A stretch of DNA of 64,000 bases, taken from positions 1 to 64,000 of the forward strand of contig JACRCV010000051.1 of NCBI GenBank assembly GCA_016218825.1, given 5' to 3'. A program made the position numbers and the translations under genes. The notes under the pieces were generated by a model. The model was not told the origin of the DNA and did not search any database. It saw only the letters and a list, made by a program, of their open reading frames with translations. Positions 1 through 64,000 of this stretch are shown here, piece after piece. Position 1 is the first letter of the stretch, and every line of letters starts with the position of its first letter. This DNA comes from Deltaproteobacteria bacterium. GTDB lineage: Bacteria; Myxococcota; XYA12-FULL-58-9.

Positions 1-117
1 ACCTCGCCGTTCCGAATTCCTCGACCGCCCAGCCGTGTCCAGTTTCTTCGCCCATCCCGATGGCAAGATCCAAAAACGGTGTGGATTCAAGAGGCTGCAT
101 CAACTGAGATCAATGGT

Positions 118-158
118 GAGCCCGGGTGGGGCGAGGGGCGCGTCGCCCCTGGCTCAGG
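118..158. terminator. GC hairpin overlapping the hsp70 stop codon
   Basis: A short perfect stem, AGGGGCG-CGT-CGCCCCT, lies inside a longer imperfect inverted repeat (TGAGCC...GGCTCA) that covers the stop codon of the minus-strand Hsp70 gene. The left part, CCCGGGTGGGGCGAGGGG, equals the right half of the interspersed repeat found elsewhere in this window, so this may be a partial repeat copy acting as an intrinsic terminator. There is no T-tract. Bases 1-117 show no recognisable gene. Confidence 0.35.
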
Positions 159-1737
159 TGCTGTCGGCGCCCTCGGTCGCCAGCAGCAGCTCCTGGTGCT
201 GGCTGATCATCCGCTCGAGCTCGCCCGGCGGTCGGCCGCTGCCGCGCACGATCCGCAGCTCTTTGGCGTTCTTGGTCTCGACGTCGATCGCGGTCACCTG
301 CACCGTGCCGTCCGCCGAGATCGCGAAGCGCACGTCGATCTTCACGTCGCCGCGCGGCGCCGGCCGGATCCCCTGGAGGTAGAACTCGCCCAGCACCTGG
401 TTCTGAGCGAGCTTGCGGCTGTCGCCCTGGTACACCACGATCTTGACCACCTGCTGGCCGTCGCTCACCGTCGAGAAGCGCCGCTCCACCGCGGTCGGGA
501 TCCGGGTGTTCTTCGGGATCACGGTCTCGGCGAGGCCGGCGACCGTCATGATGCCGAGGTTGTGGGGCGTCACGTCCACGAGCACCGCGCTCGCCGCGTC
601 GTTGGTCAAGAGCGCCGCCTGCACCGAGGCCCCCACCGCGACCACCAGATCCGGATGAACGTTGAACGACGGCGGACAGGCCACGAGCTCGGCGACCCGA
701 GCACGCACCGCGGGCATCCGCGTCATCCCGCCGACCAGCAGCACCTCTTGGATCGCCTCGGGCGTCAGCCCCGCCGCCTGGATGGTCTCCTTGAACAGGG
801 TCACCGAGCGCTCCACCAGATCACCGGTCAGGCTCTCGAACAGCGCCCGATCGAGGGCGCACTCGAGGTGGACCGGCTCGCCCCCCTTGGCGGTCGTCAA
901 GAACGGCACCGCGATCGTGGTGCGCTCGGACTCCGACAGACGGATCTTCGCGGCCTCCGCCGCTTCGCGCAGGCGCTGGGAGACGTCGGCGTCCTCGGCG
1001 ACGTTGACCCCGTGCGTCTCTGCGACCCGACCCACCAGCCAATCGAAGATCCGGTTGTCGAAGTCGTGGCCGCCCAAGAAAGCGTCGCCGGCGGTGGCCA
1101 ACACCTCCACCGCACCGCCGCCGACCCTGAGCACCGAGACGTCGAAGGTGCCGCCCCCGAGGTCGTAGACCACGACCCGCCTCGAGGCGCCTTGATGAAA
1201 GCCGTGCGCCAGCGCCGCCGCGGTCGGCTCGTTGACGATCTGGATCACCTCGAGCCCGGCGATCATCCCGGCGTCGCGGGTCGCCTGACGCTGGCGGTCG
1301 TTGAAGTAGGCCGGGCAGGCGATCACCGCCTGGCGGACCTCGCGCTGCAGGTGGCGCTCGGCGGCGCGCTTCATCGTGCCCAAGATCAAGGCCGAGATCT
1401 CTTCGACCGCGAAGGCCTTGTCGTCGAGGACGATGTTCACGTCCCCGGTCGGGCCGGCGATGCACCGGTACGGCACGTTCTCGATCGCCCGCTGGGTCTC
1501 CGGGTCGCTGAAGCTGCGGCCCATCAGTCTCTTGGCGGCGAAGATCGTCGACGCCGCGTTGGTCGCCGACTGGCGTTTGGCCCGCTCGCCCACCAACACC
1601 CGGCCGGCCTTGAACGCGACCACCGACGGCAGCGTGTACTTGCCGTCGGCCATCGGCAGCACCAACGGCGCCTCGCCTTCCATCAGCGACGCGCAGGAGT
1701 TCGTGGTCCCCAAGTCGATGCCTAGAACGCCGCTCAT
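154..1737 (-). CDS. Lidless Hsp70 (DnaK-like) chaperone, paralogue 1
   Basis: A 527-residue Hsp70 family ATPase. The nucleotide-binding domain carries IDLGTTNS (residues 7-14), YDLGGGTFDVSVL (191-203) and VGGMTRMP (335-342). The interdomain linker VLVDVTP (385-391) leads into a beta-type substrate-binding domain that ends near residue 500. Cytoplasmic DnaK is about 640 residues; here the alpha-helical lid and disordered tail are absent. The ATG at 1737 is preferred over the adjacent TTG (1740), with GAGGAG just upstream. It is transcribed away from the DedA gene. A close paralogue lies at 12615-14183, and neither has grpE or a normal dnaJ beside it, so a specialised rather than housekeeping role is inferred. 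Short Hsp70 homologues are known in myxobacteria (SglK/StkA), but orthology was not tested. Confidence 0.93.
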   Translation of the reverse strand: MSGVLGIDLGTTNSCASLMEGEAPLVLPMADGKYTLPSVVAFKAGRVLVGERAKRQSATNAASTIFAAKRLMGRSFSDPETQRAIENVPYRCIAGPTGDVNIVLDDKAFAVEEISALILGTMKRAAERHLQREVRQAVIACPAYFNDRQRQATRDAGMIAGLEVIQIVNEPTAAALAHGFHQGASRRVVVYDLGGGTFDVSVLRVGGGAVEVLATAGDAFLGGHDFDNRIFDWLVGRVAETHGVNVAEDADVSQRLREAAEAAKIRLSESERTTIAVPFLTTAKGGEPVHLECALDRALFESLTGDLVERSVTLFKETIQAAGLTPEAIQEVLLVGGMTRMPAVRARVAELVACPPSFNVHPDLVVAVGASVQAALLTNDAASAVLVDVTPHNLGIMTVAGLAETVIPKNTRIPTAVERRFSTVSDGQQVVKIVVYQGDSRKLAQNQVLGEFYLQGIRPAPRGDVKIDVRFAISADGTVQVTAIDVETKNAKELRIVRGSGRPPGELERMISQHQELLLATEGADST

Positions 1738-1874
1738 CAACTCCTCGTCGCTCGCCGCGGCGAAGTGGAAGTCAGGGGATCGTACACCGTCACCCGGGCC
1801 GCGAAAAGCGCCGCCGGTCTCGTGGTGATGGCGCTCGCCGGTCGCATCGGGTATGGGTTCGCCGAGGAACCCAG

Positions 1875-2606
1875 GTGCTGTTGCCCAGTCTCGTCTACGT
1901 CGCGCTGAGCCTGTTCGGAGATGGCGCCGGTGCGCACGACGCCGCGGCCGCGACCCTCCTCGGCCGTCTCTTCGACCCGGCGTGGAACACCGACAACCGC
2001 GGCGTCATCTGGACCACCATCATCGTGGTGTTGTTCTTGTCGGGCTTCGGCCTGCCGATGCCGGAGGACATCCCTCTGACGCTGTCGGGCTTCACCACCA
2101 CCAAGCAGCTCGGCAATCAGTTCGTCCTGACGAGCTTCGTGTTGACCTTCGCGGTGGTCTCGACGCCGATCGTGCTCGGCGACCTCGTCGCCTACTTCAT
2201 GGGACGCCGCTTCGGCTTCTCGTTGCGCGAGCGCTCGCGGCTGATCGCCAAGGCAATCACCGACAAGCGCCTGACCCGGGTCCAGCACTGGTTCGACGAG
2301 TACGGCAACTTCACGGTGTTCCTGGGTCGCCAGGTGGCCGGCATTCGCTTCGTGACCTTCTACACCGCCGGCACCATGAAGATGCCGCTGTTGCGCTTCG
2401 TGTTCTTCGACTTCCTCGGCTGCCTGGTGAGCGTGCCGCTGTGGTTGGCGCTCGGCTACCTCACGGCGCTCTATGGCAAGGGCTGGCTCGACGTCGCCAG
2501 CAAGCGCGCCAGCGCGGTGATCCTCGTCGGCACCGCGGTGGCGATCGTCCTGCTCGTCGTTTTTGCCCGGCGCCGCAAGGCGCGACGGCGGCACACCGGC
2601 CCCTAG
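1875..2606 (+). CDS. DedA family membrane protein
   Basis: A 243-residue polytopic protein of the DedA/SNARE-associated (VTT) family, inner-membrane proteins linked to lipid-carrier flipping and envelope homeostasis. Family signs are the hydrophobic segment ending in GLPMPED (about residue 55), a central region with the FLGRQVAGIRFVTFYTAG signature, and a C-terminal FDFLG...LWLALGY membrane block followed by a basic tail. The start is GTG at 1875 with GAGGAA six bases upstream. It is divergent from Hsp70 (137-bp gap) and 122 bp ahead of adk. Its exact substrate cannot be read from the sequence. Confidence 0.88.
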   Translation: MLLPSLVYVALSLFGDGAGAHDAAAATLLGRLFDPAWNTDNRGVIWTTIIVVLFLSGFGLPMPEDIPLTLSGFTTTKQLGNQFVLTSFVLTFAVVSTPIVLGDLVAYFMGRRFGFSLRERSRLIAKAITDKRLTRVQHWFDEYGNFTVFLGRQVAGIRFVTFYTAGTMKMPLLRFVFFDFLGCLVSVPLWLALGYLTALYGKGWLDVASKRASAVILVGTAVAIVLLVVFARRRKARRRHTGP

Positions 2607-2728
2607 GGTTGTTTCGCCCCGAGGCGGTCGGCCGAGCGCCGGTGCCAATCGGGGTTTGGCTCTTGCCACGGCGCACGAGCATTCGATATGGCCATGGCCG
2701 ACGAGCGCCGGAGTCGACGGAGGCGTGA

Positions 2729-3370
2729 ATGAAGATGATCTTGTTGGGACCGCCGGGCGCGGGCAAAGGCACCCAGGCGAAGATGCTGACCGAGGCCTTC
2801 GGCATCCCGCAGATCTCCACCGGCGACATGCTGCGCGCCGCGATCCGCGCCGGCAGCGAGCTCGGCCGCCAGGCGAAGGTCAACATCGACGTCGGCCACC
2901 TGGTGCCCGACAACGTCGTCGTCCGCCTGGTGGAGGAACGGACGCTGCAGCCCGACTGCGCCCGAGGCTACATGCTCGACGGCTTCCCGCGCACCGTCGC
3001 CCAGGCCGACACGCTCGCGGCGATGCTCTTGAGGCGGGGCGAGCGCCTCGACCACGTGATCTGCCTCGAAGTGCCGAGCGAGGTGCTGGTCGTGCGCCTC
3101 TCCGGTCGCCGCACCTGCCGCCAGTGCGCGGCGTCGTTTCACCTCGAGTTCAACAAGCCGCAGACCGCCGGCGTCTGCGACAAGTGCGGCGGCGAGCTCT
3201 ACCAGCGCGCCGACGATCGCGAGGACGCCATCCGCGCCCGCCTCGTCACCTACGCCAAAGACACCGCGCCGCTCATCGATTACTATCGTAAGCTCAACGT
3301 CCTCCGCACCATCGACGGCCAAGGCGATCTGCGGACGATCTACGCCCGCATCGAGCGCGCCATCGCCTGA
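2729..3370 (+). CDS. adk: Adenylate kinase with zinc-type LID
   Basis: A 213-residue adenylate kinase (ATP + AMP to 2 ADP), cytoplasmic. The P-loop GPPGAGKGTQ is at residues 7-16, the AMP-site signature DGFPRT at 84-89, and a four-cysteine LID (C130, C133, C150, C153) indicates structural zinc binding. Length matches the long-form enzyme. The ATG is preceded by GGAGG at five-base spacing. It sits 20 bp ahead of the ATP sulfurylase gene in the same direction. Pairing adk with sat makes sense because APS metabolism generates AMP, but no APS reductase or kinase is present in this window. Confidence 0.97.
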   Translation: MKMILLGPPGAGKGTQAKMLTEAFGIPQISTGDMLRAAIRAGSELGRQAKVNIDVGHLVPDNVVVRLVEERTLQPDCARGYMLDGFPRTVAQADTLAAMLLRRGERLDHVICLEVPSEVLVVRLSGRRTCRQCAASFHLEFNKPQTAGVCDKCGGELYQRADDREDAIRARLVTYAKDTAPLIDYYRKLNVLRTIDGQGDLRTIYARIERAIA

Positions 3371-3390
3371 CCGCGATCCGAGAGAGAGTC

Positions 3391-4581
3391 ATGATCGAGC
3401 CCCACGCCGCGAAGGCCTTGAAGCCCCTCTACGTCCAAGATCCAAAACAACGCGCCGAGCTCATCAGCGAGGCCGCGACGCTGCCCGCGCTCCTCGTGTC
3501 ATCGGCGGCGTCCGCGAACGCGGTGATGTTGGGCGGCGGCTACTTCACGCCGCTTCCCGGTTTCATGGACCTGGCCGATGCGCTCGGGGTCGCCGAATCA
3601 ATGCACACCGCGGCCGGCTTGTTCTGGCCGGTGCCGATCGTCAACATGGTCAGGGACGCCGCGAGCCTCCAGGGCAAGCGCCGCATCGCCTTGCGCGACC
3701 CGAACGTCGACGGCCAGCCGGTGGTCGCGATCCAGGAGGTCCAGAAGATCGAGACCGCGACCGACACCCAGATGCAGCGGATGACCGAGCGCGTCTTTTG
3801 CACCACCGATCCCAAACACCCCGGGGTCGCGGCCTTCAACGGCGCCGGGCGGACCCTCATCTCCGGGCCGGTGACGGTGCTGTCGCATTCGTACTTCGAG
3901 CCTGAGTTCCCGAAGACCTATCGCACCGCCTACCAGATCCGGGCCGAGATCCAGGGCCTGGGCTGGGACAAGGTCGTGGCCTTCCAGACCCGCAACCCGA
4001 TGCACCGCGCCCACGAGGAGCTCTGCCGCATGGCGCACCACGACGTCGGCGCCGACGGCATCCTCATCCACATGCTGCTCGGCAAGCTCAAGGCCGGCGA
4101 CATCCCCGCCGAGGTGCGCGACCAGTGCATCCGCGCCATGGTCCAGAACTACTTCCCCAAAGGCACGGTGCTGATCACCGGCTACGGCTTCGACATGCTC
4201 TACGCCGGGCCGCGCGAGGCGGTGCTGCACGCGGTGTTCCGCCAGAACGCCGGCTGCACCCACCTGATCGTCGGCCGCGACCACGCCGGGGTCGGCTCCT
4301 ATTACGGCCCCTTCGACGCCCAGACGATCTTCGATCGTGAGGTCCCGGCGGGCGCGCTCCGCATCCAGATCTACAAGGCCGACAACACCGCGTGGTCGAA
4401 GAAGCTCGGCCGCGTCGTGATGATGAAGGACGCCCCGGACCACCGCCCCGAGGACTTCATCAACCTGTCCGGCACGAAGGTGCGCGAGATGCTGTCGAAG
4501 GGCGAGGCGCTACCGCCGGAGTTCAGCCGGCCGGAGTGCGCCGAGATCCTGAAGCGCTACTACCAGTCGACCGCGGCCTGA
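3391..4581 (+). CDS. sat: Sulfate adenylyltransferase (ATP sulfurylase)
   Basis: A 396-residue homomeric-type ATP sulfurylase (sulfate + ATP to APS + PPi). The PUA-like N-terminal domain is followed by the catalytic domain with QTRNPMHRAH (residues 199-208), the QxRNPxHxxH nucleotidyl-transfer motif, and GRDHAG (295-300). Length and architecture match the dissimilatory/assimilatory Sat enzyme rather than CysD/CysN. It follows adk by 20 bp with a GAGAGAG ribosome-binding site, and converges on the secreted protein gene ending at 4585. Without apr, dsr, cysC or cysH nearby, the direction of the pathway cannot be judged. Confidence 0.96.
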   Translation: MIEPHAAKALKPLYVQDPKQRAELISEAATLPALLVSSAASANAVMLGGGYFTPLPGFMDLADALGVAESMHTAAGLFWPVPIVNMVRDAASLQGKRRIALRDPNVDGQPVVAIQEVQKIETATDTQMQRMTERVFCTTDPKHPGVAAFNGAGRTLISGPVTVLSHSYFEPEFPKTYRTAYQIRAEIQGLGWDKVVAFQTRNPMHRAHEELCRMAHHDVGADGILIHMLLGKLKAGDIPAEVRDQCIRAMVQNYFPKGTVLITGYGFDMLYAGPREAVLHAVFRQNAGCTHLIVGRDHAGVGSYYGPFDAQTIFDREVPAGALRIQIYKADNTAWSKKLGRVVMMKDAPDHRPEDFINLSGTKVREMLSKGEALPPEFSRPECAEILKRYYQSTAA

Positions 4582-4584
4582 GCC

Positions 4585-5817
4585 TCAGAGCGAGAACGCC
4601 AGCTTCTTGCCCGAGACGTCCTTGATGTCGATGCTCGACAGGTCGCCGGTCTTCTCCGCGGCCTGGAGGATGCGGCCCTGGAGCTCCTCGGCCGAGCACT
4701 TGCAGGCCATGTCGACGACCAAGGCGCCGCCGCCGAAGCTCTTCTGCTTCACCGTCGAGACGCCGTCGACGCCCTCGAGCACCTTGAGGAAGGACTTGCC
4801 CTCCTTCTTGAAGCTCTTGATGCCGTCGAGCTTGACCTCGTAGGCCTGGCCGCGGTCGGCGGTCTTCTTGAAGCTCTCCTTCATGTCGTCGAGCAGCTGG
4901 TCGAAGGTCTGCTTGATGAGGTTCTCGCCCCTGCCCTGGAAGGCGCGGTGCACGGCGCGCTCGGTGGTCGTGCCGATCGAGGTCATCTGCACCGGCTTGG
5001 TGCTCATAATCTCGTCGGTGGCGGAGTTGAGCCCGCGGATGACGCTGGCGATCTCGATGCGGGTCTGATCTTTGAGGGCGTCGAGGCCGGCGACGTCCTT
5101 TTCGTCCATGCGTCCCTTGTCGGTGATCTCGACGCGACCCGCGATGAGGATGTCAGCGCCCTGGTCGCGCGCCATCTTCGCGGCGCCGCCGACGTCATGC
5201 ATCCACTTGTCGTACTGCTCGACGGAGTCGTCGGCCACCGCATGGGCCTCGCCTTTGCCTTTGAGCTCGAAGCCCCGCGCCAACAGCTCCTTCTCCAGGT
5301 AGGCGCCGACGAGCGACTCCTTGGCCACCCGCCGCTTGCCCTCGGGACTGTCGTAGACCTCCTGCACCACCAGCATCACCTTGGGGTTGCCGGCGGCGTT
5401 CAACAGGTCGGCGAGCCTCTTGACCTCGGACTTGATCTTCGACTCGAAGACGTGCGCCCGCACCTTGATCTTGATGATGTCCTTGTCGGTCCGCTCGTCG
5501 ATGACCTCGTACTTCTGGATGAAGCCCTCGGACTTCTGCACCAGCTTGTCGCTGACGTCCGACACGAACTGGGTCTCGTTGTTCTTGACGCTCTCGGCCT
5601 GGGTCGCGGAGAAGTCGCTCTTGATCGCGATCCCCACCACCTGCTCGATGCACTTCTTCAAGGCGTCCGCGGTCGCGACCTTCTTCGCCGCCACCTGGTC
5701 GCCGTTCTTGATCTGGGCCTCGCCCACCGCCTCGACCACGCCCTCTGTCGCCGCCGGCGCCACACGGGCCAAGAGAAACAGGGCAGCCACGCACATCGAG
5801 CCCCGAAGGTAGTTCAT
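4585..5817 (-). CDS. Secreted FlgT-N/LPP20-like protein
   Basis: A 410-residue exported protein. The start is placed at the ATG at 5817 because GAGGAGG lies six bases upstream; this gives a clean signal peptide (MNYLRGSMCVAALFLLARV, cut near APA-A). The next ~130 residues (VEAVGEAQI...AAKKVATADALKKCIEQVVG...EGFIQKYEV) resemble the N-terminal FlgT/LPP20 domain seen in flagellar-associated envelope proteins. The rest is lysine- and aspartate-rich alpha/beta sequence of unknown fold. Convergent with sat, leaving only 3 bp between the ends. A role in the outer-membrane part of the flagellum is possible, but the gene is 40 kb from the flagellar cluster and the similarity is judged by eye. Confidence 0.6.
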   Translation of the reverse strand: MNYLRGSMCVAALFLLARVAPAATEGVVEAVGEAQIKNGDQVAAKKVATADALKKCIEQVVGIAIKSDFSATQAESVKNNETQFVSDVSDKLVQKSEGFIQKYEVIDERTDKDIIKIKVRAHVFESKIKSEVKRLADLLNAAGNPKVMLVVQEVYDSPEGKRRVAKESLVGAYLEKELLARGFELKGKGEAHAVADDSVEQYDKWMHDVGGAAKMARDQGADILIAGRVEITDKGRMDEKDVAGLDALKDQTRIEIASVIRGLNSATDEIMSTKPVQMTSIGTTTERAVHRAFQGRGENLIKQTFDQLLDDMKESFKKTADRGQAYEVKLDGIKSFKKEGKSFLKVLEGVDGVSTVKQKSFGGGALVVDMACKCSAEELQGRILQAAEKTGDLSSIDIKDVSGKKLAFSL

Positions 5818-6141
5818 CCGCATCCTCCTCACGTTCTGACGCTCGCGCATCGATTTTTCGTCACTCTAGCGGGTTGGCCGCGCCACGCCAAGGGCCCGCG
5901 AGAGCAGGGAATCGAGTTCTCGTTTTCTTGATTCCCGGCGGACGCTTCGCGCCCGTCCTCCGTGACCCCCACCCCGGAGCGTCGCGCGGCAGGCGCCGCT
6001 CTCGGCCCCCCCGGGTGGGGCGGGCAACGTCGGGCGCTGCGCTTACCCCTGTGCTACGTTCATCGTGAGTATTGGGGCAACGACCAACGTCTGAGCCAGG
6101 ACGCGCTCGATGCGGCGTTTCAGCCGACGTGGGGGCTCTCG
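5818..6141. other. Divergent intergenic region with degenerate repeat copy
   Basis: This gap of about 324 bp separates two divergent secreted-protein genes, so both promoters should lie here, but no strong -35/-10 pair stands out. From about 5928 to 6027 there is a diverged copy of the interspersed repeat: it begins TTGATTCCCGG, contains CCCCCACCCC, and ends CCCCCCGGGTGGGGCGGG. An open frame extends upstream of 6142 through this region, but that part has no domain or signal sequence and is taken as non-coding. Confidence 0.4.
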
Positions 6142-9747
<3,606 letters not shown>

Positions 9748-9775
9748 CGAGGGGCTCGATCCACCGCACCGCCCG

Positions 9776-10870
9776 CTACGGCGCCCGGAAGGTCCACGGC
9801 GTGATCACTTGAATGTCCTGGCCGGTGTCTTGCGAGCCGAAGCTCAACGCGCTGATCGCCGCCCGCACGCACTGGTTCATGGTCTCCGGCATGTCGGACT
9901 GCACCACCAGGGCCTCGAGGACATCGCCGTCCTCGTTGATGGTGTAGCGCGCCACCAGCTTGCCGGCGAGCGAGCGGTGACCGGCGAGGGCGGCGCGGTA
10001 GCAGCCGATGACCTTCTGGGTGACCACCTGGGTCGCGTCGCGGATGTAGGGCGAGGCGTCGCGGTCCTGGCCGCCGCCGAACGAGATCTTGCCGATGTCC
10101 TCGTTCGGCAGGTTCGCGGCCCAGCTGGCGCTGCTGCCGCCGCCCGGCGTGGCGCGGACGTCGATCGAGCGCAGCTCGGCGGTCGCCAGGGCGCGGATCG
10201 ACTCGGCACGCGCCGGGCCGACGCGGCTGGTCTTCAGATCGCGCGCCGCGCCGTCCAGCTCCCGTTTCAGATCCTTCGAGCCGACCGCGGCGGCCGCGGC
10301 CAGCGCCTGTTGGATCGCGCGGTCGACGTTGACGGTCGGCGGCGGCGGCACCTCGAGCTGGCTCTTGCGGACGTTGCCGCCCGGATCCCACGCCAGCCAG
10401 GTGCCCACCTTGCGACCCGCGAAGTACTCCCCCTCGAGCGCTTTGCGCCCCGACTGGCTCCACCACACCCAGTGCCCGTGCTCGATGCCGCGCCGATAGA
10501 TGCCCTGATAGCGCAGCGGTGGGTTGTCGGCGCTGCACGGTCGACCTCGGCCGCAGTCGGCGAACCACACCGTCCGCCGGCCGTGCCACACCCCCGAGGG
10601 CTTGACGCAGCCGATCTCGACGCCGTGCGGCGGTGGCCGGCCCTTCAGCACCGCGTCGTCCGGACAGCCGCCGTGCAGCCACCAGCGATCCGGGGCGCCC
10701 GCGTCCGCCGTCGCGCTCGCCACCGGCGTTGCTCTGCGGGGCGGCGCGGCGACGACCTCAGGCCCGACCTCGCCCGCCGGCGCACAGCCGAGCACCAGCG
10801 CGATCGCGCTCAGCCCGAAGTCGCGGGCCCGGCGCGGCCAACGCTGATGACAGAATGACACGCTCAACAC
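9776..10870 (-). CDS. Lipoprotein with MORN-like repeats and AgmX/PglI-type C-terminus
   Basis: A 364-residue predicted lipoprotein. A GTG start leads into a signal ending at the lipobox LVLGC. An N-terminal block with repeated GxWxxW/GxYxxGxxxGxW motifs (GVWHGRRTVWF, GIYRRGIEHGHW, GEYFAGRKVGTW) resembles MORN or toxin-antitoxin MORN-like repeats. The last ~100 residues (VTQKVIGCYRAALA...ARYTINEDGDVLEALV...MNQCVRAAI) match the TonB/AgmX-PglI C-terminal module common in Myxococcota. Convergent with the MopE-like gene; 44 bp downstream of the next lipoprotein gene. Function unknown; an envelope scaffold or trafficking role is only an inference. Confidence 0.75.
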   Translation of the reverse strand: MLSVSFCHQRWPRRARDFGLSAIALVLGCAPAGEVGPEVVAAPPRRATPVASATADAGAPDRWWLHGGCPDDAVLKGRPPPHGVEIGCVKPSGVWHGRRTVWFADCGRGRPCSADNPPLRYQGIYRRGIEHGHWVWWSQSGRKALEGEYFAGRKVGTWLAWDPGGNVRKSQLEVPPPPTVNVDRAIQQALAAAAAVGSKDLKRELDGAARDLKTSRVGPARAESIRALATAELRSIDVRATPGGGSSASWAANLPNEDIGKISFGGGQDRDASPYIRDATQVVTQKVIGCYRAALAGHRSLAGKLVARYTINEDGDVLEALVVQSDMPETMNQCVRAAISALSFGSQDTGQDIQVITPWTFRAP

Positions 10871-10914
10871 ACCTTCGTGGAACCGACGCGGCAGGTAGTG
10901 CCGCGGCCAGCAAG

Positions 10915-11283
10915 CTATGGGGGACCGAGTGGGGACAAAACCACGTGGGTCACACCGTCAGGCACCCAGCTGAACTCGGATCGGGAGACCGCCACCACCA
11001 CCCCATCGAGCGCCGCGCTCACGTCCGCCTCCATGGCCGCCGGCGTGGTGTCTTTGGGCTCGATGCCGACCTCGAGCGGCAGCTGGTGGCCCATCTGGGT
11101 GAGGTCCAAATCGAAGCTCGAGAGGGCGTCGCCGCCGCCGAGCGGCAACAGCGAGATCGTCATGGCGTTCATCGCGTCGGGGATCCGAAAGTCGCCCTGC
11201 ACCTCGAGCACGATGAACGACGCCTGGCGGCAGCCACTGAGCGCCAAGAACGCCAACAGGCAGAAACGTCCTGAGCCCGACAT
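10915..11283 (-). CDS. Small lipoprotein, function unknown
   Basis: A 122-residue protein. The ATG at 11283 is chosen because it gives a compact lipoprotein signal, MSGSGRFCLLAFLALSGCR, with lipobox LSGC. The frame stays open further upstream, but that part lies inside the neighbouring gene and lacks signal character. The mature part is acidic with a regular beta-rich pattern (ITISLLPLGGGDALSSFDLDL) and no recognised domain. The start sits directly after the stop of the TPR-like gene at 11286, so the two are probably co-transcribed and translationally coupled. Confidence 0.7.
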   Translation of the reverse strand: MSGSGRFCLLAFLALSGCRQASFIVLEVQGDFRIPDAMNAMTISLLPLGGGDALSSFDLDLTQMGHQLPLEVGIEPKDTTPAAMEADVSAALDGVVVAVSRSEFSWVPDGVTHVVLSPLGPP

Positions 11284-11285
11284 CG

Positions 11286-11882
11286 TCACATCTTGAACGG
11301 ACCGTAGTCCGTCTCCGGCAGCTCGGGGTGCTGCGCCTGCCACACCCCCCAAAAGATCCCGCCGGCCACGATCACCCCGATCCCGGTCCAGAACCACCAG
11401 CGACCGTAGAACGGTGGCGCCGGCTCGACGGTGGCGGCGGCGAACGGCCCACCGGCCTCGGCGCCCGACTTCGCCGCCAAAGCGCCGTCCCTGGCGGCAG
11501 GGTTCGAGGCCATCACCGGCGTTGGTCCGGAGGCCGCGCGATCCCTGGCGGCCGAGAGCGCCGCATGGAGCTTCGGCGAGCTGTTCCCCGGCAGGACGTA
11601 GTCGGCCTTGAGCCGCAGCAGCTCGAGGAACGCCGCCTCGGCGTCGCCGCTCTGCCCGAACATCACGTGCATCGTCGCCAAGAGCTCGTAGGCCTTGACC
11701 CGGTCGCTGCTCTCACCGCAGGCCGGCAACGCCTCTTGCACCAGCGGGGTCACCGCCTCGTAGTCGAGCGCGTTGTACGCCGCGATCGCCTTGTCGAGAC
11801 AGTCGCCGCCGGCACGCGCCGCACCGGCGACCGCGATCACCGCGACCCCGACGAGCACCGCCCCTGGCATGACCTTCGGCAT
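11286..11882 (-). CDS. Signal-peptide TPR-like protein with C-terminal membrane anchor
   Basis: A 198-residue protein with an N-terminal signal or membrane segment (VLVGVAVIAVAGAARA), a short helical repeat region (CLDKAIAAYNALDYEAVTPL...AYELLATMHVMFGQSGDAEAAFLELLRLK) typical of TPR proteins, an Ala/Pro-rich linker, and a C-terminal transmembrane segment (WWFWTGIGVIVAGGIFWGVW, about residues 163-182) ending in a short acidic tail. This layout is typical of myxobacterial periplasmic, membrane-anchored TPR proteins of unknown role. Probably forms a two-gene unit with the lipoprotein gene just downstream. Confidence 0.72.
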   Translation of the reverse strand: MPKVMPGAVLVGVAVIAVAGAARAGGDCLDKAIAAYNALDYEAVTPLVQEALPACGESSDRVKAYELLATMHVMFGQSGDAEAAFLELLRLKADYVLPGNSSPKLHAALSAARDRAASGPTPVMASNPAARDGALAAKSGAEAGGPFAAATVEPAPPFYGRWWFWTGIGVIVAGGIFWGVWQAQHPELPETDYGPFKM

Positions 11883-12015
11883 CGAGCAATCCTAACGTAC
11901 CACCCCGGGGTGTGGCCATACGCCTCGGTGACGCCGAGGTCGCGATCGCCGCCGCCGGAAAGTCGGTCGCCCGCGCGGCTTGAGCTTGCGAGCCTTGTTG
12001 GCTACCCTTCGCGCC

Positions 12016-12597
12016 GTGCTCTCGCGTGGCCTCATGCTCCAGCTCCTGTTCGCCGGCGTCGCCCGCCTGGCGTTGGCCGCGGGCTACAGCGCCGTCGGCG
12101 TGACCGCCGCCAGCCAGGATCAGGCGGCGAGCACGATGACCGAGCTCGTCGACGTCAAGCTCTACGTCAAGGTCGCCGGCCTCGCGGCCGAGCTGCCCAG
12201 GATCTACGAGCCGTACTCCGTCCCTGGCCTGCCGAAGGGCAAGTGGTTCGTGGCGCTGTCGTTCTGCGGCAAGAAGCCCGAGGCCGCCAAGCTCGCGGCG
12301 GCGATCAGAGGGCGCGCGCCCGCCGTCAGCGTCGTCGCGGTGCGCGGCACCTTCGCGAGCCAGTGTCTGCCGCGCCGCGCCCTGGAGCCGTTCACCGACG
12401 AAGAGTCGGGCCTGATCCAGGCGGCGCTGCGCGACGCCAAGCTCGCCAAGCCCAGGGTCGAGTACGCCAAGTTCCTCCAGATCCAGAACCGCCTGCCGGA
12501 GTCCGAGGCGCAGCTGAAGAAGGCCCTGGAGCTCGAGCCCAACAACTTCGAAGCCTCGACCCTCCTCCAAGTCATTCAGGTGATGCGCCAGCCCTGA
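12016..12597 (+). CDS. Exported protein with C-terminal TPR
   Basis: About 193 residues. GTG at 12016 is chosen because it opens a signal-peptide-like stretch (MLSRGLMLQLLFAGVARLAL); TTG 11980 and ATG 12034 are alternatives and none has a clear ribosome-binding site. The middle region (VDVKLYVKVAGLAAELPRIY...WFVALSFCGKK) is not recognised. The C-terminus (EYAKFLQIQNRLPESEAQLKKALELEPNNFEA) is a TPR unit. It ends 17 bp before the second Hsp70 gene in the same direction, so it may be its operon partner. A link between the two products is only suggested by this context. Confidence 0.6.
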   Translation: MLSRGLMLQLLFAGVARLALAAGYSAVGVTAASQDQAASTMTELVDVKLYVKVAGLAAELPRIYEPYSVPGLPKGKWFVALSFCGKKPEAAKLAAAIRGRAPAVSVVAVRGTFASQCLPRRALEPFTDEESGLIQAALRDAKLAKPRVEYAKFLQIQNRLPESEAQLKKALELEPNNFEASTLLQVIQVMRQP

Positions 12598-12614
12598 GCG
12601 GCCACGCCACACCC

Positions 12615-14183
<1,569 letters not shown>

Positions 14184-14194
14184 GCCGCTTCGCC

Positions 14195-14277
14195 TGCATT
14201 TGATTCCCGCGCGGCCGCGGCGGCCGCGCTCCCCACCCCCACTCCCCCGACCCCTCGCCCCCGAGTGGGGCGAGGGG
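14195..14277 (+). repeat. Interspersed double-hairpin repeat, copy 1
   Basis: About 83 bp starting CTGCATTTGATTCCCGCG. It contains a first inverted repeat (GCGCGGCCGC/GCGGCCGCGC), then CCCCACCCCCACTCCCC, then a second near-perfect hairpin (CCCCTCGCCCC/GGGGCGAGGGG). It lies between two convergent genes, where it could double as a bidirectional terminator. Copies at 21792, 24170 and 30847 share the same order of blocks. Confidence 0.75.
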
Positions 14278-14304
14278 CTACGGTCGCCGCGCCCGCAAGG
14301 CGAC

Positions 14305-16479
14305 TCAGCCGAACTCCGCCGCCGCGATCTCCTGCTGCAGCACCCGCGCCGCCTGATGCTCGGGGGCCCGGCGCAAGATACGCTCGACGTGGTGCCGCGC
14401 CTCGGCGTACAGCCGATCGGCGAGGAGCATCCGCGCCGCCTCGAGGTTCGCGAGGATGTTGGCGGGGTCGAGCCGCAGCGCCTCCTCGAGGTAGCCGAAC
14501 GCCGCGCGCCGGCAATCAGCGACGTCCGGGTGCTCGCCGACCAAGAGCGCCTGCGCCACCCCGACCCGATACGCCGCCTCCTCGGGGTGGAGCTCGACCG
14601 CCGCGAGCAGCTTCTGGCGCGCCTGCGGCCCGTCCCCGGCCCGCAACAGCCGCATCCCCTCTTGATAGGTCTGCTCGGCGACGAACAGCGCCTCGCGCTT
14701 GCGTTGCGCCGCGGTCTGCGCCGCGCCGCCGCCGACGTCCGCTGCCGCGCCGCCGCCGCTCGGGGCCGAGCGCAAGCGCTCGAGGTAGGCTTGACGCCGC
14801 TCGGGGCCGAGGAGCGTGTCTCTGGCCTCGGCGAGCATCGCCACCATCTCGTGCGCCCGCCGCACGTCGTCCGCCGGCAGCCCGGCGACGTCGGCATCGG
14901 CGTGCACCGCCGCCACCGCCCGCTGGTAGGCCTGCTCGACCATGACGTTGCTCGCGTCGCGCCCGACGCCGAGCGCCTGGAAGTGGTCGTTGTCCTTGAG
15001 GCGCAGATACTCGTGGGCGATGCGATCGGCGACCCCGACCAACGCCTGGTAGTCGACGAGCCCGGGCGGTCGCGCGGTCTTCGGGGCCGCGGCCAAGACC
15101 GGCGCCGGCTCGCCGGGCCGATCGACCGGCCGGATCATGTCGGTCACCAGCATCGCGTAGAGCGCTTGCGCGATCTCGAGGGTGCGCTCGGAGCGCGACA
15201 GCAGCGCCGCCTCGAAGGTGATCTGGCCGCTGAGCAGCTCAAGGACCTCCGCGGCGCGCAGCTCGGTGCCCACCGCCTCCGCCTGGGTCGCGAACAGCTC
15301 GGTCGCCACCACGTAGCGGCCGCGGAGCTTGGAGAAGTACGACAACAAGGTGTTCAGATCGTAGTGCTCGCGGACCCCGCGCCAGATCGCCCTGACCGGC
15401 GCCACCTCGTTCAAGACCGTCGTGCTAGCAAACGAGGTGTCGTCTTCGAGGCGGTAGGTGCCGTCACGCCAGCCGAAGCAGCTGATGAGCTTGCGCTCGG
15501 TCTGGTGGGCGAGGATCTCGAGGAGCTCGTGCTCCGTCAAGGTGCCGGTCTTGACCAAGGTCACGCCGAGCGGCTGGCCGTAGGTCATCGCCAGCTGCTT
15601 GGCCTTGGCGTACTCCAGATCGGTGATCCGACCGGCCTCGCGCAGCACCGCGCCGAGGCTGTCGGAGAGCTGGTCGGAGTCGACACGCACCGGGATCCCG
15701 GCCCAGACGTAGATCGCGCGCTCGGTGCGCTGCCGGACCAGGTGCAGGATCCCGAAGTAGACCCCGACGAAGAGCTCGTAGATCAGGCGCGGCACCGGGA
15801 TCGAGGTCAGGTCCCCGTAGCGCGGCACCCCCGGCGGCAACAGCCGCGTCTTGTCGGCGGCAGCTGCCGCCGGCTCGACCGTCGGGCTCGCCCCCCCCGC
15901 CGAGAGCGCCCCCGGCCCGGCGGCGGCCGGCATCGGGATCGGCAACGGCAGCGGCAGGGGCACCGGCAAGGACGGCGTCGTGTCCGCAGCGATCGCCGCG
16001 GCCGGGGCCGAGGCGAGCTCGGGGATCGGCGGGGCCTCCGGGGGCGCGGCGCCGAGCGCCGCCGGGGTCGGCACGGCAAAGGCGAGCGCCGCCGGCTCCA
16101 CCGCGGCCGGGGTCTTGAGGCCGAGCCCGGCGACCAGGGCCTCGAGCGCCGCGAGCCTGAGCGGCCGGCACAGCACCCCGTCACAGCCGACGTCGGCGCA
16201 CAGCTCGCGCCGCTGCAGATCGCCGAGCGGCAGGCTGTAGAGCAGCACCAGCCGGCAGTGGAGGTTCAGCGCCAGCACCTGCTGGCAGAGCTGGATCCCG
16301 GTGAGCTGCGTCAGGCGCTCGCCGCAGACCACGAGCTCGGGCGAGCTCTGGACGATCAGATCGAGCGCGTGCTTGCCGTCCTCCGCGGTCGCGACGCTGA
16401 AGCCCTGGCGCGCCAGCGCCGCGGCGACCTGCTCACGGGTCGTACGATCGGGGTCGGCAACGAGGACTCGCGGTGGCAT
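14305..16479 (-). CDS. Degenerate receiver-DUF4388-J-like-TPR fusion protein
   Basis: A 724-residue cytoplasmic multidomain protein. Residues 1-115 form a response-regulator fold, but the phosphoacceptor position reads VVCGERL, with Gly53 in place of Asp. A Pro/Ala linker (120-215) follows. Residues ~220-370 form a PATAN/DUF4388-type domain (LIYELFVGVYFGILHLVR...AGRITDLEYAKAKQL). Residues ~495-570 look like a J domain (DHFQALGV...AYQRAV...LLGPERRQAYLERL), but the HPD motif that activates Hsp70 is replaced by VHADAD. Residues ~600-720 are TPR-like helices. It lies beside a lidless Hsp70. A chaperone-linked signalling adaptor is plausible; a phosphorylation-independent role is inferred from the lost Asp. 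Confidence 0.75.
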   Translation of the reverse strand: MPPRVLVADPDRTTREQVAAALARQGFSVATAEDGKHALDLIVQSSPELVVCGERLTQLTGIQLCQQVLALNLHCRLVLLYSLPLGDLQRRELCADVGCDGVLCRPLRLAALEALVAGLGLKTPAAVEPAALAFAVPTPAALGAAPPEAPPIPELASAPAAAIAADTTPSLPVPLPLPLPIPMPAAAGPGALSAGGASPTVEPAAAAADKTRLLPPGVPRYGDLTSIPVPRLIYELFVGVYFGILHLVRQRTERAIYVWAGIPVRVDSDQLSDSLGAVLREAGRITDLEYAKAKQLAMTYGQPLGVTLVKTGTLTEHELLEILAHQTERKLISCFGWRDGTYRLEDDTSFASTTVLNEVAPVRAIWRGVREHYDLNTLLSYFSKLRGRYVVATELFATQAEAVGTELRAAEVLELLSGQITFEAALLSRSERTLEIAQALYAMLVTDMIRPVDRPGEPAPVLAAAPKTARPPGLVDYQALVGVADRIAHEYLRLKDNDHFQALGVGRDASNVMVEQAYQRAVAAVHADADVAGLPADDVRRAHEMVAMLAEARDTLLGPERRQAYLERLRSAPSGGGAAADVGGGAAQTAAQRKREALFVAEQTYQEGMRLLRAGDGPQARQKLLAAVELHPEEAAYRVGVAQALLVGEHPDVADCRRAAFGYLEEALRLDPANILANLEAARMLLADRLYAEARHHVERILRRAPEHQAARVLQQEIAAAEFG

Positions 16480-16529
16480 CGGGTGGCCTCTCCGACAGTA
16501 GCAAGGCGGCCGGGGAACGGAAAGCCTTT

Positions 16530-16600
16530 GCCGCGCCGGCGCGGCCCGAAGATATTCTTGCCGGGCGCCGGCGTGTCGTTAGAATTCCCGTTCGAGGAGG
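16530..16600 (+). promoter_or_regulatory. Palindrome and candidate sigma-70 promoter
   Basis: The divergent gap holds a perfect 16-bp palindrome, GCCGCGCCGGCGCGGC (16530-16545). Downstream is a possible -35 TTGCCG (16558) and -10 TAGAAT (16580) with a 16-base spacer, then the ribosome-binding site GAGGAGG (16594-16600) for the lipoprotein gene at 16606. In GC-rich DNA such palindromes arise readily, so confidence is modest. Confidence 0.35.
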
Positions 16601-16605
16601 GTCTG

Positions 16606-17439
16606 ATGATCAGAAATCGAACGCTCGGGGTCGCGGTGCTCACCTGCTACGGCCTGACCATCGTCGCCGGGTGCGGCAAGGAGGCGCCGGCGTTGCCGCC
16701 CAACGACAGCATGGACTTCACCAACTTCGAGAAGGGGAAGCCGAACGGCGCCCTGGCGGCTGCGGACCAGGCGGTGTCGACCGCCAACGTCGAGCTGGCC
16801 GCGGCCTCGGTGGGGTTCGTGGCGCTGGCCGTCAACCTCTACCTGGCGATGCCGCGCTTGATCTTCTGGGGCGTCGTCAGCGAGAAGCCGACGAAGGACG
16901 GCGACACCTGGAGGTGGCAGCACGCCTTCCCGCTGATGGGGGTCGACGCCACGCTCTCCGGCACCCGCGGCGCCAGCCTCGAGCTGCAGATGCGGGTCAC
17001 CGGCTCGCGCGACATGAGCTACGTCCAGGACTTCCTGTGGTACACCGGCAGCCACCAGGCGAACAACGGCCGCTGGGAGCTCTACGACCCGGGCACCCCG
17101 ACCGAGCCGGGTCCGGCCGAGCCGGTCCTCGGCATCGACTGGGCGAAGGACAGCGACACCCAGAAGAGCCTGGTGTTCACCAACATCCGCCCGCAGTCGC
17201 TGAAGAACGGCGACACCCTGACCTTCGAGCGTGACGGCACCATCGCCAGCATGTCGATCCACGACGCGCTCAGCGGTCAGAACGACGACGGCGCGGCCAC
17301 CGACTTCACGGTCGCCTGGAACCTCGACAACGGCGCCGGCCGCTTGACCCGCATCACCGGCGAGGACCTGTGCTGGGACACGATGACCGCCGGCCAGGCG
17401 GACATCCCCTGCCCCGCGGGCGGCTGGCCGCTCCCGTAG
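16606..17439 (+). CDS. Lipoprotein, function unknown
   Basis: A 277-residue predicted lipoprotein. ATG 16606 is well supported: GAGGAGG ends five bases upstream, and the product begins with a signal peptide ending in the lipobox IVAGC. The mature chain starts GKEAPALPPNDSMDF and contains one hydrophobic stretch (VGFVALAVNLYLAMPRLIFW), followed by a domain rich in beta pattern and Trp (WRWQHAFPLMGVDATLSG...LQMRVTGSRDM). No known family was recognised. It converges on the porin-like gene ending at 17442, with only 2 bp between the ends. Confidence 0.78.
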   Translation: MIRNRTLGVAVLTCYGLTIVAGCGKEAPALPPNDSMDFTNFEKGKPNGALAAADQAVSTANVELAAASVGFVALAVNLYLAMPRLIFWGVVSEKPTKDGDTWRWQHAFPLMGVDATLSGTRGASLELQMRVTGSRDMSYVQDFLWYTGSHQANNGRWELYDPGTPTEPGPAEPVLGIDWAKDSDTQKSLVFTNIRPQSLKNGDTLTFERDGTIASMSIHDALSGQNDDGAATDFTVAWNLDNGAGRLTRITGEDLCWDTMTAGQADIPCPAGGWPLP

Positions 17440-17441
17440 CG

Positions 17442-18908
17442 CTAGAACCGACCGATCAGCTCCAGCATCATCTCCTGGGTGATGTACCAGGTGAAGATGT
17501 TGTCGCTCTTGTTGCGCTGCACGCTGACCTTGTCGACGTCGCCGCGCTCGAAGTCGGCGCGGTACTCGGCGCCGACCTCGATCCCCGGCGTCAGCGCGTA
17601 GCGCAGGGTCGCGCTCACGCCGACGAGCGTCGTCAGGTACGGCAGGCTCCCCTCACGCGGCAAGTCGAGGAGCAGGTCCGGGTCGTGCAGGTACTCGAGG
17701 CGCAGGTCGGCGCTGCTGCCGGCGAGCAGGCCGGACGCGGCGTCGGCCCGATACGACGCCGCCAGCGTGCCGCCGTACCACACCGCGGCGCTGTCGCCGT
17801 CTTTGATCCCCTCGGCGCTGTAGCCCTGGTTCTGCTCCTGGCCGTAGACCGCCTCGAGCGCCAGGTCAAACTCGTCGGCCACCCCGATCTTGCCGCTGTA
17901 GTCCAACACCCAGCGCAGGTCGTTCACGAACGGCCGCTCGGCGCCGATGACACAGCTCAGGTTGCCGCTGTAGAGCCAATGCCCGTGGGCGAGCTCGCCG
18001 AAGCGATGCGCGACCCCACCGCCCGCGGCCTTCGAGCGGTTCTGCGCCTCGACCGTGGTGTTCCAACCGTTCGCGACCAGGGCGTAGATCTCGAGCATCG
18101 CGAGCGGCTCGTAGCCGAGGTAGACGCCGGTGAGGCTGTCCGGCAGCGCCAGCACCGTCAGGCTCGAGCGCGACAGGCTGACGCGGTCCACCGGGTCCAA
18201 CGGCTCGTTCATGTGGGGTCGGTTCATCTTGCCGGCGCGCAGCGTCAGCGCGAAGGGGCGCCACTCGACCAGCGCCTGCTCCACCAACGCGTCCATCAGA
18301 TCGCGGTCGAGCGGCGGTGAGACCACGGAGATCGGCCTCGACTCCGGCGAGGTCAGGACGTTCAAGTCGAGGCGCGCTCCGCCGGCATCCTTCCACCCGG
18401 CCCCGAGGTCGACCTCCACCTGCCGCGGCAAGAACGTGGTGTCGTAGTTCTCGAAGTTCTTGCTGTCGAAGACCGTCACGTTCAGACCGACGTCGGCGAA
18501 GCCCGCGAGCCAGAAGCGCAGCCCGGCGGCGGCCGGTGCGCTTGCCGCCGGCGGTGTCGGGTCCGCCAATATCGGCGCCGCAGGATTGGTCCCCTCCGGC
18601 AACAGCCCGGGCGGCAGCGCCGCGCCCGCGCCCCCGGTGATCACCGCAGCCGAGCTGCCCCCCACCAAAGCGGCATCGGCACCCGGGTGTTGTGCGGCAT
18701 CGGCGGCGGTCGGCGTCGCGGCGGCGTCGCGGTGCAACGCGTCCGGGCCGAAGGGCGTCAGCACCGGTCCTTGAGCCGTACCCCCGGGCTGCAGCCCGAG
18801 GTCGGTGCTGGGGGCGTCGGCCCGACCGTCCGCGGGCGGACTCTCCTGGGCAACGGCCGAGGTGGTGACGCTGGTGAACGCGATCATGCAGAAGACGCGC
18901 GCGAGCAT
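17442..18908 (-). CDS. Outer-membrane beta-barrel porin-like protein
   Basis: A 488-residue outer-membrane protein. ATG 18908 is chosen because GGAGG lies four bases upstream and a signal peptide follows (MLARVFCMIAFTSVTTSAVA). After a Pro/Ala-rich spacer, the region from about residue 150 has alternating beta strands with aromatic girdles, an early LDLNVLTSPESRP segment, RAGKMNRPHMNEPLDP and a C-terminal Phe (ELIGRF) as in barrel proteins. The pattern suits the bbp2/OmpL-like porin group, recognised by eye. Divergent from the TonB-C-like gene, which may share its control region. Cargo unknown. Confidence 0.75.
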   Translation of the reverse strand: MLARVFCMIAFTSVTTSAVAQESPPADGRADAPSTDLGLQPGGTAQGPVLTPFGPDALHRDAAATPTAADAAQHPGADAALVGGSSAAVITGGAGAALPPGLLPEGTNPAAPILADPTPPAASAPAAAGLRFWLAGFADVGLNVTVFDSKNFENYDTTFLPRQVEVDLGAGWKDAGGARLDLNVLTSPESRPISVVSPPLDRDLMDALVEQALVEWRPFALTLRAGKMNRPHMNEPLDPVDRVSLSRSSLTVLALPDSLTGVYLGYEPLAMLEIYALVANGWNTTVEAQNRSKAAGGGVAHRFGELAHGHWLYSGNLSCVIGAERPFVNDLRWVLDYSGKIGVADEFDLALEAVYGQEQNQGYSAEGIKDGDSAAVWYGGTLAASYRADAASGLLAGSSADLRLEYLHDPDLLLDLPREGSLPYLTTLVGVSATLRYALTPGIEVGAEYRADFERGDVDKVSVQRNKSDNIFTWYITQEMMLELIGRF

Positions 18909-19020
18909 GAGGCCTCCAGTGACGGCGGCATTACTCCATCGGTCCGAGCGAGGCAAGCGCGGCCGGGCGCCGGCGCCCCTAGGCAACGGCGGCCTTCTTG
19001 AGCATAGTGGCGCAGTCGCC

Positions 19021-19404
19021 ATGCGCTGTGCCTCAGCTCTCGCCGCGCTGTCGTTGTCGCTCGTGCCGCTTGGCGCCGGCGCCGCGATCGAAGCGCAGAA
19101 CGTGCCGCCGGAGCCGGCGAGCGAGCCGCCGCGCGCGCCGGTGCTCACCAGGGCGCCGGAGCTGCTGCTCTTCGTCGCCGCCGCCTACCCCGAGGACCTG
19201 CTCGTCCTCGGCCGCGGTGGCGAGGTGACGCTCGGCCTCGACATCGACGCCCAGGGCGCGGTCACCGCGGTCGACGTCGTCGCGAGCACCGACGCCGCGT
19301 TCACCGCCCCGGCGGTCGCCGCCGGGGGCCAGTTCCAGTGTTCGCCGGCCGAGGTGGACGGCGTCCCCACCGCCATCCGCATCGAGTACCGCTACGTCTT
19401 CTAG
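19021..19404 (+). CDS. TonB-C-like N-terminal piece of a split receptor
   Basis: 127 residues: a signal peptide (MRCASALAALSLSLVPLGAGA) and then a TonB C-terminal-like domain (LLLFVAAAYPEDLLVLGRGGEVTLGLDID...AVDVVASTDAAF...IEYRYVF). The stop is TAG at 19402-19404. The receptor frame continues in the same phase with only one codon between the TAG and the next possible start. In Myxococcota this TonB-like module is commonly fused to the N-terminus of TonB-dependent receptors. The piece therefore looks like the first part of one 19021-21756 gene interrupted by a nonsense codon, a sequencing error or a readthrough site. Confidence 0.75.
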   Translation: MRCASALAALSLSLVPLGAGAAIEAQNVPPEPASEPPRAPVLTRAPELLLFVAAAYPEDLLVLGRGGEVTLGLDIDAQGAVTAVDVVASTDAAFTAPAVAAGGQFQCSPAEVDGVPTAIRIEYRYVF

Positions 19405-19407
19405 CCG

Positions 19408-21756
19408 GTGGTGCACGAGCCCGACGCCAGCGCCGGCGAACCGCCGGCGAGCGCCGCGGCGCTGTTGCCGGTCAACTTCAAGGGCCGGGTGCGTGAGGCC
19501 GGCAACCGCAAGCCGGTGGTCTCCGCGGTGATCCAGCTGAGCGGCCGCCCGGTCGCCGAGACCAACGGTGACGGCGAGTTCGAGGTCCGCGGTGCGCCGC
19601 CGGGCGCCTTCGTGGTCCGGATCAGCGCCGCGAGCTACGATCCCTACGAGGTCGAGGAGACCCTGCGACCCGGCGAGGCTCTCGAGGTCAACTACTACCT
19701 GGTGCGCCGTGCCCAGAGCCCGTTCGAGACCGTGGTCCGCAGCCGCGCCGAGCGCCAGGAGGTGGCGAAGGTCGAGCTGCAGCGCCAGGAGGTCAGCAAG
19801 ATCCCGGGCACCTTCGGCGATCCGGTGCGGGTGATCGAGAACCTCCCGGGGATGGGGCGCACGCCCGGCGGCTTGGGCGGCGCGCTCTTGGTCCGCGGCG
19901 ACCGGCCGTCGGCGACCGCGGTCTACATGGACGGGGTCGCGATCCCGCAGCTGTACCACTTCGCCGGCCTGACCTCGGTGGTGAACGCCGAGTTCCTGGA
20001 GAAGATCGACTTCTACCCCGGCGGCTTCGGCGCCCGCTACGGCAGCGCCACCGCCGGCGTCGTCGACGTGACGACCCGCGACGTCCGCTGCGATCTGTGG
20101 CGCGCCGCGGCGAAGGCCGACCTGGTCGACGCCGCGGCTTACACCTGCACCCCGGCCGCCGAATGGCACGTCGCCGCCGCCGGCCGGCGGTCCTACATCG
20201 ACGCGCTGTTGCCGCTGGTCATCGAGCGCGTCGTCAAGAACGACGAGGGTCAGGGGAGCGCGACCTTGTCGCCGCGCTACTGGGACTATCAGGCCAAGGC
20301 GAGTCGGGTCGTCGGCGTGCACGCGATCGACATCTTCGCGTTCGGCTCCGACGATCGGCTGCGCCTGATCCTCGCCGGCTCCGCCGAGAACATCAACGCC
20401 AACTTCGGCGGCCACTTGATGTTCCACCGGCTCGTCGCCCGGGATCGCTTCCGCATCAACGACAAGCTGACGCTGACCTCGACCGTCGCTCCGGGCTACA
20501 CCGCCAACTCCGCGGCCTACACCGCGGAGGAGATCAGCTTCGCCGCCGGCGTGCAGCTGAACGTCTGGAGCGCCGACTGGCGCGAGGACCTGAGCTACGA
20601 GCTCGACGACGGGCTGACGATCAACGCCGGCCTCGATCACCGCCTCGGCACCGCGATCTTCCGCATGGACAATCCGGCGCCGACCGAGCTGCGCTACTTC
20701 CCGACGCGCACCTTCGACTACACCCGCATCCAGAAGTACCGCGCCGACATGAGCGCCTTCAACCAGGGGTACTGGGTCGAGGTCGTCGCCGAGCCGGTCC
20801 CGGGCGTGAAGCTCGTCCCCGGGCTGCGCTTGGATCGCTGGGACTTCTTCCACACCCAGGACTGGTCGCTGTTGCCGCGCGCCACCGCCCGCGTCGAGGT
20901 CGTCGCCGGCACCACCCTGAAGGCCGCCTACGGCCTCTATGAAAAGCTGCCCGAGCCCGGCTTCTTGCTCGACACCATCGGCAACCCCGGGCTCGACCCC
21001 GAGCGCGCCCACCACTTCGTGCTCGGCGTCGAAGAGACCATCACCCCGGTCGTGAGCCTCGACGTCCAGGGCTTCTACAACCTCCGCTCCCACATCCCGA
21101 CGCCGTCCGCGAAGGTCACCTACGAAGACGGCCGCGCGATCTTCGAGGTCTGGTCGAGCACCGGCGCCGGCCGGGCCTACGGCCTCGAGGTGCTGTTGCG
21201 CCACCTGGCGACCGCGGACGGCGCGTTCTACGGCTGGCTGTCGTACACCCTGAGCCGCTCGCTCCAGGAGGACAACAACGTCGACACCACGCAGGCGATC
21301 CAGGGCGGCGGCGGCGGCGGCCGCCCTGCGGCCGACAGCCCGGCGACGGAGCACCTGTCGCCCTTCGACCAGACCCACATCCTGACCGTCGTCGCCCAGT
21401 GGGTGCTGCCCTGCGGCTTCGAGGCCGGCTTTCGTTTCCGGTTGGTGTCGGGCAATCCCTACACGCCCCTCGACCGCGGCGCGGTGCGCTACGACGCCGA
21501 CAGCGACAGCTACGCCTTGGATCTCTCCGGGGTCGAGCGCAACTCGGCGCGGATGCCGACCTTCAACCAGCTCGACGTTCGTATCGATCGCACCTGGGTC
21601 TTCGATCTCTTCAAGCTCACCTGCTACCTCGAGCTCATCAACGCCTACTACGCGAAGAACGTCGAGCAATACAGCTACGACTTCCGCTTCCGCGAGAAGA
21701 CCCCGATCACCCTCCTGCCGATCCTGCCGGTGTTGGGCGTCAAAGGTGAGTTCTGA
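19408..21756 (+). CDS. TonB-dependent outer-membrane receptor
   Basis: 782 residues from GTG 19408. After a short linker comes a carboxypeptidase-regulatory-like domain (GRVREAGNRKPVVSAVIQL...GEFEVRGAPPGAFVVRI, residues ~24-95). A plug domain follows (IPGTFGDPVRVIENLPGMGR...LLVRGDRPSATAVYMDG), then a 22-strand-type barrel ending LPVLGVKGEF with a terminal Phe. It should sit in the outer membrane and import a siderophore, vitamin or other large solute using TonB/ExbBD energy. It has no signal peptide of its own. The signal lies in the preceding in-frame TonB-C-like piece, so without readthrough or repair the product could not be exported. Overlaps the next gene by TGATG. Confidence 0.88.
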   Translation: MVHEPDASAGEPPASAAALLPVNFKGRVREAGNRKPVVSAVIQLSGRPVAETNGDGEFEVRGAPPGAFVVRISAASYDPYEVEETLRPGEALEVNYYLVRRAQSPFETVVRSRAERQEVAKVELQRQEVSKIPGTFGDPVRVIENLPGMGRTPGGLGGALLVRGDRPSATAVYMDGVAIPQLYHFAGLTSVVNAEFLEKIDFYPGGFGARYGSATAGVVDVTTRDVRCDLWRAAAKADLVDAAAYTCTPAAEWHVAAAGRRSYIDALLPLVIERVVKNDEGQGSATLSPRYWDYQAKASRVVGVHAIDIFAFGSDDRLRLILAGSAENINANFGGHLMFHRLVARDRFRINDKLTLTSTVAPGYTANSAAYTAEEISFAAGVQLNVWSADWREDLSYELDDGLTINAGLDHRLGTAIFRMDNPAPTELRYFPTRTFDYTRIQKYRADMSAFNQGYWVEVVAEPVPGVKLVPGLRLDRWDFFHTQDWSLLPRATARVEVVAGTTLKAAYGLYEKLPEPGFLLDTIGNPGLDPERAHHFVLGVEETITPVVSLDVQGFYNLRSHIPTPSAKVTYEDGRAIFEVWSSTGAGRAYGLEVLLRHLATADGAFYGWLSYTLSRSLQEDNNVDTTQAIQGGGGGGRPAADSPATEHLSPFDQTHILTVVAQWVLPCGFEAGFRFRLVSGNPYTPLDRGAVRYDADSDSYALDLSGVERNSARMPTFNQLDVRIDRTWVFDLFKLTCYLELINAYYAKNVEQYSYDFRFREKTPITLLPILPVLGVKGEF

Positions 21757-23000
21757 TGTGCGGCTCTCTCCTACACCTGTCTCTTCTGCCTTTGATTCCC
21801 GCGCCGCGGCTGCCGCGGCGCTCCCCACCCCCACTCCCCCAACCCCTCGCCCCCGGGTGGGGCGAGGGGAGACGATCTCTTCCTCGCCAAGGTCTCGCGC
21901 TTGGGATCTGCGCCCTCGCTGCGGCGTGCACCGGCAGCCTCGATCGTTACGGCGACGTCAAAGACCTGCGGGTGCTCGCCATCGTCGCCGAGCCGCCGGC
22001 AATCCTCCTCGACGTACCGGAGCCTATCTCGATGAGCTTCCGGGCGCTGGTGGTCGACCCTCGAGGTGGCCCCGTCGACTACACCTGGAGCTTCTGCCCG
22101 GTCGAGAGCAACAACGCCTGCGCCGACTACGAGCAAAGGCGCGCCGCCGCCGGCGCCGACGATGGCCCGGCGCTCGACCTGATGCGGGCGATAGCGCAGA
22201 GCGGCACCGCGGTCCCGAAGAACGAAGCCGAGCCACCGCCGCCTTTGAGTTGGTGGGCGACGCGCGCCGTGTGGCCCTACGCGGTGCCGGAGCTCACCAT
22301 CGCGGCTCCCGAGCAGCTGTGGCATTACCACTTCGCAACCAGCTTCTTGGGAATGGGCCTGGGCGCCTGGCCCGCCGCGACGCTCCAAGTCGCGGGTGCC
22401 GACGACACGGTCACCGCGGAGAAGCGGGTCGTCTTGGGCGTCCGCGATCTGCGCCGCTTCGTGGAGTTCTGGGGCGCCGCGCTGCCGTACCGAGTGTGCC
22501 CGGACGGCATGACTCCCGCCGAGGTCCCGGGCTGCCTGAACATCAAGAACATGCCGCAAAACCGCAATCCGGTGTTCGCCGCGGTCAAGGTGGCGGAGGG
22601 CAAGAACGCCACCGAGCCGGTGTGGACCGAGGTAGAGATCGGCCAGCCCGGCGACGTCGCCGGCCTCGCCTACCTCCAGGCGGGGGCGTCGATCCGCGTC
22701 CTCCCGGAGTTTACGGCCGAGTCCTACCAACCATATCAAGTGGTCAAGGGCGACCTGGTGAACGGCACCCTGTTCACCGAAGACCGCGTCGAGGAGCTCT
22801 CGGTGTCGTGGTTCACGACCGCGGGCAAGACCGCCGAGGATCTGACGTGGCCGAAGTTCACCAAGAGCCTGGACACGTCGTACACCGCTCCCGAAGAGCC
22901 GCCGGCGGCGACCGACGGCCGGGTGACCATCTTCATGGTGGCCCGCGACCAGCGCGGCGGCGAGAGCGTGATGAGCCTGGAGCTCATCGTGCGACCGTAG
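21756..23000 (+). CDS. Lipoprotein-like protein with repeat-derived N-terminus
   Basis: 414 residues if started at ATG 21756, which overlaps the receptor stop. Residues ~12-45 are the translation of an interspersed repeat copy (LIPAPRLPRR...APGWGEGRR). Only after this come the hydrophobic core and lipobox expected of a signal (GLALGICALAAACTG). No standard start codon lies between the repeat and that core. The mature protein (RYGDVKDLRVLAIVAEPPAI...VDYTWSFCPV) resembles uncharacterised lipoproteins found downstream of myxobacterial TonB receptors and may act with the receptor. Whether it is exported with this N-terminus is doubtful. Confidence 0.7.
   Translation: MCGSLLHLSLLPLIPAPRLPRRSPPPLPQPLAPGWGEGRRSLPRQGLALGICALAAACTGSLDRYGDVKDLRVLAIVAEPPAILLDVPEPISMSFRALVVDPRGGPVDYTWSFCPVESNNACADYEQRRAAAGADDGPALDLMRAIAQSGTAVPKNEAEPPPPLSWWATRAVWPYAVPELTIAAPEQLWHYHFATSFLGMGLGAWPAATLQVAGADDTVTAEKRVVLGVRDLRRFVEFWGAALPYRVCPDGMTPAEVPGCLNIKNMPQNRNPVFAAVKVAEGKNATEPVWTEVEIGQPGDVAGLAYLQAGASIRVLPEFTAESYQPYQVVKGDLVNGTLFTEDRVEELSVSWFTTAGKTAEDLTWPKFTKSLDTSYTAPEEPPAATDGRVTIFMVARDQRGGESVMSLELIVRP
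21792..21869 (+). repeat. Interspersed double-hairpin repeat, copy 2 (inside a gene)
   Basis: About 78 bp: TTTGATTCCCGCG, then the inverted repeat CGCCGCGGC-TG-CCGCGGCG, then CCCCACCCCCACTCCCC, then a perfect 11-bp hairpin CCCCTCGCCCC-CGGGT-GGGGCGAGGGG. It is translated in frame as part of the lipoprotein gene starting at 21756, between its start codon and the signal-peptide core. Confidence 0.75.
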
Positions 23001-23090
23001 CGGTTGCCAGCCGACCGGCCGGCATACTAGGTAGACGAGAGCGGCCCTGGGAGATGGCGGGGGCGAGGGACCGAACGCGTGGAGGCGTGC

Positions 23091-24254
23091 ATGAAGATCG
23101 AGATCGACGCGGTAAAGTCCAGCTCCGCGAGCCAGATCGCCCGCAAGCTCAAAGGGCTACACTTCGGCCGCGAGTTCAGCGACCGGATGTTCCTGGCCGA
23201 CTGGAGCGAGCGGCGCGGCTGGCACGCGCCCCGCGTCGTGGCGCACGGCCCGCTGACGCTGGATCCGGCGGCGAACGTCTTGCACTACGCCCAGCAGGTG
23301 TTCGAGGGCCTGAAGGCGCATCGCTTGAAGGACGGGGGGATCGCGATCTTCCGCCCCAACATGCACGCGCTGCGCTTCGACTGCTCGGCGGAGCGGCTGT
23401 GCATGCCGCCGGTCGGCACCGAGCTGTTCGGCGCCGCGGTGGACACCCTCGTCGATCTCGAGCGCCGCTGGGTGCCGCCAAGCGGCGCGGGCGCGCTCTA
23501 CATCCGCCCGACGCTGATCGCCACCGAGGCGGTGCTCGGGGTGCGGGTGTCGTCGACCTATCTGTTCTTCGTCATCGTCGGCCCGGTCGGGCCGTATTTC
23601 CCGAACGGCTTCAAGCCGGTCAAGATCTACGTCGAGCAGAGCTACGTCCGCTCGACGCCGGGGAGCATCGGTTTCGCGAAGTCCGCCGGCAACTACGCCG
23701 CGAGCCTGCTCGCCGGCAGGCACGCCTACGAGCGCGGCTGCGATCAGGTGTTGTTCCTCGACGCCAAGGAGCACCGCTACCTCGAGGAGCTCGGCGGGAT
23801 GAACGTGTTCGCGGTGATCGACGGGGTGCTGACGACGCCGCCTCTGTCCGGCAGCATCTTGCCGGGCGTCACCCGCGCCACGATCTTGGAGCTCGCGCCG
23901 CGCTTGGGCCTCGAGGCCCGCGAGCGGCCCATCGCCTTGGACGAGATCACCCGCGGCCTGGAGCACGGCCGGGTCACCGAGATGTTCGCGGTCGGCACCG
24001 CGGCGGTGGTCACCGCGATCGGCAAGCTCGTGGTCGGCGACCAGACCCACACCGTCCACCACGGCGGCGTCGGCAAGATCGCGCAGACCCTCTACGACCG
24101 CCTGACCGGCATCCACACCGGGGTCATCCCCGACACCGACGGCTGGATGCACGAGGTCCGCGAGCATCGCCCCCGCCCCACCCGGGGGCGGGGGACGGGG
24201 GGTGGGGGTGGGGAGCGCCGCGGCAGCCGCGGCGCGGGAATCAAGAAGAGGTAG
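23091..24254 (+). CDS. ilvE: Branched-chain amino-acid aminotransferase
   Basis: 387 residues, a fold-type IV PLP enzyme that interconverts Val/Leu/Ile and their 2-oxo acids with glutamate. Motifs include LHYAQQVFEGLKAHR (about 64-78), IRPTLIATEAVLGV, the PLP lysine in GFAKSAGNY (K197), the EELGGMNVF loop and the GSILPGVTR cofactor-phosphate segment. This is the long bacterial/eukaryotic type II BCAT. ATG 23091 is chosen over GTG 23079 for the native MKIE start and its GGAGG. The usual C-terminus DGWMHEV ends at residue 356; the remaining 31 residues (RPRPTRGRGTGGGGGERRG...) are encoded by a reverse-oriented interspersed repeat. Convergent with the DUF2279 gene. Confidence 0.93.
   Translation: MKIEIDAVKSSSASQIARKLKGLHFGREFSDRMFLADWSERRGWHAPRVVAHGPLTLDPAANVLHYAQQVFEGLKAHRLKDGGIAIFRPNMHALRFDCSAERLCMPPVGTELFGAAVDTLVDLERRWVPPSGAGALYIRPTLIATEAVLGVRVSSTYLFFVIVGPVGPYFPNGFKPVKIYVEQSYVRSTPGSIGFAKSAGNYAASLLAGRHAYERGCDQVLFLDAKEHRYLEELGGMNVFAVIDGVLTTPPLSGSILPGVTRATILELAPRLGLEARERPIALDEITRGLEHGRVTEMFAVGTAAVVTAIGKLVVGDQTHTVHHGGVGKIAQTLYDRLTGIHTGVIPDTDGWMHEVREHRPRPTRGRGTGGGGGERRGSRGAGIKKR
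24170..24244 (-). repeat. Interspersed double-hairpin repeat, copy 3 (inside ilvE 3' end)
   Basis: About 75 bp in reverse orientation. Reading the minus strand it gives TTGATTCCCGCG, the CCGCGGCTGCCGCGG inverted repeat, CCCCACCCCCACCCCCC and a CCCCCGCCCC/GGGGCGGGGG hairpin. It covers the last ~25 codons of the aminotransferase frame and sits at the junction of two convergent genes. Confidence 0.72.
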
Positions 24255-24264
24255 GCCGGAAGAG

Positions 24265-25248
24265 CTACAAGTGCTTCTCGTCGCGGTTGGCGACGCCGAA
24301 GTTGATGGTGTCGTCGTCGTTGTTCAAGTCGCGCACGTAGATGACGCTGGTGAACGGCCAAGCGTAGTAGCGCGACACCCGCGCCAGGCCCTCGACGCCG
24401 AAGGTGCCGGGCTCGAAGGCGCCGAGCAGGATCTCGGAGACGTTGAGGCTCACGTGCAACCCGACGTTGCGCTCCTTGCGCCACTCGCTCTTCGGTGAGT
24501 AGCCATGGGTGTTGAAGGTCACGCCGAAGCTCAGGTAACGGGCCGGCCCGGGGTCGAGGCCCCACGCGGTCTCGAGCCCGGCAGGCTTCACGTCGACGTA
24601 GTAGATCATGCCGCCGTAGTCATTGATGGTGCGGATGTAGCTCTTGTCGTGCCGCAGGTAGTGCGGCGTCGGCAGGTAGCCGATGCGATAGCCCACGAGC
24701 GCGTCCACCGCAGGGAGCTTCTCGGCGAGGATCCCGGCCACGACGCCCGCGGTGTTCGCGATCAGGTCGGGGTACTCGAAGCCGAACGCGGTGAACCCGT
24801 CCACGGTCTCCACCGCCGCGCCCAGAAACCAGATGAAGCCCGCCCCCAGCCACAGATCGTTCGGGGCCTCGACGCCGAGCGAGTGGTAGAGCGTGGTCAT
24901 CAGCCGCGTCGCGCCGTAGCAGGAGATGAAGTGCCCGGCCTTGTCGGCGCCGCCGGCGTAGGTGTCGCGGCCGAAGAAGCCGGTGTCACGCCAGCCCCAG
25001 CCGGCATAGCCCTTGTCTCTCCACCAGGCGAAGGTACCGGCGACCAGGGTCACCGTGGAGAACGCGGCGGTCGCTCCGATCGCCGGCAGGAAGTGGTCCT
25101 TCGAAGGAGGAGGAGGCGCCGTCGCCGTGGCCGGGGTCGTCGGCACCGACTCGGTGTCCGGCGCCGGTCCGACTGCCTCGGCTTCTGGCGCCGCAAGCGC
25201 CACGGGACAGAGGGTGACGACCCACAGCGCCACGAGCGTCGGCCGCAC
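24265..25248 (-). CDS. DUF2279 family exported protein
   Basis: 327 residues. GTG start, signal peptide (MRPTLVALWVVTLCPVALA), a Pro/Thr/Ala-rich spacer, then a domain with ADKAGHFISCYGATRLM (about residues 100-116) and hydrophobic segments around WLGAGFIWFLGAAVETVDGF and ANTAGVVAGILAEKL. This matches the DUF2279/YfiM-like periplasmic family. The C-terminal part (SFGVTFNTHGYSPKSEWR...) has beta-barrel-like alternation. The start codon directly follows the LOG-protein stop (TGA-GTG), so it is probably translated by coupling. Biochemical role unknown. Confidence 0.7.
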   Translation of the reverse strand: MRPTLVALWVVTLCPVALAAPEAEAVGPAPDTESVPTTPATATAPPPPSKDHFLPAIGATAAFSTVTLVAGTFAWWRDKGYAGWGWRDTGFFGRDTYAGGADKAGHFISCYGATRLMTTLYHSLGVEAPNDLWLGAGFIWFLGAAVETVDGFTAFGFEYPDLIANTAGVVAGILAEKLPAVDALVGYRIGYLPTPHYLRHDKSYIRTINDYGGMIYYVDVKPAGLETAWGLDPGPARYLSFGVTFNTHGYSPKSEWRKERNVGLHVSLNVSEILLGAFEPGTFGVEGLARVSRYYAWPFTSVIYVRDLNNDDDTINFGVANRDEKHL

Positions 25249-26772
25249 TCAGGCTCCTATGATGCGCGCGACCTCGGCAGGATCGTCGGTGATGGTCACG
25301 AGCGACAAATCCTCGGCGGCGATGGTGTGGCGCGGCCTTGGCCAGCCGTGGACCGCATAGGCGTGGTCGTCGAGCATGGTGTTCTTGATGGCGTCGAAGA
25401 TCGGCTGCCAGAAGCTCTTGCCGACGAGCACCACCGGGACCTTGGGCACCTTGCCGGTTTGGATCTCGCACAGCAGGGTGAACACCTTGCCCAGGGTCCC
25501 GAGCCCGCCCGGGCCGGCGACCAGACCGCGGATGTTGCGGCTCAAGAGCTCCTTCTCGGTGATCAAGTCGCTCACCCGCATGTGGATCTTGAGGCCCGGC
25601 GTCTCCGGCGCCGGAAACCCGGCGAGCAGGAAGCCTTGGACCGCGGCGTCGGCCTTGGCGGCCTGCGCCCCGGCGACCACGGCGCCGCCGACCCCGAGCG
25701 GCCCGGCAATCCGCAACGCCACCCCGCTCGCGGTCGCCCGCCGCGCCACCTCGCGGATCGCCGCGACCTCTGGATCGTCGGGATGCGTTCCGAGGCCGCC
25801 GACCATGGCGACCGCCGGCGGCAACCGGCTCACCACCGTCAGCGCCCGGCGGATCTCGGTGCGCAGCCGGCGGTGCAGGATCTCGGGTCGCTCTTCGAAG
25901 CCGCGCACGCTCGTGGCGCCGGCCAGATGTGCCACGACCTGTTGCGGGTCGTCGAGGACCCGCATCTTCGCGAACACCGTCTCGTCGATGAGGCGCCGGT
26001 CGACCACCGCGACCTTCTCGATGGCGGCGAACAGCGGCGCCCAGAACTTGCTGCCGGCGACCACCATCGGATCGTTGTGCTTGCCGCGCGCCGCGAGCGT
26101 CCAGACCTCGAAGAGCTCGTCCAGGGTGCCGTAGCCGCCCGGCATCGTGACCAGGCCGCGGCAGTTCTCGTAGAGCGCCAGCTTACGGAACGGAAACTCG
26201 CGCAGCGAGGTCGAGATCTGCACGCGCGGATTCAGGCGCTGCTCCGCGGGCAGGATGATGTTGAAGCCCTGGGTGCGCTGATCCTCGGGGTTCGCGCCCG
26301 GCGACAGCCCGCCGACGAGCGGCTGCGCCGGCGTCTTCTTCAGGACGCCGAGCCGGATCTGCTCGAGGCCGGTCAAGAAGCCCTCCGGGACCGCGCTCAT
26401 CGCGCCCGGGCCGCCGCCGGTGCAGGGGGCAAGGCCCGCCGCCGCGAGCTGCCGCCCGATCTCGACCGCTACCTTGTAGTAGGGATCGTCCTCCGCGAGC
26501 CGAGCGCCGCCGAACACCGTGACCGACGGCGGCAACGTCGCGAGCAGCTGCATCATCGTGTCGAGGTCCGCGGTCAGGTTGGCGAGATAACGCGACAGGT
26601 CGTGGGTCGCGACCTTGCCGGGCTCCATCGTGCTCGCGGCGCCGAAGTGCTCGGAGAGGCCGTGCGCCTTCACCTCCTCTTCGCCGCCGGCGTGACCGGT
26701 GCGGGACGACTCCACCACCCCGTCGGTGAGGCGGGCGATCTGCTCTTGGCGATAGACCGGCTTGGTCTTCAT
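25249..26772 (-). CDS. Tandem LOG-domain (TIGR00730-like) protein
   Basis: 507 residues with two Rossmann-type LOG/lysine-decarboxylase-like domains. The first (about 60-250) has VTVFGGARLAEDDPYY, GGGPGAM and the full signature PGGYGTLDE. The second (about 310-500) has VAMVGGLGTHPDD and GPGGLGTLGK, where the catalytic Glu of PGGxGTxxE is Lys. LOG proteins hydrolyse nucleoside 5'-monophosphates (cytokinin activation or PpnN-type activity). ATG 26772 is chosen because it begins the conserved region; upstream sequence is non-coding and overlaps the opposite gene. Probably only the first domain is active and the second is structural or regulatory. Confidence 0.82.
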   Translation of the reverse strand: MKTKPVYRQEQIARLTDGVVESSRTGHAGGEEEVKAHGLSEHFGAASTMEPGKVATHDLSRYLANLTADLDTMMQLLATLPPSVTVFGGARLAEDDPYYKVAVEIGRQLAAAGLAPCTGGGPGAMSAVPEGFLTGLEQIRLGVLKKTPAQPLVGGLSPGANPEDQRTQGFNIILPAEQRLNPRVQISTSLREFPFRKLALYENCRGLVTMPGGYGTLDELFEVWTLAARGKHNDPMVVAGSKFWAPLFAAIEKVAVVDRRLIDETVFAKMRVLDDPQQVVAHLAGATSVRGFEERPEILHRRLRTEIRRALTVVSRLPPAVAMVGGLGTHPDDPEVAAIREVARRATASGVALRIAGPLGVGGAVVAGAQAAKADAAVQGFLLAGFPAPETPGLKIHMRVSDLITEKELLSRNIRGLVAGPGGLGTLGKVFTLLCEIQTGKVPKVPVVLVGKSFWQPIFDAIKNTMLDDHAYAVHGWPRPRHTIAAEDLSLVTITDDPAEVARIIGA

Positions 26773-26908
26773 ATTCTTCGGCGCGCGCCGCGCGTGCCCT
26801 CGAGTATCCCTGATTGACCGCGCCGCCGCAACATCGTCAGGCGGCGCGCCGATGAACCGTTCGGGGTCGCCGCCGTCTCCTATCGACTGGCAAGCATCGG
26901 AGGGTTCG

Positions 26909-27322
26909 ATGAGCGCAGCACCCGACATCACCATCACGTTCCCCGGGGGCAAGAGGGTCGACGCCCGCATCGGCGATCGCGTCATCCGCACCGACCAGCC
27001 GTCCCAGGCCGGCGGCGACGGCTCGGCGCCGATGCCCTTCGAGCTGTTCCTGGCCTCGATCGGCACCTGCGCCGGCATCTACGTCCTGGGGTTTCTCCAG
27101 TCCCGCGGCCTGGCGACCGACGGCGTCGAGGTGCGCCAGCGCCTCCACTACGACGAGGTTACGTACGCGCTCGCCGAGGTGGGCCTCGAGATCAAGCTGC
27201 CGCCAAGCGTGCCCGAGAAGTACCACGCTGCCATCATCCGCGCCGCCGACACCTGCGCGGTCAAGAAGGCGATCCAGACCCAGCCGAAGTTCGCGGTGCG
27301 GGTGGTAGGAAGCGACGACTGA
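26909..27322 (+). CDS. OsmC family protein
   Basis: 137 residues, an OsmC/Ohr-fold protein with two conserved cysteines (C54 in GTCAG, C116 in DTCAVKK), the residues used for peroxide reduction in this family. MPFELFLASIG before the first Cys is also typical. ATG 26909 is preceded by GGAGGG. It is the short YhfA/RoxP-like form without an N-terminal extension. Divergent from the LOG gene over 136 bp. Probably a cytoplasmic thiol peroxidase for organic hydroperoxides; no nearby OhrR-type regulator is seen. Confidence 0.85.
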   Translation: MSAAPDITITFPGGKRVDARIGDRVIRTDQPSQAGGDGSAPMPFELFLASIGTCAGIYVLGFLQSRGLATDGVEVRQRLHYDEVTYALAEVGLEIKLPPSVPEKYHAAIIRAADTCAVKKAIQTQPKFAVRVVGSDD

Positions 27323-27529
27323 CGAGCCGCGGCCAGCCAAGGTTGGCAACTCCCGGCAGGTCACCCGGCATCGCGTCGTCGCCGAGCGCCGGCGCGCGGC
27401 CGCCGCCGAGTTGGTCCCGGCGCTCCTGATTTGGTATACGCGGACACCCTCGGTGTTCGTGGTGTGGGACATCGGCATCGACGAGCGCCAGGCGTCCGCT
27501 CGCGGACGCGCCGACAGGAGGACCATCCG

Positions 27530-28654
27530 ATGGGCGTCGCCCCTGCTGGTCAGACCAACCGCCTGGCGACCGCGCTGTTCTTCGCGGTGTTCGCCGCGGT
27601 CACCTTGCTGCTGCTGCGGATGTTCGCGGCCTTCGTGGCGGCGCTGGTGCTCGCGGCCGTGCTCGTCGTGCTCTTTGCGCCTGTCTTTGCGCGCCTCACG
27701 GATCTGGTGCGGGGGCGGCGGACGGCGGCGGCGGCGGTGACCGCCGTGATCGTGGTCTTGATCGTGGTCGTACCGGTCTCGGTGATGCTCGCGTCGCTGT
27801 CGCGCGAGGTGGTCTTGATGGCCGGCACGGCCGACGCCAACGATCTGCCGGTGATCGAGCAGCTCGTCACCGCGGCGCAAGGGACGAGCCCGATCCTCGT
27901 CCGCCTGCGCGGCCTCGCCGGTGTCGCCGGCCTCGACACCACACCCGACGCGCTCCGCCGCTCGTTCTTGGCGGTGAGCAACGCGGTCACCGAGGTGCTC
28001 TACCGCGAGATCGGCGGCATCGCCTCGAACGCCCTCCGCATCCTGTTGATGTTCGCCTTGATGATCGTCGTGATGTTGGCGCTCCTCACCGACGGTCCGC
28101 GGCTGAAGGCGTACCTCCTCGATCTCTCGCCACTTCCCAACCACCAGGAGGAGATGCTCGTGTCCCGCTTCGCGGCGATCAGCCGCGCCGTCTTCCTCGG
28201 CAACGGCGTCGCCAGCGTGCTCCAGGGCATCGCCGGCGGCCTCGGCTTCGTGCTCTTCGACCTAGGGTCCGGCTTCGTGTGGGGCGCGGTGATCGCGTTC
28301 TTCGCCTTCCTGCCGATCCTGGGCGCTGCCGGAGTCGCGGTGCCGGCCGCGGCCTACCTGTACCTGGACGGCCGACCGGGGGCGGCGGTCGCCTTCCTCG
28401 CCTACAGCGTCGTCTACATCGGCGTGTTCGAGTACGGCTTGAAGCCGCGCCTGATCGGCGGCCAAGCGAAGATGAGCGGCGTGTTGATCTTCCTCGCCAT
28501 CCTCTCCGGGGTCAGCCTCTTCGGGCTGCTCGGCCTGTTCTACGGCCCGCTGGTCCTGGCGATGTTCCTGACGCTCGCCGAGATCTACAAGCGCGAGTAT
28601 CGCGAACCGTCGATCCCTGTCGAGCGCGTCGCCCCCACTGTGCCCGAGAGCTGA
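27530..28654 (+). CDS. AI-2E family transporter (UPF0118)
   Basis: 374 residues, polytopic inner-membrane protein of the PerM/AI-2E family. Hydrophobic pairs near the N-terminus, a soluble loop (residues ~85-190), then the family core LFDLGSGFVWGAVIAFFAFL (about 245-265), a Y.....KPRLIGG block and GLLGLFYGPLVLAMFLTL near the C-terminus. ATG 27530 is selected because AGGAGG lies nine bases upstream and the residues before it are non-hydrophobic. Characterised members export AI-2, cations or protons, so the annotation covers only the family. Convergent with the zincin-like gene. Confidence 0.87.
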   Translation: MGVAPAGQTNRLATALFFAVFAAVTLLLLRMFAAFVAALVLAAVLVVLFAPVFARLTDLVRGRRTAAAAVTAVIVVLIVVVPVSVMLASLSREVVLMAGTADANDLPVIEQLVTAAQGTSPILVRLRGLAGVAGLDTTPDALRRSFLAVSNAVTEVLYREIGGIASNALRILLMFALMIVVMLALLTDGPRLKAYLLDLSPLPNHQEEMLVSRFAAISRAVFLGNGVASVLQGIAGGLGFVLFDLGSGFVWGAVIAFFAFLPILGAAGVAVPAAAYLYLDGRPGAAVAFLAYSVVYIGVFEYGLKPRLIGGQAKMSGVLIFLAILSGVSLFGLLGLFYGPLVLAMFLTLAEIYKREYREPSIPVERVAPTVPES

Positions 28655-28707
28655 GTCGCCGGCTCAGCCCCCGCCCGAACCTATCCGTAGGGCGACCTGC
28701 GGGCCGG

Positions 28708-29772
28708 CTAGCCCTGCCGCCCGAGCGCCGCGACCTGCGCCTTGGCCAGCGTCAGCCGGCGGGCCGGTGACAGCGCCATCCAGTCGACGCCGCGGGTGTA
28801 GCGGCTGCCGCTCGTGTCTTTGAACTCGCGCCGCGCCGCGGCCCCGTCGACGGTCGGGCTCGCCTTGGCGGCGTGCTTCTGCATCAGCTCGTTGAAGTCG
28901 GTGCGCAGGAGCTTCGGGGACTTACCGGTCATCTGCTGCAGCACCGTCATGCCGGTCTCGTCCTTCATCAGGCCGTTCGCCGGATAGTCGGCGAGCTCGT
29001 AGCCCTCGGTGTCGACGCCGAGGCAATGGGCGACCTCGTGGGCGATGAGCAGCGGGTTGGAGTACGGGTCCCACGCGGTCGGCGTGATCACGGTCGGGTT
29101 GGGCACCGCGAGGACCTGGATGATGATCGGGTTGGCGGGCGAGGTCTTGGCCTTGATCCCCTCGATGAGCGCCATGTTGGCGCCCTTGTAGGCGCTATCG
29201 CGGATGGCCGCCGCGGTCGGCTCCACCTGAGCCTCGCGCAGATCTCGAGTGATCTGCTTCTCCGACTGCAGCCACGACTTGTCGGCGATGGTGCGCTCGT
29301 CGGGGAACGAGGGCGTCAGGTGGACGCGGCAGAAGTCGGTGGCCAACGCCTCCTCCACGGTGGCGATGATCTCGAGGAGACGATCTTTGAGCGCCGGGAT
29401 CTGCGCGATCGAGGTCGCGCCCGCCTTGAAATAGCGGCTCGGCGCGTCGGCCACGTTGCCCCACTTGCGCGCCATCGCCGGCGAGGCCGCGGCAAATCCG
29501 AGCGCGCCGACGAAGCGGATCGGGACCTCGAAGTGGTAGACCGAACCGAGCTTGACGATGCTGCAGGCGCCGAACAGATGACGAAAGCCGAAGGTCGAGC
29601 GGTAGGTGACACCCTCGGCAAAGACGCTCTTGCGCTCGACCTTGTCGGTGGCCGGAAACCCCGTGGCCTTGCTCTTGCCGGTCGAGGACGCTCCCTTTGC
29701 CGCGCCCGATCGCCCGCCAACGCTGCGATCGGGTAACACCCGAGGCTCCAAGCTGCTGCGCCGAACCGACAT
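28708..29772 (-). CDS. Zincin-like protein with HEVAHCLGVD motif
   Basis: 354 residues, probably soluble: no signal peptide was found. ATG 29772 is preceded by AAGGAG at six bases. The N-terminus is Ser/Arg/Gly-rich and low complexity. The key feature is HEVAHCLGVD (His245, Glu246, His249, Asp254), a zinc-metalloprotease HExxHxxGxxD signature in which Asp may be the third ligand, as in snapalysin. Other conserved-looking parts are FGFRHLFGACSIVKLGSVYHF and the C-terminal SRYTRGVDWMALSP. It lies 75 bp downstream of a Crp/Fnr-type regulator in the same direction and may form an operon with it. Substrate unknown. Confidence 0.6.
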   Translation of the reverse strand: MSVRRSSLEPRVLPDRSVGGRSGAAKGASSTGKSKATGFPATDKVERKSVFAEGVTYRSTFGFRHLFGACSIVKLGSVYHFEVPIRFVGALGFAAASPAMARKWGNVADAPSRYFKAGATSIAQIPALKDRLLEIIATVEEALATDFCRVHLTPSFPDERTIADKSWLQSEKQITRDLREAQVEPTAAAIRDSAYKGANMALIEGIKAKTSPANPIIIQVLAVPNPTVITPTAWDPYSNPLLIAHEVAHCLGVDTEGYELADYPANGLMKDETGMTVLQQMTGKSPKLLRTDFNELMQKHAAKASPTVDGAAARREFKDTSGSRYTRGVDWMALSPARRLTLAKAQVAALGRQG

Positions 29773-29847
29773 GCGAGGCTCCTTCGACTGAGTGCCGCAG
29801 CCCCAATCTGCCACCAACCGCGGCGCGAGGGAACCGGTGGCGGGGGC

Positions 29848-30642
29848 TCAGCTCGCCTGCGCATAGACCGCCGGCTCCGGGACGACCATGGCGACAGGTC
29901 GCAACGGAGCCGGACGGTCCGAGCTCGACCACGTGGCGGGCGGGGTCGACGGCACCGGGGTGTGGGCGGCGAGGGCGGCGACGTTGCGGATCACGTAATG
30001 ACCGGCGCGCTTCAGCAACAGCTCCTCGGCCTTGAGCTTCTTGAGCGAGCGGGTCAGCGACTTGCGACTCACGCCGAGGTCGCGGGCGAGCGACTCCTGG
30101 CTCAAGTGCAGATCGAGGCGGACGCCGTCGCGCTCGGGGGTGCCGCAGACTCGGACGTAGGTCATCAACAAGCCGACGAGGCGAGTGTCGACGCTCTCGA
30201 AGGCGAGCGCGGCTTGCTGTTCGGCGGCGGCGGCGGCGCCCTCTGCGAGCTCCTGGAGGACGCCCTGCGCGAAGGCCGGCTGGGTCTTGACGAGCTGGGC
30301 GAACAAGCCGAGCGGCAACAAGACCACGGTGCTGGCGGTGACCGTGCCGATGCCGCCCGCGAGGTCGGGGCCGCACAGCGCGTCGCTCGCCCCGAAGACC
30401 GCGGGGGCCTGCAGGTGGCTGACGGTGAGCTCGGCGCCCGAAGGACCGCGGCGGTAGGTCCGCAGGGTGCCCTGCAACAACAGGCCACACTTCGGCTCGC
30501 TGCCGGGCTTGCTGATGCTGCGGCGCTCCCGGAACGTCACCAAGCGCCCATGGGCCCGCACTGCCTGCAGCTGACGGTCACCGAGGGTCGCGAGCAGCGG
30601 GTGACAGGTCACGTGGAGCGATGCGAGGGTCGTGATTTCCAT
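29848..30642 (-). CDS. Crp/Fnr family transcription regulator A
   Basis: 264 residues. N-terminal cyclic-nucleotide-binding-like beta roll (CGLLLQGTLRTYRRG...VSHLQAPAVFGASDAL), a dimer helix rich in Ala/Glu (QGVLQELAEGAAAAAEQQAA), and a C-terminal winged helix with recognition segment LSQESLARDLGVSRKSLTRSLKKLK. An extra Pro/Ser-rich tail of ~40 residues follows. ATG 30642 has GAGGAG upstream. There is no Fnr-type N-terminal cysteine cluster, so a [4Fe-4S] sensor is unlikely. It is one of three Crp/Fnr genes within 2.7 kb, with a Crp-like palindrome in the divergent region upstream. Effector unknown. Confidence 0.88.
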   Translation of the reverse strand: MEITTLASLHVTCHPLLATLGDRQLQAVRAHGRLVTFRERRSISKPGSEPKCGLLLQGTLRTYRRGPSGAELTVSHLQAPAVFGASDALCGPDLAGGIGTVTASTVVLLPLGLFAQLVKTQPAFAQGVLQELAEGAAAAAEQQAALAFESVDTRLVGLLMTYVRVCGTPERDGVRLDLHLSQESLARDLGVSRKSLTRSLKKLKAEELLLKRAGHYVIRNVAALAAHTPVPSTPPATWSSSDRPAPLRPVAMVVPEPAVYAQAS

Positions 30643-30801
30643 GACATTCTCCTCATCCAGCGTCGAGCACACGGCTCCCGCCCGAGGCCATTAAATCCTC
30701 GACAATTCAGGCACTTACCGTGTTCCGTTGGTGCTGCTCGGTACCATACGACTATCGACTGGGACCCATGTCCCGATGCTCGGACGCCTGGGGCGCAATC
30801 G

Positions 30802-30817
30802 AGTGATCGCGATCACT
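30802..30817. promoter_or_regulatory. Perfect Crp-type operator palindrome
   Basis: AGTGATCGCGATCACT is a perfect 16-bp palindrome with the GTGA-N6-TCAC spacing of Crp-family sites. It is midway between two divergent Crp/Fnr-family genes, so autoregulation or cross-regulation of this cluster is the natural inference. Confidence 0.6.
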
Positions 30818-30846
30818 TCGCCGCCGGCTGCATCTCTGATCTTCAC

Positions 30847-30951
30847 CTGCATTTGATTCCCGCGCGGCCGCGGCGGCCGCGCTCCCCACCCCACCCCCCG
30901 TCCGCTGTCTCAGCGTCGGCCAGATTTCCCCCGCCCCGGGTGGGCGGGGCG
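30847..30951 (+). repeat. Interspersed double-hairpin repeat, copy 4
   Basis: Starts CTGCATTTGATTCCCGCG, identical to copy 1 through the GCGGCCGC inverted repeat and CCCCACCCC. The middle is then expanded (CCGTCCGCTGTCTCAGCGTC), and it ends in a CCCGCCCC-GGGT-GGGCGGGG hairpin. A partial second copy of the left end follows at 30967. Confidence 0.72.
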
Positions 30952-30966
30952 ACCGTCGCCTCGTGC

Positions 30967-30990
30967 TTTGATTCCCGCGCGGCCGCTGCC
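30967..30990 (+). repeat. Partial repeat copy (left end only)
   Basis: TTTGATTCCCGCG followed by CGGCCGCTGCC repeats the left end of the element 16 bp after copy 4, with no right hairpin. It sits just upstream of the Crp/Fnr gene at 31008 and may be a truncated or tandem insertion. Confidence 0.6.
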
Positions 30991-31007
30991 GACACCACGC
31001 TCCGAGC

Positions 31008-31736
31008 ATGATCGTCCTTGACCGCCAGCCGGGCCCCCGGTACCGACCTCGCGTGGACCTCGAACAGGCGCTCCTGTTGATCACGAGCCCGGGACACGCG
31101 CCCGAGGAGCTGTGGAGCGCCCACGCCGGCCGTTCGGTGCTGACGCGCCCGGACCAAGCCATCTATTCGGTGCGCGACCCGCTCGACCAGGTCTACCTGC
31201 TCGTCGACGGCATGGTTCGCTTGTACGTCGGCGAGGCGAAGAAGGCGCGCACCTCGCTCTTCCTGCGCGCCCCGGCGCTGTTCGGCGACCGCGATCTGGT
31301 CGCGGGCTGCACGGTCTCGCAGGAATCAGCGCAGAGCGTCGCTCAGGCGCGCTTGTTGTCTTGGCCCGCGGCGACCCTCGCGGCGCTTCTCGGGAGCGCG
31401 GGCCCGGCGCGCGACCTCGTCCTTTGCGACCTGGTGCGGCGCTACGCCCGCAGCAGCCGCTTCTCGGACTACCTCGCCCTGCCCCTCGCGGCCCGCCTCA
31501 CCTGGCTGCTCCTCGAGCTCGCCGCCGGCGGCGACCGGCTGCTGCCGCGCTACGAGATCCTGGCGCGGCTCGCGGACAGCTCGGCGAAGTCCGTGGGCCG
31601 CGCGATCGGCGCCCTGCAACAGGCCGGGACCTTGCGCCTCGAGAACGACCGCCGCTTCGCGCTCGCCGCCGCGGCCAAGGACGAGCTCGGGGTGGGCGAG
31701 CTGCTCGGCCTATTCCATCGCCTCGTCGCCCTCTGA
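31008..31736 (+). CDS. Crp/Fnr family transcription regulator B
   Basis: 242 residues. The effector domain (DPLDQVYLLVDGMVRLYVGE...FLRAPALFGDRDLVAG) has the cNMP-binding fold but lacks the canonical cAMP-contacting FGExxL-R motif. The C-terminal helix-turn-helix is LPRYEILARLADSSAKSVGRAIGALQQAG. The start at ATG 31008 is 17 bp after a repeat fragment and lacks a clear ribosome-binding site; a later start is possible. Its 3' end overlaps the convergent regulator C gene by 27 bp. Role unknown; probably controls itself or neighbours through the palindrome at 30802. Confidence 0.82.
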   Translation: MIVLDRQPGPRYRPRVDLEQALLLITSPGHAPEELWSAHAGRSVLTRPDQAIYSVRDPLDQVYLLVDGMVRLYVGEAKKARTSLFLRAPALFGDRDLVAGCTVSQESAQSVAQARLLSWPAATLAALLGSAGPARDLVLCDLVRRYARSSRFSDYLALPLAARLTWLLLELAAGGDRLLPRYEILARLADSSAKSVGRAIGALQQAGTLRLENDRRFALAAAAKDELGVGELLGLFHRLVAL

Positions 31737-32498
31737 GGGCAGCTTGATCTGCTGCGTCAGCTCGACCGCCGGCGAGGCGGCGACGATCGCGGCGAGCGCG
31801 GGCAGGTCCTTGAGCTCGATGCCGGCGCCGTCGGATCGCACCAGGCCGCGCTCGGTCCACTTGCCGATGATGCGGTTGACCGTCTCGCGTCTGAGCCCGG
31901 TCGCCCGGCCGATGTCGACCTGCCGCAACCCCAGGCGGTGGCCGCTGCGGCTCGCGTCCACCGCGGCGAGGGCGCGGTCGGCGCCGACCAGGTAGCGGGC
32001 GATCGAGAGCTCGGGGTTGATCTCCGGCTGGAAGCGCCAGGTCTCGATCGCGGTGAGAAAGCGCTGACTGAGCTCGAGGTAGAGCCGGCGGGTGAGCGTC
32101 GGGTGGCGCTCGATCATCCCCAACAGCTCGCGCTGCTTGATGCCGAGGGCGAGCAGCGGCGTCAGCGCGACCCCGGTGCCGCTGAAGGGCACCGCCCCGA
32201 GGACCTGGCACTCGCCCAAGAAGCCCGGGGCGATGATGATCGCCGCCACCGGACCCCGGGTCTCGTGGCCGGTCGGGTATTCGATCTGCAGCGCGCCGCT
32301 GAGGATGACGAACACCGCCTCGGCCTTGCTGCCGCTCTGGTAGAGGACGTCGCCGACGTCGAGGTGGAGCTCGCTCGCGCGGTCGACGATGTCGAGGCGC
32401 GCCGCGCCGTCGAGGCCGACGAAGAGCGGATGACGTCCCAGGAGCTCCTGCAGGTGCGCCGCGCTCGGAGCGCCCTTCCCCTGGTCCCGCTCAGCCAC
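31710..32498 (-). CDS. Crp/Fnr family transcription regulator C
   Basis: 262 residues. cNMP-binding fold (HPLFVGLDGAARLDIVDRASEL...VFVILSGALQIEY...IAPGFLGECQVLGAV), dimerisation helix, and a winged helix with the classic LRQVDIGRATGLRRETVNRIIGKW recognition region. GFLGECQVL keeps the Gly-Glu of the phosphate-binding cassette, so a nucleotide ligand is plausible. The start overlaps the end of the NCS2-like permease gene by 8 bp, indicating a two-gene operon. The 3' end overlaps convergent regulator B by 27 bp, which could give antisense interaction between the transcripts. Confidence 0.9.
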   Translation of the reverse strand: MAERDQGKGAPSAAHLQELLGRHPLFVGLDGAARLDIVDRASELHLDVGDVLYQSGSKAEAVFVILSGALQIEYPTGHETRGPVAAIIIAPGFLGECQVLGAVPFSGTGVALTPLLALGIKQRELLGMIERHPTLTRRLYLELSQRFLTAIETWRFQPEINPELSIARYLVGADRALAAVDASRSGHRLGLRQVDIGRATGLRRETVNRIIGKWTERGLVRSDGAGIELKDLPALAAIVAASPAVELTQQIKLPSEGDEAME

Positions 32499-34047
32499 CG
32501 CTGTTCTCCATCGCCGGCAAGCGCCGTGAGCCTAACACGAGGGCGATGCCGGCCGCGACGCTGTAGCCCAAGCCCCAGCCCAGAGCGCTGTCGAGGTCGG
32601 TCGCCGACCCGAGGCTGACGCCGGCGAAGCTCGGGCCGTGCATCAGGCCGGCCAAGCTCAACCCGGCGCCGGACAGCAGCCAGCCCGCCGCGCGGCGCGA
32701 TCGGCCGGCCTGCACCGCCGCGCCCGCCGCCGCCCACACCATGCCGGTCAGCATGAAACCCTCGCCCAGGGTCGCGAGCCCATGGAAGCGCTCGGCCACC
32801 GCCTGCCAGGCGGCGCCGCCGGGTGCGGTGACCGCCGCGAGCCGCGCCGCCTCCTGCACTTGTCCGCAGGCCCAGCGCGCCACCGCCGGCAACAGCGCCA
32901 GGAGCATCACCGGCCACTCCTTGGCGGGGATCGAGGCGAGGGTGTGGTTGAGGACCGCGACGCCGATCCAGACCAAGATCCCCGCCCCCGCCTCCGCCGG
33001 CACCACCGCCGCGACCAGCGGCGCGAGCCCGAACAGGGTCGCGGACAACATCGCGACGCCGTGGGCCGCCGAGTACCGCCGCCGGGCGCCGAGCTCCTTG
33101 AAGCCGGCGTGGCCGACGTAGATGGTGGTGGCGACGCAACCACCGAACACCGCGCCGAGCATGGTCAACAACCCGTTGGCGACGACGCCGCTGCGAACGT
33201 CGAGCGCGTCCCCGGCGGCGCGGGCGGCCTCGAGGTTCTGCGCCGTGCCGAGGGCGTTGGTCAGGGCCAGCGGCACGAGCACCGGCAGCAGCGCCGCCTG
33301 GAAATAGGGCGAGGCCAACCCCCCCATGAGCTCGCCGAGGTACGGCAGCGGCAGGGACAGGCTCGGGCCGAGCCCCGCGACCGTGAGCGCCGGCCCCTGC
33401 CAGACGGCTATCAGGCTGCCGGCCGTGAGCGCGCCCAGGGCGACGGGCACCGGCCCGAGGCTGCGGCGACCGGCGAGCTTGGCGATGACGATGATCGTGA
33501 GCGGCACGAGCCCGACCCAGGGCCGGGAGAAACAACGCGCCAGGAAGTCGACGCCGAGAAACGCGAGGCCGATGCCGGCGAGCGGCGTCAACAGCGCCAC
33601 CCGCGGCGCGAGGCGCTGCAACAGCGGCGCCACGAGCCCGAAGAGCGCGACCAGGACGCCGTGGGTGAAGGCCGCCGCCATGCCGATACCCCAGACCTCG
33701 CGGGCGATGACCGCGGCGTCGACGCCGGCGTCGCGCAACGCCTGCGCCGCGGGCAACAGGACGAGCAGCCCGTTGCCGAACAGAGACACGGTGCTGATGC
33801 CATACGGGGGCGCGACGCCGTCCACGCGCCGCGCCGCCCACGCGAAGTAGAAGTTGCCGGCGGCGACCGAGAGCAGCACCCCGACGACGACGCGGCCGTG
33901 CAAGAGCGGCGTCGGCAGCCCGAGGCGCTCGCTGCACAGGGCCAAGAGCAGCAACACCTGCACCAGGTTGTCGACGAACAGGGCGACGAAGCCGTCGATG
34001 TCGCCCGCCAGGGCATTGCGGCGCTCTGCGGTCGCCGCCGCGGTCAC
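32491..34047 (-). CDS. NCS2-like (xanthine/uracil/AzgA type) permease
   Basis: 518 residues with 12 or more hydrophobic segments. The N-terminus DIDGFVALFVDNLVQVLLLL and the following GVLLSVAAGNFYFAWAARR, GISTVSLFG and LTNALGTAQNLEAA blocks match the NCS2/AzgA nucleobase permease superfamily; related myxobacterial genes are annotated as putative permeases. Glu/Asn in the TNALGTAQNLEAA segment corresponds to the substrate region. It is the first gene of a unit with regulator C, which may therefore respond to or control uptake of its substrate. Substrate not predictable. Confidence 0.75.
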   Translation of the reverse strand: MTAAATAERRNALAGDIDGFVALFVDNLVQVLLLLALCSERLGLPTPLLHGRVVVGVLLSVAAGNFYFAWAARRVDGVAPPYGISTVSLFGNGLLVLLPAAQALRDAGVDAAVIAREVWGIGMAAAFTHGVLVALFGLVAPLLQRLAPRVALLTPLAGIGLAFLGVDFLARCFSRPWVGLVPLTIIVIAKLAGRRSLGPVPVALGALTAGSLIAVWQGPALTVAGLGPSLSLPLPYLGELMGGLASPYFQAALLPVLVPLALTNALGTAQNLEAARAAGDALDVRSGVVANGLLTMLGAVFGGCVATTIYVGHAGFKELGARRRYSAAHGVAMLSATLFGLAPLVAAVVPAEAGAGILVWIGVAVLNHTLASIPAKEWPVMLLALLPAVARWACGQVQEAARLAAVTAPGGAAWQAVAERFHGLATLGEGFMLTGMVWAAAGAAVQAGRSRRAAGWLLSGAGLSLAGLMHGPSFAGVSLGSATDLDSALGWGLGYSVAAGIALVLGSRRLPAMENSGG

Positions 34048-34422
34048 GAGAGGCTCACCGGGCGGTCAGGGTTTGAGTGGGGTGAACGCGTGCCTGCTCC
34101 TCTTGAGGACATGCGCAATCGCACAGTCGGTGCGGGGTCGTCCAGTGGGATCAATGCCGCTGTGGCCGGCGCTCACTGCGGTCACTGAAAGTGACGGCGA
34201 CGCAGCCGCGCCGCCGGCATCTTCCCCGCCGGGGTCGAGCCAACGGCTCAAGATCTGGAAGCTTCAGTCGATGCCAACGACGTCGTCTGCCGGCTGCGGC
34301 GCGCGACGATTGTCGTCAACTCCGACAACAAGAAGATCCTGGAGGGCATCAAAGAGACGGCCACGCTCGCGACCTTCGACCAGCTCGCCAAGGCCTTGGC
34401 CGACCAGTAGGAGCATCGGGGC
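34048..34422. other. Intergenic region with a gene remnant
   Basis: 375 bp between the permease start and the first HDOD gene. The left part, 34048-34190, shows no gene and no clear promoter. The right part carries an open, strongly GC3-biased frame without a start codon, listed separately at 34195-34410. The ribosome-binding site of the HDOD gene (AGGAG, 34409-34413) overlaps the stop codon of that frame. Confidence 0.45.
34195..34410 (+). pseudogene. Start-less coding remnant ahead of HDOD gene
   Basis: 71 codons between two in-frame TGA codons and the TAG at 34408. The last ~45 residues (VVCRLRRATIVVNSDNKK, then ILEGIKETATLATFDQLAKA) have protein-like composition and the GC-rich third positions of real genes here, but no ATG, GTG or TTG precedes them in frame. 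Likely the 3' end of a truncated or frameshifted gene, or a gene with a rare start codon. The family is not recognised. Confidence 0.35.
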
Positions 34423-35289
34423 ATGGACACCGCCAAGCTCGCGACCCGCCTCGAGGAGATCCTCCTCAAGAAGCTCGACGACGGGAAGCTCGTCCTGCCG
34501 ACGATGCCGAAGGTGGCGCTGGCGCTGCGCAGTCGCCTCGACGACGAGAGCACCGCCGATCTGCGCGCCTTGAGCGCGTTGCTCGAGGAAGACCCGCTCC
34601 TCGCGACCCGGGTGCTGCAACTCGCCAACAGCGCGATGTACCGATCCCGCGACGAGATCAAGGCGCTGGGGCACGCCGTCACCCGACTCGGCATCCGCAA
34701 GCTGCGCGAGGTGCTCTACGCCGCCACCGCGCAGCAGGTCTACACCTCGCGGCAACCGCAGCTCTCCCAGGTCATGAACAGCCTCTGGGACCACTCCCTG
34801 GTCGTCGCCCGCCTGGCGCGCGACATCCACGGCATCTCCGGGGCCTCGGACTCGGAGCCGGCGTTCTTGGCGGGGCTCTTGCACGACGTCGGCAAGGCGA
34901 TCGCCGCGGTGCACCTGGTCGAGGTGGAGCGTGACCTGCCCACCGACAAGGCGCGCAGCTGGATCGGCCGCGAGGAGTTCACCGACGCCTTGAACCGGGT
35001 CAACCGACCGTTGGGCGCGGCTCTGGCGCAGAAATGGGATCTGCCCGCGATCGTCACCCAGGCGGTCAAGGGCTCGGACGACTACGACAGCAGCGACCGG
35101 CAGTCGGTGGTGAACGCGGTGCGCTTCGCCAACGCCCTGGCGAAGAAGCACGGCTTCGCGGTCGGCGTCGTCAACGAGGAGGAGATCGGCGCGCAGATCA
35201 TGATCGGCTGCTCGGTCCTGGGCATCGACCAGACCGTGGTGGACGAGCTGATCAAGAAGCTCGAGGCCCAACACCGCACGGCGCGCTGA
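34423..35289 (+). CDS. HDOD domain protein 1
   Basis: 288 residues, a stand-alone HDOD domain. N-terminal LPTMPKVALALRSRL, LLEEDPLLATRVLQLANSAMY, then AVTRLGIRKLREVLY and LLHDVGKAIAAVHL with the HD pair retained. HDOD proteins are output or scaffold modules in signal transduction, often tied to motility or biofilm control, and their enzymatic activity is unproven. It opens the signalling island (34-46.8 kb) and is followed 50 bp later by a second HDOD gene. Confidence 0.9.
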   Translation: MDTAKLATRLEEILLKKLDDGKLVLPTMPKVALALRSRLDDESTADLRALSALLEEDPLLATRVLQLANSAMYRSRDEIKALGHAVTRLGIRKLREVLYAATAQQVYTSRQPQLSQVMNSLWDHSLVVARLARDIHGISGASDSEPAFLAGLLHDVGKAIAAVHLVEVERDLPTDKARSWIGREEFTDALNRVNRPLGAALAQKWDLPAIVTQAVKGSDDYDSSDRQSVVNAVRFANALAKKHGFAVGVVNEEEIGAQIMIGCSVLGIDQTVVDELIKKLEAQHRTAR

Positions 35290-35339
35290 CGCCGTGATGT
35301 CCAGGGCGAAGGAGCGTCGGCATAGGATCTTGGTGGTCG

Positions 35340-36392
35340 ATGAGTCCACCGTTCCTCAAGCTCGGCCCAACCTCGCCGATGTACTTCGGTGCCCTCGTGA
35401 CTGCTCTGCCGGAGACCAGCGGCTCGATAAGCTCACGCTTGGCGCGGCTCTCCGGTTGGCCCATCGAACGGCCGCCGATGCTGAAGAGCCGGGCGATCGC
35501 CGCCTCGATCCTGGCGTCGGCGACGCTGTCCCGTCACCGCAGCAGCCAGACGCGACTCGAGGCCATGCCGATGGGCGCCCAGGAGGTCTTGAGCTGCGTC
35601 ACCGATCCCGACCTGCAGATCATCCCCTTCGTCGCCGTGGTCCAGCGCGACCCGGCGGTGGTCGGCGAGATCATCCGCGTCGCCAACTCCATCCTCTACC
35701 GCGGCCACGACCAGGTGAGCTCGCCGAAGGACGCGGTGATCCGCCTGGGCCTGGAAGAGGCCTGCCGCATCGCCGCCGTGGTCGCGAGCCGGGCGCTGTT
35801 TCGCGCCCGCTCCGAGAGCCTGTACGCGCTGCGGCCGGCGGTGTGGGACGAGCTCACCCACCACAGCCTGTGCACCGCCTACGGCTCGGCCTGGCTCTGC
35901 CGGCAACTAAGAGCCGCCGAGCCCGGCCTGGCGTTCTTGGCCGGGCTGTTCCACAACATCGGCAGCGTCGTGGCGTTGCACGTCCTCTTGCCCTTGGTGC
36001 ACGCCGGGGGCGTGCCGATCGAGGCCGACGACGAGATCTGCCACCTGGTGTGCGACCGCATCCATCACGAGCTCGGGCCGGAGCAGCTGCTCTACTTCAA
36101 CATGGCGCCGGAGATCGTCAGCGTCTGTATCCACGCCGCCGACCTCGACCTCCCCGCCGAGCCCGCCTTCAGGCTGCACCACGTGATCCGCGCCGTCGCC
36201 GGCCTGCTGGCGCTGCAACGGCAGTCCTTCGAGAACCTCGAGCTCAGCCGGGTGCTGGCGCAGAGCCTCGCCGCCCTGGCGCTGTCCAAAGAAACCACCG
36301 GTCTCCTCTACCGAGAGATGGCGAGCCTGGCCGACAAGGTGCGGATCATCCTCAATCTCCCGGCCAAGCCCACAGTCGTCGGCGGCCGCTGA
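35340..36392 (+). CDS. HDOD domain protein 2 (HD motif changed to HN)
   Basis: 350 residues. After a ~45-residue N-terminus the HDOD core is clear: VVQRDPAVVGEIIRVANSILY, AVIRLGLEEACRIAAVV, HHSLCTAYGSAWLC, and AGLFHNIGSVVALHVL, where the Asp of the HD pair is Asn. The C-terminus contains a further helical segment (QSFENLELSRVLAQSLAAL). ATG 35340 follows GGTGG at three bases; a downstream start is possible. Loss of the metal-binding Asp suggests a purely structural or ligand-binding role. In line with HDOD 1 and the hybrid kinase. Confidence 0.85.
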   Translation: MSPPFLKLGPTSPMYFGALVTALPETSGSISSRLARLSGWPIERPPMLKSRAIAASILASATLSRHRSSQTRLEAMPMGAQEVLSCVTDPDLQIIPFVAVVQRDPAVVGEIIRVANSILYRGHDQVSSPKDAVIRLGLEEACRIAAVVASRALFRARSESLYALRPAVWDELTHHSLCTAYGSAWLCRQLRAAEPGLAFLAGLFHNIGSVVALHVLLPLVHAGGVPIEADDEICHLVCDRIHHELGPEQLLYFNMAPEIVSVCIHAADLDLPAEPAFRLHHVIRAVAGLLALQRQSFENLELSRVLAQSLAALALSKETTGLLYREMASLADKVRIILNLPAKPTVVGGR

Positions 36393-36449
36393 CCGAGCCT
36401 CAAGTTCCCTACTGCGGCGTCGATGCAGAGAAACGGGAGGATCTCGTCC

Positions 36450-38866
<2,417 letters not shown>

Positions 38867-38870
<4 letters not shown>

Positions 38871-40081
38871 AGCGCCGGATCCTGTTCGTCGACGACGAGC
38901 CCCAGGTCCTCGAGGGCCTGCGGCTCCGGCTGCATCGGCAGCGCAGCCGCTGGGAGATGGCGTTCGCGGACGGCGGCAAGACGGCCCTCGAGCTCCTGGC
39001 GCGAGCGCCGGTCGACGTCATCGTCACCGACATGCGGATGCCGCAGGTGGACGGCGTCGCCCTGCTGAAGGAGGTGCAACGGCTCTACCCGCGGGTCGTT
39101 CGCATCGTGCTCTCGGGGCACGCCGAGCTGCAGGCGGCGCTGCAGGCGGTCCCGGTGGCGCATCAATTCCTCACCAAGCCGAGCGAGCCCGGCACCATCG
39201 AGAACGTGATCGAGCGCGCCTGCAACCTGCAAACCCTGGTGAACGACGAGACCGTGAAGCGCATCGTCGGCCAGATCGACATCCTGCCGTCGCTGCCGAA
39301 GGTCTACCATCAGCTGCTCGTGGCTTTGTCCACCGACGCCGGGTCAACCGCCGAGGTTGCCCGGATCCTGAAGCAGGACATGGCGATCGCGGCCAAGACC
39401 TTGCAGATCGTCAACTCGGCGTTCTTTCGCCTGTCGCGCTCCATCGTCAAGATCGAGGAGGCCGTCACCTACCTCGGCCTCAACACCATCAAGCACATCG
39501 TGCTGGCGGCCGAGGTGTTTCAGAACGGTCACGGGCGCCGCCCGCCGGCCGGCCTGTCGCTGGAGGAGCTGCAAGACCACGCCTACCTGGTGGGCGAGCT
39601 CGCCGCGAGCTTCTTCAAGGACCAACGGGCCAAGGAGGACGCGTTTGTCGCCGGCCTGTTGCACGACCTCGGCAAGCTGGTGTTGGCCATGGAGCTGCCG
39701 GCGGCGGTCGAGAAGGTGCACGCCGAGATGCGGTCGGCCGGGTGCTCGATGCACTGCGCCGAGGAGAGGGTCTTGGGCGTGACCCACGCCGAGGTCGGCG
39801 GCTACCTGCTCGGGATCTGGGGCCTGCCATACCCGATCATCGAGGCGGTCGCCAACCACCACGCCCCGAGCCGGGTGGACACCAAAGAGCTCGGGATCCT
39901 CGCCGCCGTCCACCTCGCCGACGGCCTGGCAAACGAGGTGCAAGGTGCGCCCGCCGGACCCGCGCCGCAATCGGTGCTCGACCAGACGTTCCTCACCCGC
40001 CTCGGCGTCGTCGAGCAGGTCGACGGCTGGCGGGAGCTCGCAGAGCGCCACGTCCGCAACCGCGGGAGCGCCGGCTCATGA
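38867..40081 (+). CDS. Receiver-HDOD response regulator
   Basis: 404 residues. Receiver (ILFVDDEPQVLEGL; phosphoacceptor in VIVTDMRMPQVDG; KP switch in FLTKPSEP) followed by a HDOD domain (QIDILPSLPKVYHQL, ILKQDMAIAAKTLQIVNSAFF, GLLHDLGKLVLAMEL, and AVANHHAPSR near the C-terminus). All receiver residues are intact, so it should be phosphorylated, most simply by the hybrid kinase whose stop codon overlaps its GTG start. It overlaps the next response regulator by ATGA. Output probably through HDOD interactions rather than DNA binding. Confidence 0.93.
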
Positions 40082-41241
40082 GCGCCACCCGCGTCCTCTG
40101 CGTCGACGACGAGCCGCAGGTGATCGACGGCTTGGTGCTGAGCTTGGGCCGCAGCTACGAGGTCCAGCGCGCCTTGGGGGGCGCCGAGGGTCTCGTGGTG
40201 CTGCGGGAGAGGGGTCCCTTCGCGGTGGTCCTCTCGGACATGCGAATGCCGGGTATGGACGGGGCGACGTTCTTGGCGCAGGTGCGGCAGTGCGCGCCGG
40301 ACACTACCCGCATGCTCTTGACCGGCCACGCCGACTTGGAGGCGACCATCCAGGCGGTCAACGAGGGCCAGATCTTTCGCTTCCTCTCCAAGCCCTGCCC
40401 ACCCGACGCGTTGCGCAAAGCCTTCGCGGCCGCCGCCGAGCAGCACCGGCTGGTGACCGGCGAGCGGGTGCTCCTCGAGGAGACCTTGCACGGCAGCATC
40501 AAGGCGCTCGTCGACGTCCTGTCGCTGACCAATCCGATCGCCTTCGGCCGCGCGACCCGCATCAAACAGCACGTCAGCGAGCTCGCGGTGAAGCTCCGCC
40601 TCCCGGAGCGATGGCAGGTGGAGGTCGCGGCGATGCTGTCGCAATTGAGCTCCATCGTGTTGCCGCCCGAGACCGTCGAGAAGGTCTACTTCGGCGGCCC
40701 GCTGACCGCGCACGAGGCCGATCAGGTGGCGCGGCTGCCGGCGGTCACCGAGCGCCTCCTCGCCCACATCCCACGGCTGGAGGTCGTCCGCGGCATCCTC
40801 GCCACCTACGGCAAGTCGCGGCGCCGCCCCGACCCGGCGCACGACGACGCCGACGGCGTGCTCGTCGAGCGCGGCGCCCAGCTGCTGAAGATCGCCGTCG
40901 ACTTCGACGTCCTCGAGGCGCAAGGCAACCCTGCCGGCGTCGCGGTCGGCACGATGCGCGGCCGCGCCGAGTGCTACGCCCCCGAGATCTTCGAGGCCTT
41001 CGCCGCCCTGCGCGGCGCCGACGCCCCGACGCTCGAGGTTCGAGAGGTCCCGGTCGCCGCCATTCGCGAAGGAATGGTGTTCGCCGAGGACGTCAAGCTC
41101 GCCACCGGCACGCTTCTCGCGGCCCGCGGCTACGAGGTCACCGCGAGCTTCGTCGAGCGGGCGCGCAACTTCCGCCCCGGGTTCATCAAAGAGCCGGTGC
41201 GGGTGATCCTGCGCGGAGCGCCGGGCGACCGCCCGGCCTGA
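40078..41241 (+). CDS. Receiver plus degenerate HD-GYP-like response regulator
   Basis: 387 residues. Intact receiver (VLCVDDEPQVIDG; VVLSDMRMPGMDG; FLSKPCPP). The second half aligns by eye with the HD-GYP c-di-GMP phosphodiesterase fold (LRLPERWQVEVAAML, then GPLTAHEADQVARLPAVTER). However, the HD pair is replaced (AAMLSQLSSIVLP) and no GYP motif follows. A further C-terminal domain (REVPVAAIREGMVFAEDVKL) is typical of such HD-type regulators. It is therefore predicted to be catalytically dead and to work by binding. Third gene of a translationally coupled trio. Confidence 0.82.
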   Translation: MSATRVLCVDDEPQVIDGLVLSLGRSYEVQRALGGAEGLVVLRERGPFAVVLSDMRMPGMDGATFLAQVRQCAPDTTRMLLTGHADLEATIQAVNEGQIFRFLSKPCPPDALRKAFAAAAEQHRLVTGERVLLEETLHGSIKALVDVLSLTNPIAFGRATRIKQHVSELAVKLRLPERWQVEVAAMLSQLSSIVLPPETVEKVYFGGPLTAHEADQVARLPAVTERLLAHIPRLEVVRGILATYGKSRRRPDPAHDDADGVLVERGAQLLKIAVDFDVLEAQGNPAGVAVGTMRGRAECYAPEIFEAFAALRGADAPTLEVREVPVAAIREGMVFAEDVKLATGTLLAARGYEVTASFVERARNFRPGFIKEPVRVILRGAPGDRPA

Positions 41242-41301
41242 GCCGCCGCCGCTACGGGCGCCAGCAGAATCCGCCCGAGCGAGCAGGGAGACGCTGGCGC
41301 C
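41220..41301. terminator. Hairpins between convergent genes
   Basis: Two GC-rich inverted repeats: GCCGGGCG/CGCCCGGC (41220-41237), overlapping the end of the response-regulator gene, and GGCGCCAGC/GCTGGCGCC (41257-41265 and 41293-41301) with a 27-base loop. No T-run follows, so termination is plausible but unproven. Confidence 0.3.
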
Positions 41302-41379
41302 GGCCCGGCTCGGGGCGGGGGAGAGCCCGAGGAGCACGGCGGCGAGGATCGGGCAGGCGCGCAGACCGCGGCGCCCCAT
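41242..41379 (-). pseudogene. Orphan signal-peptide fragment
   Basis: On the minus strand, ATG 41379 lies five bases beyond the stop of the TPR/Ig-like gene and opens with a convincing signal peptide, MGRRGLRACPILAAVLLG, cut near PSRAGA. After about 45 residues the frame runs antisense into the response regulator and loses protein character. It looks like the 5' end of a secreted-protein gene whose remainder was lost, but a very short secreted peptide cannot be excluded. Confidence 0.25.
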
Positions 41380-41386
41380 GACGGTC

Positions 41387-42583
41387 TCAGGCGACGAAGG
41401 TCGCGCCGCTGAACTCGTCGGCGGCCGGGCGCATCGCGTTGCCGTAGGCGTCGACGCCGCGGAAGCGGAAGCAGAGGTGGCGGGGGTCGAGGGTGGCGTC
41501 GGCGGTCGCGTTCTGGCGCACCTGGAAGTACACGGTCGCGACGTTCGACTCGGTGTCGTAGGTGACGCCCTGCGGCAGCGGCAGGACGACCGCCTCGCTC
41601 GCCGGCAAAGGTCGGCCCCAGTTGTACCCCAGCCCCGGCCCCGCCGATGGCGCGCGGCTGATCGACCAGTTGGCGGGATTCATCACCGACTGTGGATCCA
41701 TCGCCTTGCTGAACACGACCTCGAGGCCGAAGACCTGGGTGGCGGCGGGGGTCGCGAGGCCGCCGCCGAGGGTCGCGACCGGGGTGCCGGGACCGAACGT
41801 CGTCGGAAAGCCGCCGCCGCTGTAGGCCCCGGAGATCGCCGGCGGCTCGTGCTGCTCGATGTAGCCCTGCAAGACGGTCGCGAGCGCCGGATCACGGGAC
41901 TGAAGGGTCGTGAGCACTCGCGCCGCCTCGTCCCAGCGGCCCTGGTCGACGTAGACCGAGCCCAGATCGACGTACGCCGAGGTGAAGTCCCACTTGAGGG
42001 TCAACGTCCGCTCGAACATCAGGACGGCCTCGTCGCGCTTCCCGGCTTTTGCGTACGCCTGCCCGAGCGCGTAGTAGCCGCCGTAGTGCCCGGGGTTCAT
42101 GCCGACCACTTGTCGAAACCAGCCCTCGGCCTCGGTGAGCTTCCCGGTCGCCATCGCCACCTGGCCGAGGGCGAGCTCAGCGGTGGCCGAGCTCGGATCC
42201 ACCCGGTGCGCGGCCTGGTACTGGACGGCGGCCTCGGCGTAGCGTGCGTCACTGAAGTAGACGTTGCCGAGCTTGAGGCGAACGTCGGCGTTGGTGGGCG
42301 AGATCCTGACGGCGATGCGGTACGCGGCGATGGCGTCGGCGCTTTGCCCCTGCCGCAGATAGACGCTCGCCAACAGGTCGTAGGCCTGCGTCGCCGCGTC
42401 GGGGTTGGTGTCGAGCGCCGCGGCCCGTTTGAAGTCGAGGATCGCGCCGTTCAGGTCGCCGGCGAGCGCCCGGTCGGCGCCCTTGGACAAGGCGGCCTGC
42501 GCCAACGCGCTGCGGCCATCTTGTTGCCCGGAGAGCGTCGAGAACAGGCTCTCGGCCGCGATCGATAGTTGGTTGAGGCTCAT
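41387..42583 (-). CDS. TPR protein with C-terminal Ig-like domain
   Basis: 398 residues. Residues ~25-270 hold six or more TPR units (ALAGDLNGAILDFKRAAALD; YDLLASVYLRQGQSADAIAA; LGQAYAKAGKRDEAVLMFER). The last ~130 residues form a beta domain (GLEVVFSKAMDPQSVMNPANW; RHLCFRFRGVDAYGNAMRPA) like bacterial Ig/SbsA-type modules. There is no signal peptide, so its location is unclear. ATG 42583 is chosen with GGTGG upstream; ATG 42589 is the alternative. It is divergent from the small response regulator across a region with a sigma-54-like promoter facing the other way. Confidence 0.75.
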   Translation of the reverse strand: MSLNQLSIAAESLFSTLSGQQDGRSALAQAALSKGADRALAGDLNGAILDFKRAAALDTNPDAATQAYDLLASVYLRQGQSADAIAAYRIAVRISPTNADVRLKLGNVYFSDARYAEAAVQYQAAHRVDPSSATAELALGQVAMATGKLTEAEGWFRQVVGMNPGHYGGYYALGQAYAKAGKRDEAVLMFERTLTLKWDFTSAYVDLGSVYVDQGRWDEAARVLTTLQSRDPALATVLQGYIEQHEPPAISGAYSGGGFPTTFGPGTPVATLGGGLATPAATQVFGLEVVFSKAMDPQSVMNPANWSISRAPSAGPGLGYNWGRPLPASEAVVLPLPQGVTYDTESNVATVYFQVRQNATADATLDPRHLCFRFRGVDAYGNAMRPAADEFSGATFVA

Positions 42584-42680
42584 GACCATCGCCACCCGCC
42601 AAAAGGACACCGCGCTCGAGCATCGACGGGCCGACGTCGATCTTGAGACCGCGGGCGTCGCGCGGCCGCGAGTCGCGGGT

Positions 42681-42696
42681 TGGAACGGTTTCTGCA
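42681..42696 (+). promoter_or_regulatory. Candidate sigma-54 promoter before a response regulator
   Basis: TGGAACGGTTTCTGCA matches the -24/-12 consensus TGGCACG-N4-TTGCA with GG and GC at the required spacing and two mismatches. Predicted transcription would begin near 42707, giving a leader of about 27 bases with a G-rich ribosome-binding region before ATG 42734. Confidence 0.5.
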
Positions 42697-42733
42697 GGGC
42701 CTTCGCCGTCAGCATTTCGAGGGGGGTGGGATC

Positions 42734-43153
42734 ATGTCGCGGCGGGTCCTGGTGATTGACGATGATCAAGCCTTGCGCGGCACGTTGTGCCGGTTGTTCA
42801 AGCGGTTGGGCTTCGACGCGGTCTTGGTGGCGGCCGCGGACGAGGCCTTGCGGGTGGCGGACGGTTGCCAGTTCGCCGTGATCTTGTCCGACTACCACCT
42901 GGACGGCGGCAACGCCGCCCATCTCCTCCGAGATCTCGCGGCCCTGCAGCCTGACGCCTCGGTCATCGTGATGAGCGGCGACCACTCCCTCGATGCGGCG
43001 GCCTTCGCCCACGCCGGCACTTCGGTCGAGGTTGTCCACAAGCCGTTCACCCTCGGGCCGCTCTTGGAAGTGCTGAAAGATGGCCTGAGTAGAAACCTCG
43101 CCCGCCTCGCCAGCCGCGATCGGAGCGAGGCCGCGATGTGGAGCGCGCCCTGA
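42734..43153 (+). CDS. Single-domain response regulator
   Basis: 139 residues, a CheY-like receiver without output domain: VLVIDDDQALRGTL, phosphoacceptor in ILSDYHLDGG, switch residue Ser in VIVMSGD, and the conserved Lys in VVHKPFTL. ATG 42734 follows GGGGTGGG. Stand-alone receivers next to kinases often relay phosphate or bind the flagellar switch. It lies between a sigma-54-like promoter and the HDOD 4 gene. Confidence 0.9.
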   Translation: MSRRVLVIDDDQALRGTLCRLFKRLGFDAVLVAAADEALRVADGCQFAVILSDYHLDGGNAAHLLRDLAALQPDASVIVMSGDHSLDAAAFAHAGTSVEVVHKPFTLGPLLEVLKDGLSRNLARLASRDRSEAAMWSAP

Positions 43154-43184
43154 AGCGCCGGATTGCCGACACCCCAATGCCGAT

Positions 43185-43200
43185 CGTCAAACAATTGACG
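43185..43200. promoter_or_regulatory. CGTCAA-N4-TTGACG palindrome, site 1
   Basis: CGTCAAACAATTGACG, a perfect palindrome with 6-bp arms, 65 bp upstream of the HDOD 4 start. The same arms occur at 48338 and 62769 in front of sigma-54 flagellar promoters. Candidate binding site for the NtrC-type activator encoded at 46939. Confidence 0.6.
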
Positions 43201-43265
43201 CCCGGTCGCCGCAGCGCGGCGGCCGGCCTGACGCCCCGCCCCCCTATGCGCCCCGGAGCCCGACC

Positions 43266-44144
43266 GTGACCCAGCCGTTGGACGACATCATCGGAAAGAT
43301 CGACGGCCTGCCGACCATCCCTGCCGTGTCGCATCGCGTCGGCGAGCTCATCCACGACCCGCGCGCCGACGCCCGGGCCATCGCCGCCCTGCTGCGCAGC
43401 GATCAGAGCCTCACCGCCAAGGTCCTGAAGCTCGCGAACTCCGCCTACTACGGCATCCCCGGCGGCGTCACCGACGTGACCCGCGCGATCTCGTTCCTGG
43501 GTTTCAACACCCTCTACCAGCTGGTCCTGAGCGTGTCGGTGTTCTCGGTGCTCCGCGGCAGCGACGCGTCGACCCTGGACATCCGCGAGCTCTGGAAACA
43601 TTCGCTCGGCTGCGGGCTGCTCGCCGAGCGCATCGCCGCGCATCTCGGCATCGCCGACACCAACGTCTGCTTCACCGGCGGCCTGCTGCACGACATCGGC
43701 AAGGTCGCGCTCTTGCAAGTGGCGCCCGCGCGTTTCGTCGAGGCGGTGGCGTTGGCCCGCGCCAAGAGCCTGTCGATGGCCGCCGCGGCGACCGAGTGCG
43801 GCTTGCCGACCCACGTCGCGGTGGGCAGTCGTCTCGCCGAGCGCTGGCGGTTCCCGATGCCGCTTAGGGTCGCCATCGCCCATCAGCGATACCAGGCGCC
43901 CGAAGCGCGGCAGGCTCTCGCCGCCAACCTGGCGCCGTTCGCCGATATCGCCGCCCTCGCCAACGTCCTCTGCCGGCGCTTCGGGTTCGGCGATCCCGGC
44001 GACCCCGTGCTCCCAGAAGTCGACCCGGCGCTGCTCGAGCGCCTCAACCTGACCACCGCCCAGATCGACAAGCTCAAGACCGAGCTCTTGCGGGCCGCCG
44101 AGCGCTCCAAGGTGATGCTCGACTTGATGTCGTCGTCCGCCTGA
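43266..44144 (+). CDS. HDOD domain protein 4
   Basis: 292 residues, stand-alone HDOD domain: GLPTIPAVSHRVGELI, LLRSDQSLTAKVLKLANSAYY, AISFLGFNTLYQLVLSVSVF, GGLLHDIGKVALLQV with the HD pair intact. Start is GTG. Preceded by the 16-bp palindrome shared with flagellar promoters, which suggests co-regulation with motility. Convergent with the hybrid kinase gene ending at 44224. Confidence 0.92.
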   Translation: MTQPLDDIIGKIDGLPTIPAVSHRVGELIHDPRADARAIAALLRSDQSLTAKVLKLANSAYYGIPGGVTDVTRAISFLGFNTLYQLVLSVSVFSVLRGSDASTLDIRELWKHSLGCGLLAERIAAHLGIADTNVCFTGGLLHDIGKVALLQVAPARFVEAVALARAKSLSMAAAATECGLPTHVAVGSRLAERWRFPMPLRVAIAHQRYQAPEARQALAANLAPFADIAALANVLCRRFGFGDPGDPVLPEVDPALLERLNLTTAQIDKLKTELLRAAERSKVMLDLMSSSA

Positions 44145-44173
44145 GGCGCGAGGGCGGCCGGCGCCCGTCGGCG

Positions 44174-44268
44174 CCGCCGTTGCCGCTGGCCGTTACCGTC
44201 ACTGTTGCCGGTCGCCGTTGCCGTCAACCGTCGCCGTTGCCATTGCCATCGTCGTCATCGCCGTCGCG
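44174..44268. repeat. Imperfect GCCGTT-type hexamer repeat
   Basis: A run of degenerate six-base units (GCCGTTGCCGCTGGCCGTTACC... and GTCGCCGTTGCCATTGCC) spans the gap between two convergent genes and continues into the kinase 3' end, where it encodes the C-terminal DGDDDDGNGNGDG tail. A slippage-prone microsatellite is the simplest explanation. Confidence 0.5.
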
Positions 44269-45507
44269 ACTGATCGGCAGCTCCATCACGAACAGGGCGC
44301 CTGGCGGCGGCCGCGCGACACACCGCAGATCACCGCCGTGCCGCACAGCGATCTCGCGCGACAACCACAGACCGAGGCCGTTCCCGAGCGCATCGGGCTT
44401 GGTGGTGAAGAACGGCTGAAACAATCGCGCCCGGGCGTCCTCCGGCACGCCCGGCCCGGAGTCCTCGACCTCGAGCAGGACGTTCTTCTCCGTGCACCGC
44501 ACCCGCACGTCGATGGTGCCCCGACCTCCCATCGCCTGCACCGCGTTGAGCATCAGGTTCACGAGCACCTGGATGATCTCGCCCTCGTGGCCGATGACGC
44601 CACCGAGGCCCGGTGTGACCGCAGTGCGGAAGGTGACACCCCGCTTGTACTCCGAGGCCACGAGCCGCACCGCGCGGGCGACGCAGCGCTCCAGCTCCAC
44701 CGCCCGGTAGCGGGCCCGCCGCGCCGGCGCCGAATAGGTCCTGAGGCCGTCTACGATCTCCTGCAGCCGGTGCGTGCTGTCGAGACAGTCGGCGCCGATC
44801 TGCTTGATCTCCTGTGCGGCCGCCGCCGGCGCGTCCTCTCGCCACCGGGCGCGCAACGCGGCGATGAAGTCGACGCCGTCCGGCGTAGCGCTCTCGAGCC
44901 CGACTTGCAGGCGCTCCAGGAGCGGATCGAGCTGGACCGCTACCTGGGGCAGGGCCTGGAGGTTGGCCGTCAGACACGCGAGCGGCGAGCGCAGCTCGTG
45001 GGCGACGCCCGCGACCAGGGTTCCGACCGCCGCCATCTTGCTCAGGCGGGAGATCGCCTGCTCGGTCTGCTCGCGAACGGTGCGCTCGAACATCAGCTCG
45101 TCGCGGGACCGAATCGCGGCTTGGCGCTGCTCGAGGGCGCGCCTGAGAACGATACCGAACTCCTCGCCCCAAGGCTTGCCGAGCTTGTAGGCGCCACCCG
45201 GCGTCGCCGCGGCGACGCGCGCCGCGTCATCGGAGTATCCCGTGAGCAGGATCCGGACGATGTCTCGATCGAGCTCGAACGCTCGCCTTATCACCTCGAC
45301 GCCCGAGATCCCCGGCATCCGCACGTCGGAGACCACGGCGTCGAAGTGCTGCCGCTCGAGCGCTTCGAGCGCCGCCTCGCCGTCCGCGGCCGGCGTGACG
45401 CCATACTGCTCGGAGAGCTCGTCGATGAGCGACGCCAACACGTGTGGGTCGTCATCCACCACCAGGATCGTCGGACGATCGGCCGCCGCCATCTCATCTC
45501 TTGTCAT
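44224..45507 (-). CDS. Receiver-histidine kinase
   Basis: 427 residues. N-terminal receiver (ILVVDDDPHVLASL; VVSDVRMPGISG; LGKP near residue 110), coiled linker, HisKA domain with intact H-box GVAHELRSPLACL, and HATPase (NLMLNAVQAM; DSGPGVPEDA; FQPFFTTKP; GNGLGLWLS). Cytoplasmic. The C-terminal tail DGDDDDGNGNGDG derives from a nucleotide repeat. Its start overlaps the stop of the PAS kinase upstream (ATGA), so the two form a coupled pair. Probably signals to receivers within the island. Confidence 0.92.
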   Translation of the reverse strand: MTRDEMAAADRPTILVVDDDPHVLASLIDELSEQYGVTPAADGEAALEALERQHFDAVVSDVRMPGISGVEVIRRAFELDRDIVRILLTGYSDDAARVAAATPGGAYKLGKPWGEEFGIVLRRALEQRQAAIRSRDELMFERTVREQTEQAISRLSKMAAVGTLVAGVAHELRSPLACLTANLQALPQVAVQLDPLLERLQVGLESATPDGVDFIAALRARWREDAPAAAAQEIKQIGADCLDSTHRLQEIVDGLRTYSAPARRARYRAVELERCVARAVRLVASEYKRGVTFRTAVTPGLGGVIGHEGEIIQVLVNLMLNAVQAMGGRGTIDVRVRCTEKNVLLEVEDSGPGVPEDARARLFQPFFTTKPDALGNGLGLWLSREIAVRHGGDLRCVARPPPGALFVMELPISRDGDDDDGNGNGDG

Positions 45508-46793
45508 CGATGTCTCCCGTGTTCAGCCGGTGTCGGGACCGGCGCCGCCGGTATCGGCAGCTCGAGCACGAAGCGCGTTCCCTTGGGTGAGACCGCCTCG
45601 GCCGACAGGCGCCCCCCGTGAGAGTGCGCCAGCCGATGCGCGGTGCACAGCCCGAGGCCGGTGCCGTCCGGCCGCATGGTCACGAACGGCTCGAACAGCC
45701 GCGCCAGGACCTCCTGCGGCAAACCGGGGCCGGTGTCCTCGACCGTGGCGCGGATGACTCCCGCGGCCACCGCGGTGGTCACCACCAACGTGCCCGCGTC
45801 GCCCATGGCCAAGAGCGCGTTGTCGATCAGGTTCGCGAACAGGTGCTGGAGCTCGTCCGGGTTGCCTTCGAGGCGAGGGATCGGCGCGTAGCGCCGTTCG
45901 ACTCGGATCGCGCCGACGCGGTGCTCGAACATCAAGAGCGCCGCGTCGATCTCCTCGCTGAGGTTCAACGCCGCCTGCTTGGGCTCCGTCCCGCCGCCTC
46001 GATGCGCCTTGCGCATGTCTTCGATCAGGCGCTTTATCCTGGCCGCGGCGTCCTGCTGCCGAGTCAGCAGCTCGAGGAGGCGCTGACTCGACGCATCACG
46101 CGGAAACTCGGTGGTAATCTTCGTCATTTGGCGGCAGTTGGAGATCAACGCGGCGAGCGGGTTGTTGATGCCGTGGGCGACGCCGGCGGTGAAGGCGCCG
46201 ATGGCGGCCTGCCTGGTGAGCGCCGCCACCCGGCGCGACATGCGGGCAAGCTCGCCGTTTCTTCCCTCGAGGTCGCGGCTCACCCGCAACAGCTCCTCGT
46301 GGGCCTGGCGCAACGCCATGTGCTTGGTGATGACCTCGCGCTCCAGCAGGCGGCGCTCGGTAGTGTCTCTCAAGACGCAGGCGGCCAGGGCTCCGGCGTC
46401 GTCCGGGACGTGCGCCACCGCCACCGAGAGAAAGCGGGAGTGGCCGTCGGCGCCCCGCAGCCGCAAATCGTCGTGGAGCCCGGGCATGTCCAAGACCCCG
46501 GCGTCGAAGTCAGCGGTGTCGCACGCCTGCCCGTCCCCTTGCGGGAACAGGCGGGTGACCGTGGTGCCGACCAGGTCGTTGAGCGCGTATCCCGTCATCT
46601 CTTCGATGCGGCGGTTGGCGCTCTCGATCCGCAAGGTCGCCAGGCGCACCGAGAGCACCGCGTCGCTCGCGTACTCGAACAGCAGGCGGTACACGCCGTC
46701 CGGAAGGCGCGAGGCCACAGGAGAGTCGCCGTAGGCGCCGCCGCCGGATGCGGCGACGCCGGACGCGCCTGACAGGTCGACGACTGGGAGCAT
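45504..46793 (-). CDS. PAS histidine kinase with altered H-box
   Basis: 429 residues. PAS domain at about 33-145 (YRLLFEYASDAVLSV...RIESANRRIEEMTGY), coiled coil, HisKA-like helix and HATPase (NLIDNALLAM; DTGPGLPQEV; FEPFVTMRPDGTGLGL). The H-box reads GVAHGINNPLAAL: His207 is present but the following acidic residue, normally Glu, is Gly208. That residue is important for autophosphorylation chemistry, so activity may be reduced or of a different kind. ATG 46793 has GGAGG three bases upstream. Divergent from the sigma-54 activator gene, its likely functional partner in NtrBC-like fashion. Confidence 0.88.
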   Translation of the reverse strand: MLPVVDLSGASGVAASGGGAYGDSPVASRLPDGVYRLLFEYASDAVLSVRLATLRIESANRRIEEMTGYALNDLVGTTVTRLFPQGDGQACDTADFDAGVLDMPGLHDDLRLRGADGHSRFLSVAVAHVPDDAGALAACVLRDTTERRLLEREVITKHMALRQAHEELLRVSRDLEGRNGELARMSRRVAALTRQAAIGAFTAGVAHGINNPLAALISNCRQMTKITTEFPRDASSQRLLELLTRQQDAAARIKRLIEDMRKAHRGGGTEPKQAALNLSEEIDAALLMFEHRVGAIRVERRYAPIPRLEGNPDELQHLFANLIDNALLAMGDAGTLVVTTAVAAGVIRATVEDTGPGLPQEVLARLFEPFVTMRPDGTGLGLCTAHRLAHSHGGRLSAEAVSPKGTRFVLELPIPAAPVPTPAEHGRHR

Positions 46794-46938
46794 GGTCCTC
46801 CACGGGTGTCCACGCGATGAGACCCCGACCACGCATCGACGCTTCCCTCCGACCCTTGAGGATCGCGTGCGCAGGTTGCAAACTTGTGGATTGCGAATCG
46901 ATGCGGTAGGAAGGTCGGCCGTACCCGAAGGGATGTGG

Positions 46939-48351
<1,413 letters not shown>

Positions 48352-48427
48352 CGCGAAGGCGCGGGGTCGCAACCCCCCTGACTCTCGAAAAGCGCGTCTT
48401 CTCTCGAAGATCCAGCGCCGCCGACCT

Positions 48428-48443
48428 TGGCACAAAGCGTGCT
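48428..48443 (+). promoter_or_regulatory. Sigma-54 promoter of the main flagellar operon
   Basis: TGGCACAAAGCGTGCT: -24 TGGCAC and -12 TGCT with correct GG-to-GC spacing. The predicted start of transcription, about 12 bases beyond the GC, falls near 48454, only about four bases before the ATG at 48458, so the mRNA would be almost leaderless. Confidence 0.75.
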
Positions 48444-48457
48444 TAGCACCGCGCGCG

Positions 48458-49759
48458 ATGGCTTCCGCTGCTCTGCTCGGCATCTTCTCCTGGCTCATCG
48501 CCGGGCTCCTCGAGGGCCCGACCGCCACCGAGCCCGGGTGCCGGATCCGACTGGCCGACGCCAAAAGTCAGGTCCGGGTCGACCGGCTCGTCGACGGCCA
48601 CACCCTGCGGGTCGTCATCGCACCGGCGCCGGACGCCCTCGGCGAGGCCCTGGCGTCGACGCTGCCGGCCGGCACCCGGATCGTGGAGCACCAGCGCCCC
48701 CAGGGCGGCAAAGAGCTGTTGCTCACCTTCCCGTGGGCCATCCGCGCCCACCGCCTGGGGCGCGATCCGGAAGCCACCACCCTCGACGTCACCGGGCGTG
48801 ACCGCGTCGCCGCCCTCCGCGAGCGCCTCCGCGTCCGCCTGCCGCGCTCGGTGCCCTCGGACTACTTGGCGCCGCGCTTCCGCGACGCCGAAGACCTGTT
48901 GCGCGCCGGCAAGCTCGAGCAGGCGCGGGCGCGCTACCAGACCCTGGCAAAAGAGTACGCCCTGCACTCCTGGGCCGAGCTGCGACAAGGCGACGTGGCG
49001 GTGCTCGATGGCCGGCTCGCCGAGGCCTGTGGAGCGTACGCCGGCATCCTCACGTCCCTCGAGAACCGCTCGGCGGCGACCGTCGCCGCGATGCGCCTGC
49101 AGGTCCTGGGGGGCGCCGCGCCCGACGCCGCAGCGCTGAGCCTCCCGGAGATTTGGGAGCGCACCGAGCAGACCGACGGGCCGGTGGGCGACTATATCGC
49201 CGGCGAGCTCGCGTGGCTGCTGTCGACCGCGACGACACCGACCGAGATCCAGGCGGCGCTCAAGCTGGGCGACCGCCGCAGCGCCCACCGCGCCAACCAC
49301 TCGGCCGCCCGCGCTCGCAGTGAAAGACAGAGCTTGGTGGCGCGCGCCATCCGGATGGCGCCCACGGCCCTCGCGGTCGCGCCGACTTACTACCGCTACC
49401 GCGGCGAGCTCGCCCTGCACCCGGAGCGCTCGCTCTTGCGACGGAGCGTCGCGGCGGCGTTTGTCGAGCTCGGCTTCGTCGACGAGGCCACCCTGCTCAC
49501 GAGCGCGATGCCGCACACGACCCTTCACCGCCGCCCTCCCGAAGCCCGCCGGGTCGCTGACGACCCCGACGCCCGGCTGCAGGCGCTGCGCTTCGCGCTC
49601 GGCGCCCCGACCGTCTATTCGTCGGCGAGCGCGCCACTTGTGACGGCTGCCGGCGACGCCGCGCTCGGCGCCGCGCTCGAGGCCCTCGCCGCGCGCATCG
49701 AGCGAGTCCGGCAGGCCATCGTGGCCGGCGCGGCCACGCGTGAGGGAGCGTCGCGATGA
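48458..49759 (+). CDS. Exported TPR-like protein heading the flagellar operon
   Basis: 433 residues. Signal peptide or membrane segment (MASAALLGIFSWLIAGLLEG), a beta-type region (IRLADAKSQVRVDRLVDGHTLRVVIAP, about 28-110), then helical TPR-like repeats (FRDAEDLLRAGKLEQARARYQTLAKEYALHSWAELRQGD) to the C-terminus. No named family recognised. It overlaps flgB by ATGA and is the first gene behind the sigma-54 promoter, so it is almost certainly made with the basal body. A periplasmic assembly or motor-scaffold role is an inference. Confidence 0.78.
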   Translation: MASAALLGIFSWLIAGLLEGPTATEPGCRIRLADAKSQVRVDRLVDGHTLRVVIAPAPDALGEALASTLPAGTRIVEHQRPQGGKELLLTFPWAIRAHRLGRDPEATTLDVTGRDRVAALRERLRVRLPRSVPSDYLAPRFRDAEDLLRAGKLEQARARYQTLAKEYALHSWAELRQGDVAVLDGRLAEACGAYAGILTSLENRSAATVAAMRLQVLGGAAPDAAALSLPEIWERTEQTDGPVGDYIAGELAWLLSTATTPTEIQAALKLGDRRSAHRANHSAARARSERQSLVARAIRMAPTALAVAPTYYRYRGELALHPERSLLRRSVAAAFVELGFVDEATLLTSAMPHTTLHRRPPEARRVADDPDARLQALRFALGAPTVYSSASAPLVTAAGDAALGAALEALAARIERVRQAIVAGAATREGASR

Positions 49760-50139
49760 GCATCGATCTATTCGCGTCCCTGTCGCCGCTGGAGCGCGTC
49801 CTCGACTTCCACATGGCGCGCCACAACGTGCTCGCCGCCAACCTCGCCAACGCCGAGACCCCGGGGTTTCGCCCCCGAGATCTGCGCTTCGACGCCCTTC
49901 TCGACAACGCCACCGCGCTGGTGCGCACCGACCAAGGGCACCTGGCCGGCGCCGAGACCCCGCCCGGGACCACCCTCACCGAAGACGAGGCCATGGTCGG
50001 CCCCGACCAGAACGGGGTGCGCCTCGAGCAGGTGATGGCGCAGATCACCGCCAACCGCCTGCGCTACGAAACCGGCGTCGAGCTCGCGCGCCGCCGCCTC
50101 GCGCTGCTGCGCTACGCCGCCACCGACGGGAGCCCGTGA
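49756..50139 (+). CDS. flgB: Flagellar proximal rod protein FlgB
   Basis: 127 residues, normal for FlgB. N-terminal rod motif HNVLAANLANAETPGFRPRD and C-terminal ITANRLRYETGVELARRRLALLR, which pair in the rod coiled coil. Exported by the flagellar type III system; forms the proximal rod with FlgC and FliE. Start overlaps the previous gene (ATGA), and the stop overlaps the flgC start (TGATG). Confidence 0.95.
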   Translation: MSIDLFASLSPLERVLDFHMARHNVLAANLANAETPGFRPRDLRFDALLDNATALVRTDQGHLAGAETPPGTTLTEDEAMVGPDQNGVRLEQVMAQITANRLRYETGVELARRRLALLRYAATDGSP

Positions 50140-50570
50140 TGGACTTCTTCTCTGCGATGGACATCCTCGCCTCCGGCCTCGGAGCGGAGCGCGTCCGCAT
50201 GAACGTGACCGCCTCCAACCTGGCGAACGCCCAGACCACCCGCACCGCCGAGGGCGGGCCCTACAAGCGCCGCGACCCGGTCTTCACCGCGGCCGAGATC
50301 GCTTCGCGGCCGAGCTTCGCCACCGAGCTCGACGACGCCCTCCGGGGCGTCGCGGTCACCGACGTGGTCGCCGACCCCACACCGCCGCGGCTGGTCCACG
50401 ACCCCTCTCACCCCGACGCCGATCCCGAGGGCAACGTGTCGCTGCCGAACATCAACATGGTCGAGGAGATGGTGAACATGATCACCGCGTCGCGGGCCTA
50501 CGAGGCCGGGGTCACCGCGATGCGCGCCGTCGTCGACATGGCGCAGCACACCCTGAGCCTGGGGAAGTAA
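50139..50570 (+). CDS. flgC: Flagellar proximal rod protein FlgC
   Basis: 143 residues. N-terminal NVTASNLANAQTTRTAEGGPYKRRD, central GVAVTDVVADPTPPRLVHDPSHPDADPEG-type segment, and C-terminal NMVEEMVNMITASRAYEAGVTAM, all diagnostic of FlgC. Rod component between FlgB and the distal rod. Starts on the flgB stop codon. Confidence 0.97.
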   Translation: MDFFSAMDILASGLGAERVRMNVTASNLANAQTTRTAEGGPYKRRDPVFTAAEIASRPSFATELDDALRGVAVTDVVADPTPPRLVHDPSHPDADPEGNVSLPNINMVEEMVNMITASRAYEAGVTAMRAVVDMAQHTLSLGK

Positions 50571-50571
50571 G

Positions 50572-50874
50572 ATGCAGCCCACCGTCCGGTTGCCAAGCGC
50601 GCTCGTCCCGACGGCCATCGAGCCCCGCCGGCCGCTGGCCACCACCGAACCGGTCGCCGACTTCTCACTGGCGTTGTCGCGCGCCGGCGCCGCGCTCGTG
50701 GACAGCCAAGCGACCGCGGCCGCCGCGGTCGACGGCTTCGCCGCCGGGCTGCAAGGCAACCTCCACGAGACCCTGCTCGCGGTCGACAAGGCCGACATCT
50801 CCCTCAAGCTCCTGGTCACGGTGCGCAACCGGCTGCTGGACGCGTACCGCGAGCTGATGCGGATGGGAGCCTAG
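50572..50874 (+). CDS. fliE: Flagellar hook-basal body protein FliE
   Basis: 100 residues. The C-terminal half (LHETLLAVDKADISLKLLVTVRNRLLDAYRELMRM) is the conserved FliE signature; the N-terminus is variable. Joins the MS ring to the rod. One base separates it from flgC and three from fliF. Confidence 0.95.
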   Translation: MQPTVRLPSALVPTAIEPRRPLATTEPVADFSLALSRAGAALVDSQATAAAAVDGFAAGLQGNLHETLLAVDKADISLKLLVTVRNRLLDAYRELMRMGA

Positions 50875-50877
50875 GCC

Positions 50878-52401
50878 ATGGCCGCGATGCGCACCCTCGC
50901 CCTGCAGCTGGCCGCGCTCTGGGACAGCTTCTCACCCGGTCGGCGCCTGACCGTCGTGGCGCTGACGCTCTTCGGCCTGGGCGCGATGCTCGCGATCGCC
51001 TACTGGGGCGCGCAGGCCACGTATGCGCCGTTGTTGACGAACCTGGCGCCGGCGGACGCCGCCGAGCTCGTCACCGCGATCGAGAAGGAGCGGGTGCCGT
51101 TTCAGATCGCGGACGGCGGCACCGCCCTGCTCGTACCCGCTGACCAGGTGCACCGCCTGCGCCTGAAGCTCGCCGGCGAAGGTCTCCCCAAGGGGGGCGG
51201 CGTCGGCTTCGAGCTGTTCAACAACGCCGACTTCGGCATGAGCCGCTTCGCGGAGCAGGTCAACTATCGCCGGGCCCTGGAGGGCGAGCTGCAACGCACC
51301 ATCCGCTCCCTGGATGCGGTGCAAGACGCTCGCGTCCACATCGTGGTCGCCGAGCGCAGCCTGTTTGGCGAGCGGCCCGACCAGGGCCGGGCCTCGGTGA
51401 CCCTGCACCTGCGCCGTGGCCACCGTCTGTCCGCCGAACAAGCGCAGGCCATCGTCCACCTCGTGGCCTCCAGCGTCCCGGAGCTCAGCCCCGAGAACGT
51501 CACCCTGATCGACAGCGCCGGCGCCGTCCTCGCCAAGGGCGGCGACAGCATGCGCGGCGCGACCGCGGCCTTCGACCAGCAACGCAGCATCGAGCGCGAC
51601 CTCGAGGAGCGCCTCACCGGGATCCTGGAGCGCACCCTCGGCCAGGGCGGCGCCTCGGTCCGGGTCGCCGCCGAGATCGACGCCAGCCAGAGCGAAAAGA
51701 CCAGCGAGACCTTCGACCCCGACGGCTTCGTGTTGCGCAGCGAGCAGGTCAGCGCCGAGCAGCAAGGCGCGCCGCTCGCCGCCGCCACCGGGATCCCCGG
51801 CGCCCGCTCCAACCTCACCGGCGTCGCGCCGCCGCCAAAGCCGGGCGAGTCCGGCTCGGCGCGCACCGCCCAGACCAAGAACTACGAGGTCAGCAAGGTC
51901 GTCAGCCGCGAGGTCCGGCCGACCGGTCGCCTGCGCCGCCTGTCGGTCGCGGTCCTGGTGGACGCGGCGCGGCTGCCGACCACGGCCGGCGCCCCCGACG
52001 TCACGACGCTCACCGACCTGGTCCGCAAGGCCATCGGCTTCGACGAGGCACGCGGCGACCAGGTGGTGGTGCAAGCGGCGCCCTTCAGCGCCACCCCGGT
52101 GGCTGACGCCCCTCCCGGCGACATCTTCCCGCCGGTGTGGCTCCCCTGGCTGGAGCGCTTCGGACGCCCGGCCCTCGCCGCCGCGGTGGTGCTCGGGATC
52201 GCGATGCTGCTCCTGCGCCGCCGCCCGGGCGGCGCCGCCCTCCGGCCGGAGATCTTCGCCACCCCGCGCACCGTCCGCGAGATCGAAGCCGCGATGAGCG
52301 CCCAAGCCGTGCCCGGACTGCCGCCGGCTCGAGCGACCGCCCACGCCGATCCACCGAAAGCCGCGGCGGTGCTGCGTGACTGGCTCGAGGAGTCGCCCTG
52401 A
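50878..52401 (+). CDS. fliF: Flagellar MS-ring protein FliF
   Basis: 507 residues. Transmembrane segments near residues 24-45 (VVALTLFGLGAMLAIAYWG) and ~432-450 (ALAAAVVLGIAMLLL) flank the periplasmic ring-building modules (YAPLLTNLAPADAAELVTAI; GGVGFELFNNADFGMSRF; RASVTLHLRRGHRLS). The short C-terminus (EAAMSAQAVPGLPPARAT...WLEESP) should bind FliG. Overlaps fliG by one base (TGATG). Confidence 0.97.
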   Translation: MAAMRTLALQLAALWDSFSPGRRLTVVALTLFGLGAMLAIAYWGAQATYAPLLTNLAPADAAELVTAIEKERVPFQIADGGTALLVPADQVHRLRLKLAGEGLPKGGGVGFELFNNADFGMSRFAEQVNYRRALEGELQRTIRSLDAVQDARVHIVVAERSLFGERPDQGRASVTLHLRRGHRLSAEQAQAIVHLVASSVPELSPENVTLIDSAGAVLAKGGDSMRGATAAFDQQRSIERDLEERLTGILERTLGQGGASVRVAAEIDASQSEKTSETFDPDGFVLRSEQVSAEQQGAPLAAATGIPGARSNLTGVAPPPKPGESGSARTAQTKNYEVSKVVSREVRPTGRLRRLSVAVLVDAARLPTTAGAPDVTTLTDLVRKAIGFDEARGDQVVVQAAPFSATPVADAPPGDIFPPVWLPWLERFGRPALAAAVVLGIAMLLLRRRPGGAALRPEIFATPRTVREIEAAMSAQAVPGLPPARATAHADPPKAAAVLRDWLEESP

Positions 52402-53504
52402 TGGCCATCCCCGCCCCCAGGGCCCTCGCCGCGCCCGGCGCCAACCCCGGACCCGAGAAAGGCGACGCGGTCGCGCTGCGGCCGGCGCCCGGCGCCGACG
52501 GCAAGCCCGGCCGCGCGACGCCCGGGGCGCTGAAGGCCGCGCTCTGGCTCTTGAGCGCCGACGAAGAGCTCGCGGCGCAGACCCTCGGCCTCCTGGGGAT
52601 GGACGAGGTCCGCCGCTTGCGGGAAGCCACCGCGGCGCTCGGCCGGGTGTCGGCGGAGCAGCTCGCCGAGGTCCATCAGGATTTTCGTCGCAGCCTGGAG
52701 CAGAAGCCGCTGCGCGTCCGCGGCAGCGCCGACTACTTGAGCCGCCTGGCGGTGCGCGCCTTCGGCCCCGACAAGGCCGCCGCGGCGCTCGGCACCCCGA
52801 ACGAGCTCAAGCCCGGCGAGACCGGGGGCGCGCTGCGCGCCGCCAACGCCGAAGAGCTCGCCATCCTCCTCGCCGCCGAGCACCCCCAGGTGACCGCCGC
52901 GGTGCTCGCCAGCATGGAGGCGACGCGCGCCGCGGCGCTGCTCAAGGGCCTCCCTGTCGAGCTCCGCAAGGACGTCCTGGACCGGATCGCCAAGCTGACG
53001 CAGGTGCCGCGGACCGCGCTCGCGCAGGTGGAGCGGGCGCTAGGCGCGGACTTGCCGAAGGTCAGCGACGACGAGGCCCACGTCGACGGCGTCCGAACCG
53101 CGGCGCTGTTGTTGAACCAGCTACCGCCGAACGACGCCGAGGAGGTCTTGGAGGCGCTGCGACAACGCGAGGAGGCCATCGCCACCGCGATCCGCCGGGC
53201 GATGTTCACCTTCGACGACCTCGCGAGCCTGGAGCGCCGCGATTGGCAGCTGCTCCTCAAGGAGGTGCAGCGCGACCAGCTGATGCCGGCGTTGAAGAGC
53301 GCCGGCCAGGTCATTCGCGACAAGGTCTTCGGCGCCCTCTCGAAGCGCGCCGCCGAGATGCTCAAGGACGATCTCGACGTCATGGGGCCGGTGCGGCTCG
53401 CCGACGTCGAACAAGCGCGCCAAGCGGTGGTCGACGTGGCGTTGCGGCTGCGCACCGAGGGCCGGATCGCCGGCGCCGCCGGCGCCGGGGAGAAGTTCGT
53501 ATGA
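52401..53504 (+). CDS. fliG: Flagellar motor switch protein FliG
   Basis: 367 residues. Three armadillo-like parts: N-terminal FliF-binding region (KAALWLLSADEELAAQTLGLLGMDEV), middle domain with EHPQVTAAVLASM and a LPVELRKDVLDRIAKL helix, and the torque domain with SKRAAEMLKDDLDVMGPVRL, where the charged residues that face MotA are retained. Located at the cytoplasmic face of the MS ring. Overlaps fliH by ATGA. Confidence 0.97.
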   Translation: MAIPAPRALAAPGANPGPEKGDAVALRPAPGADGKPGRATPGALKAALWLLSADEELAAQTLGLLGMDEVRRLREATAALGRVSAEQLAEVHQDFRRSLEQKPLRVRGSADYLSRLAVRAFGPDKAAAALGTPNELKPGETGGALRAANAEELAILLAAEHPQVTAAVLASMEATRAAALLKGLPVELRKDVLDRIAKLTQVPRTALAQVERALGADLPKVSDDEAHVDGVRTAALLLNQLPPNDAEEVLEALRQREEAIATAIRRAMFTFDDLASLERRDWQLLLKEVQRDQLMPALKSAGQVIRDKVFGALSKRAAEMLKDDLDVMGPVRLADVEQARQAVVDVALRLRTEGRIAGAAGAGEKFV

Positions 53505-54199
53505 TCGCGCGCGCCTTCAGCGATCCCCAGCTCGACGCCGCGCCCGGCGCCGCCGACCATGCCCGGCCGTGCTCTCCCGCCCCGTGGAGCGGCGTCGCTT
53601 GCCGGCGGCCGACGCCGCTGTCGACGTCCCTCGGCGCGCCGCCGATCACGAGGTCCCCGCACGCCGGTCACGGCGGCGACCCCGAGGTGGTGTTCAAGGA
53701 GGCCTACGAGGAGGGCGTGCGCAAGGCGAAGGCCACGGTCGACACCATCATCGAGCGCTACCACCGCGCCATCCTCGAGCTCGAGCTGCTGCGCGACCGC
53801 GTCCTCGTGGACTCGGAGCGCGACATGGTCGACCTGGCGGTGCTCGTCGCCCGCGAGGCGCTCGGCGCCGACCCCGCGGGCTGCGCGCAGTTCACCCTGC
53901 GCATGGTCGAGCACGCGCTCAAGACCCTGCGCGACGCCGACGCCATCACCCTGAAGGTCAGCCCCACCGACTACAAGGCGATCACCACCAAGCACCCCGA
54001 GTTCCTGGGGACCGCGGCGGTGGTGCACATCGTCGAAGACCCGAGCATCGGCTTGGGCGGCGTCGTCGCCGAGTGCAGCTTCGGCCGCATCGACGCGACC
54101 CTCGAGCGCCGTCTCGCCGAGGCCGCCCGCAAGCTGCAGGCCGAGCTCACCCCGGCGCGCCTCGAGGGCGACGCCCCGACAGCGGGAGACCCACGCTGA
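53501..54199 (+). CDS. fliH: Flagellar export regulator FliH
   Basis: 232 residues. A Pro-rich, low-complexity N-terminus, then a helical region (EEGVRKAKATVDTIIERYHRAILELELLRDRVL) and the conserved FliH/V-ATPase-stator-like C-terminal domain (DLAVLVAREALGADP; LKVSPTDYKAI; GGVVAECSFGRIDATLERRL). It controls the FliI ATPase and its recruitment to the export gate. Assigned by this domain and by its place between fliG and fliI. Confidence 0.9.
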   Translation: MIARAFSDPQLDAAPGAADHARPCSPAPWSGVACRRPTPLSTSLGAPPITRSPHAGHGGDPEVVFKEAYEEGVRKAKATVDTIIERYHRAILELELLRDRVLVDSERDMVDLAVLVAREALGADPAGCAQFTLRMVEHALKTLRDADAITLKVSPTDYKAITTKHPEFLGTAAVVHIVEDPSIGLGGVVAECSFGRIDATLERRLAEAARKLQAELTPARLEGDAPTAGDPR

Positions 54200-55521
54200 T
54201 GCCCTCGCTCCTCCCCTCGTTCGCGACCCGCGGCCGGGCGCTCTGCTTGCCGCCCCCCGAGCTCGAGGGCCGAGTGACCCAGGTCCTCGGGATGCTGGTC
54301 GAGGGCACGGCGCACAACGCCGCGGTCGGCGACCTGTATCGCATCGCCAACCAAGAGCAGGGCCTGCTCGCCGAGGTCGTGGCGTTGAAGGGCGAGCACG
54401 CCATCCTGATGCCGTTCGGCCACCTCGCCGGCCTCCGGGTCGGCGCGTCTCTCAGTCGCGACGGCGCGGCTTCGACCTTGGGGGTCGGGCCGGCGCTCTT
54501 GGGCCGGGTCATCGACGCCTTCGGTCGCCCGCTCGACGGCCGGCCCACGCCGACGACCGCCTTGCGCCGGCCGATCTACGGCGCGCCGCTGCCACCGCTC
54601 GCCCGACGCCCGGTGGCCGACCGCCTGAGCCTCGGGGTCCGGGTCCTCGACGCCTTCGTCCCCTGCGGCAGCGGCCAGCGCCTCGGGATCTTCGCCGGCG
54701 CCGGGGTCGGCAAGAGCGTGCTGCTCGGCATGATCGCCCGCGCCACCGTCGCCGACGTCGTGGTCCTGGCGCTGGTCGGCGAGCGCGGCCGCGAGGTCGG
54801 GCACTTCGTGCAGGAGATCCTCGGCGCCCGCGGCCTCGCCAAGGCGGTCGTCGTCGTCGCCACCTCCGACCGCCCGCCGCCGGAACGCGTCCGCGCCGCG
54901 TTCGTCGCCACGACGATCGCCGAGTATTTCCGCGATCAGGGCAAAGCCGCCATCCTGTTCGTCGACTCGCTGACCCGCTTCAGCATGGCGCAGCGCGAGA
55001 TCGGCCTAGCGGTCGGCGAGCCGCCGGCCACCAAGGGCTATCCGCCGAGCGCCTTCGCCCTGATGCCACAGCTCCTCGAGCGCGCCGCCCCGGCCCGCGA
55101 AGGCGGCAGCGTCACCGGGCTTTACACCGTCCTCGTCGAGGGCGACGACCTCAATGACCCGGTGGCCGACGCCGCCCGCGGCCTGCTCGACGGCCACATC
55201 GTCCTGTCACGCCGCCTCGCGCAACGCGGCCAGTTTCCCGCCGTCGACGTGCTCCAGTCCCTCTCTCGGCTCGAGGGGGAGCTGTCCTACCGCGACGAGC
55301 TCGTGGCCACCCGCAAGGTACGGGGCTGGCTGTCGCGCCTGGAAGAGTCCCGCGACCTGGTGGCGGTGGGCGCCTATCGCGCCGGCAGCGATCGGGAGTT
55401 GGACGCGGCGCTGCGCATCAGCCCGCGCATCGACGCCTTCATGCGCCAGGCCATCGACGAGCCGGCGGCGCTCACCGACACCCAAGCCCGCCTGCGGGCG
55501 CTCAACGAGGAGAAGGCATGA
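54199..55521 (+). CDS. fliI: Flagellar export ATPase FliI
   Basis: 440 residues. F1-beta-like ATPase with Walker A GAGVGKS (167-173), LVGERGREVGHFV, Walker B AILFVDSLTRF and GEPPATKGYPPSAFA, typical of type III export ATPases. Energises or unfolds flagellar export substrates. Start and stop overlap fliH and fliJ (TGATG and ATGA). Confidence 0.97.
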   Translation: MPSLLPSFATRGRALCLPPPELEGRVTQVLGMLVEGTAHNAAVGDLYRIANQEQGLLAEVVALKGEHAILMPFGHLAGLRVGASLSRDGAASTLGVGPALLGRVIDAFGRPLDGRPTPTTALRRPIYGAPLPPLARRPVADRLSLGVRVLDAFVPCGSGQRLGIFAGAGVGKSVLLGMIARATVADVVVLALVGERGREVGHFVQEILGARGLAKAVVVVATSDRPPPERVRAAFVATTIAEYFRDQGKAAILFVDSLTRFSMAQREIGLAVGEPPATKGYPPSAFALMPQLLERAAPAREGGSVTGLYTVLVEGDDLNDPVADAARGLLDGHIVLSRRLAQRGQFPAVDVLQSLSRLEGELSYRDELVATRKVRGWLSRLEESRDLVAVGAYRAGSDRELDAALRISPRIDAFMRQAIDEPAALTDTQARLRALNEEKA

Positions 55522-55910
55522 GACGCTCTCTGCGCCGCGTGGCCGCCCTGCGCCACAGCCTGCACCAACACGCCGAGCTCCTGCTCGGTGTCGCACAGCG
55601 GGAGCTGGTCGCCGCCGAGGCGTCGCGGCATGCGCTCAAGGCGCTCGTCGTCAGCCACGCCGCCGCCGGCGAGCTGCCGCTATCGGTCCTGGAGCTGTCG
55701 CAGCTCGCGGCCGCCGCCGCCGAAACCACCGTGGGTGCTTTGGAGCGCCGCCGCGACCGCTGCGCCGAGGACGAGCGCCACCGCGCCCTCGAGCATCGAC
55801 AGCTGGAGCGACTCGTGGAACGCGCCGAAGTCGAGGACCGCGTCGAAGAGGGTCGCCGCAGCCAACGGGCGCTGGACGAGTGGACGCTCGCCAAGAGGAG
55901 TCGGCGATGA
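55518..55910 (+). CDS. fliJ: Flagellar export chaperone FliJ
   Basis: 130 residues, almost wholly alpha-helical coiled coil, Arg/Glu/Ala-rich (LRRVAALRHSLHQHAELLLG; RHRALEHRQLERLVERAEVE). Length, coiled-coil character and position directly after fliI identify FliJ, which sits in the FliI ring. Sequence similarity alone would be weak. Confidence 0.85.
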   Translation: MRRSLRRVAALRHSLHQHAELLLGVAQRELVAAEASRHALKALVVSHAAAGELPLSVLELSQLAAAAAETTVGALERRRDRCAEDERHRALEHRQLERLVERAEVEDRVEEGRRSQRALDEWTLAKRSRR

Positions 55911-56584
55911 GCGCGCGCTGGTGCCGGCCCTCGGGTTTCACCCTCCTCGCGCTCGTTGCCGCGGTCGGCTGCTCGAGCTCGATGGCCAAGAGCCCGCCAT
56001 CCACCGACGCCTCGGGTGCCGCCGTGGCAGCGCCGGGCACGCCCGAGAGCCCGCCTCGGACCAAGCCCGGCAATGACGCGACGTCCGGCTGCGACCTCGA
56101 TCCGGGCGAGGTCGAGCTCTTTCGGGCGCTGCGCCGACGGGTCGATGACTTGACCGCCCGCGAGAACACGCTCGCCGGGCGCGAGCGCACCGTGGCGGAG
56201 GCCGAGCGCCGCCTGAAAGGCGAGATCGACCTACGCCTCGAGGAGGTCAAGAAGCTCGAGGCGCGCCAGGGCATCGGCGGCCCGCCGCCGACACCTCGTG
56301 CCGAGAGGCTGCGCACCCTCGCCGACACCCTGCGGCCGCTGTCGGCGCGCAAGGCCGCTCCGATCCTCGCCAACGCCGACCCCGACCTCGCGGTCACCCT
56401 CCTCGGCGAGCTCGGCACCGAGCGCGCCGGCGCGGTGCTCGCGCAGATGGATCCCGCCCTGGCAGGCCGGCTGGTCGACCGCGCCGCCAGTGCCGGACCC
56501 GGCCAGCGCTCCCTGTCGTCGACGCCGCCGGATCCGCCGGCCGAAAGCTATCACCGACCGGACCGAACGGGACGACAGCCGTGA
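55907..56584 (+). CDS. MotE/MgtE-N-like flagellar lipoprotein
   Basis: 225 residues. ATG 55907 overlaps the fliJ stop and opens a signal with a possible lipobox AAVGC. A coiled coil follows (VELFRALRRRVDDLTARENTLAGRER...), then an MgtE-N-like helical domain (LADTLRPLSARKAAPILANADPDLAVTLLGELGTERAGAVLAQMDPALAG). Proteins with this coiled coil plus MgtE-N layout are common between fliJ and fliK and are called MotE-like. The lipobox would place it in the periplasm on a lipid anchor. Its function in this lineage is unknown. Confidence 0.75.
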   Translation: MSARWCRPSGFTLLALVAAVGCSSSMAKSPPSTDASGAAVAAPGTPESPPRTKPGNDATSGCDLDPGEVELFRALRRRVDDLTARENTLAGRERTVAEAERRLKGEIDLRLEEVKKLEARQGIGGPPPTPRAERLRTLADTLRPLSARKAAPILANADPDLAVTLLGELGTERAGAVLAQMDPALAGRLVDRAASAGPGQRSLSSTPPDPPAESYHRPDRTGRQP

Positions 56585-57405
56585 GCCTCGGACCGACAAA
56601 CCTGGCGCGCCTCGAGCCACGCCCGACCGACCCTGTGCTCCGCGGGCCGACGGCCGGCGCCGCCACGCCCTTTGGCGCCGTGCTGCACCGCGAGCAACCG
56701 CGCCAGCCGACACCCGCGACCTCGCTGCAAGAGGCCTCGCCGGCGGCCGGGCTCACGGCGGCGCAGCCGATCGGCTCGACAGCGAAGCCGGAGACGGCAC
56801 CCGATGACCCGGCCGACGACTCGAAGGGCGCGGCGCTCGAGCCGTGCGGCGGTGTCTTCCTCGCGGCGGCGACCAGGACGGTCGAGCAGCCGCCCCCGGA
56901 ACCGCTGCTGGTGCCGTCCGCCGCCGGGCCGACCGGGGCTCCGCCGCCAACCCCCGAGGTCCCTTCGCGCCCCGAGACCCCGCTCAAGCTCTGGACGCCC
57001 AGACTGTACCGCGTCGCCGACCTCGCGCGCCCCCTGGTCACCACCATCGACGCCGGCCTGCGCGTGATGCGGTTGCGTCTCAATCCGCCGGAGCTCGGTG
57101 GCCTCGACGTCCGGGTCCAAATGGACGGCGCCGACGTCTTCCTCGAGGTCCACGCCGAGAATCCGCTCGCGATCGCGCGCCTGCAGGACCACGCCGGACA
57201 GCTGAGCGCCGACCTCGCACGGCAGGGCTTGCACCTCGCGGGCTTCGCGCTCCAGCAGCAACACCGCGGCGCCGGCCACGACGATCTCGAGCAGACGAGG
57301 GACGGGCTCGCGGACGAGGCGGCGTCCGAGGGCGAGCCCCGGCGAACACCGCCGGCGACGCGAGTCCACCGCCTGGGCGGTGGCTCGGTCGACATCGTGG
57401 CGTGA
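56581..57405 (+). CDS. fliK: Flagellar hook-length control protein FliK
   Basis: 274 residues. Variable Pro/Ala-rich N-terminal ruler region (about 1-150) and a conserved C-terminal hook-length domain (LRVMRLRLNPPELGGLDVRV, about residues 160-180, through LADLARQGLHLAGF-type sequence). Short for a ruler protein. GTG start overlaps the previous stop (GTGA). Confidence 0.9.
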   Translation: MSLGPTNLARLEPRPTDPVLRGPTAGAATPFGAVLHREQPRQPTPATSLQEASPAAGLTAAQPIGSTAKPETAPDDPADDSKGAALEPCGGVFLAAATRTVEQPPPEPLLVPSAAGPTGAPPPTPEVPSRPETPLKLWTPRLYRVADLARPLVTTIDAGLRVMRLRLNPPELGGLDVRVQMDGADVFLEVHAENPLAIARLQDHAGQLSADLARQGLHLAGFALQQQHRGAGHDDLEQTRDGLADEAASEGEPRRTPPATRVHRLGGGSVDIVA

Positions 57406-57430
57406 AACCCTAACGGCAGTGGGAGCTGTA

Positions 57431-58132
57431 ATGGACGTCTCTTCAGTCACCAATGGCGCGCCGTCGACCGCCGGTATCGAGTCGACGACGAGCCTCGGCA
57501 AAGACCAATTCCTCAAGCTGCTGGTGGCGCAGCTCGCCCACCAGGATCCGCTGAACCCAGTCGACGACAAGGAGTTCGTCTCCCAGTTGGCGCAGTTCAG
57601 CGGCCTCGAGCAGATGGTCGAGATGAACCAGCGCCTCGACCTCCTGGGGGTGTCGCAGACCGCGCTCGCCAACGCGCAGATCGCCGACCTGATCGGCAAA
57701 GAGGTGCTGGTCCGCGGCGACGCGATCAGCATCACCCGCGGCGAGACCGTCGCCCCCGTCGAGCTGCGCATGGGCGCCGCCGCGGCCGGCGCCACCATCG
57801 AAATCACCAACGACCAGGGCCGGGTGGTGCGGACCCTGAAGACCGGAGCCTTGGCCCGGGGCGCCGCCAGCGTTCCTTGGGACGGCTGTGATGACGCCGG
57901 CGCGCCGTTGCCTCCGGGGACCTACACCATCAAGGCCACCGCCAAGAACGCCGCCGGCGCCGACGTGAGCGTCGCGACCGAAGTGCGCGGCCTGGTCACC
58001 GCCGTCGCCTTTGACAACGGCTACCCCGAGCTCGTCGTCGGCTCGCGTCGCTTCCGACCCGCCGACGTGATCCAAGTCCTCGGCGGCGCCGCCTTGCCGC
58101 TGCCGCCCGCCGACCCCGGCGGCAGCCCCTAG
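57431..58132 (+). CDS. flgD: Hook-capping protein FlgD
   Basis: 233 residues. N-terminal capping signature LGKDQFLKLLVAQLAHQDPL and FVSQLAQFSGLEQM, then the FlgD Ig/tudor-like C-terminal part (GRVVRTLKTG; DGCDDAGAPLPPGTYTIKA). ATG 57431 follows GGGAG. Directs hook polymerisation by FlgE, encoded next. Confidence 0.95.
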   Translation: MDVSSVTNGAPSTAGIESTTSLGKDQFLKLLVAQLAHQDPLNPVDDKEFVSQLAQFSGLEQMVEMNQRLDLLGVSQTALANAQIADLIGKEVLVRGDAISITRGETVAPVELRMGAAAAGATIEITNDQGRVVRTLKTGALARGAASVPWDGCDDAGAPLPPGTYTIKATAKNAAGADVSVATEVRGLVTAVAFDNGYPELVVGSRRFRPADVIQVLGGAALPLPPADPGGSP

Positions 58133-58201
58133 CCCCCGAACACCCGTGGAATTCGAGAACCCAGAGAAACCCAATCCAACAAGGTACGAGGAGATCTTCC
58201 C

Positions 58202-59500
58202 ATGTCCATTCTCAGCTCGATGTATGCAGCCGCCGCCGGCCTCGGCGCTCACGGTAACGCCATCGGCGTGGTCAGCGACAACATCGCCAACGTCGACACC
58301 ATCGGCTTCAAGGCGTCGCGCGGCCGCTTCGAAGACGTCCTAGGCAGCACCGTCGCCTCGGGCCTGCTCGCGAACGTTCCCGGCCAGGGCTCCCGACTCG
58401 CCGGGGTCGACGCGATGTTCCGGCAGGGCGCCCTGCTCAGCACCGGGGTCGCGACCGACCTGGCGATCGAGGGCAACGGCTTCTTCATGGTGCGCGGTGA
58501 CTTCCAGGGCGTCGACGGCTCGTTCTTCACCCGCGACGGTCAGTTCCACCTCGACGCCAACGGCCATCTGGTGAACCCACACGGGCTGGACGTCCAGGGC
58601 TATCTCGCCGATGCGCAGGGCAACCTGGGCGCGGCGCTCACCGACGTCATCATCCCGCCGACCGCCAACGTGCCGCCGCGCGCGACGACGCGCACCGACA
58701 TCGTCGTCAACCTCGACGCCGCCAGCGTCATTCCGCCGGCGTTCGATCCCTTGAATCCGAGCACCACGTCGAACTTCTCATCGTCGGTGACGGTGTACGA
58801 CTCGCTCGGCGCGGCGCACAACGTCGACGTCTACTTCCGGCAAGCCGCACCCGGCAGCTGGGAGTGGCACGCGCTCGTGGACGGCGGCGAGCTCACCGGC
58901 GGCACCGCCGGAGTCGCGACCGAGATCGCCAACGGCACCCTGACCTACACCACCGACGGACGGCTGGACACCGAGGCCATCGGCGCCTCGACCGCCGACT
59001 TCATCGGCGCCACCCCCGGCCAGGTCATCACCTTCGACTTCGGCGACGCCATCACCACCGACGGCGGCACCGGCATGCTCGGCTCCACGGCCTACGCGGC
59101 GCCGTCGACGTTGACCGCGTTGACCCAGGACGGCTACGCCTCCGGCTCCCTCGCCGGCATCACCGTCGCCGAAGACGGCAGAGTCACGGGCGCGTTCACC
59201 AATGGCGAGCGGCGACTCTTGGGCCAGGTGGCGTTGGCGACGTTCCGCAACCAGAACGGGCTGCTGCGCGCCGGCGCCGGGATGTACGTGAGCTCCGATG
59301 CCTCCGGACAGGCGCTGGTCGGCAGCGCCGGCAGCGGCGGCCGCGGCAACATCAGCGCCGGCTCGCTGGAGCAGTCCACGGTGGACCTGGCGCAGGAGTT
59401 CGTGAACCTGATCGCCTACCAGCGCGGCTTCCAGGCCAACTCCAAGGCGGTGCGCACCGCCGACGACATGCTGAGCGAGCTGGTGTCGATGACCAGGTAG
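58202..59500 (+). CDS. flgE: Flagellar hook protein FlgE
   Basis: 432 residues. N-terminal MYAAAAGLGAHGNAIGVVSD-type helix with NIANVDTIGFKASR, the LAIEGNGFFMVRGD motif, a D1-like core, and the C-terminal SLEQSTVDLAQEFVNLIAYQ followed by RGFQANSKAVRTADDML. Builds the hook. GAGGAG precedes the ATG. A 69-bp gap after flgD is the only sizeable gap in the operon. Confidence 0.97.
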   Translation: MSILSSMYAAAAGLGAHGNAIGVVSDNIANVDTIGFKASRGRFEDVLGSTVASGLLANVPGQGSRLAGVDAMFRQGALLSTGVATDLAIEGNGFFMVRGDFQGVDGSFFTRDGQFHLDANGHLVNPHGLDVQGYLADAQGNLGAALTDVIIPPTANVPPRATTRTDIVVNLDAASVIPPAFDPLNPSTTSNFSSSVTVYDSLGAAHNVDVYFRQAAPGSWEWHALVDGGELTGGTAGVATEIANGTLTYTTDGRLDTEAIGASTADFIGATPGQVITFDFGDAITTDGGTGMLGSTAYAAPSTLTALTQDGYASGSLAGITVAEDGRVTGAFTNGERRLLGQVALATFRNQNGLLRAGAGMYVSSDASGQALVGSAGSGGRGNISAGSLEQSTVDLAQEFVNLIAYQRGFQANSKAVRTADDMLSELVSMTR

Positions 59501-59538
59501 AACCGCGCCGCCCGTCGGGCGGCGGGGCGCCTTTCCCC

Positions 59539-60849
59539 ATGCGGTTGAGCTGGCACGACGGCGCGGCGTATCTCGAGCCCGACCCCAAGGACGCGACCTT
59601 GCGGCAGGGCTCGGTGATGGTCGTCGACGACAACGCCGTGGTCGTCAAGGTCATGGCGCTGCAGCTCGAGGACTGGGGTTACGCCGTGACCCGGGCCCAC
59701 GGGGCCGAGGCGGCGCTCTTGCACTTCGACCCCAACGCCACCGAGGCGGTGGTCACGAACCTGAGCCTCGCGGGGCTGGGCGGGCTGGGGCTGCTCACCG
59801 AAGTTCACCGCCGCGCCGTGCACGTGCCGGTGATCGTGTTGGTGTCACGCCTCGAATCCGCCGAGGTGCTGGCGGCCATGCGCCGGGGCGCCTTCGACTG
59901 CATCGTGCTCGAGGAGGTACCGATCGTCCGCCAGGTGCTGGTCGGCGAGCCGCCCGCCGACGCCGTCGATCCCTTTCGGGCGGCAGTGACCCGCGCCGTG
60001 AACCACTCCCGCCTCGTGAGCTACGGCAACCTGCTGAACGCGCAGCTATCGCGCTCGAACGCGGAGCTCAAGGCGGAGCAGCGCCGGCTCACCGAGACCC
60101 TCGAGACCCTCAAACAGACCCAGGCGTCGCTGGTCCAGGCCGAGAAGGCCGCCGGGCTCGTGGCCGCCACCCATGGGGTCGCGAACGCCATCAAGACCCC
60201 ACTCGCGGTGTTGGACGCGGGCCTCGGCCTGCTGCGCGAGTGGGTCACCGCGGTCCTGGCCGGCCGCGAGCCGCCGCCGGCGGTGACCGACGACCTGCCG
60301 TCGATCCTCGAGGACATCGACACCAACCTCGAGCGCATCAGCGACACCGTCGAGGGCATGCACCGCCTCGCCAAGACCGGCGCCGTCTACCTCAAGAAGG
60401 TGGAGCTGACCGAGGTCGCGAAGGCGGTCGTGCTCGAACAGCAGTCGAGAGCCCCGGACGGGGTCGAGCTCCGGCTCAGCACCTCCAAGACGCCGCCGGC
60501 CCGCGCCAACCCCGAGATGGTGGCCGAGGTCCTCCGGGCCCTGGTCGAAAACGGCCTCGAGGCCTGCGGCGACGCCGGGCGGCGCGGTTCGGTCACGGTG
60601 CGCCTGTTCGCCGCCGACGGCCGGCCGTCGATCGAAGTGAAGGACGACGGCGAAGGCATCCCGGAGGAGGACCGCGAGCGGGTGTTCGACCCGTTCTTCA
60701 CCACGCGCGGCAAGCGCCACGCCAAGGGTCTCGGGCTGACGCTGGCCCGCGAGCTCGCGACCCGGATGCACGGCAGTCTGGCGCTCGTGAGCGCGGCCGG
60801 ATGCGGCACCACGGTCACCGTCGCCCTCGAGCCCTGGCGCCCCGACTGA
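59539..60849 (+). CDS. Receiver-histidine pseudokinase in the flagellar operon
   Basis: 436 residues. N-terminal receiver fold (VMVVDDNAVVVKVM) whose phosphoacceptor position is Asn74 (AVVTNLSLAGLGG), and the usual Lys is absent (VLEEVP). A coiled coil (about 165-205) leads to a HisKA-like helix reading GVANAIKTPLAVL, where the catalytic His is Asn216. The ATP-binding domain is intact: N-box Asn338, DDGEGI (369-374), FDPFFTT and KGLGL (396-400). It is therefore probably unable to carry out normal phosphotransfer but able to bind ATP. Co-transcribed after flgE, so a checkpoint or scaffold role in flagellar control is inferred. ATG 59539 lacks a strong ribosome-binding site. Confidence 0.85.
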   Translation: MRLSWHDGAAYLEPDPKDATLRQGSVMVVDDNAVVVKVMALQLEDWGYAVTRAHGAEAALLHFDPNATEAVVTNLSLAGLGGLGLLTEVHRRAVHVPVIVLVSRLESAEVLAAMRRGAFDCIVLEEVPIVRQVLVGEPPADAVDPFRAAVTRAVNHSRLVSYGNLLNAQLSRSNAELKAEQRRLTETLETLKQTQASLVQAEKAAGLVAATHGVANAIKTPLAVLDAGLGLLREWVTAVLAGREPPPAVTDDLPSILEDIDTNLERISDTVEGMHRLAKTGAVYLKKVELTEVAKAVVLEQQSRAPDGVELRLSTSKTPPARANPEMVAEVLRALVENGLEACGDAGRRGSVTVRLFAADGRPSIEVKDDGEGIPEEDRERVFDPFFTTRGKRHAKGLGLTLARELATRMHGSLALVSAAGCGTTVTVALEPWRPD

Positions 60850-60854
60850 GCCGC

Positions 60855-61640
60855 TCAGTCTCCGGCGGGACGAGGTTTGGGCGCCTCGAGGACGAAGTCG
60901 ACGCGGCGGTTCGCGGCGCGCCCGGCCACGGTGGCGTTGGACGCCACCGGGTGAAACGAGGCATAGCCGGCGGCCGAGAGCTCGGTCGCCGGGAACGCGA
61001 ACTCCTCGAGCAGGTAACGCACCACCCGCACCGCGCGCGCCGTGGACAGCTCCCAGTTGTTCCGGAACTTGCCGACCCGAGACGGCTGGTCGTCGGTGTG
61101 CCCTTCGACCCGGAGCGCGCACCCGGCGCTCATCAGCTCTTCGGCGAGGAGGTTCAAGGTCGGCAGGGACTCGGCGCGGATCTCGGCCTCGCCGGGGTTG
61201 AAGAACGCGGCCGCCGCGAGGCTGACGATGATGTGCTCCCGCAGCACCCGGACCGACACCTTGTCCTGCAGGCCTTTGACGTCGGCGTAGCGCTGCAGCT
61301 GGCGGGCGAGCTTCTTGACCTGCTTGGAGTTGGCCTCCGCGGCGCCCGCGGTGGTGTTGCCTTGCGGCAGCCCGGGGACGACCTTCTTGTCGGGCAGCGT
61401 CAGGTCCTTGATAGAGGTCGGGCCGCTCGTCGGGTATCCGAGGACCGGCTTGTCCTGGCGGAAGAACTCGAGGTTGAAGGCGGCGCGGGTCGAGAACACC
61501 ATCTTGCCGGCCTTGCGGGCGTCGACCGTCGAGATCGCGTAGAGCGAGGTGAAGAACGCGAACAGCAGCGTGATGAAATCGGCGTACGACACCAGCCAGC
61601 GCTCGTTGTTGACGTGCTCTTCGGGTTTGCGGCGACGCAC
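60855..61640 (-). CDS. motB: Flagellar stator protein MotB
   Basis: 261 residues. GTG 61640 start gives the family N-terminus RRRKPEEHVNNERWLVSYAD, with the proton-binding Asp in SYADFITLLFAFF (single membrane helix). A linker/plug region and the OmpA-like peptidoglycan-binding domain follow (LRVEGHTDDQPSRVGKF; NWELSTARAVRVVRYLLEEF; ANRRVDFVL). It starts seven bases after motA. It converges on the pseudokinase gene, with 5 bp between the ends. Confidence 0.96.
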   Translation of the reverse strand: MRRRKPEEHVNNERWLVSYADFITLLFAFFTSLYAISTVDARKAGKMVFSTRAAFNLEFFRQDKPVLGYPTSGPTSIKDLTLPDKKVVPGLPQGNTTAGAAEANSKQVKKLARQLQRYADVKGLQDKVSVRVLREHIIVSLAAAAFFNPGEAEIRAESLPTLNLLAEELMSAGCALRVEGHTDDQPSRVGKFRNNWELSTARAVRVVRYLLEEFAFPATELSAAGYASFHPVASNATVAGRAANRRVDFVLEAPKPRPAGD

Positions 61641-61647
61641 GATCGCC

Positions 61648-62445
61648 TCACGCCGCCTGACGGCGGCGCTCGGCGGCGCCCTTGTCGGCCGCGCCGGCGC
61701 CCTGCAACCCACACAGGCCGTTGAGCTTCTCTTCGATGATCCTCGGGTTCTCGCCGTCGACGATGGCGGCAACACCGTTGAGGATGACCTCGTAGCGCAG
61801 CATCGCCCGTTGATGGCGGGCTTTGAGCTTGCCGGAGATCGGCAGGAACAAAACGTTGGCGCTGCCGACCCCGTACACCGTCGCGACGAAAGCCACGGCG
61901 ATACCGTGCCCGAGCTTCTCGGGCTCGGTGAGGTTCTGCATCACCTGGATCAGTCCGAGCACCGCGCCGAGGATGCCGATGGTCGGAGCGTAGCCGCCGG
62001 CGGCCTCGAACACCTTCGAGCCGGCCTCGCCCTCGCCCTCGAGGAACTGCATCTCGCCCTCCATCGCCTCGCGCACCACCCGAGAGTCGGAGCCGTCGAC
62101 GGCCAGGTTCAACGCCTTCTTGAGGAAGGGATCGGTGATCAGGACGGCGTCGCCTTCCAGCGACACGACCCCGTCGCGACGGGCCTTCTGGGCGAAACCC
62201 ACCAGGCTCTTGACCAACTCCGCCAGGTCCAGCTTGGGCTCGAACACCACCGAGGCCAGCCCTTTGCCGGCCCGCTTCAGCGCCGGCACCGGAAAGGTCA
62301 GGAACACGGCGCCGATGGTGCCGCCGAAGACGATGATGGCGGCGGTGGGTTGCGTGATCCAGAGGATCTTGCCGCCCTCCATCAAGAACCCGCCGAAGAT
62401 AGCCGACAACGCCAGCGCCACGCCGACGACACTCGCGGCATCCAT
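61648..62445 (-). CDS. motA: Flagellar stator protein MotA
   Basis: 265 residues, four membrane segments: near 5-22, 30-50, GGYAPTIGILGAVLGLIQVM (about 148-167) and IAVAFVATVYGVGSANVLFLPI (about 182-203). The cytoplasmic loop between helices 2 and 3 carries the charged residues that touch FliG. Forms the proton channel with MotB. The ribosome-binding site lies inside the end of flbD. Confidence 0.96.
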   Translation of the reverse strand: MDAASVVGVALALSAIFGGFLMEGGKILWITQPTAAIIVFGGTIGAVFLTFPVPALKRAGKGLASVVFEPKLDLAELVKSLVGFAQKARRDGVVSLEGDAVLITDPFLKKALNLAVDGSDSRVVREAMEGEMQFLEGEGEAGSKVFEAAGGYAPTIGILGAVLGLIQVMQNLTEPEKLGHGIAVAFVATVYGVGSANVLFLPISGKLKARHQRAMLRYEVILNGVAAIVDGENPRIIEEKLNGLCGLQGAGAADKGAAERRRQAA

Positions 62446-62447
62446 GG

Positions 62448-62681
62448 TCAGACCTCCGGTTTGTCGACCCGTTCAGACAGCGGCGGCACCACATGCGGGA
62501 CGACATTGATCCGCCGCCAAAAGCTCACGACCAGCTCGATGACCTGGGCCGGGGTTTCGCGCACCAAGAGCTTCTCACCGCCGAACAGAGTGAGGAGCGT
62601 GTCCGGAGTCGCCTCGACCGTGACGATGTGCGCCGCGTTGACGATGACCTCTTGATGATTCAGTCGGGTCAGTTGGACCAT
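62448..62681 (-). CDS. flbD: FlbD/SwrD-like small flagellar protein
   Basis: 77 residues. MVQLTRLNHQEVIVNAAHIV, EATPDTLLTLFGGEKLLVRE and VIELVVSFWRRI match the small FlbD/SwrD family found next to motA in many flagellar operons (not the Caulobacter regulator also called FlbD). SwrD is reported to promote stator function. ATG 62681 follows AGGTGG. First gene of the flbD-motA-motB unit. Confidence 0.9.
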   Translation of the reverse strand: MVQLTRLNHQEVIVNAAHIVTVEATPDTLLTLFGGEKLLVRETPAQVIELVVSFWRRINVVPHVVPPLSERVDKPEV

Positions 62682-62768
62682 GTGCCCACCTGGCCGCCGC
62701 CATCGTCTGAGGCGGCGCCAAACTTGAGGTCGAGCACCGGCGCGACGCCGCCGGCAATCCACCCACGG

Positions 62769-62784
62769 TGTCAACGACTTGACG
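62769..62784. promoter_or_regulatory. CGTCAA-N4-TTGACG palindrome, site 3
   Basis: TGTCAACGACTTGACG (reverse strand CGTCAAGTCGTTGACA), one mismatch in the arms. It lies 118 bp upstream of the fliL -24 element and 88 bp upstream of flbD in the other direction, so one bound activator could serve both units. The rest of 62682-62930 shows no gene. Confidence 0.6.
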
Positions 62785-62901
62785 GCGACTGCAGGCCCTC
62801 TGACAGCGCGCCAGCCCTCGGCCGCGCCACCCTCCAGGCGAACCAGGCGGCTTCGCTCGCCTTTTCGGCCCACTCACGTATCGAGGCCGCCGGCCCGCCT
62901 T

Positions 62902-62917
62902 CGGCACGACTGTTGCT
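62902..62917 (+). promoter_or_regulatory. Sigma-54 promoter of fliL-fliM
   Basis: CGGCACGACTGTTGCT matches TGGCACG-N4-TTGCT at every consensus position except the first. The predicted transcription start is near 62928, three bases before the fliL ATG, the same near-leaderless geometry as the promoter at 48428. Confidence 0.8.
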
Positions 62918-62930
62918 CAGGGCACCGGCC

Positions 62931-63437
62931 ATGAATGACGCTACAAGTCAGACGCAAGCCCCCGACGCCGAGCAGTTGGACGTGCTGCCGAAGAAATCCC
63001 CCGCGCCGCTGATCATCGCCGGCCTCGGCGCCGTCGCCCTCGTGGTCGGCATCGTGCTGGCGCTTCGCAGCCCGGCGAGCGCCGAGGCCAGAGCCTCCGA
63101 GGCGCCGGTCCACGAAGGCGAAGCCGCCGGTCCGGTCGGCTCCATCGTCAACCTCGACTCGATGGTGGTGAACCTCAACGACGCCGAGGAGCTGCGCTAC
63201 CTGAAGTGCAGCGTCGCGGTGGAGCTCGAGAGCGCGAAGTCGGTGCCCCTCATCGAGAAGCAGACGGTCCGCATCCGGAACGGCTTGCTGCTCTACCTCT
63301 CGAACCTCCAGCTCGCCCAGACCGTCGGCACCGCGAACAAGGAGAAGATCCAGCTCGGCCTCAAGGACCGCTTGAGCGAGATGCTGGGCGCCCCGGTGGT
63401 CAAGACGGTCTACCTGACGGAGTTCGTGCTGCAATGA
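62931..63437 (+). CDS. fliL: Flagellar basal-body protein FliL
   Basis: 168 residues. Short cytoplasmic N-terminus, a single membrane helix (PLIIAGLGAVALVVGIVLAL, about 26-45), then the periplasmic FliL domain (NLDSMVVNLNDAEELRYLKCSVAVELE; DRLSEMLG; VYLTEFVLQ). It surrounds and supports the MotAB stator. GTG 62982 is an alternative start if the near-leaderless ATG is not used. Overlaps fliM by ATGA. Confidence 0.94.
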   Translation: MNDATSQTQAPDAEQLDVLPKKSPAPLIIAGLGAVALVVGIVLALRSPASAEARASEAPVHEGEAAGPVGSIVNLDSMVVNLNDAEELRYLKCSVAVELESAKSVPLIEKQTVRIRNGLLLYLSNLQLAQTVGTANKEKIQLGLKDRLSEMLGAPVVKTVYLTEFVLQ

Positions 63438-64000
63438 CGGCGCCCCTCCTCACCTCAGACGAGGTCCAGGCACTGCGCGAGCTCGCCGGCGGTCCGGCGC
63501 AGGTCGGCCCCGAGGACCTCGAGCTGGGTCGCAGCGACCGCACCCTGCGGCGGCACTCGGAGGCGCTGGAGCGCAAGCTGTTGGGCTTCGCGACCGCGGC
63601 CGGCCATCGGGTGGCGCGGCTGATGCGCTCCGGGTGCAAGACGACGCCCAACGCCGTCGACCTGTTGGGGCCGGAGATCGCCGCCGAGATCCTCGCCGCC
63701 CAGGCCGTCGTCACCGAGCTCCGCCTGCCGTCGCAGCAACCGCTCGGCTACCTCGGCCTAGACGTTCGGATGTGCGAGGCGATCATCGAACGGACCTTCG
63801 GCGCCCCGACCGCCAAGGCCGAGGCCGCCACGCCCCTGCCCGCGGCCGCCGACTCCACCCGTAAGATCACCCCCCTCGGCCAGGCCATCATCCAACCGAC
63901 CTTGCCCCTCTTGGCCGCCGACCTGGCGCGTGACCTGGGGGGGCGACACGGCCTGACTCTCAGCGTCGGCCCCACGCAGCCCGGCAGCGCCATCGTCCTC
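63434..64000 (+). CDS. fliM: Flagellar motor switch protein FliM (partial)
   Basis: 189 codons, cut by the window end; full FliM is about 330 residues. The N-terminus LLTSDEVQALREL resembles the FliM SQxEIDxLL element that binds CheY-P. The middle CheC-like domain follows (GPEIAAEILAAQAVVTELRL; LGLDVRMCEAIIERTFG; RKITPLGQAIIQPTL). Position after fliL agrees. The lack of a GGxxxx-type match in the middle domain is noted but not decisive. Confidence 0.88.
   Translation, partial: MTAPLLTSDEVQALRELAGGPAQVGPEDLELGRSDRTLRRHSEALERKLLGFATAAGHRVARLMRSGCKTTPNAVDLLGPEIAAEILAAQAVVTELRLPSQQPLGYLGLDVRMCEAIIERTFGAPTAKAEAATPLPAAADSTRKITPLGQAIIQPTLPLLAADLARDLGGRHGLTLSVGPTQPGSAIVL

Follow-up and report, generated by a model that had tools for sequence, protein, structure and literature searches.

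A private in-frame TAG in a TonB_C-receptor fusion gene of a Myxococcota genome, most likely a nonsense mutation or a single-base assembly error

Within the window, the whole stretch of 64,000 nucleotides that was analysed, positions 19021-21756 (+) form one reading frame for a TonB-dependent receptor whose sole interruption is a TAG at codon 128 (19402-19404), with CCG as the next codon. The most likely cause is either a recent nonsense mutation private to this genome or a one-base error in the assembly, rather than a novel form of decoding. It is very probable that this is a private single-base change in a receptor gene that was intact ancestrally, and a real, recent GAG-to-TAG nonsense change is the version of it that we somewhat favour. 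A preliminary description of this DNA had placed a TonB_C-like protein and a receptor in the same frame, split by TAG-CCG, and the translation, open everywhere except at the TAG, bears this out.

The frame encodes, in order, a signal peptide, a TonB C-terminal-type domain (TonB_C), a CarboxypepD_reg domain, a plug and a beta-barrel. The upstream ORF of 127 amino acids (19021-19404, ending in the TAG) carries the signal peptide at approximately residues 1-21 and a Pfam TonB_C match at residues 54-125 (approximately 19180-19395; E = 3.9e-9). The rest of the frame (19405-21756) starts with the linker, ends in TGA and has no signal peptide of its own. Read as 782 amino acids from a GTG at 19408, it matches CarboxypepD_reg (approximately 19480-19701; E = 1.8e-9), Plug (PF07715, approximately 19822-20061; E = 2.1e-8, 35.0 bits against a cut-off of 23.9) and TonB_dep_Rec_b-barrel (PF00593, approximately 20446-21606; E = 2.5e-16, 61.0 bits against a cut-off of 27), all three exceeding the curated Pfam cut-offs. 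Between the regulatory-like domain and the plug lies the motif FETVVR (19723-19740), conserved in homologues by alignment and residue counts, which is probably the TonB box. A profile of 55 family members matches the TonB C-terminal domain structures 2k9k, 1xx3 and 2gsk_B at positions 51-136 and the FepA plug at positions 248-370, and the domain assignment is therefore firm. In the AlphaFold2 model of the intact sister protein (mean pLDDT 85), a compact TonB_C ends at strand 123-131 and is followed by a disordered stretch at 135-145 (pLDDT below 50), the regulatory-like domain, a second disordered stretch at approximately the TonB-box-like motif, and then the plug and barrel. Placed on this model, the TAG falls between the last TonB_C strand and the disordered linker, at the very end of the domain, so that termination would be predicted to free the whole of TonB_C.

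The 911-residue read-through protein aligns end to end with a single uninterrupted ORF in four relatives, at 64% identity in the same genus, 58% in the same family, and 52% and 46% in the same order. At the level of sequence, this end-to-end alignment excludes two halves lying side by side by chance, and the split between TonB_C and receptor is not ancestral. Whole-genome searches recovered uninterrupted full-length homologues in most of 97 relatives. Named genomes, scanned independently, yielded 80 loci, one of which (L205) starts at a contig edge past the junction; in the other 79, all of which span it, both halves lie in one open frame and the alignment contains no stop. The combined architecture had been called the standard fusion in the preliminary description, and it is present in 79/79 of these junction-covering loci; chosen with the family's own profile, the loci make TonB_C-first the rule among those examined and are silent on its frequency among all receptors. 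The comparison with sister genomes, which had been proposed as a check, gave a clear result: the codon at the TAG site is GAG (Glu) in the same-genus, the same-family and one same-order orthologue, GTT in the other same-order orthologue and other sense codons elsewhere. The source genome thus departs from the family norm, its TonB_C and receptor not being in one open frame (TAG at 19402), and provided that the TAG base is real the gene carries a disabling lesion compared with its intact orthologues. Because the relatives are uninterrupted and the receptor half has neither a secreted start nor a ribosome-binding motif, the fusion is ancestral and the stop private to the source genome.

The barrel-carrying polypeptide has no export signal: the signal peptide precedes the TAG, and in intact relatives it is encoded by the same ORF as the barrel. 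The preliminary description held that the receptor could not be exported as written, unless it proved to have a secreted start of its own. No plausible signal peptide was found at any in-frame start after the TAG, so the receptor half could not reach the outer membrane as written. This bears directly on a functional split, in which a stand-alone periplasmic TonB_C protein would be made alongside a receptor translated separately by reinitiation at GTG 19408. A GTG does stand one codon past the stop and TonB_C would, on the model, be released as a complete domain; however, no ribosome-binding motif was seen before GTG 19408, the receptor half has no signal peptide and no relative is divided in such a way, which leaves the functional split extremely unlikely. 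A reading as separate genes was rejected on the missing export signal and on the fusion of the two parts in every relative spanning the site.

Readthrough is the other reading in which the TAG would be functional, with programmed or tolerated decoding of UAG acting as a regulatory valve that yields mostly exported TonB_C and a little full-length receptor. The receptor half has not visibly decayed, the stop lies at an interdomain linker where any residue is predicted to be tolerable, and bacterial genes that contain in-frame stops while remaining under purifying selection have been reported (PMC7918605). However, the stop is conserved in no relative, and the same study finds that in-frame stops for the most part last no longer than polymorphisms within populations, a pattern that the receptor TAG fits. 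No stimulatory RNA structure was found in the 100 nt after the TAG (z-score -0.32; 72/200 shuffles as stable), and a structured readthrough signal was rejected since this segment folds no better than shuffled sequence. PylS was not found in the source genome (96.5% complete), and there was no CUA anticodon among ARAGORN calls on tRNA loci; UAG recoding by pyrrolysine or a suppressor tRNA was rejected on these two results. RF1 is present (506.8 bits), and TAG ends 126/378 long training genes in the source genome, making it the normal terminator of a third of them, in line with the earlier statement that TAG serves as an ordinary stop elsewhere. Given no conserved TAG, no RNA structure, no PylS, no CUA tRNA, the presence of RF1 and a receptor half that lacks an export signal, programmed readthrough is very unlikely; of the three options first proposed, nonsense mutation and base error fit, and readthrough is not supported. 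If the TAG were both real and maintained, leaky UAG readthrough could set a low ratio of full-length receptor to secreted free TonB_C, and the free domain could block the TonB boxes of the cell's receptors as a built-in inhibitor, an idea that we regard as highly improbable.

A single wrong base, whether introduced in the consensus or assembly or taken into the draft from a minor strain variant, would mean that living cells have a sense codon here and make a normal fused receptor. A single base separates the TAG from the codon used by close relatives, and nothing else breaks the 2.7-kb frame, whose rate of evolution equals that of the sister. The genome is a draft in 121 contigs, and most relatives in the family are metagenome-assembled genomes (MAGs). 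Against this stands a yardstick for in-frame stops, obtained from a six-frame hexamer scan for coding in the same frame on both sides of a stop, checked with Pfam, over about 1.39 of the 6.5 Mb. It returned 48 same-frame stop pairs with strong coding signal, the receptor TAG among them; of the 47 others, 46 have no Pfam domain across the stop and resemble ordinary neighbouring genes, and the last is probably a selenocysteine UGA. Because this UGA alone has a domain across the stop, genuine recoding is recognizable and accidental nonsense inside domains rare, and single-base nonsense artefacts are, by the same token, uncommon in the assembly, with the qualification that the yardstick is blind to stops between domains, such as the receptor TAG. 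An error is possible but less likely than a real change. The selenocysteine candidate is a peroxiredoxin (locus L137 on contig C55, 16137-16622) with UGA 16305 at the peroxidatic cysteine position (PKAFTPGU); the source genome has a tRNA-Sec gene (contig C70, 199275-199368, minus strand), and the protein is likely to be a selenoprotein of known type.

If the base is real, the change would be young. With the same-family protein as outgroup, relative-rate counts gave 82 private changes in the window protein and 82 in the sister, and no domain departs significantly; a long-term pseudogene was rejected on this 82:82 ratio. The rate of change in this gene does not exceed the sister's, which argues for a young change, where 'recent' means only some time after the split from the nearest relative, which is 64% identical. 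In family profiles built without the query sequence, the scores of the regulatory-like domain, plug and barrel are on a par with the sister's. TonB_C scores 93 bits against 107-111 in the three closest relatives, with 91 and 97 in other intact members, and it has a unique F107C substitution at a position that is Phe (78) or Tyr (2) in 80 other aligned residues. The sequence comparison therefore has at most a faint sign of earlier relaxation, confined to TonB_C, although these TonB_C-only changes could mean that TonB_C and receptor began to separate earlier than a fresh mutation would permit.

The receptor stop overlaps the start of a downstream lipoprotein gene (21756-23000, +) through a TGATG of a type also found in most relatives inspected. 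A point absent from the preliminary description is that this gene contains a copy of a dispersed palindromic repeat (21780-21892, +). The copy lies in frame between the start codon and the lipobox, lengthens the signal region by about 36 residues, and is found in the source genome only, the gene of the relatives lacking it. The repeat consists of TTTGATTCCC, a 21-nt palindrome, a C-rich stretch and often a second hairpin (CCCCTCGCCCCCGGGTGGGGCGAGGGG); the palindrome occurs with several stem sequences related by compensatory changes, for example the GCGCCGCGGC and GCGCGGCCGC types. Other copies in the window lie at 14188-14300 (+), 24170-24244 (-), 30841-30899 (+) and 30955-30991 (+). Exact repeat heads number 137 in the source genome, 3 in the same-genus genome and 0 in 11 other relatives, and the repeat often lies within a few hundred bases of contig ends; it has the look of a REP or MITE-like element that was amplified recently. 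The insertion and F107C in TonB_C are two hints in favour of real decay. Two blows to one operon may make real decay a little likelier than sequencing error, but weakly, because the repeat is so common in the source genome. The lipoprotein of the sister MAG (RA.bin128, locus L145) loses similarity near its C-terminus, after TNGRLMPVGG and past approximately position 7830, which looks like a frameshift or assembly error. Positions 6931-8084 of the window hold tandem imperfect repeats of approximately 57-58 codons with the motif CDGxDNDCDG, spaced by 171-177 nt, an array with the appearance of calcium-binding repeats.

The proposed course of events would begin with an intact TonB-dependent receptor of a Myxococcota family with a TonB C-terminal-type domain at its N-terminus, in which one recent point change, private to the source genome, turned GAG into TAG at the edge of TonB_C. 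The sequences show the homology, the GAG of the relatives, no long-term relaxation and no alternative export signal, whereas the effect on protein output and whether the base is real are matters of inference. If the base is real, ribosomes would stop at the TAG, a lone TonB_C of roughly 100 residues would be exported to the periplasm, and essentially no outer-membrane receptor would be made beyond what a low level of spontaneous readthrough allows. A wrong base would make the gene an ordinary intact receptor.

A single nonsense change in one draft genome has little weight, and its use is as a warning that the receptor annotation describes two pieces of one gene. The architecture of the fusion family is of more interest than the stop: in the family alignment (loci L145-L224), receptors across Myxococcota have a TonB C-terminal-type domain of their own in the N-terminal position, with a conserved ETVVR motif resembling a TonB box after it. 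Literature searches found no functional study of TonB_C-receptor fusions. A natural truncation that frees TonB_C would be a convenient test case.

Belinky et al. (PMC7918605) report that in-frame stops are widespread in bacterial genes and not always fatal. The present gene shares with theirs a single nonsense codon and a conserved remainder, and TAG is among the codons reported; however, stops in that study were required to be shared between species, whereas the present TAG is known from a single genome and could be erroneous. Among receptors, the closest likeness is to Oar of Myxococcus xanthus, one of the TonB-dependent transporters with an N-terminal extension (PMC6434023), which is likewise from Myxococcota and has a signal peptide, a CarboxypepD_reg-type domain, a TonB-box-like motif, a plug and a barrel. 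Compared with the Oar type, the present family adds a TonB C-terminal-type domain ahead of the regulatory-like domain, here interrupted by the TAG; that paper lists five N-terminal types, none of them with this architecture. The truncated product would, by profile and by the predicted fold of the sister, be a complete copy of the TonB C-terminal domain (PF03544; 1xx3, 2k9k, 2gsk_B). It differs from TonB in lacking the transmembrane anchor and proline-rich spacer, and in the present family the receptor itself normally carries this domain at its N-terminus.

What the first reader, a model, noticed from the sequence alone, without database searches (positions are those of the whole stretch)
21756..21925. 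Repeat inserted within the signal peptide of a lipoprotein gene
The start codon of the 21756 gene and its hydrophobic signal core with lipobox (CALAAAC) are separated by the 78-bp repeat, read through in frame as a Pro/Arg-rich insert. There is no alternative start after the repeat. Either a new N-terminus has been domesticated or lipoprotein export is lost.
Basis: partly seen in the sequence, partly recalled or inferred. Interest (0 to 1): 0.6.

Follow-up and report, generated by a model that had tools for sequence, protein, structure and literature searches.

The report
Mobile repeat inside protein export signals
A short mobile DNA element has landed, in reading frame, inside the export signal of a bacterial lipoprotein gene; the same element has done this in at least a dozen unrelated exported-protein genes of this genome, probably because the added stretch is cut off with the signal.

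Summary
The repeat in the lipoprotein gene at 21756 is one of at least 125 copies of a CTAG-ended, inverted-repeat miniature element (MITE-like) in this Myxococcota genome. Removing it restores MCGSLLALGICALAAAC, an ordinary short lipoprotein signal, with CTAG at the empty site. Four of four orthologues whose N-terminus was examined lack the insert and start at the same ATG, overlapping the TonB-receptor stop codon. Most copies sit at gene ends, often exactly on a TAG stop. At 12 loci, though, the element lies 1 to 9 codons after the ATG of a downstream gene, in frame, directly before an export signal (8 lipoproteins, 3 Sec type I, 1 prepilin-like). All 12 are in sense orientation; 0 of 19 antisense neighbours are like this. 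My reading: it is translated as an n-region extension, export persists, and signal peptidase removes the extension, so signal peptides tolerate the element. Protein-coding MITEs are known (Rickettsia RPEs; Yersinia RU-2 in a signal peptide). Recurrent use of signal-peptide n-regions with this orientation bias appears to be a new variant. Export itself was not tested.

The parts
19408..21756 (+). Upstream TonB-dependent receptor gene; its TGA overlaps the ATG of the lipoprotein gene (TGATG)
   Evidence: Pfam PF00593, PF07715, PF13620 over cut-off; overlap read
21744..21750 (+). Shine-Dalgarno-like AGGTGAG before ATG 21756
   Evidence: anti-SD duplex -8.5 kcal/mol against a random-site mean of -3.6
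21756..23000 (+). Lipoprotein gene with the insert (414 aa)
   Evidence: no Pfam family at E<=0.1; orthologues
21774..21896 (+). Inserted MITE-like element plus one copy of the presumed TA target, 123 nt = 41 codons
   Evidence: ends compared with 124 aligned copies; join test
21771..21774 (+). Left end, CTAC (consensus CTAG)
21894..21897 (+). Right end, CTCG (consensus CTAG)
   Evidence: the automatic 14-mer match to the right terminal repeat failed here (7 mismatches at best, elsewhere), so placed by eye and by frame
21801..21821 (+). Hairpin 1 of the element (21801-21809 with 21813-21821)
   Evidence: 95.8% of cells paired, 5 pairs with changes on both sides, 0 of 500 shuffles reach the covariation score
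21843..21869 (+). Inverted repeat 2 of the element (21843-21853 with 21859-21869)
   Evidence: read from sequence; the minimum-energy fold of this copy pairs part of it differently
21792..21794 (+). Only other in-frame start codon (TTG), inside the element
21891..21929 (+). Remaining hydrophobic core and lipobox GLALGICALAAAC
   Evidence: Kyte-Doolittle 12-mer 2.22 with insert, 2.57 joined
14188..14300 (+). Second copy of the element, between convergent gene ends
24184..24244 (-). Third copy; read antisense it supplies a C-terminal tail to the aminotransferase ORF 23079-24254
30841..30899 (+). Fourth copy of the element

Best explanation
The repeat is a non-autonomous miniature inverted-repeat element that inserts at CTAG, apparently duplicating TA. 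CTAG is rare in this genome and a good share of its occurrences are stop codons, so copies collect at gene ends. Where two genes of an operon abut or overlap, the same spot is also the first codons of the next gene. Here the element entered CTAG in the signal-peptide codons five codons after the ATG, added 41 codons in frame, and gave the lipoprotein a 45-residue Pro/Arg-rich n-region before a short but intact hydrophobic core and lipobox. Inferred, not shown: translation starts at the ancestral ATG, Sec export and SPase II processing continue, and the extension is discarded with the signal peptide. That would explain why in-frame N-terminal inserts persist in exported-protein genes.
For: 125 copies in G000, 5 in G001, 0 in the other 56 of 58 genomes. 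Left terminal repeat within 3 mismatches in 25 of 124 copies (shuffled about 0.15), right in 24 of 124 (shuffled about 0.5). The join gives MCGSLLALGICALAAAC with CTAG at the junction. 4 of 4 orthologues have no insert and the same overlapping start. 89 of 108 called left flanks are genes ending at the element; in 38 of those 89 the stop codon sits at the CTAG position. 12 loci carry an in-frame insert before an export signal; 12 of 26 sense-downstream genes against 0 of 19 antisense, P = 0.0004. Background hydrophobic N-terminus 46 of 116 genes, so 12 of 12 has P = 1.5e-5. SD-like pairing before the 12 ATGs is stronger than random, P = 6e-5. Best orthologues of three more of the 12 genes also lack an insert.
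Against: No transposase partner found: DDE_3 (IS630) 0 hits in G000; three Y1 transposases but no element motif in the loci around them. Both end tetramers of this copy are degenerate, so its exact borders rest on frame and comparison. The empty site is a reconstruction; no close strain without the insert was available. Export and start-codon use are inferred. Class membership of the 12 loci was partly decided by eye, after looking, so the P values are descriptive.
Confidence: 0.72

Rival explanations
1. Export of this lipoprotein is lost: the insert wrecks the signal peptide and the gene is on its way to a pseudogene.
For: The element splits the h-region, adds Pro-rich sequence, and both element ends have decayed, so it could be an old, unselected insertion.
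Against: ORF intact over 414 aa and lipobox intact. 11 other exported-protein genes show the same in-frame arrangement and no frameshifted case was seen among 26 downstream genes. Remaining hydrophobicity (2.22) lies within the range of the two orthologues measured (1.57 and 2.84).
Confidence: 0.13
2. Translation starts inside or after the element, so the extension is never made.
For: Element frame B often holds an in-frame GTG in inverted repeat 2; in this gene TTG 21792 is in frame.
Against: No ATG/GTG/TTG after the element in this gene; TTG 21792 has no SD (duplex +1.0) against -8.5 for the ATG. ATG plus open frame precedes the element at all 12 loci. Using TTG 21792 would still leave most of the extension.
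Confidence: 0.08
3. The extension is domesticated: it changes export timing or route (an ESPR-like long signal, or Tat by GRRSLPRQ before the core).
For: Recurrence at 12 loci, sense orientation only, a twin arginine encoded in frame A of the element; long n-regions with proposed function exist in autotransporters (PMC2805444, passages).
Against: The peptide differs between two frames and several subfamilies while the hairpin covaries at the DNA/RNA level, which points to constraint on the element, not on the peptide. The distance from RR to the core differs between loci. The Tat motif is recalled and the match imperfect (Pro in place of Leu).
Confidence: 0.12
4. Assembly artefact: short-read contigs were wrongly joined at the repeat.
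For: Many contigs end near a copy of the repeat.
Against: Receptor then lipoprotein gene order and the TGATG overlap are found in relatives without the repeat; the join is in frame here and at 11 other loci.
Confidence: 0.03

Closest known systems
Rickettsia palindromic elements (RPE)
   Same: Dispersed palindromic element of about 105-150 bp read in frame within protein genes (PMC10969869 and PMC2229807, passages)
   Different: Here almost all coding insertions found are in signal-peptide n-regions, the rest at gene ends, with CTAG ends and G+C-rich sequence; one mid-gene case (c033)
Yersinia YPAL/RU-2 in YPO1552
   Different: RU-2 supplies residues 1-30 of that protein; here the native ATG and h-region flank the element and at least 12 unrelated genes of one genome are affected
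Correia elements and RUP (IS630-type MITEs)
   Same: Terminal inverted repeats, TA at the ends and target duplication (PMC2229807, passages)
   Different: No IS630 transposase found here; location at stop codons and in signal peptides
Pneumococcal BOX elements
   Same: Lie at gene 3' ends and can encode the stop codon (PMC3049150, passages)
   Different: Different structure; no signal-peptide insertions in the passages seen
REP/REPIN elements
   Same: Gene-end location and hairpins (recalled); the genome has three Y1 transposases
   Different: No element motif in the loci around the Y1 genes; the ends look TA-duplicating

Membership tests
MITE | Short, high-copy dispersed unit without its own transposase | tested here: met
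   at least 125 copies; span CTAG to CTAG mostly 122-149 nt in well-ended copies
MITE | Terminal inverted repeats | tested here: met
   CTAGACCGCTTTCG / CGAAAGCGGTCTAG far above shuffled control; degenerate in most copies, this one included
MITE | Target-site duplication shown by an empty site | tested here: inconclusive
   Inferred from the in-frame join; no near-identical empty strain available
IS630-mobilised MITE (Correia/RUP type) | IS630 transposase with matching ends in the genome | tested here: not met
   PF13358: 0 hits in G000; genome 96.5% complete and fragmented
REPIN | Copies flanking a RAYT (Y1) transposase gene | tested here: not met
   No element motif in the loci of the three Y1 hits
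RPE-like protein-coding repeat | Read in frame within otherwise conserved genes | tested here: met
   12 loci at N-termini, one mid-gene
RPE-like protein-coding repeat | Insert present in the mature protein | not testable with these tools
   Predicted here to be removed with the signal peptide, unlike RPE
Bacterial lipoprotein | h-region followed by lipobox Cys | tested here: met
   GLALGICALAAAC; a lipobox-like Cys also follows the core in four orthologues; no signal-peptide predictor available

The most novel reading that the evidence does not exclude
Signal-peptide n-regions are a recurrent safe harbour for this mobile element: it is translated into many exported precursors and then erased by signal peptidase. 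Its sense-only occurrence may mean that the encoded Pro/Arg-rich leader is actively useful, for instance for export timing or route.
Probability: 0.2. Interest if true: 0.8.

Novelty: new variant of a known kind. Interest (0 to 1): 0.6.

Why it matters
If right, it names a place where mobile DNA can live inside coding sequence at little cost: the part of a protein that is thrown away after export. It gives a natural set of at least 12 long n-regions for testing how much a signal peptide can carry, and it explains by one target rule (CTAG) why copies pile up at stop codons and, in tight operons, just behind start codons. It also warns that N-termini of exported proteins in such genomes are easily mis-annotated.

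Tried and rejected
An unsupervised codon model locked onto the antisense frame (it called the receptor gene '-') and was discarded; the final calls use a model seeded on four genes of the window. Earlier counts with a looser model are superseded. An apparent orientation bias at gene ends was dropped: contigs often end on the right side of a copy, which favours finding left flanks; among copies with long flanks, codirectional pairs are 15 sense to 11 antisense. Only the N-terminal class keeps an orientation bias. A terminator role was not tested and is disfavoured by 12 copies inside operon-like gene pairs. REPIN and IS630 partners were sought and not found. The related-loci scan with the mature protein found nothing.

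Rows dropped or handled by eye: the pattern gives 125 matches and 124 distinct copies were recovered. c014 shares its gene with c013 (one locus). The 26 sense-downstream genes are the 21 called plus c013, c077, c098, c104 and c120 seen; c116 and c118 were left out (the called frame opens only 401 nt and 197 nt past the core, so it is not tied to the element). c062, c078 and c107 count on both the sense and the antisense list. In the 14 sense neighbours without the insert I saw a start codon after the element in each; c122 is doubtful. MlaC hits in G003, G005 and G006, and c045 hits in G002, G005, G006 and G022, were partial or had unclear starts and are not counted as insert-free. Many other matches are partial and their N-termini were not examined. 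L002 and L003 did not print their overlap in the script; it is read. A first Fisher table used other totals and is not used.

Full report
What is there. The ORF at 21756 starts with an ATG that overlaps the TGA of a TonB-dependent receptor gene. It runs 414 aa with the repeat read through in frame. Between the repeat and the lipobox Cys there is no ATG, GTG or TTG in frame; TTG 21792 inside the repeat is the only other candidate and has no SD.

What the repeat is. A core pattern (GATTCCCGCG, 8-20 nt, CGCTCCCCACCCC) occurs 125 times in this genome, 5 times in the same-genus genome G001 and not in the other 56 of 58 genomes searched; the backward pattern occurs 0 times. Aligning 124 distinct copies shows a unit that begins CTAGACCGCTTTCG and ends CGAAAGCGGTCTAG, with an inner hairpin kept by paired changes on both sides (95.8% of cells paired, 33 double-changed cells against 11 in shuffles; the rows are 28 chosen cores from G000 out of 55 of that length, and one from G001). 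Well-ended copies measure mostly 122-149 nt CTAG to CTAG. This is the anatomy of a MITE.

The insertion in this gene. Lined up with the family, the element runs from 21774 and, with the doubled TA (here TC), to 21896: 123 nt, 41 codons. Taking it out leaves ATGTGCGGCTCTCTCCTAGCGCTTGGG..., that is MCGSLLALGICALAAAC, with CTAG at the junction. Orthologues in G001, G002, G004 and G007 (40-49% identical) start at the same place, overlapping the receptor gene, and go straight into a signal core and lipobox. These four are all the relatives whose N-terminus I examined.

Where copies sit. With a codon model seeded on four genes of the window, 89 of 108 called left flanks are genes that end at the element, and in 38 of those 89 the stop codon lies at the CTAG position. 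CTAG is rare: 17 in the window against 64 expected from its trinucleotides. Of 43 CTAGs in 163 kb, 13 are stop codons, 19 intergenic, 9 inside genes and 2 in the first 25 codons. An insert into TAG with TA doubled restores TAG on both sides, so it would cost the upstream gene nothing (inference).

The recurrence. At 12 loci the element lies 1.3 to 9.3 codons behind the ATG of a downstream gene, in frame, and directly before an export signal: 8 lipoproteins (this gene, c009, c010, c013, c015, c045, c067, c077), 3 type I signals (c002 phosphonate-binding, c052 MlaC, c068) and one prepilin-like protein (c020; N_methyl 18.0 bits, below its 21.2 cut-off). Both open sense frames are used; the third holds TGA at the core in nearly every copy and was open in 0 of 108. 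The element is open in a random sense frame with probability 0.39 and in a random antisense frame with 0.55, yet no antisense N-terminal insert was found: 0 of 19 against 12 of 26 (P = 0.0004). A hydrophobic N-terminus is seen in 46 of 116 background genes. The 12 ATGs have better SD pairing than random sites. Best orthologues of MlaC (G001), of the c009 protein (G002, G005) and of the c045 protein (G003, G024, G009) carry no insert. The classes were drawn after looking and partly by eye, and the open frame is part of the definition; the P values describe, they do not prove.

How it probably works. Shown: element, copy number, ends, frame, orthologues, recurrence. Inferred: TA-duplicating transposition at CTAG, start at the ancestral ATG, continued Sec/SPase II export, removal of the extension with the signal peptide. 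The peptide differs between frames and subfamilies while the hairpin is kept, so I read the peptide as a by-product that this part of a protein can bear.

Against and open. No mobilising transposase was identified. This copy's end tetramers are decayed (CTAC, CTCG); the left CTAG is lost in 10 of 12 N-terminal loci, so these inserts are probably not brand-new. No signal-peptide predictor or experiment was available.

Literature. In-frame palindromic elements in Rickettsia proteins and MITE-protein fusions are known (PMC10969869, PMC2229807, PMC5896051: passages). One MITE-derived signal peptide, YPO1552, is described in detail (PMC2759123: passages and section 16). BOX elements can encode stop codons (PMC3049150: passages). 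Long autotransporter signals show that extended signal peptides exist (PMC2805444: passages). I found no paper on recurrent signal-peptide insertion or on this repeat in the listings; the library holds open-licence papers only.

Noticed in passing
24184-24244 and ORF 23079-24254: A copy on the minus strand supplies about 28 C-terminal residues to the aminotransferase class IV ORF (its native stop seems lost) and lies just behind the stop of the minus-strand DUF2279 ORF.
   Followed up: partly
L065 (copy c033): One copy sits in frame in the middle of a gene, read antisense, with coding signal on both sides.
   Followed up: no
L042 (copies c013, c014): Two tandem copies lie in one lipoprotein n-region, giving an N-terminal extension of roughly 80 residues.
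   Followed up: partly
Many contigs of G000, e.g. C3, C24, C30, C46, C84, C89: Contigs end about 150-200 nt from a copy of the repeat: the element breaks the assembly.
   Followed up: partly
Copies such as c036, c077, c086, c095: A subfamily has a different right half (AGCCAACCTAGCGGGGGGACC...) joined to the same left half, as if modules were exchanged.
   Followed up: no
6931-8084: Tandem Cys/Asp-rich repeats of about 171-177 nt spacing.
   Followed up: no

Follow-up and report, generated by a model that had tools for sequence, protein, structure and literature searches.

The gene between flgE and the stator genes in the flagellar cluster of a myxobacterium encodes, as judged by its sequence, a pseudo-histidine kinase that is maintained under purifying selection in two species of one genus. 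An Asn stands in place of both the phospho-accepting Asp of its receiver domain and the phospho-accepting His of its H-box, and the protein likely performs no phosphotransfer in the sense of autophosphorylation. The comparison of this one species pair indicates that its altered parts are at least as constrained as the working ones of an intact control kinase. Both pseudo-histidine kinases and pseudo-receivers have been described and are poorly understood, and here the two occur together in one short soluble protein. As the kinase residues (His and acid) are lost and the phosphatase Thr/Asn is kept in the two species, the role of such a pseudokinase, be it phosphatase or mere binding, becomes directly testable.

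The features that we refer to lie in the window, the whole 64,000-nucleotide stretch analysed here (contig JACRCV010000051.1, positions 1 to 64,000), and are collected in Table 1. We take the ATG at 59539 as the start, since the orthologue can be aligned pairwise from residue 1. The HisKA match scores 19.7 bits against the Pfam cut-off of 26.9 and is thus sub-threshold, as expected for a degenerate H-box. A structure model built from nine sequences (mean pLDDT 71, pTM 0.45) is good for the DHp and CA domains and poor for the domain arrangement, and only secondary structure was taken from it.

Table 1. Features of the pseudo-histidine kinase gene and its surroundings (window coordinates)
Feature	Position	Strand	Basis and remarks
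flgE (hook)	58202..59500	+	38 bp upstream of the pseudokinase gene, same strand
9-bp inverted repeat in the flgE–pseudokinase gap	59506..59524	+	19 bases; stable hairpin, fold z = -1.83; T-run absent
Pseudo-histidine kinase gene	59539..60849	+	436 aa; receiver, helical linker, DHp, CA; ORF and translation, Pfam
Pseudo-receiver domain, residues 25-127	59611..59919	+	Pfam Response_reg 26-122, E 2e-14; 60% identity between the two species
Asn74 (AAC), replaces receiver phospho-Asp	59758..59760	+	Alignments; identical codon in orthologue
Val102, replaces receiver Thr/Ser	59842..59844	+	Alignment with solved receivers; orthologue also Val
DHp domain, residues about 199-281	60133..60381	+	Weak HisKA match; two long predicted helices
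His212, one helical turn before Asn216	60172..60174	+	Conserved in orthologue; His in 0/72 related kinases
Asn216 (AAC), replaces phospho-acceptor His	60184..60186	+	Column His in 72/72 related kinases; identical codon in orthologue
Ala217, replaces catalytic acid next to His	60187..60189	+	Glu in 67/72 related kinases; orthologue Ala
Thr220 (orthologue Asn), phosphatase Thr/Asn position of HisKA kinases	60196..60198	+	Kept; function from PMC3510030
CA (HATPase_c) domain, residues 323-433	60505..60837	+	Pfam HATPase_c 325-431, E 4e-21; motif columns
motB and motA (stator)	60855..62445	-	Convergent with the pseudokinase gene

Replaced residues in the receiver and the H-box

A preliminary description of this DNA had named Asn74 as the receiver position that should be Asp and Asn216 (in GVANAIKTP) as the H-box position that should be His. 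Both assignments are correct: the first was verified in the translation and in alignments, and the second is in the right register. For the H-box, we aligned the pseudokinase and its orthologue with 72 related kinases taken from the search loci and the window, some of them near-duplicates. We found three further losses that had gone unremarked, namely Ala217, Val102, and the receiver Lys.

In the N-terminal domain, the Lys is absent from both the pseudokinase and the orthologue, and the metal-binding pair D30 and D31 is kept. A PF00072 match together with missing active-site residues (N74, V102, no Lys) places the domain among the pseudo-receivers, and on these residues the pseudokinase's own receiver is predicted not to be phosphorylatable. 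Like other bacterial pseudo-receivers (PMC12632262), such as the FrzS receiver (PMC1974792), it has the receiver fold without the phospho-Asp and lacks the Thr/Ser and the Lys; it differs from them in keeping D30 and D31 and in forming the N-terminal part of a fusion with a kinase core whose own phospho-site is also gone.

In place of the acceptor His followed by an acid that marks a HisKA-type kinase, both species have N216–A217, so that the residue for autophosphorylation is missing from both orthologues, as the definition of a pseudo-histidine kinase requires. P221 is kept, in a column that is Pro in 72 of the 72 kinases. The phospho-site is missing in 0.9% of HisKA domains and in 2.0% of receiver domains (PMC12632262), hence each loss alone is uncommon yet not rare. 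A sequencing error was considered and rejected, the codon being AAC at both positions in two independent assemblies.

The CA domain and a candidate function

One guide to what such a protein might do comes from CrdS, a myxobacterial kinase that becomes inactive as a kinase when either the His or the Glu beside it is missing (PMC3510030). The CrdS H371A mutant still lowers the half-life of CrdA~P from 53.5 to 2.6 min, the phosphatase activity of the E372A mutant is undiminished, and it is N375 on which that activity depends (PMC3510030). The pseudokinase shares with CrdS and the other NtrB-like HisKA kinases of Myxococcus the DHp–CA core, a GVAHEINNPL-type H-box, DPFFTT, GLGL, and the T/N plus Pro; where they have His–Glu it has Asn–Ala, a combination expected to remove the kinase and not the phosphatase activity (PMC3510030). 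With its kinase residues gone and T/N220 and P221 kept, it shows the same split as the CrdS mutants.

A second precedent is DivL of Caulobacter, in which a kinase core has come to sense a phosphorylated regulator (PMC4211667). DivL likewise has a DHp–CA core whose acceptor His is replaced in all orthologues, keeps most kinase motifs, and is conserved most strongly around the replaced residue (PMC4211667). In contrast, DivL is alphaproteobacterial, has Tyr at the His position and carries several PAS domains, where the pseudokinase has Asn216 and a receiver. In a search of solved structures, DivL is a distant match (E 2e-7, residues 308–430), and the pseudokinase lacks the features that define the DivL family; DivL is a functional analogue of the pseudokinase and not its orthologue.

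On these two analogies, the pseudokinase would bind, and perhaps dephosphorylate, another response regulator, in a phosphatase-only or DivL-like manner gated by its pseudo-receiver, and we put the probability of this reading at about one half. Normal autophosphorylation would be impossible with N216 in place of the acceptor His and A217 in place of the acid beside it, if CrdS and DivL are a guide to kinase inactivity. By the same analogies the conserved DHp helix of the dimer would be the docking site of the putative response regulator, whose phosphate would be removed through the kept T/N220; alternatively, the regulator may be plainly sensed or sequestered, as by DivL. The N-terminal pseudo-receiver may be a fixed module for interaction or ligand binding that gates the activity, and any nucleotide bound by the CA domain would determine the conformation. 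A narrower version is more tentative still, namely that the protein is a genus-specific, dedicated response-regulator phosphatase that evolved from a kinase by losing the two kinase-specific residues and keeping the phosphatase residue, and that is controlled by its pseudo-receiver and regulated without phosphorylation.

Several points count against binding and dephosphorylation of a regulator. The conservation rests on one comparison of two orthologues, the gene has different neighbours in the two genomes, and the T/N and Pro could be retained for helix structure alone. Both DivL (PMC4211667) and a PleC His mutant (PMC3510030) are without phosphatase activity, which means that such activity cannot be deduced from sequence. 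Furthermore, kinases that lack the His are no more frequent where phosphatase activity can do without this residue, and this speaks against phosphatase as the general role of pseudokinases (PMC12632262). In the literature we found no usable paper on the NtrB H139N mutant or on nucleotide effects on phosphatase activity. The probabilities that we attach to the readings in this report are not meant to sum to one, since the flagellar reading considered below overlaps with the others.

The CA domain has the N, G1, F, and G2 boxes of a HisKA-type (NtrB-like) kinase, with two deviations. The earlier claim that all ATP motifs are intact can be upheld for most of them, given the HATPase_c match and the retention of N338, D369, G371, G373, and GLGL at 397–400; it fails at A395, which replaces the first Gly of GxGLGL in the G2 box, and at A334, which replaces the first N-box Asn. 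The two columns are Gly and Asn, respectively, each in 66 of the 72 related kinases, and both residues are lost in the orthologue too. Since DivL, whose motifs are kept, binds a nucleotide analogue only weakly (PMC4211667), ATP binding by the pseudokinase is not to be assumed. The ATP-dependent signalling suggested in the preliminary description can draw on a recognised HATPase domain, and is weakened by these two replacements and by the lower conservation of the CA domain relative to the receiver and the H-box.

The CA domain also bears on a different reading, in which the protein is a heterodimer subunit that phosphorylates the His of a normal partner kinase in trans. The clear HATPase_c match and the kept N338, G1 box, and GLGL would allow this, and several histidine kinases are known to trans-phosphorylate within their dimers. 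Heterodimers with a pseudokinase have been reported for ChrS/HrrS (PMC9491836). However, the genome holds no close paralogue that would share the dimer interface, its best match reaching 110 bits against 857 for the protein itself, and A395 and A334 depart from the ATP motifs. We regard a partner-phosphorylating subunit as improbable.

Genomic setting and relocation of the gene

The flagellar cluster of this genome continues through fliL, fliP, flhBA, flhFG, and fliA, and the location of the pseudokinase gene between flgE and the stator genes had been offered as a functional clue. The location is right for this species, and the clue does not extend to the orthologue, which lies outside the flagellar cluster. 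In the sister species (G001), flgE directly neighbours motB; the orthologue is preceded, at a distance of 6 bp, by an HDOD-domain gene and followed by two M16 peptidase genes. The M16/CAP block of the present genome is on contig C105 and does not contain the pseudokinase gene, and we found no close counterpart of the HDOD neighbour in this genome. As the site used in either species is vacant in the other, the move of the gene came after their divergence. Placement in the flagellar operon is thus peculiar to this species; co-transcription with flgE is plausible here but does not speak for a conserved role in the flagellum.

These observations weigh on the possibility that the protein is a flagellar checkpoint whose function is tied to the location of its gene between flgE and motBA, a reading that concerns context. 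It gains from the short same-strand interval to flgE within a large flagellar cluster and from the presence of flagellar genes in the sister species as well. Against it stand the position of the sister's gene outside the cluster with flgE and motB adjacent, the stable hairpin between flgE and the gene, and the flagellar clusters read between flgD/flgE and fliL or motAB in eight more members of the phylum, all of which lack the gene. No terminator was called at the inverted repeat that forms the hairpin, and it is at most a processing or attenuation element. Overall, we think a checkpoint role unlikely, and any link of the pseudokinase to motility is one that we infer. Nor is the protein a standard flagellar NtrB-type kinase of the FlgS/FlrB kind, from which it differs in having no His, in not lying beside a sigma-54 regulator, and in being absent from the flagellar cluster of the sister species.

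The surroundings offered some further observations. In a genome of the same order (G004, L120:10119-11928), the gap between flgE and motB is occupied by unrelated ORFs, one of them 384 aa long, that run on the motB strand, and the convergent flgE–motB spot may be a tolerant insertion site. The patchy occurrence of FlgE, in just 31 of 117 relatives in the phylum and spread across families, suggests that flagella were lost repeatedly. Four HDOD-domain genes (34423, 35340, 38867, and 43266) lie among receiver/PAS kinases at 34423–44144 of the window, upstream of the flagellar cluster; an HDOD gene also adjoins the sister's pseudokinase.

Conservation of the altered H-box

Searches of 117 relatives, and of 195 genomes of the phylum with a profile, yielded a single orthologue, which belongs to the sister species in the genus (L039:15505-16869, minus strand; 49% identity). 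The next best match scored 160 bits against more than 850, and neither set contained an orthologue outside the genus. A short-peptide scan, not exhaustive, of contigs from about 85,000 species returned just general kinases of at most 40% identity, and a degenerate DNA pattern for a VAN-x-(I/L)-x-(T/N)-P-L H-box matched only the two orthologues and, by chance, a PRPP synthetase. The orthologue has AAC at positions 74 and 216, Ala217, and Val102 likewise. The normal Asp and His that a local mutation would have left in relatives were not seen, N74 and N216 being present as well in the sole close orthologue found.

The two proteins are 83% identical in the H-box stretch (residues 205–222), 60% in the receiver, and 43% in the CA domain, the CA domain being less conserved than either of the others. 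For a control pair, an intact receiver-kinase (window 44224–45507) and its orthologue in the sister species, the corresponding values are 61%, 57%, and 47%. The altered H-box looks to be under selection, as it is the best-conserved segment and exceeds the control pair there. In every domain of the pseudokinase pair pN is below pS, in one species pair whose synonymous sites are near saturation. The earlier proposal that selection lies behind the Asn replacements is therefore supported, and relaxed decay is unlikely, because the sister species has the same replacements, one of which falls in the best-conserved stretch.

A further reading is a working kinase in which His212 is a shifted phospho-acceptor. 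The orthologue has retained His212, although the column is mostly Ala (57 of 72 related kinases) and never His among those kinases, and the residue lies four positions from N216 on one continuous predicted helix. A displaced His has similarly been suggested for Caulobacter CCNA_03265, a kinase homologue without the aligned His and with another His nearby on the same helix (PMC11481889). That protein, however, is a hybrid kinase that keeps its receiver Asp, whereas the receiver here, which could have taken the phosphate, is dead and N-terminal. Moreover, the residue after His212 is Gly213 and not the acid that CrdS requires (PMC3510030), and the GVA-x-x-I-x-T/N-P-L frame puts N216, not H212, at the His position. 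The preliminary description had likewise found His212 unsupported by alignment, and we consider a kinase working through this residue highly unlikely.

A decaying kinase gene heading for loss is the least credible reading of all, since its single-genus distribution, different genomic positions, and several motif losses are outweighed by an ORF that is open at full length in both species, by an overall identity of 49% against 43–45% for the intact kinase pair, by a most conserved part that is the altered H-box, and by pN below pS in every domain.

The H-boxes of three other kinases of this genome are also of note. The best paralogue of the pseudokinase (L041:6494-8725, minus strand, contig C29), a receiver plus kinase of 25–27% identity, keeps the His and has Ala next to it (AHALNTPL). 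In the window, a PAS-histidine kinase beside a sigma-54 regulator (45504–46832, minus strand) keeps the His and has Gly for the adjacent acid (AHGINNPL), and its orthologue in the sister species (L156:4038-5174) has Ser after the His (AHSVNNPL); by the CrdS data this kinase would be kinase-poor and phosphatase-competent. The neighbouring receiver-kinase that served as control (44224–45507, minus strand) shows the reverse: it keeps the His and acid and has Ser for the phosphatase Thr/Asn (HELRSPL), with Ala in the sister species (HEMRAPL), and the two neighbours may divide the kinase and phosphatase roles between them.
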